The notes under the pieces: model-generated | What the model was told of the DNA's origin: nothing | Database searches by the model: none | What the model saw: the letters and a program-made list of their open reading frames with translations, nothing else | Assembly (NCBI GenBank): GCA_030680575.1 | Contig: JAUXVI010000036.1 | Coordinates: forward strand, 1 to 43,724 | From: Hylemonella sp. | Lineage (GTDB): Bacteria > Pseudomonadota > Gammaproteobacteria > Burkholderiales > Burkholderiaceae_C | DNA: 43,724 nt | Direction: 5' to 3' | Made by a program: the position numbers and the translations under genes | Part shown: piece by piece, positions 1 to 43,724 of the stretch | How the letters are laid out: each line of letters begins with the position of its first letter | How positions within the stretch are numbered: position 1 is the first letter of the stretch

Positions 1-175
1 TACCTTCGTGCTGCGCACTCCGGTATTCGCCCTTGGGGCGGCCCGGCGGGCTCATCAGGGTACCTTCGTGCTGCGCACTCCGGTATTCGCCCTTGGGGCG
101 GCCCGGCGGGCTCATCAGGGTACCTTCGTGCTGCGCACTCCGGTATTCGCCCTTGGGGCGGCCCGGCGGGCTCAT
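1..175. repeat. 60-bp direct tandem repeat, nearly three copies
   Basis: Copies lie at 1-60, 61-120 and 121-175. The first two are identical, and the third matches until it diverges after base 175. The unit is 60 bp, exactly 20 codons, and it is in frame with the MFS transporter on the minus strand, where each unit encodes MSPPGRPKGEYRSAQHEGTL. There is no stop, so the array runs off the window and its true copy number is unknown. I recall similar peptide strings in Comamonadaceae proteins, which would make this a family-wide interspersed repeat, but I cannot check that here. Confidence 0.95.
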
Positions 176-793
176 GCGCCGCGTTGGTGGCGCAGCGGCC
201 AGCGCGGCCGGCGGCTTCTGCCGCATCAACGAGGCCAGCAGCGGCAGCGTCACCGCGCAGAAGATGCCCAGGCCGATATAAGTGCTGCGCCAGCCGGCCG
301 TGTCGACAAAGTGCTGCACGATCGGCGGCCATACCGCGCCGGCCAGGTAGTTGCCGCTGGCGCAGACGGCCACCGCAACGCCGCGCCGGCGCACGAACCA
401 CAGCGAGGTGTCGGCGATCAGCGGCGCAAACGTGGCCGAGCTGCCGAGCAGGCCGAGCAGGAGCCCGTGGGCCAGCGAAAAACCGACCAGGCTGTCGGAC
501 AGGCCGGCTGCGATGAAGCCCGCGCTCAGGCCGGTAGCCCCGATCAGTACCGGCAACATCACGCCGTAGCGGTCGGCCAGTCGGCCCATCGCGATGCCGC
601 CCGCACCGAAACCGAGCATCAAGAGCGTGTAGGGCAAGGAGGCGTCGGCGCGGGCGACGCCGAATTCGGCCTGCACCGCAGGCAGCACCACCGACACGAT
701 GTACATCGGACTGCTGCCGATGGTCATCGAGGCCAGTGCGATCGCCAGCCGCGTCCAGGCGTAGCGCGAGTCGGCGGCGTGGGCTGGGCTCAT
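1..793 (-). CDS. MFS transporter, N-terminal half, open at window edge
   Basis: This is the start of a major facilitator superfamily permease of the inner membrane; the substrate is unknown. The frame opens at ATG 793 and stays open to base 1 (264 codons). Residues 1-205 read as the usual six-helix N-terminal half, with the MFS loop 2-3 motif GRLADRYG at residues 70-77 and a run of hydrophobic segments ending near LPLLASLMRQ. From residue 207 the frame passes into a 20-residue tandem repeat, just where the central cytoplasmic loop between helices 6 and 7 belongs. The second half is not visible, so I cannot tell an expanded loop from a broken gene. The start lies 10 bases after the aldo/keto reductase stop, so it is probably the last gene of the minus-strand operon. 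Confidence 0.8.
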   Translation of the reverse strand, partial: MSPAHAADSRYAWTRLAIALASMTIGSSPMYIVSVVLPAVQAEFGVARADASLPYTLLMLGFGAGGIAMGRLADRYGVMLPVLIGATGLSAGFIAAGLSDSLVGFSLAHGLLLGLLGSSATFAPLIADTSLWFVRRRGVAVAVCASGNYLAGAVWPPIVQHFVDTAGWRSTYIGLGIFCAVTLPLLASLMRQKPPAALAAAPPTRRMSPPGRPKGEYRSAQHEGTLMSPPGRPKGEYRSAQHEGTLMSPPGRPKGEYRSAQHEG

Positions 794-803
794 CGGCGCA
801 TGG

Positions 804-1652
804 TCAGGTCATCGCCAGCGCGGCCTTGCGCTGCGGCGGCGGGAACAGCGCGTCGATCTGGCGCAGCGTTTCGGCGGACAGGACGCGATCGGCGACGGCC
901 AGGTTGTGGCGCAGATGTTCGAGTTCGACCGCCTTCGGGATCGCCACCACGCCGGGCCGCGACAGCACCCAGGCCAGCGCCAGCTGCGCGGCCGTCAGGC
1001 TCTGCGCCGCGCCGATGGCGGCCAGCGCCCGGTGCCGCGCCAGCGCGCCCTGGTCGATCGGGCTGTAGGCCATCAGCGGCATGCCGTGGCGGCGCAACCA
1101 CGGCAACAAGCTGAACTCGGCGCCGCGCTCGCCGAGCGAGAGATAGACCTGGTTCACCGCGCCGTCGGCTGCGACGGTCATCAGCTCGTTCATGTCGGCG
1201 ACATCGAAATTGCTGACGCCCCAGTGCGCGATGCAGCCGGCGTCGATCAGCGCATGCATCGCCGCCACCGTCGCTTCGAGTGGATGTTCCCCGCGCCAAT
1301 GCAGCAGGTACAGGTCGATGCAGTCCAGGCCGAGCCGCTTGCGGCTGCGTTCGCAGGCCGCAGCGGTGCCCTTGCGGCTGGCGTTGTGCGGATAGACCTT
1401 GCTGACAACAAACAGCTCCTCGCGGCGTAAATCGCCTGCCCGCAGCGCCTCGGCCACGGCCTGGCCGACGACTTCTTCGGCGCCGCCTTCGCCGTACATC
1501 TCGGCGCTGTCGATGAGCCGGTAGCCGATCTCGATCGCGCTGCGCAGCGCCGCGATCTCGGTTGCACGGCTGGCCCGCGATTCGCCCATGCGCCAGGTAC
1601 CCAGGCCGAGGGTCGGCATCAGCGCGCCCGAAGGCAGGGCCAGTGAGTTCAT
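804..1652 (-). CDS. Aldo/keto reductase
   Basis: NAD(P)H-dependent reductase of the AKR superfamily, a cytosolic TIM barrel of 282 aa, normal for the family. Counting from the chosen start, the catalytic tetrad is complete: Asp48 and Tyr53 in the segment RLIDSAEMYGEG, Lys85 in VVSKVYPHN and His118 in LLHW. The C-terminal part carries AIPKAVELEHLRHN, the usual NADP-contact region. The frame extends 14 codons upstream to 1694, but that extension has no family homology by eye, and ATG 1652 (MNSLALPSG) starts where AKR proteins normally begin. It sits 64 bases after the PaaK-like ligase and 10 before the MFS gene, so it probably belongs to the same operon. The substrate cannot be read from the sequence. 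Confidence 0.9.
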   Translation of the reverse strand: MNSLALPSGALMPTLGLGTWRMGESRASRATEIAALRSAIEIGYRLIDSAEMYGEGGAEEVVGQAVAEALRAGDLRREELFVVSKVYPHNASRKGTAAACERSRKRLGLDCIDLYLLHWRGEHPLEATVAAMHALIDAGCIAHWGVSNFDVADMNELMTVAADGAVNQVYLSLGERGAEFSLLPWLRRHGMPLMAYSPIDQGALARHRALAAIGAAQSLTAAQLALAWVLSRPGVVAIPKAVELEHLRHNLAVADRVLSAETLRQIDALFPPPQRKAALAMT

Positions 1653-1716
1653 CGTTTCAAGGGCGTGCAGCAAGGGCCATGGCCTGGGTCGCATGATGCT
1701 ATGGCCCTGGCCGTCA

Positions 1717-2991
1717 CTATTGATAGTTTCGCGCGTCCTCGATCACCTTGCCATCGTTGGGCAACTGGCCGGGCTGCTTCCAGGCCACTTCGCCACGCAG
1801 CTGGGTGACTTCGCGCAGGCTTTGCGCCACGCGCTCGGCCAGGCCCTCGGGGGGGGCGGTGCACAGCTCGGCGTGCAGGGTCATGCGGTCGTTGGCCATT
1901 TCGCCTTCGATGACCAGGCGTGCGCGGGCGATCTCGGGGTGGCGCTCGACGACCGTGGCGATCTGGCTGGCATGCACGAACATGCCGCGCACCTTGGCGG
2001 TCTGGTCGGCGCGGCCGAGCCAGCCTCTGATGCGCGTATTGCTGCGCCCGCTCGGGCAGGCGCCGGGCAGCACGGCCGACAGGTCGCCGGTGCCGAAGCG
2101 GATCAGCGGGTAGTCGGGGTTGAGGCTGGTGACCACGATTTCGCCGACTTCGCCATCGGCCACCACCTCGCCGCTGCCGGGGCGAACGATCTCGACGATC
2201 ACGCCTTCGTCGAGCACCAGGCCTTCGCGGGCCGATGTTTCGTAGGCGATGAGGCCGAGGTCGGCCGTGGCATAACACTGGTAGGCCTGGATGCCGCGCT
2301 CGATGAGCCAGTCGCGCAGCGAGGGGGGGAAGGCTTCGCCGCCGAGCAGGGCCTTGGTGATCGAGTCGATGGGGCGGCCGGTTTCGGCCGCTTTTTCGAC
2401 CAGGATCTTCAGGAAACCCGGCGTGCCGATATAGGCCTCGGGGCGCAGGTCGGCGAGCGCCTGCAACTGCAATTCGGTATGGCCCACGCCGCCCGGAAAG
2501 ACCGTGCAGCCGAGTGCCATCGCACCCGCTTCCATCATCAACCCGCCGGGCGTGAGGTGGTAGGAAAAGCAGTTGTGCACCAGGTCGCCGGCGCGCAGGC
2601 CGGCGGCAAACATCGCGCGCGCCAGGCGCCAATAGTCGCTGGCCGTGCCTTCGGGTTCGTAGATCGGGCCGGGCGATTGATAGACGCGCTGCGCTCGGCG
2701 CGTGGCTGCGAGTGCGCGCCAGCCGATGGTCGCGAAGCCGCCGAAGGGGTTGGCACCGCCGTCGCGAGCGGCCTGCTGGCGTTCGAGCAATTCGTGCTTG
2801 CGCACGACGGGCAGCGCGGCCAGCGCGGCGCGGCTGGCGACGGCTGCCGCATCGACGCCGGCCAGCGCGGCAGCGAAGGCGCCTGCATTGCGCTGCGCGT
2901 TGGCGATCTGTGTCGGCAGCGCGGCCATCAAGGCCGCTTCGCGCGCCGCCGGGTCGCGGATTTCCAGCGTGTCGTAGTACGGCGGGTTCAT
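1717..2991 (-). CDS. Phenylacetate-CoA ligase-like (PaaK family) adenylate-forming protein
   Basis: The 424-aa protein has the length and overall pattern of the PaaK family, which activates aryl or other acids to CoA thioesters through an acyl-AMP. Family features are the block TPGGLMMEAGAMALG, the A5-like region YQCYATADLGLIAYE, the RFGTGDLSAVL block and the C-terminal region GRADQTAKVRGMFVHASQI. The usual Ser/Thr/Gly-rich P-loop (SSGTTG in PaaK) is replaced by QSPGPIYEPEG near residue 100, so the nucleotide loop is atypical. The start at 2991 shares bases with the stop of the upstream 99-aa gene (ATGA), which implies translational coupling. Its place in a liv-type importer operon suggests it activates the imported acid; whether it is catalytic is uncertain. 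Confidence 0.8.
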   Translation of the reverse strand: MNPPYYDTLEIRDPAAREAALMAALPTQIANAQRNAGAFAAALAGVDAAAVASRAALAALPVVRKHELLERQQAARDGGANPFGGFATIGWRALAATRRAQRVYQSPGPIYEPEGTASDYWRLARAMFAAGLRAGDLVHNCFSYHLTPGGLMMEAGAMALGCTVFPGGVGHTELQLQALADLRPEAYIGTPGFLKILVEKAAETGRPIDSITKALLGGEAFPPSLRDWLIERGIQAYQCYATADLGLIAYETSAREGLVLDEGVIVEIVRPGSGEVVADGEVGEIVVTSLNPDYPLIRFGTGDLSAVLPGACPSGRSNTRIRGWLGRADQTAKVRGMFVHASQIATVVERHPEIARARLVIEGEMANDRMTLHAELCTAPPEGLAERVAQSLREVTQLRGEVAWKQPGQLPNDGKVIEDARNYQ

Positions 2992-3287
2992 TCGTCGTGG
3001 TCCCAGCGCGCCAGGCGCTTCTTCATCTCGTCGATCAATTTGCGCTGATCGGCGGCGGATTTCACGGCGATGCGATCCCACTCGGGTGTCAGCAGCGGCC
3101 GGCGCGCGAGCCTGGCCTGGATCGCTTCGCCTTCGATCGCCCATTCGACGACGCGCTTGCCGCGCAGCTCGAAGGCATTGCCGCGCTCCGCGAGTTTCAA
3201 ATCGCGCAGCGCGCGCTTGAGCGTCAGCAGCGCGTTCTCGGCGTTGAAGGGCGGCGGCGCAAAGCCAAAATCCTCGCCACTGCTCAT
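2988..3287 (-). CDS. Small conserved-looking protein of unknown function (99 aa)
   Basis: I do not recognise a named family. The protein is soluble, charged and helix-rich, with a C-terminal basic/acidic helix (RKLIDEMKKRLARWDHDE). No signal peptide or membrane segment is visible. ATG 3287 is preferred over GTG 3296 because it overlaps the stop of livF in an ATGA junction; its own stop overlaps the start of the PaaK-like gene in another ATGA. It is therefore wedged between importer and ligase by two coupled junctions, which argues that it is truly translated and works with one of them, perhaps as a small partner of the atypical ligase. That role is inference. Confidence 0.75.
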   Translation of the reverse strand: MSSGEDFGFAPPPFNAENALLTLKRALRDLKLAERGNAFELRGKRVVEWAIEGEAIQARLARRPLLTPEWDRIAVKSAADQRKLIDEMKKRLARWDHDE

Positions 3288-4105
3288 GACAACCACCGCT
3301 TGCGTCGTTTGTAGCTCTTGCCGTCTTTGAAGCTCTTGCGGTCGCTTCCATCCACACTTCGGCCCATGCCGAGGTAGAACTCCTTCACGTCCTCGTTTTC
3401 GCGCAGGCTCTTGGCAATGCCATCCATCACCACGCGGCCGTTTTCCAGGATGTAGCCGTAGTCGGCATAGCGCAGCGCCATATTGGTGTTCTGCTCGGCG
3501 AGCAGGAAGGTGACACCCTCGCGCTGGTTCAGGTTCTTGACGATCTCGAACACCTCTTCGACGATCTGCGGCGCCAGCCCCATGGACGGCTCGTCCAGCA
3601 GCACCATGCTCGGGTTAGCCATCAAGGCACGACCAATGGCACACATCTGCTGCTCGCCGCCCGAGGTGTAGGCCGCCTGCGAGCTGCGGCGCGTCTTCAG
3701 GCGCGGGAAGTAGTTGTAGACCTTCTCCAGATTGGCGGCGATTTCGGCCTTGCTCTTGCGTGTGTAGGCGCCGGTCAGCAGGTTTTCCTCGATGGTCAGG
3801 TGCGCAAAGCAGTGCCGCCCTTCCATCACCTGCACCACACCGCGCTGGACCAGGTCGGCCGGCGACAGGTTCTCGATGCGTTCGCCACGCAATTCGATCG
3901 TGCCTTTGGTGACCTCGCCCCGCTCGCCCTGGAGCAGGTTGGAGACGGCACGCAGCGTCGTGGTCTTGCCCGCGCCGTTGCCGCCCAGCAGGGCGACGAT
4001 GCCGCCCTCGGGCACCTGCAGCGACACGCCCTTGAGCACCAGGATCACGTGGTTGTAAATGACCTCGATGCCGTTGACGTTGAGTAGTATGTTTTTCGGA
4101 TCCAT
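3284..4105 (-). CDS. livF: ABC transporter ATP-binding protein, LivF type
   Basis: One of two cytosolic ATPases of a branched-chain-amino-acid-type (HAAT family) importer. The 273-aa protein has an intact Walker A (GGNGAGKTTT), signature TSGGEQQMCAIG, Walker B LVLLDEPSMGLAP-like segment and H-loop region. It carries a C-terminal extension of about 25 residues (DGSDRKSFKDGKSYKRRKRW) that is basic and longer than usual LivF. ATG 4105 is chosen because AAAGG lies about 6-10 bases upstream; a longer in-frame extension to 4180 runs through a hairpin and is rejected. It is separated from livK by 173 bases holding two hairpins and is followed by an ATGA-coupled small gene. Confidence 0.9.
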   Translation of the reverse strand: MDPKNILLNVNGIEVIYNHVILVLKGVSLQVPEGGIVALLGGNGAGKTTTLRAVSNLLQGERGEVTKGTIELRGERIENLSPADLVQRGVVQVMEGRHCFAHLTIEENLLTGAYTRKSKAEIAANLEKVYNYFPRLKTRRSSQAAYTSGGEQQMCAIGRALMANPSMVLLDEPSMGLAPQIVEEVFEIVKNLNQREGVTFLLAEQNTNMALRYADYGYILENGRVVMDGIAKSLRENEDVKEFYLGMGRSVDGSDRKSFKDGKSYKRRKRWLS

Positions 4106-4136
4106 ACGGATTACCTTTGCCTTCGCATTTGCCAAT

Positions 4137-4164
4137 CGAGAGGGTTGTTGCGGCAACCCTCTCG
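4137..4164 (-). promoter_or_regulatory. Perfect 11-bp stem-loop in the livK-livF gap
   Basis: CGAGAGGGTTG (4137-4147) and CAACCCTCTCG (4154-4164) are exact reverse complements around a 6-base loop. On the minus-strand transcript no U-run follows it, so it is not a typical terminator. It lies just upstream of the livF ribosome site and could stop RNase decay or damp expression of livF relative to livK. Confidence 0.7.
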
Positions 4165-4208
4165 GCTGGCGGCTGCCCATGCAGCCTTGCCTTCAGTCCG
4201 AGGCCACT

Positions 4209-4275
4209 GGCGTCGTCCCCCTTCCCGAGCGCAGCGCGAGAGAAGGGGGAAGTCGCGCAGCGGCTCAGGGGGATG
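4209..4275 (-). repeat. REP-like hairpin element after livK stop (copy 1)
   Basis: Read on the minus strand, it starts CCCCCTGAGCCGCTGCGCG and then forms a stem of TCCCCCTTC against GAAGGGGGA. A diverged copy with the same orientation relative to transcription lies at 16631-16700 in the other liv operon. Both copies begin within a few bases of a stop codon that is followed by ATG (TGATG). I recall this sequence class as common in Comamonadaceae intergenic regions. Confidence 0.75.
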
Positions 4276-4278
4276 CCA

Positions 4279-5607
4279 TCAGGACTGGCAATCGTTGGCC
4301 GGACGACGGCTCATCTTCTTGTCAGCCAGGTACTTGTCGGCGCCGGTCTTGACCATGGGCTTGATGATCTGCTCATCGGCCTGATACCAGTCGGAGGACA
4401 TGTTCCATTTCTTGCCGTCCCAGGTATGGACGCGTGCCCAGGTCGAACCCATGTGGTCAGCACACGAGGTGCTCAGCGGGCGCATCACATCGGTAAAGCC
4501 CAGTGCATCCAGACGCTTCTGGTCCAGCGCCAGATTCTCCAGACCCCAGCGCACCTGCTCGCTGGTCATGACCTTGCCCTTGCCGAAACGCTCTTGCGCA
4601 CGGCGTACGGCTTCCACACCCAGCATCTGGATGATCACGCCGCGGGTGTAGAGCACGGAGCCCACTTCATCCTTCGGGCCGGTGCCCTGACCCTTGCCAT
4701 GCACATGCTTGAGGATCTCCTGGATCACCTTCGGCTGCTGGCTGGAGCTGTTGAGCGCCAGTGCGTTGTAGCCCTTGGCACCATCACCCACGTCCTTGGC
4801 ATCCGGCTCGGCGCCAGCCCACCACACGCCGTACATCTTGTCGCGCGGATAGCCGGTGGCCTGCGCTTCCTTCAGCGCGGTGGAGTTCATCACACCCCAG
4901 CCCCACAGCAGCACGTAGTCGGGGCGGCTCTGGCGCACCTGCAGCCAAGTCGCTTTCTGCTCGACTCCCGGCGCCGTGACCGGCAGCAGTTGCAGGTCAA
5001 AACCGTGCATCTTGGAACGCTCCTGCAGCAGCGGGATCGGCTCCTTGCCGAAGGGGCTGTCGTGGTAGACCAGGGCCACTTTTTTACCCTTGAGCTTGTC
5101 CAAGCCACCCAGGCTCTTGCCGATGTGCTGGATCAGGATGTCGGCACCCGTCCAGTAGCTGCCCATGAGCGGGAAGTTCCACTTGAAGGCCGTGCCGTCC
5201 TGCGACACCGACAGACCGTAGCCCAGTGTGATCAGGGGCATCTTGTCGGCCGGGGCCTTCTCGGTCAGCGCGAAGGTGATGCCGGTGGACTGCGGATCGA
5301 ACAGGGTCACACCGGGGCGGCTCTTCAGACGTTCGTAACACTCCACACCACGGTCGGTGGCATAACCGGTCTCGCATTCCTCGAAGGTCAGCTTGACGCC
5401 GTTGATGCCGCCGTCGCGGGCATTGATCATCTTCAGGTAGTCCTGCTTGCCATTGGCCCAGGGCGTGCCGTTGGGCGCGTAAGGACCGGTACGGTAGGAC
5501 AGCAGCGGGAAGAACTGCTCCTTGGCCTGCGCAAAGGCGCCGGTGGCCAGGCTCGTCGTCCCAGCTGCCACGACGGCAGCGGCGATCACCAGTTTCGAAA
5601 GCTTCAT
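4279..5607 (-). CDS. livK: ABC transporter substrate-binding protein, LivK/HAAT type
   Basis: Periplasmic binding protein of the importer (442 aa, at the long end for LivK-type proteins). Residues 1-26 form a Sec signal peptide: a Lys at position 2 and 5, a hydrophobic core VIAAAVVAAG and cleavage after AFA-QA. The mature part has the type I periplasmic-binding fold pattern (YAPNGTPWANGKQDYLKMI near the start, KKVALVYHDSPFGKE in the middle). The start at 5607 is set by an excellent ribosome site AAAGGAGACAACC directly upstream. The distance of 56 bases to livM upstream and 173 to livF downstream, with hairpins after the stop, fits the usual over-expression of binding proteins. The ligand is unknown; the neighbouring CoA ligases suggest a carboxylic acid rather than an amino acid. 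Confidence 0.9.
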   Translation of the reverse strand: MKLSKLVIAAAVVAAGTTSLATGAFAQAKEQFFPLLSYRTGPYAPNGTPWANGKQDYLKMINARDGGINGVKLTFEECETGYATDRGVECYERLKSRPGVTLFDPQSTGITFALTEKAPADKMPLITLGYGLSVSQDGTAFKWNFPLMGSYWTGADILIQHIGKSLGGLDKLKGKKVALVYHDSPFGKEPIPLLQERSKMHGFDLQLLPVTAPGVEQKATWLQVRQSRPDYVLLWGWGVMNSTALKEAQATGYPRDKMYGVWWAGAEPDAKDVGDGAKGYNALALNSSSQQPKVIQEILKHVHGKGQGTGPKDEVGSVLYTRGVIIQMLGVEAVRRAQERFGKGKVMTSEQVRWGLENLALDQKRLDALGFTDVMRPLSTSCADHMGSTWARVHTWDGKKWNMSSDWYQADEQIIKPMVKTGADKYLADKKMSRRPANDCQS

Positions 5608-5663
5608 GGTTGTCTCCTTTGGATGTAAGTGTTGAAGCACGGGAAATACCAGCGGACAGGAAC

Positions 5664-6740
5664 TCAGTACGGGAACGGCCACACGCGCAGCTTCTGCTTG
5701 GCGGTGGACCACAGCTTGGCCAGGCCATGCGGCTCCACGATCAGGAACCAGACGATCAGGCCGCCGAAGATCATCAGTTCCGCATGCGAAACGTCGGCCG
5801 TCGAGATCTCGACGCCGAACACGCCGAACAGCGCCGGCAGGAACTGATTCAGCAGGATGGGCAGCACCACGATGAAAGCGGCACCGAAAAAAGCCCCCAT
5901 GATGGAACCCAAGCCGCCAATGATGACCATGAAAAGCAGGCGGAACGACACTTCCACCGAGAACGCGGCTGGCTCCCAGGAACCCAGGTGGACAAAAGCC
6001 CACAAGGCACCGGCCACGCCGATAATGAAGGAGCTGACCGCAAAGGCGCTGAGCTTGGCGTACATCGGGCGGATGCCGATCACGGCAGCAGCCACGTCCA
6101 TGTCGCGAATGGCCATCCACTCGCGGCCGATGGCACCACGCACCAGGTTCTTGGCCAGCAAGGCCATGACCACCAGGATCGCGAGGCAGAACCAGTACTT
6201 GCTCTGGGCACTGTCGATCGGCAGGCCGAAGACCTGCAACGAAGAGACCGATACCGAGCCCGACGGCGAATCATTCGTCAGCCACTTGATGCGCAGAAAC
6301 ATCCAGTCGCTGAAGAACTGGGCCGCCAGCGTGGCCACTGCCAGGTACAAGCCCTTGACGCGCAGGCTGGGCAAACCGAACAGGATGCCGAAGAAAGTTG
6401 CGCACAGACCGCCGAGGATCAGGGCCGGGATCAGCGGCATGTCAGGCACGCGCACGAAGAAGTTGTAGGCGCCATATGCACCCACCGCCATGAAGGCACC
6501 GGAGCCGAGGGAAATCTGACCGCAATAACCTACCAGCACGTTCACGCCCAGCGCCGCAAGCGACATGATCAGGAACGGAATCAGGATGGCGCGAAAGGTG
6601 TAGTCGCTCACCAGCAAGGGGACCGCCACAAACGCCACTGCCAGCAGCAACAGGATGACCACCCGGTCCTGCGCGATCGGGAAGATCTGCTGATCCGCCT
6701 TATAGGACGTCTTGAATTGACCGTTTTCTCTGTAAAACAT
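5664..6740 (-). CDS. livM: ABC transporter permease, LivM type
   Basis: Inner-membrane permease of 358 aa with about eight to ten hydrophobic helices after a 25-residue polar N-terminus (MFYRENGQFKTSYKADQQ). The LivM family marks are the segment GYCGQISLGSGAFMAVGAY near residues 70-90, the coupling-loop-like REWMAIRDMDVAAAVIGI region and the conserved GGLGSIMGAFFGAAFIV near residue 275. It begins 11 bases after the livH stop, so the two permeases are co-translated and presumably form the heterodimeric channel. Confidence 0.92.
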   Translation of the reverse strand: MFYRENGQFKTSYKADQQIFPIAQDRVVILLLLAVAFVAVPLLVSDYTFRAILIPFLIMSLAALGVNVLVGYCGQISLGSGAFMAVGAYGAYNFFVRVPDMPLIPALILGGLCATFFGILFGLPSLRVKGLYLAVATLAAQFFSDWMFLRIKWLTNDSPSGSVSVSSLQVFGLPIDSAQSKYWFCLAILVVMALLAKNLVRGAIGREWMAIRDMDVAAAVIGIRPMYAKLSAFAVSSFIIGVAGALWAFVHLGSWEPAAFSVEVSFRLLFMVIIGGLGSIMGAFFGAAFIVVLPILLNQFLPALFGVFGVEISTADVSHAELMIFGGLIVWFLIVEPHGLAKLWSTAKQKLRVWPFPY

Positions 6741-6751
6741 CTTTCAGCCTC

Positions 6752-7681
6752 TTACACGCGGTCAATGATTTTTTCGCCAAACAGCCCTTGCGGCCGCACC
6801 AGCAGGAACAGGAGCGCCAGCACATAGGCAAACCAGATTTCAATGCCGCCGCCGACATACGGCCCGAGAAACACCTCGGACAACTTCTCACCGACACCGA
6901 TAATGAGTCCGCCGATAATGGCGCCCGGCACCGACGTCAGGCCACCCAGGATCACCACCGGCAAGGCGCGCAAGGCCACCGTGGTCAGGGAAAACTGCAC
7001 GCCAAGCTTGGAGCCCCAGATCATTCCCGACACCAGCGCCACGACGCCGGCAACGCACCAGACGATGACCCAGATGCGGTTGAGCGGAATACCGATCGAC
7101 TGCGCTGCCTGATGGTCGTCGGCCACGGCGCGCAGGGCGCGGCCGGTCGAGGTCTTCTGGAAGAACAGGCTGAGCGCCGCCACCAGCGCAGCGGCAATCG
7201 CGGCGGCGATCACGTCTTCCTTATTGACCAGAATGCCCCCCTCGAACATCGACTCCAGCACGAAGATCGGCTCCTTGGGCATGCCGACATCAATCTTGTA
7301 GATGTCGCTGCCGAACAGCGTCTGGCCCAGGCCTTCCATGAAGTAGGTGATGCCCAGCGTGGCCATCAGCAGCGTCGCAGCCTCCTGGTTGACAAGATGG
7401 CGCAACACTAGGCGTTCAATCAGCCAGGCAACAACAAACATGATGACACCCGCGATCACGAAGGCCGCGATATTGGCCACGATCGGGTTGTCGATGCCAG
7501 TCCAGCTGGGTATCCACTCGGCGAAACGCGCCATGGCCAGGGCCGCGAACAGCACCATGGCGCCTTGGGCGAAGTTGAAGACACCCGATGCCTTGAAGAT
7601 CAGGACGAAGCCCAGCGCCACCAGCGAATACAGCATGCCGGCCATCAGGCCGCCAAGCAGGGTTTCCAGAAAAAAAGCCAT
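6752..7681 (-). CDS. livH: ABC transporter permease, LivH type
   Basis: Inner-membrane permease of 309 aa. Family marks are GLMAGMLYSLVALGFVLIFKASGVFNFAQGA at residues 11-40, the coupling-loop segment TSTGRALRAVADDHQAAQSIGI near residues 175-200, and GGLTSVPGAIIGGLIIGVGE near residue 250. It lies 18 bases after livG and 11 before livM. Confidence 0.93.
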   Translation of the reverse strand: MAFFLETLLGGLMAGMLYSLVALGFVLIFKASGVFNFAQGAMVLFAALAMARFAEWIPSWTGIDNPIVANIAAFVIAGVIMFVVAWLIERLVLRHLVNQEAATLLMATLGITYFMEGLGQTLFGSDIYKIDVGMPKEPIFVLESMFEGGILVNKEDVIAAAIAAALVAALSLFFQKTSTGRALRAVADDHQAAQSIGIPLNRIWVIVWCVAGVVALVSGMIWGSKLGVQFSLTTVALRALPVVILGGLTSVPGAIIGGLIIGVGEKLSEVFLGPYVGGGIEIWFAYVLALLFLLVRPQGLFGEKIIDRV

Positions 7682-7699
7682 GTTGAAGTCCCTCTGCGC

Positions 7700-8485
7700 T
7701 CAGTGGCTGGTGCCCAGGTAGGCCTGGATCACGTCTTCGTTGTTACGCACCTCGTCCGGTACACCGTCACCAATCTTCTTGCCGTAGTCGAGCACCACAA
7801 CACGATCGGAGATGTCCATCACCACGCCCATGTCGTGCTCGATCAGCACCACGGTCGTGCCGAACTCGTCGTTGACATCGAGGATGAAGCGGCACATGTC
7901 CTGCTTCTCCTCCACGTTCATGCCGGCCATCGGCTCGTCGAGCAGCAGCACCTGCGGCTCCATCGCCAATGCCCGCCCGAGGTCGACGCGTTTTTGCAGG
8001 CCGTAGGGCAGTTGGCCGACCGGTGTCTTGCGGTGCGCCTGGATTTCCAGGAAATCGATGATGCGTTCGACCTGCTCGCGGTGGCGGATCTCCTCCCGCT
8101 CGGCCGGGCCGATGCGCAGCGCCTGCATCAGCAGGTTGCTCTTGATCTTCAGGTTGCGGCCCGACATGATGTTGTCGAGCACGCTCATGCCCTTGAACAG
8201 CGCCAGGTTCTGGAAGGTCCGTGCCACCCCCATCTCGGCCACCTGCCGGCTGTTCATGTGGTGAAAGGTCTGGCCGCGGAAGGTGATCGAGCCCTGCTGC
8301 GGCTGGTACACGCCATTGATGCAGTTGAGCATGGAGCTCTTGCCGGCGCCGTTGGGGCCGATGATGGCGCGGATCTCATGCTCGCGTACATTGAAGGAGA
8401 TGTCGGTCAGCGCCTTGACGCCGCCGAAGGAGAGGGAAATGTTCTGAACGTCCAAAATGACGTCACCCATGGGCCGTTGTTTCAT
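7700..8485 (-). CDS. livG: ABC transporter ATP-binding protein, LivG type
   Basis: Second ATPase of the importer, 261 aa. Walker A is GPNGAGKSS, the Walker B region reads VLLLDEPMAGMN and the H-loop is LIEHDMG. The ABC signature is unusual: instead of LSGGQ the family position reads LPYGLQKRVDLGRAL, which is the LivG-typical variant (YGxQRRLE). It starts at 8485, 11 bases after the acyl-CoA synthetase; an internal ATG at codon 6 is also possible. Confidence 0.92.
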   Translation of the reverse strand: MKQRPMGDVILDVQNISLSFGGVKALTDISFNVREHEIRAIIGPNGAGKSSMLNCINGVYQPQQGSITFRGQTFHHMNSRQVAEMGVARTFQNLALFKGMSVLDNIMSGRNLKIKSNLLMQALRIGPAEREEIRHREQVERIIDFLEIQAHRKTPVGQLPYGLQKRVDLGRALAMEPQVLLLDEPMAGMNVEEKQDMCRFILDVNDEFGTTVVLIEHDMGVVMDISDRVVVLDYGKKIGDGVPDEVRNNEDVIQAYLGTSH

Positions 8486-8496
8486 CTAGTCATTCC

Positions 8497-10431
8497 TCAG
8501 GCGGCCTTGGCTACGCTCGGGTAGCACTTCGCATCGCGAATCTGCAGCGTGGCCGAGACCACGCCGGTACGGCCATCCTCGAACTTCACCTGCGTTTCAA
8601 TGAACTGCTCACTGCGTCCGGTGTAGAGCGCGTCGATCAGCACCGCATACTTGTCGGCGATGAAGCCGCGCCGTACCTTGCGGGTGCGGGTCAGCTCGTC
8701 ATCGTCCGGGTCCAGCTCCTTGTGCAGCACCAGGAAGCGGGCAATCTGGGTGTCGCTCATGCCCTCTTCGGCGGCCAGGTCGGCGTTCACCTTGGCCACG
8801 CAGTCGGCCATCATGTCCAGCACCTGCTGCTTGGCGGCCAGATCGACATAACCCCCATAGGGCAGCGCCTGACGCTCGGCCCAGTTGCCCACCGCTTCGA
8901 AATCGATGTTGATGAAGGCGCAGACCTGGTCGCGGGTGTGACCGAAGCAGACCGCCTCCTTGATCTGCGGGAAGAACTTGAGCTTGTTCTCGATGTAGTT
9001 GGGCGCGAAGATGGCGCCGCTGGCCAGCTTGCCGACGTCCTTGGCGCGGTCGATGATGTGCAGATGCCCATCGTGGTCGATCACACCCGCGTCACCGGTA
9101 TGGAAGTAGCCCTGCTCATCGATCACCTCGGCAGTGGCATCGGGCCGCTTGTAATACTCCTTGAGCACCGAAACGCCGCGCACCAGCACTTCACCGTTGT
9201 CTGCAATCTTGATCTCGATGCCCGGCGCCGCCTCGCCCACGCTGTTGAGCTTGACGCGGCCGTTCTTCTGGATGCAGACGTAAGCGCAGGTCTCGGTCTG
9301 GCCATAAAGCTGCTTGAGGTTGATGCCGATGGAGCGGTAGAAGCGGAACAGGTCCGGCCCGATGGCCGCACCGGCCGTGTAGGCCACGCGGATGCGGCTC
9401 AGGCCCAGCACGTTGCGCAGCGGCCCGTAGACCAGCACATTGCCCAAGGCATACAGCAGACGGTCCGTCAGCGGGACCTGGTGACCATCCAGGATCTCGG
9501 CACCGCAGCGGCGCGCCACCGCCATGAACTTCTGGTACAGCCAGCGCTTCGGCGCCGCGGCATCTTCCATGCGGATCGACACCGAGGTCAGCATGCTCTC
9601 GAACACGCGCGGCGGTGCAAAGTAATAGCTGGGACCGATCTCGCGCAGGTCGATGGAGACCGTGGCCGCCGACTCGGGGCAGTTGATGGTGAAACCCGCC
9701 ACCAGCCACTGCGCAATCGAGAACAGGTGGTCACCCACCCAGGCCGGCGGCAGGTAGGAGATGATGTTGTCGTCGGGGTTCAGGCCGTCCACCTCCACGC
9801 CACCGCGCGCCGAGTTGATGAAGCTGGCATGCGTCTGGCACACGCCCTTGGGCCGCCCGGTGGTGCCGGAGGTGTAGAGAATGACGGACACGTCGCTCGC
9901 TTGTCCCTGCTCGACCGAGTCCTTGTAAAAAGCCGGGTGCGCGCGCTCGTACTCGCGACCCAGTTCGAACAGGCGCTCGACACTGATCAGCCCTTCGTGT
10001 TTGTAGTTGCGCAGACCGCGCGGATCGTCATAGATGATGTGCTTCAGGCTGGGCACGGTTTCGCGCAGCTCCAGCAGCTTGTCCACCTGCTCCTGGTTCT
10101 CGGCAAACACGAATTCGATTTCGGCATCTTCCAGCACAAAGGCCATTTCACTGGCCACTGCATCCTGGTACATCGGCACCGGCACGCCGCGCAGGCTTTG
10201 CGCCACCAGAAAGGACAGGTACAGGTGGGGCCGGTTGTCGCCGATGATGGCCAGGTTGTGCCCGGGCTGGAAACCGAGCGCCGCCAGGCCGCAGCTCATC
10301 AGGCGCACATCCTCAGCGGCACGCGCCCAGCTCCAGGTCTGCCAGATGCCGTACTCCTTCTCACGCAAAGCGGGCGCTTGCGGGCGCTCGGCGGCATGCT
10401 TGAGCAGGAGTCGCGGAAAAGTCGTCTGCAT
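8497..10431 (-). CDS. AMP-dependent synthetase / long-chain-acyl-CoA synthetase-type ligase
   Basis: Adenylate-forming enzyme (ANL superfamily, 644 aa) that would convert a carboxylic acid, ATP and CoA to acyl-CoA, AMP and PPi. The P-loop VILYTSGTTGRPKG is intact near residues 182-195, the A5 motif reads LKQLYGQTETCAY, and the hinge region YFHTGDAGVIDHDGHLHIIDRAKD is complete. Length and pattern resemble the long-chain/bubblegum-type synthetases. It is the first gene of the minus-strand operon, with AAGGAATT just upstream of ATG 10431. Association with a liv-type importer is typical of systems that activate the imported acid on entry; chain length or aromatic nature of the substrate cannot be told from sequence. 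Confidence 0.9.
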   Translation of the reverse strand: MQTTFPRLLLKHAAERPQAPALREKEYGIWQTWSWARAAEDVRLMSCGLAALGFQPGHNLAIIGDNRPHLYLSFLVAQSLRGVPVPMYQDAVASEMAFVLEDAEIEFVFAENQEQVDKLLELRETVPSLKHIIYDDPRGLRNYKHEGLISVERLFELGREYERAHPAFYKDSVEQGQASDVSVILYTSGTTGRPKGVCQTHASFINSARGGVEVDGLNPDDNIISYLPPAWVGDHLFSIAQWLVAGFTINCPESAATVSIDLREIGPSYYFAPPRVFESMLTSVSIRMEDAAAPKRWLYQKFMAVARRCGAEILDGHQVPLTDRLLYALGNVLVYGPLRNVLGLSRIRVAYTAGAAIGPDLFRFYRSIGINLKQLYGQTETCAYVCIQKNGRVKLNSVGEAAPGIEIKIADNGEVLVRGVSVLKEYYKRPDATAEVIDEQGYFHTGDAGVIDHDGHLHIIDRAKDVGKLASGAIFAPNYIENKLKFFPQIKEAVCFGHTRDQVCAFINIDFEAVGNWAERQALPYGGYVDLAAKQQVLDMMADCVAKVNADLAAEEGMSDTQIARFLVLHKELDPDDDELTRTRKVRRGFIADKYAVLIDALYTGRSEQFIETQVKFEDGRTGVVSATLQIRDAKCYPSVAKAA

Positions 10432-10519
10432 CCCAATTCCTTATTACTACGTTTCTCGGCACGGCGCGAAGGCCCTGCACTGACATGGCGCGAATGGTAG
10501 GCTTCGATTTGACGTTATG

Positions 10520-10537
10520 TTGTCGTTCCGACGACAA
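10520..10537. promoter_or_regulatory. Palindromic operator candidate 1 in divergent promoter
   Basis: TTGTCGT and ACGACAA (7-bp arms) are separated by four bases. The site is 60 bases upstream of the Crp/Fnr-type regulator gene and about 90 upstream of the acyl-CoA synthetase. Its shape (TTG..N..CAA) resembles Crp/Fnr half sites, so the divergently encoded regulator is the natural candidate to bind it. That assignment is inference. Confidence 0.6.
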
Positions 10538-10538
10538 T

Positions 10539-10554
10539 CTAGGGTAGTCCCTAG
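10539..10554. promoter_or_regulatory. Palindromic operator candidate 2 in divergent promoter
   Basis: CTAGGG and CCCTAG form a perfect 6-4-6 inverted repeat one base away from the first palindrome. A CCCTAGGG palindrome also occurs at 38490-38497, upstream of the TRAP operon, so this may be the site of a factor shared between organic-acid uptake operons. Confidence 0.5.
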
Positions 10555-10596
10555 GTGGTAATTTCCCTTGCCGTCTGCCCCCGACTCTTTACCCTG

Positions 10597-11307
10597 ATGT
10601 CCCGCGACCCAACCCTCCACCAGCGCCGCCGCGCGCCCACCCCCGCCGAACTGGCCGGCATCCCCTGGCTGGCCCTGCTGTCGCCAACGGAACGAGAGAT
10701 CGCTCTGGCCGACCTGAAAATCGGTGAAGCCCAGCCGGGCGACCTGATCTGCCGCATTGGCCGTCCCGTCACCTACTGGTTCGGCGTGGTCGACGGTCTG
10801 TTGAAGATGAGCGGCGAAAACGCCGACGGCCAGACCCTCACCTTTGCCGGCCTGCCGCCGGGCGGCTGGTTCGGCGAGGGCACCGCCCTCAAGCGCGAGA
10901 TCTACCGCTACAACGTGCAGACCTTGCGCAAAAGCCTGGTGGCCGGCCTGCCGGTGGACACCTTCCACCGCCTGCTGGACCATTCGATCGGCTTCAACCG
11001 CTTTGTCATGAACCAGCTCAATGAGCGACTGGCCCAGTTCATCGCTGCGCGCGAGATCGACCGCATGAACAACCCGGACCTGCGGGTGGCGCGTAACCTG
11101 GCCGCCCTGTTCAACCCGGTGCTCTACCCCGGCGTGGGTGAGGTGCTGCGCATCACGCAACAGGAGCTGGCCTACCTGGTGGGCCTGTCGCGCCAGCGGG
11201 TCAACGAAGCCCTGGCCGCACTGGAGGCACAGGGCACGATCCGCGTCGAGTACGGCGGCCTGCGCGTGCTGGACCTGCCGGCGTTGCGCTCCCGCATGTT
11301 TTCATGA
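10597..11307 (+). CDS. Crp/Fnr-family transcriptional regulator
   Basis: 236-aa one-component regulator. Residues about 30-130 form the cyclic-nucleotide-binding-like beta barrel ([25 protein letters not shown], then [10 protein letters not shown]), and the C-terminal 70 residues hold the winged helix with recognition region [24 protein letters not shown]. There is no N-terminal cysteine cluster, so it is not an oxygen-sensing Fe-S FNR. ATG 10597 (MSRDP) is preferred; the frame extends 14 codons further up but would enter the promoter palindromes. It is divergent from the acyl-CoA synthetase/liv operon and shares its promoter region, so it most likely controls that operon. The effector could be a CoA thioester or small ligand, which is not shown. 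Confidence 0.9.
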
Positions 11308-11344
11308 CAAATCCGACCCCAGCCCGCGTAAAATATGCGCAACA

Positions 11345-11365
11345 AGCTACTAAAACTATAGCAAA
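11345..11365. repeat. Short interspersed palindromic core (GCTAC..TATAGC)
   Basis: The sequence around GCTACTAAAACTATAGC sits immediately before the rluF start. It resembles the GCTAT..ATAGC core inside srkA (21158-21174) and, from memory, a very common Comamonadaceae intergenic element. Confidence 0.4.
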
Positions 11366-11366
11366 C

Positions 11367-12281
11367 ATGTCCGAACAAAATCCCCCCAACAAGTTCCGCC
11401 GCGCGGCCCCGCCGCCCGCAAAGGCGCCCATTCCCGCCGGCCAGACCAACACGGCGGCCCATGGCGCCAACGGCACCGTGCGCCTGAACAAGCGCATGGC
11501 AGAACTCGGCATGGCGTCGCGCCGCGAGGCCGATGCCTGGATCGCCAAGGGCTGGGTCAAGGTCAATGGCAAGGTGGCCGAGATGGGCATGCAGGTCGAC
11601 CCGGACGTGGCGATCGAGATCGACCCCCAAGCCCGGGGCCAGCAGGCGACCCAGGTCACCATCCTGCTCAACAAGCCGATCGGTTATGTCAGCGGCCAGG
11701 CCGAGGACGGGCACGAACCCGCCACCGTGTTGATCCAGCCGCAGAACCGCTGGCGCGACGACAACGCCCGCTACTTCTTTAACCCCTCGCAGCTGCGCGG
11801 CCTGGCACCGGCCGGCCGGCTGGACATCGACTCCACCGGCCTGCTGGTGCTGACGCAGGACGGCCGCGTGGCGCGCCAGCTCATCGGCGAAGACTCGGTG
11901 ATGGAAAAGGAATACCTGGTGCGGGTGGTCTACACCGGCGCCGACCCGACGGCCGGCGCACCGACCCAGCTCTCGCGCATCGACGATGACGACCCGGTCA
12001 GTACCAATGTGCAGGCGGTCTTCCCGCCGGCCATGCTGGCGCGCCTGCGCCACGGCCTGAGCCTGGACGGCCAGGCCTTGAAACCCGCCAAGGTGGAATG
12101 GCAAAACCCGGAGCAGCTGCGTTTTGTGCTGACCGAAGGCAAGAAGCGCCAGATCCGGCGCATGTGCGAACTGGTCGGCCTGAAAGTCGTGGGCCTGAAA
12201 CGCGTGCGCATCGGGGGCGTCATGCTTGGCAACCTGCCGGTGGGGCAGTGGCGCTATCTGGCGCCGCACGAAAAATTCTGA
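11367..12281 (+). CDS. rluF: 23S rRNA pseudouridine synthase, RsuA/RluF type
   Basis: 304-aa enzyme of the RsuA/RluB/E/F family, which isomerises a uridine in rRNA. After a Pro/Ala-rich tail of about 35 residues comes an S4 RNA-binding domain ([21 protein letters not shown]... VKVNGK), then the catalytic domain with the motif [14 protein letters not shown], whose Asp is the nucleophile. Later blocks EKEYLVRV and [23 protein letters not shown] match the RluF/RluB group. RluF is the best guess among the paralogues, based on size and the S4-catalytic arrangement. ATG 11367 (MSEQN) is preferred to an upstream ATG at 11304, which would overlap the regulator. Confidence 0.85.
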
Positions 12282-12296
12282 TTTTTCCTCGCTCAG

Positions 12297-12369
12297 CACG
12301 GAGGAAGGCCATGGGCGGCCGCCTCATAGGGCCTCCCAAATCGTTGGCCGCCCATGGCCTTCCTCCGTG
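12297..12369. repeat. Perfect 24-bp inverted repeat upstream of htpG
   Basis: CACGGAGGAAGGCCATGGGC plus GGCC (12297-12320) is the exact reverse complement of 12346-12369, with a 25-base spacer. No U-run follows on either strand. It sits between rluF and the htpG promoter. It could end rluF transcription by a Rho-assisted route, protect mRNA, or be the remnant of a small mobile palindromic element. Confidence 0.85.
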
Positions 12370-12408
12370 AACCCAGGTGCGCCAACGACCCAACGCCAAC
12401 CCCGGGGC

Positions 12409-12436
12409 CTTGAAACCTCAAAGAGGCGCCCATAAT
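12409..12436 (+). promoter_or_regulatory. RpoH (sigma-32)-type promoter of htpG
   Basis: CTTGAAA (12409-12415), a 13-base spacer and CCCATAAT (12429-12436) match the heat-shock sigma consensus (CTTGAA, 13-17 bases, CCCCATnT) closely. It lies 66 bases before the htpG start, where this promoter is expected. Confidence 0.8.
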
Positions 12437-12501
12437 TCGAAGGTTTGCGCGCACCACCATCGGTGCGCCACCCTGTTTGAACCCCAACTGTTTGCCTACC
12501 C

Positions 12502-14433
12502 ATGAGCAAGAAAACCCATTCCTTCCAGGCCGAAGTTGCCCAGCTGCTGCACCTCGTCACCCACTCGCTCTATTCCAACCAGGAAATCTTCCTGCGCGAG
12601 CTGATCTCCAACGCGTCTGACGCCTGCGACAAGCTGCGCTTCGAAGCGCTGAACAACGCCGCGCTGTACGAGGATGCGCCCGAGCTGCAGGTGCGCGTGA
12701 GCTTCGACAAGGCCGCACGCACGCTGACCATCACCGACAACGGTATCGGCATGAGCGCGCAGGAGGCGATTGACCACCTGGGCACCATCGCCAAGAGCGG
12801 CACACGCGACTTCATGAGCCGCCTCTCGGGCGACCAGAAAACCACCGCCTCCGAGCAGGGCCAGCTGATCGGCCAGTTCGGTGTCGGCTTCTACTCCGGC
12901 TTCATCGTGGCCGACAAGATCACCGTCGAGTCGCGCCGTGCCGGCCTGAAGGCCGAAGAGGGCGTGCGCTGGACCAGCGGCGGCAGCGGCGACTTCGAGG
13001 TCGAAGCCATCACGCGTGCGCAACGCGGCACCAGCGTCATCCTGCACCTGCGCGAAGATGCCGACGAGTACCTGAATGGCTGGAAAGTCAAGAGCATCAT
13101 CGCCAAGTACTCGGACCACATCTCCCTGCCCATCCTGATGCAGAAGGAAGAGTGGAAGGAAGGCGAGAACGACCAGCCGGGCGAGATGGTCACCACCGAC
13201 GAATGGGAAACCGTCAACAAGGCCAGCGCGCTGTGGACGCGCGCCAAGAAGGACATCACCCAGGAACAGTACGAAGACTTCTACAAGGCCATCAGCCACG
13301 ACTTCGAAGCCCCGCTGACCTGGAGTCACAACCGCGTGGAAGGCGGCACCGAGTACACCCAGCTGCTCTACATCCCGGCCAAGGCGCCGATGGACCTGTG
13401 GAACCGCGACAAAAAGGGCGGCCTCAAGCTCTATGTGAAACGCGTCTTCATCATGGACGATGCCGAGGCGTTGCTGCCCAGCTACCTGCGCTTCGTCAAG
13501 GGTGTGGTCGACTCGGCCGACCTGCCGCTCAACGTCAGCCGCGAACTGCTGCAGGAAAGCCGCGACGTGCGCGCCATCCGCGACGGCAACACAAGGCGCG
13601 TACTCGGCCTGCTGGAAGACCTGGCCAAGCACGATGTGCCGGCTGCGGACGCCAGCGAGGAAGACAAGGCCCATGCCGGCAAGTTCACCAAGTTCTACGC
13701 CGAGTTCGGTAGCGTGCTGAAGGAAGGCCTGGGCGAGGACTTCGCCAACCGCGAGCGCCTTGCCAAACTGCTGCGTTTTGCCTCCACCAGCTCGGACACG
13801 CCCAGCGTGTCGCTGGCCGACTACAAGGCCCGCATGAAGGAAGGCCAGGAAGCGATCTACTACATCACCGCCGAAACCCTGGCCGCCGCCAAGAACAGCC
13901 CGCAGCTCGAAGTGTTCAAGAAGAAGGGCATCGAGGTGCTGCTGATGACCGACCGCGTCGACGAGTGGGCGCTGAACTACCTGCAGGACTTCGACGGCAC
14001 GCCGCTGCAATCGGTCGCCAAGGGCGCGGTGGACCTGGGCAAGCTGCAGGACGAGGCCGAGAAGAAAGCCGCCGAGGAAGCGGCCGAAACCTTCAAGCCC
14101 ACGCTGGCCAAACTGAAAGAGGCCCTGAAGGACAAGGCCGAGGACGTGCGCGTCACCACCCGCCTGGTCGATTCACCGGCCTGCCTGGTGGTGCAGGACG
14201 GCGGCATGAGCACGCAGCTGGCGCGCCTGCTGAAACAGGCCGGCCAGAAAGCGCCCGACAGCAAGCCGGTGCTGGAGGTGAACCCCGAGCACCCGCTGGT
14301 CAAGAAGCTCGACGGCTCGGTGCACTTCAACGACCTGGCCCACATCCTGTTCGACCAGGCCTTGCTGGCCGAGGGCGGGCTGCCGGAGGACCCGGCGGCG
14401 TATGTGAAGCGGGTCAATGCGCTGTTGGTCTGA
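12502..14433 (+). CDS. htpG: Molecular chaperone HtpG (bacterial Hsp90)
   Basis: 643-aa cytosolic ATP-dependent chaperone of normal length. The N-terminal GHKL ATPase domain shows the Hsp90 signature [18 protein letters not shown] at residues 24-41, the Asp of TITDNGIGM and the lid region [15 protein letters not shown]. The middle domain carries the catalytic-loop [16 protein letters not shown], and the C-terminal dimerisation domain ends in an ordinary way without the eukaryotic MEEVD tail. An RpoH-like promoter precedes the gene and a strong hairpin terminator follows, so it is a single-gene heat-shock unit. Confidence 0.98.
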
Positions 14434-14457
14434 TAGCCGACGGACCCGTTACAACAG

Positions 14458-14485
14458 GAAAGCCGCCTTCGGGCGGCTTTTCTTT
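14458..14485 (+). terminator. Rho-independent terminator of htpG
   Basis: AAAGCCGCC-TTC-GGGCGGCTTTT, a GC-rich stem with a U-run (TTTTCTTT), begins 24 bases after the htpG stop. Confidence 0.93.
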
Positions 14486-14602
14486 GAGGCACCAATTCTG
14501 CAGTTGGACGGCTGCGGATGCTTGCCTGCAAGCAAAGCGGTCGCTCAACGTTTGAAATCACCGGCCAACGCAGCCTTTCGCGCAGGCCCGTGGATTGAGA
14601 GT

Positions 14603-15382
14603 TTAGAACTCGGTGCCATTTATGTTCTTAAGCTCTGCAAGCATTCTGAACCCCATAGACAGGGCTTCATGAGCATACTCCTCGGGTATGTACTGCCCGT
14701 GAATGGCGGCATTACAAACCTTCAGTACGTAGTCAAAGGAACCCTCGATTCCTTCGTAATTCGGGTACTGCCGAACGAACTGAAGGAATAACGAACGCGC
14801 CGAAAGAAATTTCGTGTTTTCGTTGGATGTAAGGGAAGCCTTGGGATGTTTATCGAGGATACGACGCAGTTCCTTTTCGAGTTGCATCCGGAGCTTCGCA
14901 AGGGCGTAGTTCAGGTCATTTCCTTCTGACGCCAAGAACTGTTCGATTTCCTCCTCAATTTGCGACTTTTCTGTTTTTGTTTTTAGAGTCGAATCGAGGT
15001 CCTCATTTGCCTGTGTTGCCTCGTTACGATCTGGAAGATTGACGTTTATAGTTTGGCTGACGGTATTGCTGATTGCTGAAACAAGGCTCGTGTATGCGGA
15101 GAGAGTTGATCGGGTTTCATCTTTAAACTGCTTCACTTCCTCCTTGATCTCTTTGACCCGTGCTTCGTACTCAAAGAGCTGCCCGAATTTCAGCTTCTTT
15201 GACTCGGGAAGCATGAAGAGAAACAGAGCAAGTGCTAAGTAGCTCCCACTTGTGCCATCAAGAGGCTTGCTCGGAGGCACTCCGACGACCACGCAGAAGG
15301 CGTAAAGAAAGTACGCGGCCAGTAGGTAGCAAAGCGTTGGAAATACATTGGCTCCCGATATTTTGCTAATGAGTTCGCGCAT
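14603..15382 (-). CDS. Orphan membrane/coiled-coil protein, AT-rich, DUF4145-like C-terminus
   Basis: I do not recognise a named family over the full length. The 259-aa protein has two hydrophobic segments at about residues 14-35 and 43-60, then a long charged helical stretch to about residue 170 (ARVKEIKEEVKQFKDE..., later KTEKSQIEEEIEQF) likely to be coiled coil. The C-terminal block VLKVCNAAIHGQYIPEEYAHEALSMG, split here as CNAAIHG around residue 227, resembles DUF4145-type domains; that match is by eye only. Base composition is visibly AT-richer than all neighbours and codon use differs, so it was probably acquired. It stands alone between htpG and the second liv operon. An accessory or defence role is possible but unsupported. 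Confidence 0.75.
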   Translation of the reverse strand: MRELISKISGANVFPTLCYLLAAYFLYAFCVVVGVPPSKPLDGTSGSYLALALFLFMLPESKKLKFGQLFEYEARVKEIKEEVKQFKDETRSTLSAYTSLVSAISNTVSQTINVNLPDRNEATQANEDLDSTLKTKTEKSQIEEEIEQFLASEGNDLNYALAKLRMQLEKELRRILDKHPKASLTSNENTKFLSARSLFLQFVRQYPNYEGIEGSFDYVLKVCNAAIHGQYIPEEYAHEALSMGFRMLAELKNINGTEF

Positions 15383-15854
15383 AGGAGATTCCGAGTTCTA
15401 ACGTAATATGGCCCGCAAAAGCGCGGCATGGCATGGACGGATGTTCATCCTGGCGCCTCCCTGGCTGCAAGCTATGTGCTTGTGTTGTTTGAAGATTGCG
15501 AGCCAATATAGCGCCGTACCACGTTCATCACAAGCCGCAAAACCCGCAGCGGTGGCGCGCCGCACTTGCACCGAGGCGCTCACGCCGCATCACGCAGCAA
15601 GCCCGCGTACTGCTGCGCCGTCACCGCATGCGCCCGACCAAAGCCGGTCACGTAGTGCAAGAGCTGCGGCGTATTCAGATGCAGCAGGCTGACCGCCGGT
15701 GCTCCACTCAGAAGAGACGGCCGACCGCGAACTAGCGGCTGGCCGTTTGTCGTTTGGCGTCCGGATCGATACAACACCTAAGACGTCATAGGTATTTTTT
15801 CATAGGTACTTACACCCATGAGGAAGCAGCAGGGCCTCGATAAGATGGCCCGCA
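15383..15854. other. 470 bases without a convincing gene
   Basis: The left half is AT-richer and seems part of the acquired patch with the orphan gene. On the minus strand a 65-codon frame (GTG 15777 to 15580) ends LNTPQLLHYVTGFGRAHAV..., which looks like the tail of a real protein. It has no ribosome site and no recognisable family, so it may be a decayed fragment. The right end holds CATAGGTA twice (near 15788 and 15801) shortly upstream of the second liv operon, the only hint of a promoter region. Confidence 0.5.
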
Positions 15855-16625
15855 ATGAGCAACATCATTCTGCAAACGCACAAGCTGACCAAAGAGTTCA
15901 AGGGATTCACGGCCGTCAGCCAGGTCGACTTGGCCGTGGTGAGCGGCTCCATCCATGCGCTGATCGGGCCCAACGGCGCCGGCAAGACCACCTGCTTCAA
16001 CCTGCTGACCAAATTTCTGGAGCCGACCAGCGGCAGCATCCTCTTCAACGGCATTGACATCACGCGCGAGCGACCAGCGCAGATTGCGCGCCGCGGCATC
16101 ATCCGCTCGTTCCAGATCTCCGCGGTTTTCCCCCATCTGACGCTGCTGGAGAACGTGCGCATTGCCTTGCAGCGCCAGCTCGGCACGGCCTACCATTTCT
16201 GGAAAAGCGAACGCACGCTGGACCAGCTCAACGAGCGCGCGCTGGCGCTGCTGGCCGAAGTGGGCCTGGAGTCCTGGGCGAATGAGCTGACCGTCAACTT
16301 GTCCTACGGCCACAAGCGCGCACTGGAGATCGCCACCACCCTGGCCATGGAGCCGGAGCTGATGCTGCTGGACGAACCGACCCAGGGCATGGGCCACGAA
16401 GATGTGGACCGCGTCACCCAGCTGATCAAGAAAGTCTCTGCCGGCCGCACCATCCTGATGGTGGAGCACAACATGGGGGTGGTCTCCACCATTGCCGACA
16501 CCATCACCGTGCTGCAACGTGGCGCTGTGCTGGCCGAAGGCCCGTATGCCGAAGTCTCGCGCAACCCGCAGGTGATGGAAGCCTATATGGGCACCACCGC
16601 TGGCGAGTTGCAGGGAGCGCATTGA
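15855..16625 (+). CDS. livG: ABC transporter ATP-binding protein, LivG type (second system)
   Basis: 256-aa ATPase opening the second HAAT-type importer. Walker A GPNGAGKTT, the LivG-style signature LSYGHKRALEIATTL, Walker B LMLLDEPTQGMG and H-loop MVEHNMG are intact. The ATG at 15855 fits the family N-terminus (MSNIILQTHKLTKEFKGFTAV). The start of livF follows only after a 160-base gap containing a hairpin repeat. Confidence 0.93.
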   Translation: MSNIILQTHKLTKEFKGFTAVSQVDLAVVSGSIHALIGPNGAGKTTCFNLLTKFLEPTSGSILFNGIDITRERPAQIARRGIIRSFQISAVFPHLTLLENVRIALQRQLGTAYHFWKSERTLDQLNERALALLAEVGLESWANELTVNLSYGHKRALEIATTLAMEPELMLLDEPTQGMGHEDVDRVTQLIKKVSAGRTILMVEHNMGVVSTIADTITVLQRGAVLAEGPYAEVSRNPQVMEAYMGTTAGELQGAH

Positions 16626-16630
16626 TGAAG

Positions 16631-16700
16631 CACCCCCTGAGCCGCTACGCGTCTCCCCCCTCTCTCGCCTGCGGCGGGAGGGGGGCGGCACCGACGGACC
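16631..16700 (+). repeat. REP-like hairpin element after livG stop (copy 2)
   Basis: It begins CACCCCCTGAGCCGCTACGCG five bases after the livG stop, then forms CCCCCCTC against GAGGGGGG. It is a diverged copy of the element at 4209-4275 in the same orientation relative to transcription. Immediately after it, ACCGGCT-G-AGCCGGT (16698-16712) makes a further small stem. Confidence 0.75.
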
Positions 16701-16785
16701 GGCTGAGCCGGTTCCGTGGTGCCCCTGGATGGGGCTGCTTCAATGCCTGCGGGTCGCGCTGCGGCGCAGTGAACAACTGAACAAC

Positions 16786-17499
16786 ATGACAACGACTCCC
16801 GCTCTCGAAATCAAAGACCTGCAGGCCTGGTATGGCGAATCGCACGTGCTGCACGGCGTGGACATGGTTGTGCGCCCCGGCGAGGTGGTCACGCTGCTGG
16901 GCCGCAATGGTGCCGGCCGCACCACCACCCTGCGCGCCATCATGGGCCTGACTGGCACCCGCCAGGGCTCGATCAAGATCAATGGCGTGGAGACCGTCGA
17001 GCGGCCGACCCACCGCATCGCCCACCTGGGTGTCGGCTACTGCCCGGAAGAGCGCGGCATTTTTTCCAGCCTGTCGTGCGAGGAAAACCTGCTGCTCCCC
17101 CCGCAACTCAAGGGCACGCAGGGCGGCATGTCGATCGATGAGATCTACGCCATGTTCCCGAACCTGGCCGAGCGCCGCCACAGCCAGGGCACCCGGCTCT
17201 CTGGCGGCGAGCAGCAGATGCTGGCCGTGGCGCGCATCCTGCGCACGGGCGCACGGCTGTTGCTGCTCGATGAAATTTCTGAAGGCCTGGCGCCCGTCAT
17301 CGTGCAGGCCCTGGCGCGCATGATCGTCATGCTGCGCGAAAAAGGCTACACCGTGGTCATGGTGGAGCAGAACTTCCGCTTCGCCGCACCGCTGGCCGAC
17401 CGTTTTTATGTGATGGAACACGGCCGCATGGTCGAGCAGTTCCCGGCAGCCGAGCTGCAGGCCAAGATGCCGGTGCTCAACGCGCTGCTGGGCGTCTGA
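16786..17499 (+). CDS. livF: ABC transporter ATP-binding protein, LivF type, with Walker A Lys to Arg
   Basis: 237-aa second ATPase of this importer. The signature LSGGEQQMLAVARIL, Walker B LLLLDEISEGLAP and H-loop VMVEQNF are normal, but Walker A reads GRNGAGRTTT: the invariant lysine that contacts the phosphates is Arg45 (codon 16918-16920). All other motifs look functional. I recall this Arg variant in some Burkholderiales LivF proteins, so it may be a lineage feature rather than a recent mutation. ATG 16786 (MTTTPALEI) is chosen; the frame continues 19 codons up into the hairpin repeat. Confidence 0.9.
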   Translation: MTTTPALEIKDLQAWYGESHVLHGVDMVVRPGEVVTLLGRNGAGRTTTLRAIMGLTGTRQGSIKINGVETVERPTHRIAHLGVGYCPEERGIFSSLSCEENLLLPPQLKGTQGGMSIDEIYAMFPNLAERRHSQGTRLSGGEQQMLAVARILRTGARLLLLDEISEGLAPVIVQALARMIVMLREKGYTVVMVEQNFRFAAPLADRFYVMEHGRMVEQFPAAELQAKMPVLNALLGV

Positions 17500-17555
17500 C
17501 ACCACCACCCACTTTCACGCCGCAGTCTTTTCCCCACCACCTCTAGGAGACAACC

Positions 17556-18752
17556 ATGAAAAGAAAACTGACCACCCTCGCCTTGATGCTGAGCCTCGCC
17601 GGCCTGGCTGCTGGCACCGCCCAGGCGCAAGACAAGGTTCGTATCGGCTTTGTCACCGACATGTCCAGCCTGTATGCCGACGTGGACGGCAAGAACGGCG
17701 CCACTGCCATCCAGATGGCGATCGACGACTTCGGCGGCAAGGTCAACGGCAAGCCGATCGAGCTGCTCTCGGCCGACCACCAGAACAAGGCCGACATCGC
17801 CGCCTCCAAGGCGCGTGAATGGATCGACACGCAAGGCCTGACCCTGCTGTTCGGCGGCACCAACACCGGCACCGCCCTGGCCATGGCACAGGTCGCCAAT
17901 GAAAAGAAGCGCGTGTTCATGGTGAACGGCGCCGGCGGCTCCGCCCTGACCAATGCCCAGTGCACGCCGTACACCATCCACTACGCCTACGACACCGTGG
18001 CCCTGGCCAAGAGCACGGCCGGCGCGCTGGTAGACCAGGGCGGCAAGAGCTGGTACTTCCTGACGGCTGACTACGCCTTCGGCCACCTGCTGGAGACCGA
18101 TGCTGCCAACGTGGTGAAGGCCAAGGGCGGCACCGTGGCCGGCGCCGTGCGCCACCCGCTCAACGCCTCTGACTTCTCGTCCTTCCTGCTGCAGGCGCAG
18201 AACTCCAAGGCGCAAATTCTGGGCCTGGCCAATGCCGGTGGCGACACCATCAACGCCATCAAGGCGGCGAAAGAATTCGGCATCAACAAGAGCATGAAGA
18301 TGGCCGGCCTGCTGGTGTTCATCACCGACGTGCACAGCCTGGGCCTGCGCAACACCGAAGGCCTGCTGCTGACCACCAGCTGGGACTGGAACCTGAATGA
18401 CCAGACCCGCGCCTTCGGCAAGCGCTTCTTCGAGAAGACCAAGCGCATGCCCACCGACATCCAGGCCGCCAACTACTCGGCCACGATGAACTACCTGAAA
18501 GCCCTGCAGGCCACCAAGACCGAGGACGCCGACAAGGTGATGGCCTACCTCAAGAGCACCAAGCTCAAGGACTTCTACGCCGAAGGCAGCATCCGCCCGG
18601 ACGGCCGTTACGTGCATGACATGTACCTGATGCAGGTCAAGTCGCCGGCCGAGTCCACGCAACCGTGGGACTACTACAAGGTCGTCAAGAAGCTGCCGGG
18701 TGACCAGGTGTTCACCACCAAGGCCGAGAGCAAGTGCGCTCTCTGGAAATAA
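17556..18752 (+). CDS. ABC transporter substrate-binding protein (second liv system)
   Basis: 398-aa periplasmic binding protein of the Leu/Ile/Val-binding fold. The Sec signal (MKRKL then LALMLSLAGLAAGTAQA) is cut before QDKVRIGF. The fold start VRIGFVTDMSSLYADVDGKNG and the central KSWYFLTADYAFG segment are typical of the amide/urea/amino-acid group. A perfect ribosome site AGGAGACAACC precedes ATG 17556. The ligand is not determinable; no catabolic gene is linked to this operon. Confidence 0.92.
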   Translation: MKRKLTTLALMLSLAGLAAGTAQAQDKVRIGFVTDMSSLYADVDGKNGATAIQMAIDDFGGKVNGKPIELLSADHQNKADIAASKAREWIDTQGLTLLFGGTNTGTALAMAQVANEKKRVFMVNGAGGSALTNAQCTPYTIHYAYDTVALAKSTAGALVDQGGKSWYFLTADYAFGHLLETDAANVVKAKGGTVAGAVRHPLNASDFSSFLLQAQNSKAQILGLANAGGDTINAIKAAKEFGINKSMKMAGLLVFITDVHSLGLRNTEGLLLTTSWDWNLNDQTRAFGKRFFEKTKRMPTDIQAANYSATMNYLKALQATKTEDADKVMAYLKSTKLKDFYAEGSIRPDGRYVHDMYLMQVKSPAESTQPWDYYKVVKKLPGDQVFTTKAESKCALWK

Positions 18753-18778
18753 GCCACTAAACCGAAAACCCACCGTCC

Positions 18779-19663
18779 ATGGAAATCTTTGGTGTTTCTC
18801 TGCCTGCCATGCTGAGCCAGCTCCTTCTGGGGCTGGTCAATGGTTCGTTTTACGCGATCTTGAGCCTGGGGCTGGCCGTGATCTTCGGCCTGCTCAATGT
18901 CATCAATTTCGCGCACGGCGCGCTGTTCATGCTGGGGGCAGTCCTGACCTGGATGGGCATGAACTACCTGGGCATCAACTACTGGTGGATGCTGGTGCTG
19001 GCGCCGGTGACGGTGGGACTTTTCGGTATCTTGATCGAGCGCTTTCTGCTGCGCTGGATCTACAAGCTCGATCACTTGTACGGGCTGCTGCTCACGCTCG
19101 GCCTGACACTGCTGATCGAGGGCGTCCTGCGCTCGATCTACGGCGTGTCGGGCCTGAGTTATGACACGCCCGAGCTGCTCGAAGGCGCCACCAACCTCGG
19201 CTTCATGATGCTGCCGAACTACCGGGTCTGGGTGGTGGTGGCCTCCATCACGGTGTGCCTGCTGACCTGGTTCGTGATCGAGAAGACCCGCCTGGGCGCC
19301 TACCTGCGCGCCGGCACCGAAAACCCGCGTCTGGTGGAGGCCTTCGGCATCAATGTGCCGCTGATGGTCACGCTGACTTATGGCTTCGGCGTGGGACTGG
19401 CCGCTTTTGCCGGCGTGCTGGCGGCCCCGGTCATGCAGGTCACCCCGCTGATGGGGCAGAACCTGATCATCGTGGTGTTTGCGGTGGTGGTGATCGGCGG
19501 CATGGGCTCGATCCTGGGCTCGATCCTGACCGGCCTCGGTCTGGGCATCGTCGAAGGTTTCACCAAGGTCTTCTACCCCGAGGCTTCTTCGACGGTGGTG
19601 TTCGTCATCATGGTCATCGTGCTGCTGACACGCCCCGCCGGCCTGTTTGGCAAAGAAAAGTAA
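18779..19663 (+). CDS. livH: ABC transporter permease, LivH type (second system)
   Basis: 294-aa inner-membrane permease with the LivH hallmarks GLVNGSFYAILSLGLAVIFGLLNVINFAHGA at residues 14-44, the coupling segment TRLGAYLRAGTENPRLVEAFGI near 175-195, and GGMGSILGSILTGLGLGIVEG near 240. It starts 26 bases after the binding protein and is followed by livM after 14 bases. Confidence 0.94.
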   Translation: MEIFGVSLPAMLSQLLLGLVNGSFYAILSLGLAVIFGLLNVINFAHGALFMLGAVLTWMGMNYLGINYWWMLVLAPVTVGLFGILIERFLLRWIYKLDHLYGLLLTLGLTLLIEGVLRSIYGVSGLSYDTPELLEGATNLGFMMLPNYRVWVVVASITVCLLTWFVIEKTRLGAYLRAGTENPRLVEAFGINVPLMVTLTYGFGVGLAAFAGVLAAPVMQVTPLMGQNLIIVVFAVVVIGGMGSILGSILTGLGLGIVEGFTKVFYPEASSTVVFVIMVIVLLTRPAGLFGKEK

Positions 19664-19677
19664 GAGGCTGCGACCCC

Positions 19678-20649
19678 ATGAACTACAAAAAAATCGGGTA
19701 CGGCCTGTTGTTGCTGGCCCTCCTGGCCGCGCCCTTCGCTGGCGCCTACCCCGTGTTCGTCATGAAGCTGATGTGCTTCGCGCTCTTCGCGTCCGCCTTC
19801 AATCTGCTGCTGGGTTACACCGGCCTGCTGTCCTTCGGCCATGCGGCCTTCCTGGGCGGCGCGGCCTACGTGGCCGGCCATGCCATCAAGGTCTGGCAGC
19901 TCACCCCGGAAGTCGGCCTGCTGCTGGGTACCCTGGGCGCGGCCGCCCTGGGTTGGGTCTTCGGCGTGCTGGCCATCCGGCGCCAGGGCATCTATTTCGC
20001 CATGATCACGCTGGCGCTGGCGCAGATGGTGTTCTTCATCTGCCTGCAGGCCCCGCTCACCGGCGGCGAGGATGGCCTGCAAGGCGTGCCACGCGGCAAG
20101 CTGTTCGGCCTGCTGGATCTGCAGAACGACCTCACCATGTATTACGTGACGCTGGCCATCGTGGTGGCGGCCTTCCTGCTGATCGTGCGCATCATCCACT
20201 CCCCGTTTGGCCAGGTGCTCAAGGCCATCAAGGAAAACGAGCCGCGCTCGATTTCGCTCGGTTACGACACCCACCGTTTCAAGCTGCTGGCCTTCGTGCT
20301 GTCGGCGGCGCTGGCCGGCCTGGCCGGTTCCCTCAAGACCCTGGTGCTGGGTTTTGCCACCCTCAGCGATGTGCACTGGACCGCTTCCGGTCAGGTGATT
20401 CTGATGACGCTGGTGGGCGGCCTGGGCACCTTGTCCGGCCCCCTGCTCGGCTCCGCCCTGGTGGTGCTGCTGGAAAACAAGATCGGCGAGATGGGTGCCT
20501 GGCTGGCACGCCTCAGCGGCATCGAGTGGTTCTCTTCGCTGGGCGAGTCGGTCACCCTGGTCACCGGCCTGATCTTCGTGCTGTGCGTGCTGGCGTTCCG
20601 CCGCGGCATCATGGGCGAACTCATCGCCCGGCTGGAACGCAAGCCCTGA
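19678..20649 (+). CDS. livM: ABC transporter permease, LivM type (second system)
   Basis: 323-aa permease completing the importer. Family marks are GYTGLLSFGHAAFLGGAAYVAG near residues 43-64, the coupling region SPFGQVLKAIKENEPRSISLGYD near 180-200 and GGLGTLSGPLLGSALVVLLE near 245. ATG 19678 (MNYKKIGYG) is preferred because a longer in-frame extension would overlap most of the livH C-terminus in another frame. The hairpin at 20664-20683 follows. Confidence 0.94.
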   Translation: MNYKKIGYGLLLLALLAAPFAGAYPVFVMKLMCFALFASAFNLLLGYTGLLSFGHAAFLGGAAYVAGHAIKVWQLTPEVGLLLGTLGAAALGWVFGVLAIRRQGIYFAMITLALAQMVFFICLQAPLTGGEDGLQGVPRGKLFGLLDLQNDLTMYYVTLAIVVAAFLLIVRIIHSPFGQVLKAIKENEPRSISLGYDTHRFKLLAFVLSAALAGLAGSLKTLVLGFATLSDVHWTASGQVILMTLVGGLGTLSGPLLGSALVVLLENKIGEMGAWLARLSGIEWFSSLGESVTLVTGLIFVLCVLAFRRGIMGELIARLERKP

Positions 20650-20663
20650 TGAGCCCGGTCAGC

Positions 20664-20683
20664 CGCCTGAGGTAGCTCAGGCG
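20664..20683. terminator. Hairpin between convergent livM and srkA
   Basis: CGCCTGAG-GTAG-CTCAGGCG is a perfect 8-bp stem overlapping the srkA stop. There is no U-run on either side, so a bidirectional terminator role is only a guess. Confidence 0.4.
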
Positions 20684-21726
20684 CTGAGCGGTTCCTCCTG
20701 CATGGCCTCCACCTGGTCCTGCAGCATCTGCACCTGACCCTGCCAGTAGTCACTGCTGCCGAACCACGGAAAGTTGAGCGGGAAGGTGGGGTCGTCCCAG
20801 CGCCGCGCCAGCCAGGCGCTGTAATGGATCAGGCGCAGCGTGCGCAAGGGTTCGATCAGGGCCAGCTCGTGGCGGTCAAAGTCACGGAACTGTTCGTAGC
20901 CGTCCAGCAGACAGCTCAGCTGGCGCGTGCGCTGGGCGCGGTCCCCCGACAGCAGCATCCACAAGTCCTGCACCGCCGGACCCATGCGCGCGTCGTCCAG
21001 ATCGACGAAATGCGGCCCCGGGCCGACGTCGGCCGCCACATCGACCGGCGTCCACAGGATGTTGCCGGCATGACAGTCGCCATGCAGCCGCAACGAGCGG
21101 GTGACGCTGGAATCAGCATCATTTCGGCCTCCAGCCCCCGAGAAATAGGCGCAAGCAGCTATTGAATCGATAGCATCCTGGCAGGCCTTCTGCCAGGCCG
21201 ATTGCACGTCCAGCGGCACCATCTGGTGGGTCAGCAACCAGTCGTACGGCTCCTGGGCAAACGTCTGCAGGTCCAGCGCCGGCCGGTGCACAAAGGGCCG
21301 CGCCGCGCCCACCATGTGCAGCCGCGCCAGGAAGCGGCCGATCCACTCCAGCACCTCGTCGTCGTCGAGTTCGGGCGGACGCCCGCCGCGCCGCGGGCTG
21401 ACGGAAAACACAAAACCGCCGTGGTGATGCAAGGTCGAACCCGCCAGGCTCAGCGGCGCCACCACGGGCACTTCGGCCGCCACCAGCTCGGCGGCGAAGT
21501 CGTGCTCCTCCTGGATCTGCGCTTCGCTCCAGCGTTCGGGGCGGTAGAACTTGGCCACCACGATCTGCCCGTCTTCCAAGTGCAGCTGGTAAACGCGGTT
21601 CTCATACGAGCTCAAGGCCTGCAGCCGGCCGTCGCCATACAGGCCGACGCTGGCCAGCGCATCCATGACCACGTCAGGGGTCAGAATTTCAAAGGGGTGG
21701 CGCGTGGTCGGCTGGCTGTTGGTCAT
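20677..21726 (-). CDS. srkA: Stress response kinase A (SrkA/YihE), with inserted repeat peptide
   Basis: 349-aa protein of the aminoglycoside-phosphotransferase fold; E. coli SrkA (about 328 aa) is a Ser/Thr kinase protecting against stress-induced death. Conserved blocks are NRVYQLHLEDGQIVVAKFYRPERWSEAQI (in two parts around the ATP-binding Lys), the catalytic LRLHGDCHAGNILW, the metal-binding FVDLDDARMGPAVQDLWMLL and FPWFGSSDYW. Residues about 185-205 (IAACAYFSGAGGRNDADSS) have no counterpart in E. coli and coincide with an interspersed repeat at 21111-21174. ATG 21726 (MTNSQPTTRH) is preferred to 21771, which reaches into the divergent HD-GYP promoter. Confidence 0.92.
   Translation of the reverse strand: MTNSQPTTRHPFEILTPDVVMDALASVGLYGDGRLQALSSYENRVYQLHLEDGQIVVAKFYRPERWSEAQIQEEHDFAAELVAAEVPVVAPLSLAGSTLHHHGGFVFSVSPRRGGRPPELDDDEVLEWIGRFLARLHMVGAARPFVHRPALDLQTFAQEPYDWLLTHQMVPLDVQSAWQKACQDAIDSIAACAYFSGAGGRNDADSSVTRSLRLHGDCHAGNILWTPVDVAADVGPGPHFVDLDDARMGPAVQDLWMLLSGDRAQRTRQLSCLLDGYEQFRDFDRHELALIEPLRTLRLIHYSAWLARRWDDPTFPLNFPWFGSSDYWQGQVQMLQDQVEAMQEEPLSA
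21111..21174. repeat. Interspersed repeat embedded in the srkA coding sequence
   Basis: The core GCTAT-TGAATCG-ATAGC (21158-21174) followed on the minus strand by AGCTGCTTGCGC and a GGGGGCTGGAGGCCG segment is the pattern I recall for a Comamonadaceae intergenic repeat. Here it is in frame and adds residues to SrkA just before the catalytic loop. A related core lies at 11345-11365. Confidence 0.6.
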
Positions 21727-21776
21727 GTCGCCATTGTCGCTGCTGTTACCCCGCGATACGCGGGTTCGCATGGATA

Positions 21777-23054
21777 ATGAACGCGCCTCAATGGAGCCGC
21801 GTGGTCATGAATTCTTTCAAGCGTAAGGTTGCCTTCGGGATCAGCAGTGTCTCGGTCGTGCTGGCCTGTCTTTCCATTCCTCCGGTCTGGTGGCTGGCGC
21901 GCGAGAACGCTGAAGACAGCATCGTCTCCATGGCGGTCGAAGAGTCGCGCCGCCTGTTGCGCCACGACGCCTTCCGGCCGGAGGGTGCGCAGGCCTTGCC
22001 GCACGCACAGGCCGCGGCCCGCGCCCTGGTCGGGGGTCTGTTCGACATCACTGAAATCTACAGCGCCGAGGGTGTACTGATGGCCGAAGACATGACGTCC
22101 ACCGGCCACACGATCGAGAAGGAGATCGCCCCTCACGGCCCACCGGCCTACCAGTTCCCGTTTTATGAAAGCCAGCGTCTGCCGGGCGACCGCTGGGTGC
22201 TGCGTGTGTTCGTGCCGCTGCGCGGCGACAACCAGGCCATCAGCGGCTATCTGGAAGGCGTGCGCCTGGTGCCGGACTGGCAACGCGAACAGATGCGCTC
22301 GGAAGCCCTGCGCGTGGCGCTGATGGTGGCGCTGGCGGCCCTGCTGTGCGGCGCCGCCCTCTACCCGGTGATGATCCGGTTGTTCGCCGACAACCAGCGC
22401 AAGACGCGTGAGGTGCTGGAGTCCCACATTTCCATGATGGAAGCACTGGGTCGCGCCATCGCGCGGCGCGACTCCGACACCGGCGCCCACAACTACCGCG
22501 TGGCCTGGATTGCAGCCACCCTGGGCGAGGCCGTGGGCCTGCATGGCAGCCGCATGCAGGAACTGATTGCCGGCAGCTTTCTGCACGACGTCGGCAAGAT
22601 CGGCATCCCGGACGCCATTTTGCTCAAGCCGGGCCGCCTCAACGAGGACGAGATGCTGGTCATGCGCACGCATGTCGGCCTGGGCGAAGACATCGTGACC
22701 GGCGCCGGTTGGCTCGAAGGCGGCCGGGCCGTGGTGGCCGGCCACCATGAAAAGTGGGACGGCACCGGCTACCCGCGCGGCCTGGCGGGCGAGGACATTC
22801 CGCTGGTGGCGCGCATCTTCGCGCTGGCCGACGTGTTCGACGCCTTGTGCGCACGCCGCCCCTACAAGGAGCCGATGCCGCTGGAGGCCGCCATGCAGGT
22901 GGTGACCGAAGGCTCAGGCAAGCACTTCGACCCGCATCTGCTCAAGGTGTTCTCCGCTCAGTCGCAGCACATTCACGCAACCATCATCAACACCAGCGAA
23001 GAGCAAGCCCGCACGCTGCTGGAGGTCATGGTGCGCAAGCACTTCAGCCTCTAG
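21777..23054 (+). CDS. Membrane-bound HD-GYP domain protein (cyclic-di-GMP phosphodiesterase type)
   Basis: 425-aa inner-membrane sensor enzyme. A helix at about residues 16-40 and another at about 181-204 enclose a periplasmic sensor region of about 140 residues. The cytosolic HD-GYP domain runs from about 215 to the end, with the HD pair in FLHDVGKIGIPD (His270-Asp271), HHEKWDGTGYPRGLAG holding the GYP motif at 331-333, and ALADVFDALCARRPYKEPM. All metal and substrate motifs look intact, so hydrolysis of cyclic-di-GMP is expected. An internal ATG at 21807 (MNSFKRK) is an equally plausible start. It is divergent from srkA and convergent with the kinase gene. Confidence 0.9.
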   Translation: MNAPQWSRVVMNSFKRKVAFGISSVSVVLACLSIPPVWWLARENAEDSIVSMAVEESRRLLRHDAFRPEGAQALPHAQAAARALVGGLFDITEIYSAEGVLMAEDMTSTGHTIEKEIAPHGPPAYQFPFYESQRLPGDRWVLRVFVPLRGDNQAISGYLEGVRLVPDWQREQMRSEALRVALMVALAALLCGAALYPVMIRLFADNQRKTREVLESHISMMEALGRAIARRDSDTGAHNYRVAWIAATLGEAVGLHGSRMQELIAGSFLHDVGKIGIPDAILLKPGRLNEDEMLVMRTHVGLGEDIVTGAGWLEGGRAVVAGHHEKWDGTGYPRGLAGEDIPLVARIFALADVFDALCARRPYKEPMPLEAAMQVVTEGSGKHFDPHLLKVFSAQSQHIHATIINTSEEQARTLLEVMVRKHFSL

Positions 23055-23058
23055 TCAG

Positions 23059-24522
23059 CTAGAACGGCACGTCCCGGTCGTCCTGCGCCGGCTCGTCCTC
23101 AAGCCGCAGCTGCTCGAAAGGCAAGGACTGCTTGACCAGGATCACCGTGCAGGGCGCTTCCATCGCCACCTTGATCGGCACGGTGGCCAGAAAACGCTGG
23201 GTCTTGAGGCCGTGCGTGGCAGCCCCCATCACGATCACGCTGACGCGGTTGCCACGGGCGTAATGGAGCAGCGCCTGCGCCGGATCGCCGGACTCGATCA
23301 CGTGGCAGGAGGTCTGGTGCCCGGTCAGGTCCAGCGGTTGCATCCATTGCCGCAACTGCGTCATGTAACGGCGCTGCACCGTGGTTTCGCTGTCTTCCTC
23401 GCGTGTGCTGCTGGTCTGGCTGGGTGAGATCACCGTCACGCAGGCCAGACGCGCGCCCGGGCGCGTCCCGAGCGAGCGCGCGGCCGCCTGACGCAGCGAA
23501 TACAAGGTGGCGTCGCTGGCGTCCTGGTGCGGCACCGCCACCATCACGATCGGCACCTCATCGATCTGTTGCATCGGCAGGGGGCTGGGCTGGTAGTGCA
23601 TGCCGGCCGCCTTGATCCAGCGCTTGAAGTGCACCCAGGCGCCTGTGCCCTGGGTCGCCATACCGCGTGCCGTCACCGTCACCTGCTCCGGATGCAACAG
23701 GTCGAAGGCCAGATGCGCCGCGGACGGGTAACGCTGCGCCGCCTCCTGTGCCAGGCAACGCAGCACCACTTCCTGCAGCCAGGGCGGCAGCTCCGGCTTG
23801 CGCTGGCGCGGCGGCGGCGGGTCCATCCACAGGCGTTGACGCAAGCCCCCGGCGGTCTGCGGTGCGCCGAAGGGCAGCTTGCCGGTCAGCAACTGGTAGA
23901 GCATGACGCCGATGGCGAAGACATCGCTGCGCGGATCGCCGCGCACCCCCACCACCTGCTCGGGCGCGATCCAGGCCGGCGAACCCACCGCCTTGCGCAA
24001 CTGCTCGGCCAACAAGTCCGGGTACAGCGCATTGCACGACAGGCCGAAATCGAGCAGCACGGCGCTGCCGTCGGGCCGGATCAGGACATTGGCCGGCTTG
24101 AGATCCAGGTGCACGGTGTTTTGCTGGTGCAGGCTGTGCGCGGCATACGCCATGGCGGCGCCGAGCCGCACCACCTCATCCACCGGCGGCAGCGCGGGCG
24201 CGTCGAGCCAGTGCTGCAGCGTGCGGCCCTGCACATACTCCATCACCAAGTAAGGCGTGCGTGCCAGGTCGCCGGCCGCCACAAAACGCGGCACATGCAC
24301 GCCGGTCAGCGCCTGCATGATCTGGTGCTCCACCTCGAAACTGACGATGTTTTCCGCGCCGTCGCCGGCGGTCATGCGCGGCACCTTCATGACCATGGGA
24401 AAGCCGGGGTCGGGCGCACCATCGGCGTAATGCACACGGTAGATGTGGGCCATGCCCCCCGAGTGCACACACTCGTCGACCACAAAACCATCCAGCACAA
24501 ACCCCGGTTCCAGCAACTTCAT
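23059..24522 (-). CDS. Ser/Thr protein kinase fused to a universal stress protein domain
   Basis: 487-aa soluble protein. Residues about 10-280 form a Hanks-type kinase: the Lys of VMKVP (Lys46), Glu-containing helix, catalytic loop HLDLKPANV (Asp140, a non-RD loop), DFG at 158-160, APE in AWIAPEQV and DVFAIGVMLYQLLTG. Residues about 322-470 form a UspA domain with the nucleotide-loop pattern VIVMGAATHGLKTQRFLATV. No membrane anchor or sensor domain is seen. ATG 24522 overlaps the stop of the upstream metallophosphoesterase (ATGA), so kinase and putative phosphatase are translationally coupled. An FNR-type box lies upstream of the pair, so expression is probably oxygen-controlled. Confidence 0.92.
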   Translation of the reverse strand: MKLLEPGFVLDGFVVDECVHSGGMAHIYRVHYADGAPDPGFPMVMKVPRMTAGDGAENIVSFEVEHQIMQALTGVHVPRFVAAGDLARTPYLVMEYVQGRTLQHWLDAPALPPVDEVVRLGAAMAYAAHSLHQQNTVHLDLKPANVLIRPDGSAVLLDFGLSCNALYPDLLAEQLRKAVGSPAWIAPEQVVGVRGDPRSDVFAIGVMLYQLLTGKLPFGAPQTAGGLRQRLWMDPPPPRQRKPELPPWLQEVVLRCLAQEAAQRYPSAAHLAFDLLHPEQVTVTARGMATQGTGAWVHFKRWIKAAGMHYQPSPLPMQQIDEVPIVMVAVPHQDASDATLYSLRQAAARSLGTRPGARLACVTVISPSQTSSTREEDSETTVQRRYMTQLRQWMQPLDLTGHQTSCHVIESGDPAQALLHYARGNRVSVIVMGAATHGLKTQRFLATVPIKVAMEAPCTVILVKQSLPFEQLRLEDEPAQDDRDVPF

Positions 24523-25271
24523 CGGCCCTGCTCCAGTCGATCTGCAAAATAGTCCGGCAGACCGGCTCGCCGTATGGCTGCCGCTGCCGCGTGATGATCG
24601 TAGTCCACGCGGTGAAACGTCAGCTGCGCGCGCTCTGAATCGAACAGGGCGTACATCGCCCTGGGGTTGCCGTCACGCGGTTGCCCGACCGAACCCACCG
24701 TGGCCAGCCAGTGGCGGTGGCGCGGCACCGGCACCGCCACACCAGCAGTCGGCTCGAACTTCATCAAGCTGCCGGCACTGCCCTGGTAATACAGGGTCTG
24801 CATGTGCACGTGACCGCCAAATACATACCGCACCTCCGGCGTGTCACGCACCGCATCCAGGCTCATGGCGGCCCCGCGGCTGTCGTAGACGTAACGCCAG
24901 CGTTCGGGTGCCTCGGCTGAGGCGTGCACCAGCAGCATCGTCTCGTGCCGAAGGGTCAGCGGCAACGCCGCCAGGAAGTCTTGTTGTGCGGCATCGAGTT
25001 GCTCATGCGTCCATTGCGCCGTGCTGTCGCCAATGGTCTTGATCTCGGCCGGCGGGTGCAGCGCCATGTCGTCGTGGTTGCCGCGGATCACCAACGCCCC
25101 CTGCGCTGCCAAGGCCATCACCCGCTGCATGACGGCCGCAGGATCGGCGCCGTAGCCGACAAAGTCGCCCAGCAGCGCCACTTGCTGCGCACCTTGCCCC
25201 TGCGCATGCGCGAGGCAGGCCTCCAGCGCCTGGAGATTGGCATGGATATCGGACAACAGGGCAAGTTTCAT
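24519..25271 (-). CDS. Calcineurin-like metallophosphoesterase, putative partner phosphatase
   Basis: 250-aa cytosolic phosphoesterase of the YfcE/diadenosine-type (Metallophos_2) group. Metal-binding motifs are complete: LLSDIHANLQAL (Asp8, His10), LLGDFVGYGADP, IRGNHDDMAL, LLVHASAE and FGGHVHMQTL. ATG 25271 (MKLALLSD) is the family start; the frame continues to 25358 through the FNR-like box and is rejected. Its stop overlaps the kinase start. Such enzymes can act on phosphoproteins or nucleotides; reversal of the kinase is an inference from the coupling. Confidence 0.9.
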   Translation of the reverse strand: MKLALLSDIHANLQALEACLAHAQGQGAQQVALLGDFVGYGADPAAVMQRVMALAAQGALVIRGNHDDMALHPPAEIKTIGDSTAQWTHEQLDAAQQDFLAALPLTLRHETMLLVHASAEAPERWRYVYDSRGAAMSLDAVRDTPEVRYVFGGHVHMQTLYYQGSAGSLMKFEPTAGVAVPVPRHRHWLATVGSVGQPRDGNPRAMYALFDSERAQLTFHRVDYDHHAAAAAIRRAGLPDYFADRLEQGR

Positions 25272-25351
25272 GGGGATGGCGACAGGTTGACAAGCTGCAT
25301 CTTGCGCGCATTTGCTTGCCAGCAGCTTGCACCGGACCGGCTGACGCGTCG

Positions 25352-25365
25352 TTGACACATATCAA
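25352..25365. promoter_or_regulatory. FNR/ANR-type box
   Basis: TTGAC-ACAT-ATCAA matches the FNR/ANR consensus TTGAT-N4-ATCAA at nine of ten positions. It lies 80 bases upstream of the metallophosphoesterase start and 36 bases upstream of the K+ channel start. A class II site at -41.5 would put the transcript start near 25317 for the minus-strand pair, which leaves a sensible leader; for the channel gene it would fall on the start codon itself. Confidence 0.7.
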
Positions 25366-25400
25366 TTTACGCCACCCTTTGCACACGGTAGAGTGGCTGC

Positions 25401-25817
25401 ATGGCGCGTCAAAATCCCCTCAAAAACTTCATCACCCGCCGCGGCTTGATCTATTCGCTGGCACTGTGCATGCTCATTCTGGGACTGGGAGGCCTCGGCT
25501 TCTGGCTGGTGGAGCCGGAGGTCCACACCCTCAGTGACGGGCTGTGGCTGGCCTTCACCACCGCCGCCACAGTGGGTTATGGCGATCTGGTTCCGACCAC
25601 CATGCTGTCGCGCGGCTTTGCCGTCGTGGTGGTGTTGATCGGTCTGGCCGTGCTGTCACTGGTCACCGCTTCGGTGGCCGCCATGCTGGTTGAAACCGAA
25701 GAGCGCCAGATCGAGCGCGATCTGTTGCGCGAAATCGGCCATCTCCATGCCGAAGTCCAAAGCCTGCGCGCTGAGATCCGGGCACTCCAGCCCGGGCAGC
25801 AACGACCACCTACCTGA
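25401..25817 (+). CDS. Two-helix potassium channel
   Basis: 138-aa inner-membrane protein with helix 1 at about residues 16-37, a re-entrant pore loop with the selectivity filter TVGYGD (57-62), helix 2 at about 70-95, and a C-terminal coiled coil (EERQIERDLLREIGHL then AEVQSLRAEIRAL). This is the minimal KcsA-like topology without a ligand-binding RCK domain, so four subunits would form a K+ pore held by the coiled coil. It reads away from the metallophosphoesterase and its stop lies 18 bases from the GMC oxidoreductase. Confidence 0.92.
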   Translation: MARQNPLKNFITRRGLIYSLALCMLILGLGGLGFWLVEPEVHTLSDGLWLAFTTAATVGYGDLVPTTMLSRGFAVVVVLIGLAVLSLVTASVAAMLVETEERQIERDLLREIGHLHAEVQSLRAEIRALQPGQQRPPT

Positions 25818-25835
25818 ACCAGACGGAGCCTCACC

Positions 25836-27431
25836 ATGTTGGACTACCTCATCATCGGCGGCGGCTCGGCCGGCTGCGTGCTCGCCTCCCGCCTGAGCGA
25901 AGACCCCTCGGTCCACGTCGCCTTGTTGGAGGCGGGACCGCGCGACGACAGCGTGCTGATCCACTGCCCGGCCGGTCTGGCCCTGCTGGCCAAAACAGGG
26001 CAGGCCAACTGGGCATTCAGCACCACGCCGCAAGCCGGCCTCAACGGCCGGCGCGGCTACCAGCCACGCGGCAAGGTGCTGGGCGGCTCCAGTTCCGTCA
26101 ACGCCATGATCTACACACGCGGCCACCACCGTGACTACGACGACTGGGCGACGCAGGGCAACCCCGGCTGGGGGTTCGATGACGTATTGCCCTACTTCAA
26201 GCGTGCCGAGGACAATGCGCGCGGTGCCGACGCCTTCCACGGCGCGGGCGGGCCGCTGCACGTGATGGATTTGCGCAGCCCCAACCGCCACAGCCCGGAT
26301 TTCGTTGCCGCGGCAGAACAGGCCGGCTACCCGGCCAACCCCGACTTCAACGGCGCCAGCCAGGAAGGCGTGGGCCTGTACCAGGTGACACACAAGAACG
26401 GCGAGCGCTTCAGCGCCGCCAAGGCCTACCTGACACCCCACCTGGCGCGCCCCAACCTGCAGGTCATCACCGGTGCCCAGGCCACACGCATCCTGCTGGA
26501 CGGCAAGCGCGCGGTCGGCGTGGAGTATCTGCAGGACGGCACGCTGAAACAACTGCGGGCCCAGCGCGAAGTGCTGCTGTGCGCAGGTGCCCTGCAATCG
26601 CCCCAGTTGCTGATGCTGTCGGGCATCGGGCCGCAGGCCCACCTGCTGGACCAGGGCATCCCCCCCCTGCATGTGCTGCCGGGCGTCGGGCAGAACTTGC
26701 AAGACCACGTCGATGTGGTGCAGGTGGTGAATGCGCCGGGGCTGACCGAGCTGTTTGGCCTGTCACTGCCCGGTGCGCTGCGCATGCTGCGCGGTGTGCT
26801 GGAATGGCGCCGCTCGCGCAGCGGCATGCTGACCACCAATTTCGCCGAAGCCGGTGGCTTCATCAAGAGCCGGCCGGAGGAACCCATTCCCGACCTACAG
26901 TTGCACTTCGTGGTGGGCAAACTGATCGACCACGGTCGCACCACGGCCTTCGGCCATGGCTACTCCTGCCATGTCTGCCTGCTGCGCCCGCAAAGCCGGG
27001 GCAGCGTGCAACTGGCCAGCAAGGACCCATTGGCACCGCCCCTGATCGACCCCAACTTTCTGGGCGAACGCGACGACATGGAGCGCCTGGTCCGCGGCTT
27101 CAGGGTGTTGCGCCACATCCTGTCGCAACCGGCCCTGGCCGGCCATGGCGGCCAAGAAATGGCGACCTCGGCCGCCGCGCGCAGCGATCTGGAGATCGAA
27201 AAATACATCCGCAACCATGCCGACACGATCTACCATCCGGCGGGCTCCTGCCGCATGGGGCCGGGGCCGATGGATGTGGTGGATGCCCATCTGCGGGTCC
27301 ACGGTCTGCAGGGCCTGCGGGTGGTGGATGCCTCCATCATGCCCAGCCTGGTGGGCGGCAACACCAATGCCCCGGTCATCATGATTGCCGAGAAGGCGGC
27401 GGACATGATCCGCTCGGACCGGAGCCGCTGA
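25836..27431 (+). CDS. GMC-family FAD-dependent oxidoreductase (choline/alcohol dehydrogenase-like)
   Basis: 531-aa flavoprotein of normal length. The FAD Rossmann fingerprint YLIIGGGSAGCVLASRL is at the N-terminus, GMC signature 1 is KVLGGSSSVNAMIYTRG near residues 77-93, and signature 2 is GALQSPQLLMLSGIG near 249-263. The C-terminal block IYHPAGSCRMG with the catalytic His and GGNTNAPVIMIAEKAADMI with the Asn is intact. Similarity in pattern is closest to alcohol and choline dehydrogenases of proteobacteria; no betaine gene is nearby, so an alcohol substrate is as likely. Confidence 0.92.
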   Translation: MLDYLIIGGGSAGCVLASRLSEDPSVHVALLEAGPRDDSVLIHCPAGLALLAKTGQANWAFSTTPQAGLNGRRGYQPRGKVLGGSSSVNAMIYTRGHHRDYDDWATQGNPGWGFDDVLPYFKRAEDNARGADAFHGAGGPLHVMDLRSPNRHSPDFVAAAEQAGYPANPDFNGASQEGVGLYQVTHKNGERFSAAKAYLTPHLARPNLQVITGAQATRILLDGKRAVGVEYLQDGTLKQLRAQREVLLCAGALQSPQLLMLSGIGPQAHLLDQGIPPLHVLPGVGQNLQDHVDVVQVVNAPGLTELFGLSLPGALRMLRGVLEWRRSRSGMLTTNFAEAGGFIKSRPEEPIPDLQLHFVVGKLIDHGRTTAFGHGYSCHVCLLRPQSRGSVQLASKDPLAPPLIDPNFLGERDDMERLVRGFRVLRHILSQPALAGHGGQEMATSAAARSDLEIEKYIRNHADTIYHPAGSCRMGPGPMDVVDAHLRVHGLQGLRVVDASIMPSLVGGNTNAPVIMIAEKAADMIRSDRSR

Positions 27432-27452
27432 GGCCACGCATAGAATGACCGG

Positions 27453-29555
27453 GTGTCCATGTTCAACCTGACCCGCTATTTCTCCACCCTGTCGTTTGTG
27501 CTGATTGCGCTGGCTGCCGGCCTGCTGACCTTCTATTTCCGGCACATCACCTACGAACAGCTGCTGCGTCACGAACAAAGTCGCGCCGAAGAGTTCACCC
27601 AGGTGTTCGAGAACTCGCTCTGGCCCCTCTTCAAACCGGCCATGGAAGGCACCCAGACCGATGCGCCGGATGTGCTGCGTGAACGTGCTGCCAGCATCCG
27701 GCTGCGCGAAACCCTGAGCAACATGACCCGTGGCACCAGTGTCATCAAGATCAAGATCTACACACGCGACGGCATCTCCACCTTTTCCACCGACCCCAGA
27801 CAGATCGGCGACAACAAGATTGACAATCCGGGTTTTCAGTCCGCCGTCAACGGCATCCCCATCAGTGAGCTGACGCATCGCAACCAGTTCGACGCCTTCA
27901 ATGGCACGCTGCAGGACCGTGACGTGATCTCGACCTATGTGCCGATCCACAGCGCAGAGGATGGCCAGGAACGCATCGACGGCGTGTTTGAGGTTTATCA
28001 GGACGTCACCGCCTTTGTCCAGGAAGCCGACCGGCACCTGAAATGGGTCTCGGCCGGTGTCGCCGGTGTGCTGGCAGCGTTGTACCTGGCCCAGTTCATG
28101 CTGGTGCACCGCGCACAGCTCATTCTGCGTGCACAAGCGCGCGCCCTCGAAGAGACCAACCACGAACTCGACCACCGGGTGCAAGAACGCACACACGACC
28201 TGGAGAACGAAATCTCCGAACGCCGTCGCGCCGAACTGCGACTGGACTACCTGGCGCACCATGACCCGTTGACCGACCTGCCCAACCGGCTGCTGTTCAA
28301 GAAACGGCTGTCGCAAAGCCTGGAGAACCTGGCCCGCCACCAAGCGCAGCTGGCGGTGCTGTTCATCGATCTGGACCATTTCAAGGACGTCAACGACACC
28401 CTGGGCCATTCGATCGGCGACACCTTGCTGATCACCATCACCCGCCGTCTGCAGTCCTGCATTCGTCCAGGTGACACGCTGGCGCGCATCGGTGGCGACG
28501 AATTCATCTGCATTCTTGAACATACCGGCGGCCCGGCCACCGCCCTGGAAGTTGCCGACCAGCTTCTGGAGCTGTTCCATCAGCCCTTCACGGTGGACGA
28601 CAAGCAGCTCTACCTATCGGCCAGCATTGGCATCAGCCAGGCGCCGCTCGACGGCATGGAGGTTGACGTCCTGGTGCGCAAGGCCGACGCTGCGATGTAC
28701 CAGGCCAAGGCCGACGGCCGCAACCGCAGCCACTTCTATACCAACGCCATGACCGCCTATGCCCAGGAGCGTATCCAGCTCGAAGGCCTGCTGCGCGATG
28801 CCATCACGTCGAACGAACTCAGTGTGCACTTCCAGCCCAAGGTGGAGACACAAAGCGGTCGCCTGCTCGGCGCCGAGGCCTTGCTGCGCTGGGACAGCGC
28901 GGAGCTCGGCAGCATTCCGCCGACCCGCTTCATTCCGCTGGCCGAAGAAACCGGTTTCATCATGGAGCTGGGCTTCTGGGTGCTATGCGAAACCTGCCGA
29001 CAGATCGCGCTTTGGGACGAAGCCGGCCTGCATGTGCCGGTGGTGGCCATCAATCTGTCGGTCAAGCAGCTGGAGCGCGGCAACCTGCCGGAACTGTTGC
29101 GTACCATCATGCGCGAAACCGGCATCACCCCGGAACGGCTGGAACTCGAGATCACCGAATCCGTCATCATGGGCATGGAGGATGCTTTCGCCATGCTGGC
29201 TGACTTGCGCGCCCTGGGCGTCCGCCTGGCGCTGGACGACTTTGGCACCGGCTATTCCTCACTGTCCTATCTGCGAAAACTGCCCGTCCAGACCCTCAAG
29301 ATCGACCAGGGTTTCATTGCCGGCATCGGCAAGAACCGCAGCGACGAGGCCATCGTCCAGGCCATGGTGGACATCTCGCGCAGTCTCAATCTGGCCAGCG
29401 TGGCCGAAGGGGTGGAAACGGCCGAGCAGTTCGCCTTTCTGAGCCGGCTGGGCTGTGAGCAAGTCCAGGGCTTTTTGTTCGGCAGACCGGTGCCCGGCGA
29501 CGAATTCCTGTCGCACTGGCAAACGCAAGTATCTGCGGCCCTGTCTGTCGAGTAA
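27453..29555 (+). CDS. Membrane-bound GGDEF-EAL protein
   Basis: 700-aa bifunctional-type cyclic-di-GMP enzyme. A helix at residues 8-28 and another at about 195-215 flank a periplasmic sensor region; a coiled coil leads to the GGDEF domain with an intact GGDEF at 347-351. The EAL domain follows, with EAL at 475-477, NLSVKQL, LEITESVIM and LDDFGTGYSSLSYLRKLPV, then KIDQGFI. Every catalytic motif of both domains is present, so either activity is possible. The start is GTG 27453 or ATG 27459 two codons on. It follows the GMC gene by 21 bases. Confidence 0.93.
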   Translation: MSMFNLTRYFSTLSFVLIALAAGLLTFYFRHITYEQLLRHEQSRAEEFTQVFENSLWPLFKPAMEGTQTDAPDVLRERAASIRLRETLSNMTRGTSVIKIKIYTRDGISTFSTDPRQIGDNKIDNPGFQSAVNGIPISELTHRNQFDAFNGTLQDRDVISTYVPIHSAEDGQERIDGVFEVYQDVTAFVQEADRHLKWVSAGVAGVLAALYLAQFMLVHRAQLILRAQARALEETNHELDHRVQERTHDLENEISERRRAELRLDYLAHHDPLTDLPNRLLFKKRLSQSLENLARHQAQLAVLFIDLDHFKDVNDTLGHSIGDTLLITITRRLQSCIRPGDTLARIGGDEFICILEHTGGPATALEVADQLLELFHQPFTVDDKQLYLSASIGISQAPLDGMEVDVLVRKADAAMYQAKADGRNRSHFYTNAMTAYAQERIQLEGLLRDAITSNELSVHFQPKVETQSGRLLGAEALLRWDSAELGSIPPTRFIPLAEETGFIMELGFWVLCETCRQIALWDEAGLHVPVVAINLSVKQLERGNLPELLRTIMRETGITPERLELEITESVIMGMEDAFAMLADLRALGVRLALDDFGTGYSSLSYLRKLPVQTLKIDQGFIAGIGKNRSDEAIVQAMVDISRSLNLASVAEGVETAEQFAFLSRLGCEQVQGFLFGRPVPGDEFLSHWQTQVSAALSVE

Positions 29556-29687
29556 TTGGCAGGATCCGGGTCAACCCTGTCGGATAAGTTCCTACAAGGT
29601 AAAGCGCCAAACGCCGACTTAAATTCCTTGGCCGCTTGTCTACAGTTCACTCACCACATCAACACGGGTGTGAAGCGGGGAAAAAAC

Positions 29688-29900
29688 ATGCGAACCAATG
29701 CCATTTCACTCAACCCTTTCAGCCTGATGATGGAGCCTGAAAGCGTGCTCCAGGCCATGGAGCGCTCCCAGTCGCTGCGCGGCTTGCGTCGTCGCCAACT
29801 GCGCCCGCTCGACAAGCCCTTGATTCCCTATGCCAAGGCGCGTACGGCCTGCAACGACGCCGCCCTGGTTGACGACAGCGACGACGATCTCGACAACTGA
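29688..29900 (+). CDS. Small protein of unknown function (70 aa)
   Basis: The product is 70 aa with an amphipathic, Arg-rich middle (SLRGLRRRQLRPLDKPLIPY) and an acidic tail (DDSDDDLDN). No family is recognised. A purine-rich GCGGGGAAAAAAC run precedes ATG 29688, and the frame keeps the codon bias of the neighbours, so it is probably real. It lies 132 bases after the GGDEF-EAL gene. The mixed basic/acidic layout recalls small RNA- or protein-binding adaptors, but that is only a description. Confidence 0.6.
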   Translation: MRTNAISLNPFSLMMEPESVLQAMERSQSLRGLRRRQLRPLDKPLIPYAKARTACNDAALVDDSDDDLDN

Positions 29901-30036
29901 GCAGACACCCCGGGCTCACCTGCCCTCGCCATTCCTGCGGCATCAAGACCGCGTTCGGCTGGCACATCCACTGAAAACGCCGCCTGCCGACGATGCTGCG
30001 TCACAGCGGCTCCCCATGGCTGCTAGGATCGCGGCC

Positions 30037-30102
30037 ATGAACCAAGCCGAACAGCCTCTGCTGATCCACCCGCTCCGACCCACCCGCCACGGCCAGGCAT
30101 GA
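30037..30102 (+). CDS. 21-codon upstream frame overlapping the next start (possible leader)
   Basis: ATG 30037 opens a 21-residue frame (MNQAEQPLLIHPLRPTRHGQ plus Ala) whose stop overlaps the start of the DUF6352-like gene in ATGA. It has no strong ribosome site. It may be a coupled leader peptide, or simply chance. Confidence 0.3.
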   Translation: MNQAEQPLLIHPLRPTRHGQA

Positions 30103-31157
30103 ATTTCTGGCCTTCTTGCGGCTTCGATCGCCTGCGCACTACGCCCCAAGGCTGGCTCACGCCAACCCCGGACTACCTGCGCCTGTTCCTTGCGCGCCCC
30201 GAACTGGCCCTGGTGCCGGAGTCCTGCCCGGCCGAGCACCGCCTGCACGAGGCCCTGCAGCAAGACCCACAGCGCCACGTGCCGCCCCAGATGCTGTCCA
30301 TGCTTCAGGACGCCGACGTGCGCGACAACTACCGGCATTTCCTCTCATTCCGCGATGCACTGCTGGCGAGCGGCTCACTGCAAGCCTATTACCTCCAACT
30401 CATCCATTCCGGTGACATCCGTGTACCCCCGCTTTTCATCGAGCTGCTGGTCCAGGCCATCCTGCGCCAGCAGCTCGACGACTGCGAGGATGCGCAGCAG
30501 TTGCGCGCCGCCGAGCTGCTCTTTCGGCCGCAACGGCTGACCGTCCAGGAAGGGCAGGTGCTGGCCGCCGATCAGGCCGTAGTCGACCAGCTCAGCAGCA
30601 ACGCCGGCCTGGGCGAACTCGGCCGCCTGCTGATAGAAAACAAAACCCGTGTGCGCGAGGCTGAGCTGACTGTGCTGAATGAAGGCAATGCCGCCCTCTA
30701 CGCGGAGCGGAGCGAACGCCACCTGTTTCTGCTCGATCTCACCCATGAGGTGAGCCAGGAGCTCAGCCATGGACTCACGCTGCGCATGACGCGCGCACGC
30801 AGCGGCCTGAAGGCCTTGTCACGCGTCCTGGAGCGCTGGGTGTGGCATTTTCTCGCCGTGACGGTCCGGATCGAACCGCTGGCCCGCGTGGAGGATGCAG
30901 CTTGGCGCTGGCACATCGGGCTCGACGCCGAGGCCTCCACCCTTCTGAACGCGCTTTATCAGGGCGACGCCGTCGCGCCTGAACGCATGCAACGCCTGGT
31001 CAGCCTGTTCCGGCTCGATTTTGCCGACCCCGCCTGCATGCTGCCCGAAGTGGCCGGCAAGCCGGTCTACCTGGGCCTGGCCATGAATGCGCAGGGAATT
31101 CTGCGCCTCAAACCGCAGAACCTGCTGCTGAATCTGCCGCTGGCCCCGCGCCAGTAA
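30099..31157 (+). CDS. DUF6352-like protein
   Basis: 352-aa soluble protein without signal peptide or membrane helices. The start MNFWPSCGFDRL..., the motif DYLRLFLARPELALVPESCPAE and the C-terminal block KPVYLGLAMNAQGILRLKPQNLLLNLPLAP match the pattern I recall for DUF6352, a Burkholderiales family of unknown function. It was checked by memory only. It is convergent with icmF, 28 bases apart, and preceded by a coupled mini-frame. Confidence 0.8.
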   Translation: MNFWPSCGFDRLRTTPQGWLTPTPDYLRLFLARPELALVPESCPAEHRLHEALQQDPQRHVPPQMLSMLQDADVRDNYRHFLSFRDALLASGSLQAYYLQLIHSGDIRVPPLFIELLVQAILRQQLDDCEDAQQLRAAELLFRPQRLTVQEGQVLAADQAVVDQLSSNAGLGELGRLLIENKTRVREAELTVLNEGNAALYAERSERHLFLLDLTHEVSQELSHGLTLRMTRARSGLKALSRVLERWVWHFLAVTVRIEPLARVEDAAWRWHIGLDAEASTLLNALYQGDAVAPERMQRLVSLFRLDFADPACMLPEVAGKPVYLGLAMNAQGILRLKPQNLLLNLPLAPRQ

Positions 31158-31185
31158 ATCCCTGTTGCGACCAGCGCTGCGGCGC

Positions 31186-34100
31186 TTACATGCTGCGCCG
31201 GTACTGCCCACCCACTTCGAACAAGGCGTTCGTGATCTGGCCCAGTGAGCAGACGCGCACGGCATCCATCAGCACCTCGAACACATTTCTGTTTTCGATC
31301 ACCGCCTGCTGCAAACGCTTGAGTTGCGCTGGCGCCTCGCCGGCATGGCGCGTTTGGAAATCCGCTAGTCGTTGCAGCTGGCTCTTTTTTTCCTCCTCCG
31401 TCGAACGCGCCAACTCCAGCTTCTCCAGCACGGTATCGCCATGCGGGTTGCGGAAGGTGTTCACGCCGATGATGGGCAACTCACCAGTGTGCTTGAGCAT
31501 TTCGTAATGCATGGATTCGTCCTGGATGCGGCCACGCTGATAGCCGGTTTCCATGGCACCCAACACGCCGCCGCGCTCGCTGATGCGCTCGAACTCGGCC
31601 AGCACCGCCTCTTCCACCAGTTCGGTCAGCTCCTCAATGACAAAAGCGCCCTGGTTCGGGTTTTCGTTCTTGGCCAGCCCCCACTCGCGGTTGATGATGA
31701 GCTGGATCGCCATGGCACGGCGCACGGAGTCTTCGGTCGGCGTGGTGATGGCCTCGTCAAACGCATTGGTGTGCAGGCTGTTGCAGTTGTCGTAGATGGC
31801 GATCAGCGCCTGCAACGTGGTGCGGATGTCGTTGAACTGGATCTCCTGCGCGTGCAGGCTGCGTCCAGAGGTCTGGATGTGGTATTTCAGCTTTTGCGAA
31901 CGCTCGTTGGCCCCGTATTTCTCCTTCATCGCCACGGCCCAGATCCGGCGCGCCACGCGCCCCATCACGCTGTATTCCGGGTCCATGCCATTGGAGAAGA
32001 AGAATGACAGATTCGGCGCGAAATCGTCAATGTGCATGCCGCGCGCCAGGTAGGCTTCCACCAGCGTGAAGCCGTTGGAAAGCGTGAAGGCCAGTTGGCT
32101 GATCGGATTTGCTCCGGCCTCGGCGATGTGATAACCCGAGATCGAGACGCTGTAGAAATTGCGCACGCTGTGGTGCACGAAATACTCGGCGATATCGCCC
32201 ATCACCTTGAGGCTGAACTCGGTGGAGAAGATGCAGGTGTTCTGCCCCTGGTCTTCCTTCAGGATGTCGGCCTGCACCGTGCCGCGGACGTTTTCCAGCA
32301 CCCACTCGCGAATCTTCTCGATCTCCGTATCGGTGGGGTCACGGCCATTGTCGGCCTTGAACTTATCGATGTTCTGATCAATCGCCGTGTTCATGAACAT
32401 GGCAAGAATCGTCGGCGCCGGACCGTTGATGGTCATGCTCACTGAAGTCGCCGGATTGCACAGGTCAAAGCCGCTGTACAACACCTTCATGTCGTCCAGC
32501 GTGGCAATGCTCACGCCCGAGTTCCCCACTTTGCCATAGATGTCGGGCCGTGGATCGGGGTCGTTGCCGTACAACGTGACCGAATCAAAGGCCGTCGACA
32601 GACGCTTGGCCGGCATGCCCTCGCTCAGCAGCTTGAAGCGTCGGTTGGTGCGGAAGGGGTCCCCCTCGCCAGCGAACATGCGCGTCGGGTCCTCGTTTTC
32701 GCGTTTGAAGGCAAAAGTGCCCGCCGTATAGGGGTAGCTGCCCGGCACGTTGTCGAGCATCAGCCACTTCAGAATCTCGCCATGGTCTTCGTACTTGGGC
32801 AAGACCACTTTGCGGATCGTGGTCCCGGACAGCGACTTGGTGGTCAGCGCGGTGCGAATCTCCTTGTCGCGAATCTTCACCACGTATTCGTCACCCGCAT
32901 AAGCCTGCTGCATCTCGGGCCATTGCGCCAGCAGCTTGCGCTCGGCACCCCCCATGCGCGACTCGCGTTGCTCTGCCAGATCGATCGCCGCCTCGGCCGC
33001 CTTCGCCTTGCCGGGTTTGCCGACTTCCAACATGGCTGCCGCCGCACGCAATTGCTGGATCTCCCGCGCCAGTCGTGCCTGCTCGTGCGCTCGCCGCTTG
33101 TAGCCGCGCACGGTCTCGGAGATCTCTGCCAGATAGCGTGTACGTGCGCCCGGCACCACCTGCGTCTGGTTGCTGCTGTGTCGTACCTTGACCCGTGGCA
33201 ACAGCCCATCCTTCAAAGGCAGGCCCAGCTCAACAAAGCGGGACTTGAGTGCCTGGTACAGGGCGGTGACGCCATCATCATTGAAGCGCGAGGCCATGGT
33301 GCCGAACACCGGCATTTGCTCAGGTGTTGTGCTCCAGGCCTCGCGGTTGCGCTGCACCTGTTTCGCCACATCGCGCAGGGCATCACTGGCCCCCTTGCGA
33401 TCGAACTTGTTGATGGCAACAAACTCGGCGAAATCGAGCATGTCGATTTTCTCCAGCTGACTGGCGGCGCCAAACTCTGGCGTCATCACATACAGCGGCA
33501 CATCCACCAACGGCACGATCGCCGCATCGCCCTGACCGATACCCGAGGTTTCGACAATGATGAGATCAAAGCCGGCGCACTTGGTGGCTGCCAGCACATC
33601 GGGCAAGGCGGCACTGATCTCGCTTCCAAAGTCGCGCGTGGCCAGCGAGCGCATGAAGATGCGCTGACCTTGCTGCCAAGGCGAAATCGCATTCATGCGG
33701 ATACGGTCACCCAACAGCGCGCCGCCACTCTTGCGGCGCGAAGGATCAATGCTGATCAGCGCCACACGAAGATCATCCGCCTGGTCCAGGCGCAGGCGGC
33801 GAATCAGCTCATCGGTCAGCGACGACTTGCCGGCACCTCCGGTCCCTGTGATGCCAAGCACCGGAATCTTGCGGCTCGCCGCCTGTGTCTGCACTTGCTT
33901 GCGCAACACCGGATCGGCCTGCCCGCTCTCCAGCGCGGTGATCAGTTGCGATAGCGCACGCCACGCCATTTCGCCATGCCCCTGGATCGCCTCCAATGTC
34001 TTGGGGGCATGCACACTCAGGGCCTTGTCACAGCGCATGACCATTTCGCCGATCATGCCGGCCAAGCCCATGCGCTGACCATCCTCCGGACTGTAGATGC

Positions 34101-34479
34101 GGGCCACGCCATAGGCCTGCAACTCACGGATTTCCGACGGCACGATGACGCCGCCGCCGCCGCCAAACACCTGGATGTGCTCACCGCCGCGGGCCCTGAG
34201 CAGATCGACCATGTACTTGAAATACTCGACGTGTCCGCCCTGGTAGGAGCTGATGGCGATGCCCTGCACGTCTTCCTGCAGTGCTGCAGTCACCACGTCA
34301 TCCACGCTACGGTTATGCCCCAGGTGAATCACCTCGGCACCCATGCTTTGCAGGATGCGGCGCATGATGTTGATGGCTGCGTCATGTCCATCGAACAGGC
34401 TGGCCGCCGTGACGAAACGCACCTTGTGCGTGGGGCGGTAATTCGCTAATGCTTTGTATTCGGCAGACAAATCGGTCAT
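31186..34479 (-). CDS. icmF: Fused isobutyryl-CoA mutase IcmF
   Basis: 1097-aa cytosolic B12 enzyme that interconverts isobutyryl-CoA and n-butyryl-CoA; IcmF proteins also have isovaleryl/pivalyl-CoA activity. Domain order is exactly IcmF. The N-terminal cobalamin-binding domain carries DGHDAAIN with the B12-ligand His32, then [14 protein letters not shown] and ISSYQGGH. The MeaI-type P-loop GTPase chaperone follows ([12 protein letters not shown] at about 210-218, [17 protein letters not shown]). The C-terminal mutase barrel carries [24 protein letters not shown] and [11 protein letters not shown], then [23 protein letters not shown] 34479 (MTDLSAEY) is preceded by AGGAAAAC. A perfect palindrome at 34543-34564 probably controls it. 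Confidence 0.97.
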
Positions 34480-34542
34480 GGCATGTTTTCCTGATGAGGT
34501 CCGAACGCACAGCGCAGCGGACGATTCCTGCAAGCTATCGAA

Positions 34543-34564
34543 TTGACGTTTACGTAAACGTCAA
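34543..34564. promoter_or_regulatory. 22-bp perfect palindrome upstream of icmF
   Basis: TTGACGTTTACGTAAACGTC plus AA (34543-34564) is an exact palindrome 64 bases before the icmF start. It resembles the operator class reported for LiuR (MerR family), the regulator of branched-chain amino acid and short-chain acyl-CoA catabolism in proteobacteria; that link is from memory of comparative-genomic work. Confidence 0.85.
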
Positions 34565-34582
34565 TCTTACCGTTTTTGCATG

Positions 34583-34610
34583 AAAAAAGGGGCGCATCTG
34601 CGCCCCTTTT
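34583..34610 (-). terminator. Rho-independent terminator of the TRAP operon
   Basis: AAAAGGGGCGCA-TC-TGCGCCCCTTTT is a perfect 12-bp stem. On the minus strand it ends in TTTTTTC, and lies 23 bases after the dctM stop. It separates the TRAP operon from icmF. Confidence 0.92.
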
Positions 34611-34632
34611 CAGCATGCCCTCAGGCACATGG

Positions 34633-36573
34633 TTACTTGTACAGCACCTGCGGCAACCACATGCCGATGGCCGGGAACTGGTACAGCAGAATGATCGCCA
34701 ACACCTGGATGCCCATGAAGGGCAGCATGCCAGCAAAGATCTGGTTCAGCGTCACATGCGGCGGGCTCACACCCTTCAGGTAGAAGGCCGCCATCGCCAC
34801 CGGTGGGCTCAGGAAGGCGGTCTGCAGATTCAGCGCCACCAACAGACCGAAGAACAGCGGATCGACGCCGAAGTTATCCAGCAGCGGGATGAAGATCGGC
34901 ATGAAGATCACGATGATCTCGGTCCATTCCAACGGCCAGCCCAGGATGAAAATGATGGCTTGACTCAGCACCAGGAACTGCGTCTTCGTCAGGTTCATCG
35001 ACATGACCCAGTTCTCTACCAGTTCCTGGCCACCCAGCAAGGCGAAGGCAGCAGAGAAAATGGCCGAGCCGACGAACAGCCAGCACACCATGGCGGAGGT
35101 TTTGGCCGTCAGGTAAACACTTTCCTTCACCACATCGAGCGTCAACTGCCGATACGCCGCCGCCAGCAGGAAGCCGCCCAGCGCACCGACGGCTGCCGCC
35201 TCCGTCGGCGTGGCCAGGCCCATGACAATGGAGCCCAGCACCGCCAGAATCAGGACCAGCAGCGGGAAGAAGCTGGTCAGCAGCATCTTGAACACTTCCA
35301 GCCGCGTGAAGCTCAACAGCGCGTAGTAGGCCACGAGCGCCAGGGCACCGACGCCGACACCGATCCAATAGCCCATCGGTGCGGGCTTGCTTTGCGGCAT
35401 CTCGCCAGCGGCAGCAGTGGCAGGACTACCGGCCGGGGCCGCTGACACGGCAGCAGCCGGTTCCTTCACATCAGCGGCAGCCTGCGGCTCTTTGACTTCC
35501 TCCGCCCCCGGGGGCGCCTGGACGCCCTCGTCAGCGCCGGGAGGCGCGGCCAAGCCGTCTTCGTCTTCGGTCGCTTCGGTCGCGTCGCCGTCGCCCATGC
35601 TTTGCAGTGTGGTCGCCTCCTCAAGCGGCGGCAACGTCGTCACGCTGGCATAGCTCCACAAGGCGACAAAGACAAACAGAATGGCAGGCATCAGCACCAC
35701 ACCCAATTGCTTGAGGATGTAGCTGGTCGGAACGTCCTGATTGCGCTGGCCTTTGAGGGCACCCAGCAGCACCGGCAGCGCACGTGCAGCATGTGACGGT
35801 GCGAGCTTCTCGCTCAAGGGCGGCAGCGGAATGTAGCGCTCTTCCATCGACAGCGGAGGCGCCATCGAGGGCTTGAGCTTGGCCACGACGATCACATAAA
35901 TAATGTACAGACCCGCCAGCATGAGGCCCGGAAAGAAGGCACCCGCATACAGCTGCACCACCGAGACACCAGCGGTGGCGCCATAGACGATCAGCATGAC
36001 CGAGGGCGGAATCAGAATACCCAGACAGCCACCGGCCGTGATGGCACCCGCCGACAGTTTCACGTCGTAGCCAGCGCGCAGCATCTGCGGCAAGGCCAGC
36101 AAGCCCATGAGCGTGACCACGGCACCGACAATGCCGGTCGCGGTCGCAAACACGGCACAGGTCACCAGCGTGGCCACGGCGAGCGCACCCGGCACGCGGA
36201 CCAGGGCCAGGTGCAGGCTCTTGAACAGCTTCTCGATCAGGTTGGCACGCTCAACCAGGTAACCCATGAACACGAACAGCGGAATCGAGATCAGCACGTC
36301 GTTGCTCATGACCTTGAAGGCCGAAGCCACCATCAGATCGAGTGTCTTGGTGGTGTTTTCCTCATAGGCGATCCAGGTAAAGATCATGCCCATGCCCATC
36401 AGGGTGAAAGCCGTCGGGAAGCCGAGCATGATGGCCACCACCACCAGCGACAGCATCAGCAGGCCGATGTGACCGTTGGTGATCTTGTCAGCGCCCAACA
36501 GCATGCCGAGGGCCGCCAGGATGATCAGCCCCATGAGGCTGAAACCAAACCAGAGTTCTTTGCGGATTTTCAT
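34633..36573 (-). CDS. dctM: TRAP transporter large permease (DctM type) with long inserted linker
   Basis: 646-aa inner-membrane subunit that carries the solute in TRAP uptake; ordinary DctM is about 430 aa. The N-terminal half has GFPTAFTLMGMGMIFTW, DVLISIPLFVFMGYLVERANL and the conserved TATGIVGAVVTLMGLLALPQML block; the C-terminal half has VMGLATPTEAAAVGALGGFLLAA, FILGWPLEWTEIIVIFMPIF and TAFLSPPVAMAAFYLKGV. Between them residues about 312-398 form an Ala/Pro/Glu-rich, low-complexity stretch followed by an added hydrophobic helix. The same layout, from memory, marks the mannitol/chloroaromatic TRAP subgroup. ATG 36573 overlaps the dctQ stop (ATGA). Confidence 0.93.
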   Translation of the reverse strand: MKIRKELWFGFSLMGLIILAALGMLLGADKITNGHIGLLMLSLVVVAIMLGFPTAFTLMGMGMIFTWIAYEENTTKTLDLMVASAFKVMSNDVLISIPLFVFMGYLVERANLIEKLFKSLHLALVRVPGALAVATLVTCAVFATATGIVGAVVTLMGLLALPQMLRAGYDVKLSAGAITAGGCLGILIPPSVMLIVYGATAGVSVVQLYAGAFFPGLMLAGLYIIYVIVVAKLKPSMAPPLSMEERYIPLPPLSEKLAPSHAARALPVLLGALKGQRNQDVPTSYILKQLGVVLMPAILFVFVALWSYASVTTLPPLEEATTLQSMGDGDATEATEDEDGLAAPPGADEGVQAPPGAEEVKEPQAAADVKEPAAAVSAAPAGSPATAAAGEMPQSKPAPMGYWIGVGVGALALVAYYALLSFTRLEVFKMLLTSFFPLLVLILAVLGSIVMGLATPTEAAAVGALGGFLLAAAYRQLTLDVVKESVYLTAKTSAMVCWLFVGSAIFSAAFALLGGQELVENWVMSMNLTKTQFLVLSQAIIFILGWPLEWTEIIVIFMPIFIPLLDNFGVDPLFFGLLVALNLQTAFLSPPVAMAAFYLKGVSPPHVTLNQIFAGMLPFMGIQVLAIILLYQFPAIGMWLPQVLYK

Positions 36574-37190
36574 TTGTGGGCGCCTTCCTTCACGACATAC
36601 TTGTCCAGCGCCTGGATGTCTTCGTCTTTCACGTGAACCATTTCCTTGAGTTTTTCGACGTCCACTTCTTCGACGTCCTCATCACGTGCCGGCCATTCGC
36701 CATCACGGATACAAATGACGCAGCGGATGATCTCCACGATGCCCTGCAGCAGCAGGATGCCGCCCGACAGGGGAATGATGAACTTGAACGGGTACATCGG
36801 CAGCGGCTCGGCCGAGAACGTCTGCTCGCGGATCACCAGGGCCTCGTTGAAATAGTTCCAGCCGGCCCATGTCAGCGCCGTGATACCCGGCAGGAAGAAC
36901 ACAAAGTACAGGATCAGGTCCACCGTCGCCTGGGTGCGCGGACGGAAGAATCCGTACAGCACATCGCCACGGACATGGCCATTTTTGGACAGTGTGTAAG
37001 CACCCGCCGTCATGAACAGCGTGCCGTACATCATGATCTGGAAATCCAGCATCCAGGCGTGCGGCTTGTTCAGCACGTAACGGGAGAACACCTCCCAGCT
37101 GATCATGAGCGTCAAGATCAACGCCGTCCAGGCAAAGACCTTGCCGATAAGGGTGGACAAACGGTCCACAGAGAGCAGTAAATTCTGCAT
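36570..37190 (-). CDS. dctQ: TRAP transporter small permease (DctQ type)
   Basis: 206-aa subunit with four hydrophobic helices and the DctQ marks LILTLMISWEVFSRYVLNKPHAWM near residues 18-42 and MTAGAYTLSKNGHVRGDVLYG near 55-75. The C-terminal 40 residues are acidic and cytosolic (DEDVEEVDVEKLKEMV), longer than in the minimal family. GGAAAG lies before ATG 37190. It is coupled to dctM by ATGA. Confidence 0.92.
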   Translation of the reverse strand: MQNLLLSVDRLSTLIGKVFAWTALILTLMISWEVFSRYVLNKPHAWMLDFQIMMYGTLFMTAGAYTLSKNGHVRGDVLYGFFRPRTQATVDLILYFVFFLPGITALTWAGWNYFNEALVIREQTFSAEPLPMYPFKFIIPLSGGILLLQGIVEIIRCVICIRDGEWPARDEDVEEVDVEKLKEMVHVKDEDIQALDKYVVKEGAHK

Positions 37191-37228
37191 TTACTTTCCA
37201 ACATCTAATCGTTATTTGAATGTATTGA

Positions 37229-37256
37229 GGGCGCTGCGGCTTTCACCGCAGCGCCC
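37229..37256 (-). promoter_or_regulatory. Intercistronic hairpin between dctP and dctQ
   Basis: GGGCGCTGCGG and CCGCAGCGCCC (11-bp arms, 6-base loop) lie between the binding protein gene and the membrane genes. A position like this commonly gives partial termination or protects the upstream mRNA so that binding protein is made in excess. Confidence 0.75.
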
Positions 37257-37282
37257 CCAAGGGCTAGCCCCAGATTTTAGGC

Positions 37283-38404
37283 TTAACCCTTCTTTGCCTT
37301 GCCTTTGGCAAAGTAGTGGTTGTAGGCCATCTTGAAATCGACTGTGTAGTCATTCTGCCACTGACCGGCACGCTCGGCATAAGCACGCTGCGAATCCAGC
37401 ACCTTCTTGAACAGCGCGTTCTCACCGATCTTCTTGGCCATGATCTTGTCCCAGGATTCAAGCTGGGCCTGCAGAATGGCGTTGGGCGTCTTGTAGAACT
37501 TGACACCGGCTTTCTTGAGTTCGATGTAGTCCTTGGAGTTGCGCTCGATCGCTTTCCAGCTCATGTCGGCGCTGGCCGCCTGGACCGCATAGTCGATGAT
37601 GGCCTTCAACTCGGCCGGCAGTGCGTTCAGCTTGCCCTTGTTGAACAGGATTTCGAACTGCTCGCCAGACTGGTGGAAGCTCTGCAGCATGCAGTTCTTC
37701 ACCACGTCCGGGAAGCCCAGCAGACGATCGGAAGACGCGTTGTTGAACTCGGCGCCGTCGATCAGGCCACGGTCCAGCGCCGGCACGATTTCACCGCCGG
37801 GCAGCGGGTTCACCGCAGCGCCCATGTCGGTGTACATGTCAACCGCCAAGCCGACGGTACGGAACTTGGTTCCCTTGACGTCGGCCAGTTTCGCGATCGG
37901 CTTCTTGAACCAGCCGAAAGGTTGGGTGGGCATGGGGCCATAGAGGTAGGACACCACATCCATGTTGATGGACTTGTAGATCTCTTCCAGCAGGGCCTTG
38001 CCGCCGCCATAGTTGTGCCATGCCAGCAGCATGTTGGGGTCCATGCCGAAGGACGGACCGGAGCCCCACAGGGCCAGCGCCGAGTTCTTGCCGTAGTGGT
38101 AGGCCACCACGCCGTGGCCGCCATCCAACGTGCCCTTGTTCACGGCTTCGAGCAACTGGAAAGCCGGCACCACGGAACCGGCCGGCAACACCTCAATCTT
38201 GAGCTTGCCGCTGGCCATGTCGTTGACCTTCTTGGCGAAGTCCAGAGCGTACTCATGGAAAATGTCCTTGGAGGGCCAAGTGCTCTGGAACCGCAGGGAG
38301 GTTGCTGTCTGGGCAGTTGCCACCATCGGGGCGGACATGGCACCGGCGGCAATGGCAGCGCCCTTGAGCAAGCTACGACGGCGAGGGGTTTTGTTATCGG
38401 TCAC
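37283..38404 (-). CDS. dctP: TRAP transporter binding protein (DctP type), Tat-exported
   Basis: 373-aa periplasmic solute receptor. The N-terminus PRRRSLLKGAAIAAGAMSAP is a twin-arginine signal (RRxSLLK), so the protein is folded in the cytosol before export. The fold is that of the 2-oxoacid/mannitol-type receptors: FQSTWPSKDIFHEYALDF near the start, KFRTVGLAVDMYTDMGAAVNPLPGGEIVPAL with the carboxylate-binding Arg region, and DGAEFNNASSDRLLGFPDV. GTG 38404 is chosen because GGAGAT sits 6-7 bases upstream; the frame extends to an ATG at 38470, but that puts 22 residues before the Tat motif. Likely ligand is a 2-oxo or hydroxy acid, by similarity of layout to TakP. Confidence 0.9.
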   Translation of the reverse strand: MTDNKTPRRRSLLKGAAIAAGAMSAPMVATAQTATSLRFQSTWPSKDIFHEYALDFAKKVNDMASGKLKIEVLPAGSVVPAFQLLEAVNKGTLDGGHGVVAYHYGKNSALALWGSGPSFGMDPNMLLAWHNYGGGKALLEEIYKSINMDVVSYLYGPMPTQPFGWFKKPIAKLADVKGTKFRTVGLAVDMYTDMGAAVNPLPGGEIVPALDRGLIDGAEFNNASSDRLLGFPDVVKNCMLQSFHQSGEQFEILFNKGKLNALPAELKAIIDYAVQAASADMSWKAIERNSKDYIELKKAGVKFYKTPNAILQAQLESWDKIMAKKIGENALFKKVLDSQRAYAERAGQWQNDYTVDFKMAYNHYFAKGKAKKG

Positions 38405-38489
38405 GGTGATCTCCAGTTGTTGGAAAAAGAAATACAAACTAACTCGGCTGCGATTCTCTCCTTTTTGCATGGCTTTGCTCAGTTGCTGA

Positions 38490-38497
38490 CCCTAGGG
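38490..38497. promoter_or_regulatory. CCCTAGGG palindrome upstream of the TRAP operon
   Basis: An 8-bp perfect palindrome 86 bases before the dctP start. Its core matches the CTAGGG/CCCTAG arms at 10539-10554 in front of the acyl-CoA synthetase/liv operon. Confidence 0.35.
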
Positions 38498-38668
38498 GTT
38501 TTCACCAGTGTCTTTCTCTGATGCCCCCTTCTCCCCGCACCCATTGTTTTCCCCAGTCCGCCATGACTCATCGAAGCAGGCATGACTTCGATGTCTTATC
38601 AAGCTCCAAACGCTATCGGCCTGCCCCCGGGCGATATCCTTTAAAGTTCTGCTCTGGCTCGTGGAGCC

Positions 38669-39817
38669 GTGCCCCCAACCTTTGCTCAGCTCATGAACCC
38701 TATCCAGCTCTTCGACCCAGATTCCAGCACCTATACCTATGTGCTGTTCGACGAGTCCACGCGTGATGCGCTCATCATCGACCCTGTGGACGAGCAGCTC
38801 GAGCGCGATCTGCAGGTATTGCGCGAATATGGATTGAAGCTGATCTGGGCGCTTGAGACTCACGCCCATGCCGACCACATCACCAGTGCCGGACGCCTTG
38901 CCGAACATACCGGCGCTCAAACGGTAGCTCCTGAAGCTTGCGGCATCCGCACAGCGGCCATCCAGCTCACTGACGGTGACACTCTCGAATTCGGCAGCCA
39001 GGTCATCCGCGCCCTGCATACCCCCGGCCACACGGCTGGCAGCATGAGCTACCTGTGGCAAGCAGGCGAACAACAGCATGTTTTCACGGGCGACACCCTT
39101 CTCATCAATGGCTGTGGCCGCACGGATTTCCAGTCCGGTAGTGCTGAATCGCTTTACCACAGCCTGACCCAGGTTCTGTTTGCACTGCCCGACGACACTG
39201 TCGTCTGGCCAGGCCATGATTACCAGGGCCAGACCCATTCGACCATCGGAACCGAGAAGACCTCCAATGCACGCGTGGCTGGCAAGTCGCTTGCCGAGTT
39301 CAAGGCCACCATGGATTCCCTGAACCTGCCCAAGCCGCGCCGTATCGACGAAGCCGTGCCTGCCAATCTGAGTTCCGGCATGCGCCATGATGCTGAAGGC
39401 GCCTTGTTGATGACGGTACGGACCGCTGCTGGCTATGCAGGCAATGTTTCGCCACAGCTCGCCTATCAATGGTGGAAGGCCGGCCAGGCTGTGCTGATCG
39501 ACGTCCGCACCGATGCCGAGCGCGAATGGGTCGGTTTTGTCCCTGAGGCAGTCGCCCTGGCCTGGAAACAGTGGCCAGGCATGGCCCTGAACCCAGGCTT
39601 CGATGCCGGCATTCGGGCGGCCGTTCCACCGGGCATGAAAGCCGTGCTGCTGTGCCGCAGCGGCGTGCGCTCCATTGCCGCAGCCAAGCGCGCCACCGAA
39701 CTGGGCATTGAGGCCTACAACATCCTCGAAGGATTTGAGGGGGATCCCGATGAGCAGGCGCACCGCGGTCGCCGCGGCGGCTGGCGTTACCATGGCCTTC
39801 CTTGGCGTCAAGGATGA
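38669..39817 (+). CDS. Persulfide dioxygenase-rhodanese fusion (ETHE1-like)
   Basis: 382-aa cytosolic sulfur enzyme. Residues 1-240 form the metallo-beta-lactamase/ETHE1 iron oxygenase with the motif THAHADH (64-70), His121 in TPGHTAGS, Asp142 in FTGDTLL and His183 in WPGHDYQG; it oxidises glutathione persulfide to sulfite. Residues about 265-360 form a rhodanese domain with active Cys329 in LLCRSGVRS, which moves sulfur between sulfite and glutathione/thiosulfate. Both halves are intact; a fusion of this type was characterised from Burkholderia phytofirmans. The start is GTG 38669 or ATG 38693. It precedes coaX by 54 bases. Confidence 0.93.
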   Translation: MPPTFAQLMNPIQLFDPDSSTYTYVLFDESTRDALIIDPVDEQLERDLQVLREYGLKLIWALETHAHADHITSAGRLAEHTGAQTVAPEACGIRTAAIQLTDGDTLEFGSQVIRALHTPGHTAGSMSYLWQAGEQQHVFTGDTLLINGCGRTDFQSGSAESLYHSLTQVLFALPDDTVVWPGHDYQGQTHSTIGTEKTSNARVAGKSLAEFKATMDSLNLPKPRRIDEAVPANLSSGMRHDAEGALLMTVRTAAGYAGNVSPQLAYQWWKAGQAVLIDVRTDAEREWVGFVPEAVALAWKQWPGMALNPGFDAGIRAAVPPGMKAVLLCRSGVRSIAAAKRATELGIEAYNILEGFEGDPDEQAHRGRRGGWRYHGLPWRQG

Positions 39818-39871
39818 AACCACCGGCCACATGAATCCGCGCCGATAATGCGGAGAACTCAAACAAGAACC

Positions 39872-40648
39872 ATGACTTTTCTGGCCGTTGACGTTGGTAA
39901 TACCCGCTTGAAGTGGGCGCTGTTTGATTCGCCACGCCCTGGCGCCAGTTTGCTGGCCCAAGGGGCCGAATTTCTTGACAACATCGACAAGCTTGCAGAA
40001 GGCGCCTGGGCCAGGCTACCTGCCCCAAGCTGCATGCTGGGCTGCGTCGTTGCCAGCGATGCGGTCAAACACCGTGTCGAAGACCAGATGGAAATGTGGG
40101 ATGTCGCACCGCAGTGGGTCGTGTCCAGCCCCTTCGAAGCCGGACTGACGAATGGCTACGACCACCCCGCCCGACTCGGCCCCGACCGCTGGGTTGCCAT
40201 GATTGGCGCTTGGCACCGCATGCTGGCCATGGGGGCGCCGCGCCCCATCGTGGTCACCATGGTGGGAACGGCCGTCACCGTGGAGGCGATTGATACCAGC
40301 GGCAAGTTTCTTGGTGGCTACATCCTGCCTGGCCATGGCATCATGCTGCGCGCGCTGGAGTCCGGCACTGCCGGCCTGCATGTTCCTACCGGTGAGGTTC
40401 GCCCATTCCCCACCAACACCAGTGATGCGCTGACCAGTGGCGGCACCTACGCCATCGCCGGCGCCATGGAGCGCATGGTCCAGCATCTGCGGCAACATTG
40501 TGGAACCGAGCCTTGGTGCGTCATGGCCGGCGGTGCCGGCTGGAAGATGGCGCCCAGCATGTCGGTGCCGTTCGAACTCGTCGACAGCCTGATCTTTGAC
40601 GGTTTACTGCAGATTGCCGCCAGCCGCGGCTTCTGCCATCGGCACTGA
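39872..40648 (+). CDS. coaX: Type III pantothenate kinase
   Basis: 258-aa enzyme, first step of coenzyme A synthesis from pantothenate. The nucleotide loop [17 protein letters not shown] and the catalytic-aspartate block [14 protein letters not shown] are present, and [10 protein letters not shown] plus [22 protein letters not shown] complete the ASKHA fold. The Asp in the usual GTAxTxD is Glu here, a conservative change. ATG 39872 (MTFLAVD) is preferred to 39848. In many betaproteobacteria coaX follows birA; here it follows the persulfide dioxygenase. Its stop abuts the stop of the convergent amidohydrolase. Confidence 0.93.
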
Positions 40649-41842
40649 TTACTCGTCCGCTGCCAGCCAAGCTTCCACAAGCCGGACCCAGTAGGTGGCG
40701 CCCAGCGGAATCAATTCATCATTGAAATCGTAACTCGGGTTGTGCAATGTGCACGGCCCGCCCCCGTGCCCCATTTCTCGGTGCACGCCGTCGCCGTTTC
40801 CGATGAAGCAATAGGCGCCCGGCTTGGCCTGCAGCATGTAGGCGAAATCTTCGGCCCCCATGGTCGGCTCCTGGTGCAACACCCGGTCCTCGCCTACGAT
40901 ACCTGCCATCACCTTGCGGGAAAACTCCGCTTCATGTGCCGAGTTGATGGTTGGCGGATAGTTGCGCTCAAACTCAAATTCGCAATTCACGCCAAACGCT
41001 GCGCTGGTGTGTTCCGCGATCTGGCGCATTCGCTGCTCAATCAAGTCCAGCACTTCCAGGGTGAATGTGCGCACCGTACCTTGCAGCTCACAGCTGTCCG
41101 GAATGACATTGGTCGCCTCTCCGGCATGGATCATGGTGACGGATATGACGCCAGCATCAATCGGTTTCTTGTTCCGGCTGATGATGGTCTGGAAGGCCTG
41201 CACCATCTGGCACGCCACGGGAATCGGATCGACAGCGTTGTGCGGCAGCGCGGCATGGCCGCCTTTGCCACGGATCGTGATTTTGAATTCATTGCTGGAG
41301 GCCATGACCGGCCCAGCGCTGACAGCGAAGCTACCGGCCGGCATGCCCGGCCAGTTATGCATGCCGAAAACCGCTTCCATCGGAAATTTTTCGAACAAAC
41401 CATCGCGCATCATCTCGCGCGCGCCACCACCGCCTTCTTCGGCCGGCTGAAAAATCAGGTACACCGTGCCATCAAAATGTCGCTCTTTCGCGAAGTGCTG
41501 CGCTGCAGCCAGCAACATGGCTGTATGACCGTCGTGCCCGCATGCGTGCATCTTCCCATCGTGCCGGCTGGCATGTTCGAACGTGTTGAATTCCTGCATG
41601 GGCAGGGCATCCATGTCGGCACGCAGGCCAATCGCACGTGTTGATGTACCGCTCTTGATGATGCCAACCACCCCGGTACCGGCAAGGCCCCGCTCCACCG
41701 GAATACCCCACTCGGTGAGTTTTTTTGCGACCAGATCGGCGGTGCGGATCTCCTCGAAGCACAGTTCGGGATGAGCGTGGATGTCACGCCGAATCACAGC
41801 AATGCTTGCGGCCTGGGTGACGATGGAATCGATGACTTTCAT
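40649..41842 (-). CDS. M20-family amidohydrolase (hippurate hydrolase/aminoacylase-like)
   Basis: 397-aa cytosolic metallohydrolase. The family motifs DMDALPMQE, HACGHDGHTAMLL (metal-binding Cys and His), FQPAEEGGGGAREM and RGKGGHAALPH are intact, as is GHGGGPCTLHNPSYDFND near the end. Such enzymes cleave N-acyl amino acids, hippurate or indole-acetyl conjugates. ATG 41842 (MKVIDSIV) is preferred to 41857. It lies 59 bases after an orphan ABC binding protein and may be cotranscribed with it. Confidence 0.92.
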   Translation of the reverse strand: MKVIDSIVTQAASIAVIRRDIHAHPELCFEEIRTADLVAKKLTEWGIPVERGLAGTGVVGIIKSGTSTRAIGLRADMDALPMQEFNTFEHASRHDGKMHACGHDGHTAMLLAAAQHFAKERHFDGTVYLIFQPAEEGGGGAREMMRDGLFEKFPMEAVFGMHNWPGMPAGSFAVSAGPVMASSNEFKITIRGKGGHAALPHNAVDPIPVACQMVQAFQTIISRNKKPIDAGVISVTMIHAGEATNVIPDSCELQGTVRTFTLEVLDLIEQRMRQIAEHTSAAFGVNCEFEFERNYPPTINSAHEAEFSRKVMAGIVGEDRVLHQEPTMGAEDFAYMLQAKPGAYCFIGNGDGVHREMGHGGGPCTLHNPSYDFNDELIPLGATYWVRLVEAWLAADE

Positions 41843-41901
41843 GTGCGCTCCTGACATGCAAGTCTAGTCGGGTCTGGCACAAGTTGCCAACTTCAGGGCT
41901 A

Positions 41902-43035
41902 TCACGTGCGCACTTTGCCGTCACCGGTCAGCATCGACAATTCAACAAAGTTGGAGGCCACATGATCCGTCGGCCCAAACTGCACCGCAAAGCCGCCAAA
42001 GGACTGCGTGCCGATCGCCTCGATGCCATGAATCAACCCCTCCCGAACGCCTGCTTTGCCCCCAGCACGTTTCAGACCTTCGGTGACCAGTTTCGCGGCA
42101 AGGTATCCTTCCATGCTGGAAAAATTGACCTGCGCCTCACCGCCTGCTTTTTTTACCGCTTCAACAAATTCTCGAGCGATCGGGCGCGCCGGGTTGTAGG
42201 GCGACGGCACGACCTGTGACACCACCACGCCTGCACCATCCTTGCCCAATTCGTCCGCCAGCGCCTGCGTTCCTACAAACGACACGTTGTAGAAGGTTCC
42301 CCCATAACCCGCCTTGCGAGCTGCGCGTATGAAGGCCGCACAGGATTTGTAAGCGCTGACTTGCACTACTGCGTCTGGCGCTGCTGCCACCAGCACCTTG
42401 ACGGCAGCATCCACATCCACGGAATTACGCTCCACGGTTGCCTGAGCCACGGGCTTCAACCCAAGCCCGGCTAGCGCCAGGTTCACGCCGTCGAGCCCAG
42501 CCTTGCCGTAAGCATCGTTCTGGTAGAAAACTGCAATCTTTTTCAGTCCCAGATTGGTCAGTTGTTTGACAATCAGCGCCGTTTCATCGTTGTATGAAGC
42601 GCGCAGGTGAAACACATGCTTGCTGAACGGTTCTCGCAATGCCACGGCGCCAGTGAAGGGCGCAATGAAAGGGATCTGGGCTTTGATCGCCAAAGGCAAC
42701 GCAGCCAGGCTGGTAGGCGTCCCGATATAACCGAACAGGGCGGTCACCTCGTCCTCGATCATCTTGCGTGTATTTGCGGCACAGCGTTCCGGTTCATAAC
42801 CGTCATCCATTTTTCTCAGTTCAATGGTTTTACCGCTGGCGCCACCTTGTGCATTGACCTGATCGAACCAGAGCTTTGCACCTTGATGAAACTGGATCCC
42901 TAGCTGCGCGGCAGGCCCGCTGAAGGGCGCGGACTGGCCGAGAATGATCTTGTTGCTGGCTTGTGCATGAGCGCTGTTGAAACCGGCCAAAGCAGCAGCC
43001 GGCCCCATCATTGTGAATTGGCGACGCGTAATCAT
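41902..43035 (-). CDS. Orphan ABC-type substrate-binding protein, Tat-like signal
   Basis: 377-aa periplasmic-binding protein of the LivJ/LivK (type I) fold with no permease genes beside it. The N-terminus MITRRQFTMMGPAAALAGF followed by HAQA is a twin-arginine-like signal. The fold start KIILGQSAPFSGPAAQLGIQFHQG and the block KKIAVFYQNDAYGKAGLDGV are typical. ATG 43035 is chosen because it places the RR motif correctly; an in-frame ATG at 43068 and another at 43107 would add non-signal residues. It may feed one of the liv systems in trans or serve as a receptor for a regulatory protein; neither is shown. Confidence 0.87.
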   Translation of the reverse strand: MITRRQFTMMGPAAALAGFNSAHAQASNKIILGQSAPFSGPAAQLGIQFHQGAKLWFDQVNAQGGASGKTIELRKMDDGYEPERCAANTRKMIEDEVTALFGYIGTPTSLAALPLAIKAQIPFIAPFTGAVALREPFSKHVFHLRASYNDETALIVKQLTNLGLKKIAVFYQNDAYGKAGLDGVNLALAGLGLKPVAQATVERNSVDVDAAVKVLVAAAPDAVVQVSAYKSCAAFIRAARKAGYGGTFYNVSFVGTQALADELGKDGAGVVVSQVVPSPYNPARPIAREFVEAVKKAGGEAQVNFSSMEGYLAAKLVTEGLKRAGGKAGVREGLIHGIEAIGTQSFGGFAVQFGPTDHVASNFVELSMLTGDGKVRT

Positions 43036-43108
43036 TTGTTGGCGAGAGAATGTGGAAAAAACACGCATGCAAGCGCTGTGCCGGATGTGCTGCAACTTGG
43101 CGGACATG

Positions 43109-43135
43109 AAAAAGCCCTCGTAAAGAGGGCTTTTT
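43109..43135. terminator. Bidirectional Rho-independent terminator
   Basis: AAAAAGCCCTC-GTAAA-GAGGGCTTTTT is a perfect 11-bp stem with a T-run on both strands. It lies just past the 3' end of the tRNA-like sequence and upstream of the binding-protein gene, so it would end tRNA transcription on the minus strand. Confidence 0.9.
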
Positions 43136-43139
43136 GTTT

Positions 43140-43190
43140 TGGTTGCGCGAGAAGGATTTGAACCTCCGACCTGGGTTATGAGCGCTCTAC
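43140..43190 (-). tRNA. Degenerate tRNA-Met-like 3' half (CAU)
   Basis: On the minus strand the sequence reads GAGCGCTCATAACCCAGG, then GGAGG-TTCAAAT-CCTTC (a paired T arm), the acceptor strand TCGCGCA, A73 and encoded CCA. The CTCATAA loop with CAU anticodon and the A-A-CCA end resemble an initiator tRNA-Met. Between the D-stem GAGC and the T arm only 16 bases are left instead of about 23, no pairing 5' acceptor strand is found in the next 500 bases, and the D arm is abnormal (TCTAC..GTAGA). It is therefore a fragment or decayed gene, perhaps an integration scar. Confidence 0.5.
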
Positions 43191-43191
43191 T

Positions 43192-43296
43192 ATCACTGTG
43201 TAGACCTAGCGACTATATGCGCCATGCAACGATCTTAATTGGCGCAAGTCAATTAAATCAATCACTTAGACCACGCTAGAGATGACGCCGATCTAA
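43192..43296. repeat. Imperfect direct repeat beside the tRNA remnant
   Basis: Copy A (43192-43238) and copy B (43261-43296) share ATCACT, TAGACC, GC..GA, GCC and GATCT(T)AA in the same order with small gaps. Between them AATT..AATT and GCGCC..GGCGC make short inverted repeats. This looks like recombination or integration debris. Confidence 0.45.
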
Positions 43297-43584
43297 CCCA
43301 CAAGATGACGAGTGTCACTGCCGCGTCATCCTGCCACTCCCAAAACTTTTTCAGATGGCATAGGGAATATACGCGAAAGTTGACCATTGGGTACTGACAG
43401 CGGCGTGGAATTTGCAAACTTTCGTTTGCCGATTTGCGTCACTTGCCGGATCGTTTGCATATGGCAATTTTTTGCGATAAGCTAAAACCGTTGGGTCGAA
43501 CTTCTCGGCTCATCGCGCCGCCACATCGGCGCCTTATATATAGCGGATCTGGCCATCCTTAGAGATGGCGGGTACGCATGGCAC

Positions 43585-43724
43585 TGACCTGCCCGGTTTT
43601 TCCGGACCAATGATTTCTAGGAAGATGGCTCCCAACCCACGAGGAGCCTATGAGAAAAAGTCGATTCACGGAAGAGCAGATGGTCACGGTGCTGCGCGAA
43701 GCGGACCGCACCACGGTGGCCGAG
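43585..43724 (+). mobile_element. IS3-family insertion sequence, left end, cut by window
   Basis: A TGACCTGCCC start is a plausible left inverted-repeat tip and the transposase frame opens 65 bases later. The rest of the element, the right end and the target duplication lie outside the window, so its boundary is an estimate. Confidence 0.65.
43650..43724 (+). CDS. IS3-family transposase OrfA, N-terminal 25 residues
   Basis: ATG 43650, with GAGGAG upstream, encodes MRKSRFTEEQMVTVLREADR and then TTVAE before the edge. The KSRFTEEQ..ILREAD pattern is the usual start of the helix-turn-helix OrfA of IS3 elements, which is joined to the DDE domain in OrfB by frameshifting. Only 25 codons are visible. 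Confidence 0.85.
   Translation, partial: MRKSRFTEEQMVTVLREADRTTVAE

Follow-up and report, generated by a model that had tools for sequence, protein, structure and literature searches.

What is an exactly repeated 60-bp unit doing inside the reading frame of a transporter, at the very end of a contig from Hylemonella sp.? The window, by which we mean the whole stretch of DNA that was analyzed, is the entire contig of 43,724 bases; because its base 1 is the contig end, this assembly holds no DNA to the left of the array. Our main reading, to which we assign a probability of roughly 0.8, is that three tandem in-frame copies of an interspersed Burkholderiales element, built of two hairpins and likely mobile through insertion at RTGA, stand within an MFS permease gene.

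A 60-bp unit tripled in a permease reading frame

The array, detected by repeat and pattern searches, occupies positions 1 to 175 of the minus strand. It comprises three 60-bp units head to tail (2.9 copies, ended by the contig edge), which are 100% identical across their shared length. The core pattern matched three times in the window and not once in 100 dinucleotide shuffles. Following the reading direction of the permease, unit 1 (MSPPGRPKGEYRSAQHEGTL) lies at 116 to 175, the identical unit 2 at 56 to 115, and unit 3, which stops 5 bases short of its end, at 1 to 55. The A that follows GAAGGT in unit 3 fits the ACC (Thr) type of the repeat and not the Ala type. A CRISPR array was ruled out, as the units are contiguous at 60-bp spacing with no unique spacers between them.

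Unit 1 starts with ATGA (172 to 175, minus strand, as are all features of the unit). Here it supplies a Met codon, and elsewhere, in most copies tested, its TGA is the stop of the upstream ORF. Next comes hairpin 1 (149 to 171), with an outer stem of 4 bp in the 60-bp form and a 15-nt loop, supported by covariation that is stronger in the 62-bp form. Hairpin 2 (122 to 144), with the stems ACC/GGT and GTGC/GCAC, contains a Shine-Dalgarno–like GAAGGT (122 to 127), and the next ATG (113 to 115) lies 6 nt further on.

The permease ORF (2 to 793, minus strand) is open up to the edge and encodes 264 amino acids. As judged from the ORF, a domain match, and the predicted structure, it represents the N-terminal half of the gene (helices 1 to 6) together with the array, the 3′ half lying beyond the contig end. 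MFS_1 matches residues 29 to 202 (E 5.4e-21), and the best-ranking NCBIfam hits, to lactate and oxalate/formate transporters, score far below their cut-offs. In the AlphaFold model, which was built from an alignment of 17 sequences (mean pLDDT 72.8, the five models ranging from 52.8 to 72.8), the long helices stop at residue 190, and pLDDT is below 50 for residues 194 to 264. The prediction is that the units make up a cytoplasmic loop without fixed structure, which would join helices 6 and 7 and be tolerated by the transporter. A putative re-initiation of translation at the ATG of a unit inside the permease is possible.

The original prediction of three in-frame 60-bp units was correct: they are exact copies on the minus strand, the first starting from residue 207, and, as it also stated, no stop interrupts the frame, which is open through the array to base 1. 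Its range of 1 to 793 held for the repeat only at 1 to 175, the remainder (176 to 793) being ordinary permease. Beyond the permease, toward the interior of the contig, lies an aldo-keto reductase–like ORF (804 to 1694). Further in, there are two ORFs that we take, from their motifs, to be ligase-like (1717 to 3357) and ABC ATPase–like (3284 to 4180).

An interspersed element with two hairpins and a stop/start geometry

When named genomes were scanned with a DNA pattern, at least 119 stretches matched, in records that include Variovorax, Rubrivivax, Rhizobacter, Acidovorax, Aquabacterium, Curvibacter, and Bordetella. Covariance models made from 28 and 31 units detected the element in 20 of the 26 genus genomes (E ≤ 0.001) and in 100 of 150 sampled genomes of the family (E ≤ 1e-4); copy counts in the family genomes are lower bounds, as at most 35 candidates were scored per genome with stricter filters. 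Used as a query, the 60-nt unit gave no match in 24 genomes that belong to other families of the order. The same unit matched 23 of 60 genomes, a figure that we did not use because many of the matches were only of the hairpin-1-core kind. Across 15 loci there were no Rfam matches at E ≤ 1, which ruled out an Rfam RNA family. We found no description of the peptide strings or of the element in Burkholderiales in the open-licence literature, subscription journals being mostly outside the scope of the search, and the family is apparently undescribed so far.

Matches in the window's own genome on contigs C51, C53, C21, and C12 were excluded, as they have only the hairpin-1 core in common with the element and look like another repeat. 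A second interspersed repeat was observed (loci L005 to L008, L026 to L038, and L042), which has the hairpin-1 core in common with the element but is often extended by a G/C-rich stretch and ...AGCGTGGGGGC; at L042, it occurs in tandem with a spacing of about 84 bp. The own genome also carries a two-unit array of the 62-bp form at L064 (G000:C53), between two genes that are presumably histidine kinase–like and response regulator–like, and a related genome, G002, has a two-unit array ahead of a similar regulator gene (L047, G002:C3).

To describe the junctions, we used 120 arrays from the listed scan loci, of which 107 were single, 11 double, one had four units, and one had five; the flanks were testable in 116. 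NTGA was present at the 5′ end of the element in 111 of the 116. A start codon followed the element in 109, mostly as NTGA (100 of 109) and exactly 6 nt past GGT (96 of 109). The 5′ TGA closed an upstream frame of at least 100 codons in 97 of the 116 arrays, as compared to 20% of 2,390 random NTGA, and the frame behind the downstream start was open for at least 100 codons in 88, as compared to 49% of 2,400 random RTG; both contrasts are inflated, since the script kept whichever candidate stop and start had the longest open frame. Annotated records agreed with this geometry in three cases, and in a fourth, there was no annotated same-strand gene upstream.

The hairpins were evaluated by covariation. 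Stem 1 of the 62-bp form showed 17 double-changed cells against a shuffled mean of 6.6, with none of 500 shuffles as high, and 96.4% of its cells were paired as compared to 24.9 to 44.0% in slid controls. Two of the five measures for this form were weak, namely the number of doubly changed pairs (equaled or exceeded in 19 of 500 shuffles) and that of further pair types (in 247 of 500). The outer stem of the 60-bp form covaries too, with one stem 1 pair broken in 8 of 31 sequences; an alternative fold of this form (5-8/12-15 and 16-20/24-28) was rejected, as its support was weaker than that for the outer stem. Hairpin 2, within which GAAGGT or GGAGGT is located, is part of the search pattern and therefore had little room to vary. 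The original prediction did not include that the unit is first of all an element acting as nucleic acid, which sits at gene junctions and has a stop/start geometry of its own; its ATG belongs to the ATGA that makes up the overlap elsewhere.

The element could instead be a REP-like sequence mobilized by a RAYT-type Y1 transposase, and Y1_Tnp indeed matched in 25 of the 26 genus genomes, mostly in a single copy. However, it was also found in five of the six genomes in which model R1 finds no element, and the four Y1 loci that we examined (of 30 matches) had no element core within about 1.5 kb on either side. We therefore regard mobilization by such a transposase as unlikely and favor the two-hairpin element inserting at RTGA.

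Empty sites, filled sites, and copies inside genes

Insertion was assessed at a gene pair that was picked because Variovorax paradoxus NBRC 15149 had the element there; from their motifs, we take the two genes to be LysE and EamA. All but one of the 19 genomes or records in the search contained the downstream gene. Of these 18 Variovorax pairs, 16 lacked the element; the two genes overlapped by ATGA in 15 of the 16. The filled sites, in NBRC 15149 and V. boronicumulans CC172, had ATGA at both ends of the element. This comparison, from one gene pair, suggests that the element inserted into the overlap and that the four bases were regenerated.

Copies were also found within genes. The ATG frame of the 60-bp form contains no stop, and its length is divisible by three, so that each in-gene unit adds 20 residues. 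The phosphoesterase P0137 has three units and P0209 has two, both flanked as ...R / array / MSASDAHT and with the array spanned by Pfam phosphoesterase models. Among 30 loci encoding homologs without the array, the corresponding site read ATGAGC in 4 and ATGGG in 14; it was CTGAGC in the nearest homolog (L305), and the rest had neither motif. In-gene array sites, too, resemble a start codon. In the FAD oxidoreductase P0216, residues 2 to 209 and 251 to 409 align to 3dme_A residues 8 to 216 and 218 to 368, and the 41 residues between the aligned blocks are, by this alignment, a clean insertion, as is the array of the phosphoesterase. Last, the baseplate-like proteins P0141, P0202, and P0230 carry three, two, and two units, with flanks that agree at 139 of 139 residues on one side and 99 of 99 on the other, which is a direct case of copy-number variation.

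Copy number at the permease locus

A permease match at E ≤ 1e-100 was present in 87 of 299 genomes of the family. G276, a genome placed in a different genus of the same family, has an intact, stop-free permease gene of 436 amino acids with exactly one unit, located between helices 6 and 7 and flanked by CGGCGC / ATGAGC ... CCCTG / ATGGGC. Between the G276 contig and the window, identity is 99.1% across 1,408 bases and 98.7% across positions 104 to 1691 of the window. The original prediction had proposed counting copies in related strains; at this locus, 98.7 to 99.1% identical in the two genomes, G276 has one unit as compared to at least three in the window. Thirty further orthologs from the family were examined, out of the 87 genomes with a match; no unit was present in any of them, and their sequences are too diverged there for the empty site to be read. 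At L336, the array region of the permease has a frameshift and is without a unit.

A protein search with the repeat stretch recovered P0149, a protein of 260 amino acids encoded on a contig of 4,696 bases. Its N terminus lies inside an array, beginning with AQHEGTL, followed by one full Thr-Leu unit and one Ala-Leu unit; after the array come MGTTALPSTRPFGL and then the second permease half (helices 7 to 12). When compared to the 15 best orthologs, the permease part of P0149 was 88 to 94% identical and the N-terminal half in the window 83 to 87%. From their near-identity, we infer that P0149 and the window contig come from one gene. The last unit of P0149, like the single unit of G276, is of the Ala type, and unit 3 of the window is of the Thr type; if both contigs belong together, the array therefore has at least four units, and the window contig probably broke within it. 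Among the best 120 homologs listed, the repeat peptide was present only in the window's own protein, and the unit search found no full-length protein record with the array. The two longest homologs, the metagenome proteins P0240 and P0241, have internally duplicated permease segments without a unit and are possibly assembly chimeras.

The intact one-unit gene of G276 and the C-terminal half in P0149 support the view, one of two alternatives in the original prediction, that an interspersed repeat expanded in the loop and gave a protein of variable copy number. Could the true gene nevertheless have one unit, as in G276, and the array be an assembly artefact? The contig ends within the array, and short-read assemblers handle exact tandem repeats badly. 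However, a single unit should neither break a contig nor give 175 bases of exact period; moreover, there are two unit types, Thr-Leu at the end here and Ala-Leu at the end in P0149, and another protein has two as compared to three units between identical flanks. An artefact is thus rather improbable, and a genuine array, expanded from the interspersed element, is the more probable reading.

The relation of the window to G276 is not uniform. Identity to the G276 contig C6 is 98.7% at 104 to 1691, 94.5% at 1686 to 4084, and 75 to 79% further in, and along the same stretch, the GC content drops from 70% to 67% to 62%. These gradients suggest that the operon gained its permease end by import not long ago or that the contig is chimeric. 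Segments of 104 to 9752 match G276 in conserved order.

Reading frames and the encoded peptide

The repeat stretch matched 1,416 of 5,073 candidate proteins at E ≤ 1, and such a spread could mean that the repeat is retained for its peptide, a linker or tag of 20 residues under selection at the protein level. We analyzed the frames of 168 distinct units, which were picked for NTGA at both ends and were mainly 65, 60, or 62 bp long (65, 45, and 41 units). Consistent with a selected peptide, the ATG frame had no interior stop in any of the 168; however, the other two frames were stop-free in 164 and 148. The entropies at codon positions 1, 2, and 3 were 0.465, 0.313, and 0.355 for the 60-bp form, 0.677, 0.611, and 0.724 for the 62-bp form, and 0.430, 0.436, and 0.441 for the 65-bp form. 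Thus, there was no clear excess at the third position and no sign of selection on the peptide. In addition, the 62- and 65-bp forms are related DNA read in another frame, and what recurs among the units is the hairpins and the stop/start positions.

The placement of the repeat within proteins points the same way. Among the best 120 of the 1,416 repeat proteins, it was N-terminal in 98, in the middle in 9, C-terminal in 5, and unclassed in 8, and the N-terminal position may simply come from where the gene caller placed the start, with translation being putative. This distribution is in line with the in-frame length of the 60-bp form. Selection for a peptide is therefore very improbable, and the recurrence of the unit is better described by the gene-junction element. 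In 108 of the 168 units, the ATG frame formed a mini-ORF ending exactly at the TGA that overlaps the next start; among the remaining units, 50 continued in frame into the next start, 6 had another stop near the end, and 4 did neither. Lengths that are multiples of three plus two could stem from a few founding forms rather than from selection.

Last, the proposal of the original prediction that the permease gene is broken and its frame runs by chance through the repeats to the contig end, which would fit the failure to find the C-terminal half in the window's own binned assembly, is contradicted for G276 by the intact gene (436 amino acids, one unit, 99% identical across the shared stretch) and is very unlikely for the window, since the C-terminal half in P0149 begins within the array and both halves match one shared set of orthologs, the 15 best listed, at 83 to 94% identity.

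Discussion

The repeat in the permease is real, largely explained, and moderately surprising, being an atypical member of a gene-junction element that occurs throughout the family. We propose that RTGA-like sites serve as its points of insertion, in most cases where the stop and start of neighboring genes overlap. There, the upstream gene would keep its TGA, and the downstream gene would retain its start and gain a Shine-Dalgarno–like sequence. The element would survive because translational coupling stays intact, either via mini-ORFs closed at the following start codon, as in the 62- and 65-bp forms, or via an in-frame extension, as in the 60-bp form, both of which would keep ribosomes moving over the insert. 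Among 14 cases of overlapping gene pairs put to the test, 13 showed translational coupling, according to the excerpted text of PMC6728339, and models of coupling that involve RNA unfolding are among those covered in a review (PMC12548453, excerpt). Within the permease, the array would have grown from a single unit, such as that of G276, through slippage or direct-repeat recombination.

A comparable system is known from mycobacteria, where the insertion consensus of MIRU is DTGA. MIRUs were first reported from a two-component operon (Supply et al. 1997), and the review excerpted above (PMC12548453) describes them as short, apparently mobile sequences that insert at start codons and contain an ORF coupled to the gene with a spacing of −4 nt; the typing papers, in their available portions, report that their tandem copy number is variable. 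The Burkholderiales element likewise lies at stop/start overlaps with its ends overlapping the neighboring ORFs, the contrast of filled and empty sites coming from one gene pair, and its tandem copy number varies too (one in G276 and at least three in the window; three, two, and two in P0141, P0202, and P0230). As for an internal ORF coupled to the downstream gene, such coupling is putative here; by geometry, 108 of the 168 units picked for NTGA at both ends have an ORF that ends exactly at the 3′ TGA, 50 fuse in frame, and 10 do neither exactly. By these descriptions, the two differ in that mycobacteria belong to another phylum, that the element described here has hairpins with compensatory changes and a Shine-Dalgarno–like end, and that its 60-bp form is stop-free, fuses to the next gene, and also occurs in frame inside genes.

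The in-gene copies resemble Rickettsia palindromic elements (RPE), which are about 150 bp long, have an open frame, and insert in frame into unrelated protein-coding genes (PMC10969869, excerpt), just as the Burkholderiales element is in frame in MFS, FAD oxidoreductase, and phosphoesterase genes. In contrast to that account of RPE, the element is about 60 to 65 bp long, has two separate hairpins, occurs at RTGA sites and mainly at gene junctions, and forms tandem arrays. The enterobacterial RU-1/2/3 are likewise small mobile repeats with ORFs within annotated genes; they measure 103 to 168 bp, and the abstract mentions no stop/start-overlap geometry (PMC2759123). REP/BIME sequences with RAYT are, as excerpted, high-copy small repeats with hairpins as well (PMC2817692); unlike those, the units in the arrays examined here run head to tail rather than alternating, and no core lies beside the four Y1 genes examined. 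Going by these partial accounts, the element seems to work like MIRU and, within genes, like RPE, but we file it as neither: the size of RPE does not fit, and it is set apart from MIRU by description and not by sequence comparison.

We lean slightly toward a broader view, in which a MIRU-like mobile family present in two thirds of the sampled family genomes targets and regenerates the ATGA of coupled genes, and the 60-bp form also spreads mid-protein as a tunable generator of disordered linkers, with 20 residues gained or lost per step. If true, this would provide a second, distant bacterial group with a small repeat that lands on the stop/start overlap, its filled and empty sites being known from named genomes, and would make the proposed MIRU mode of spread testable in laboratory strains that are harmless. 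It would also explain the odd N-terminal "MSPPGRPKGEYRSAQHEG" extensions of many predicted proteins and offer a simple route by which repeats enter proteins with the frame unbroken.
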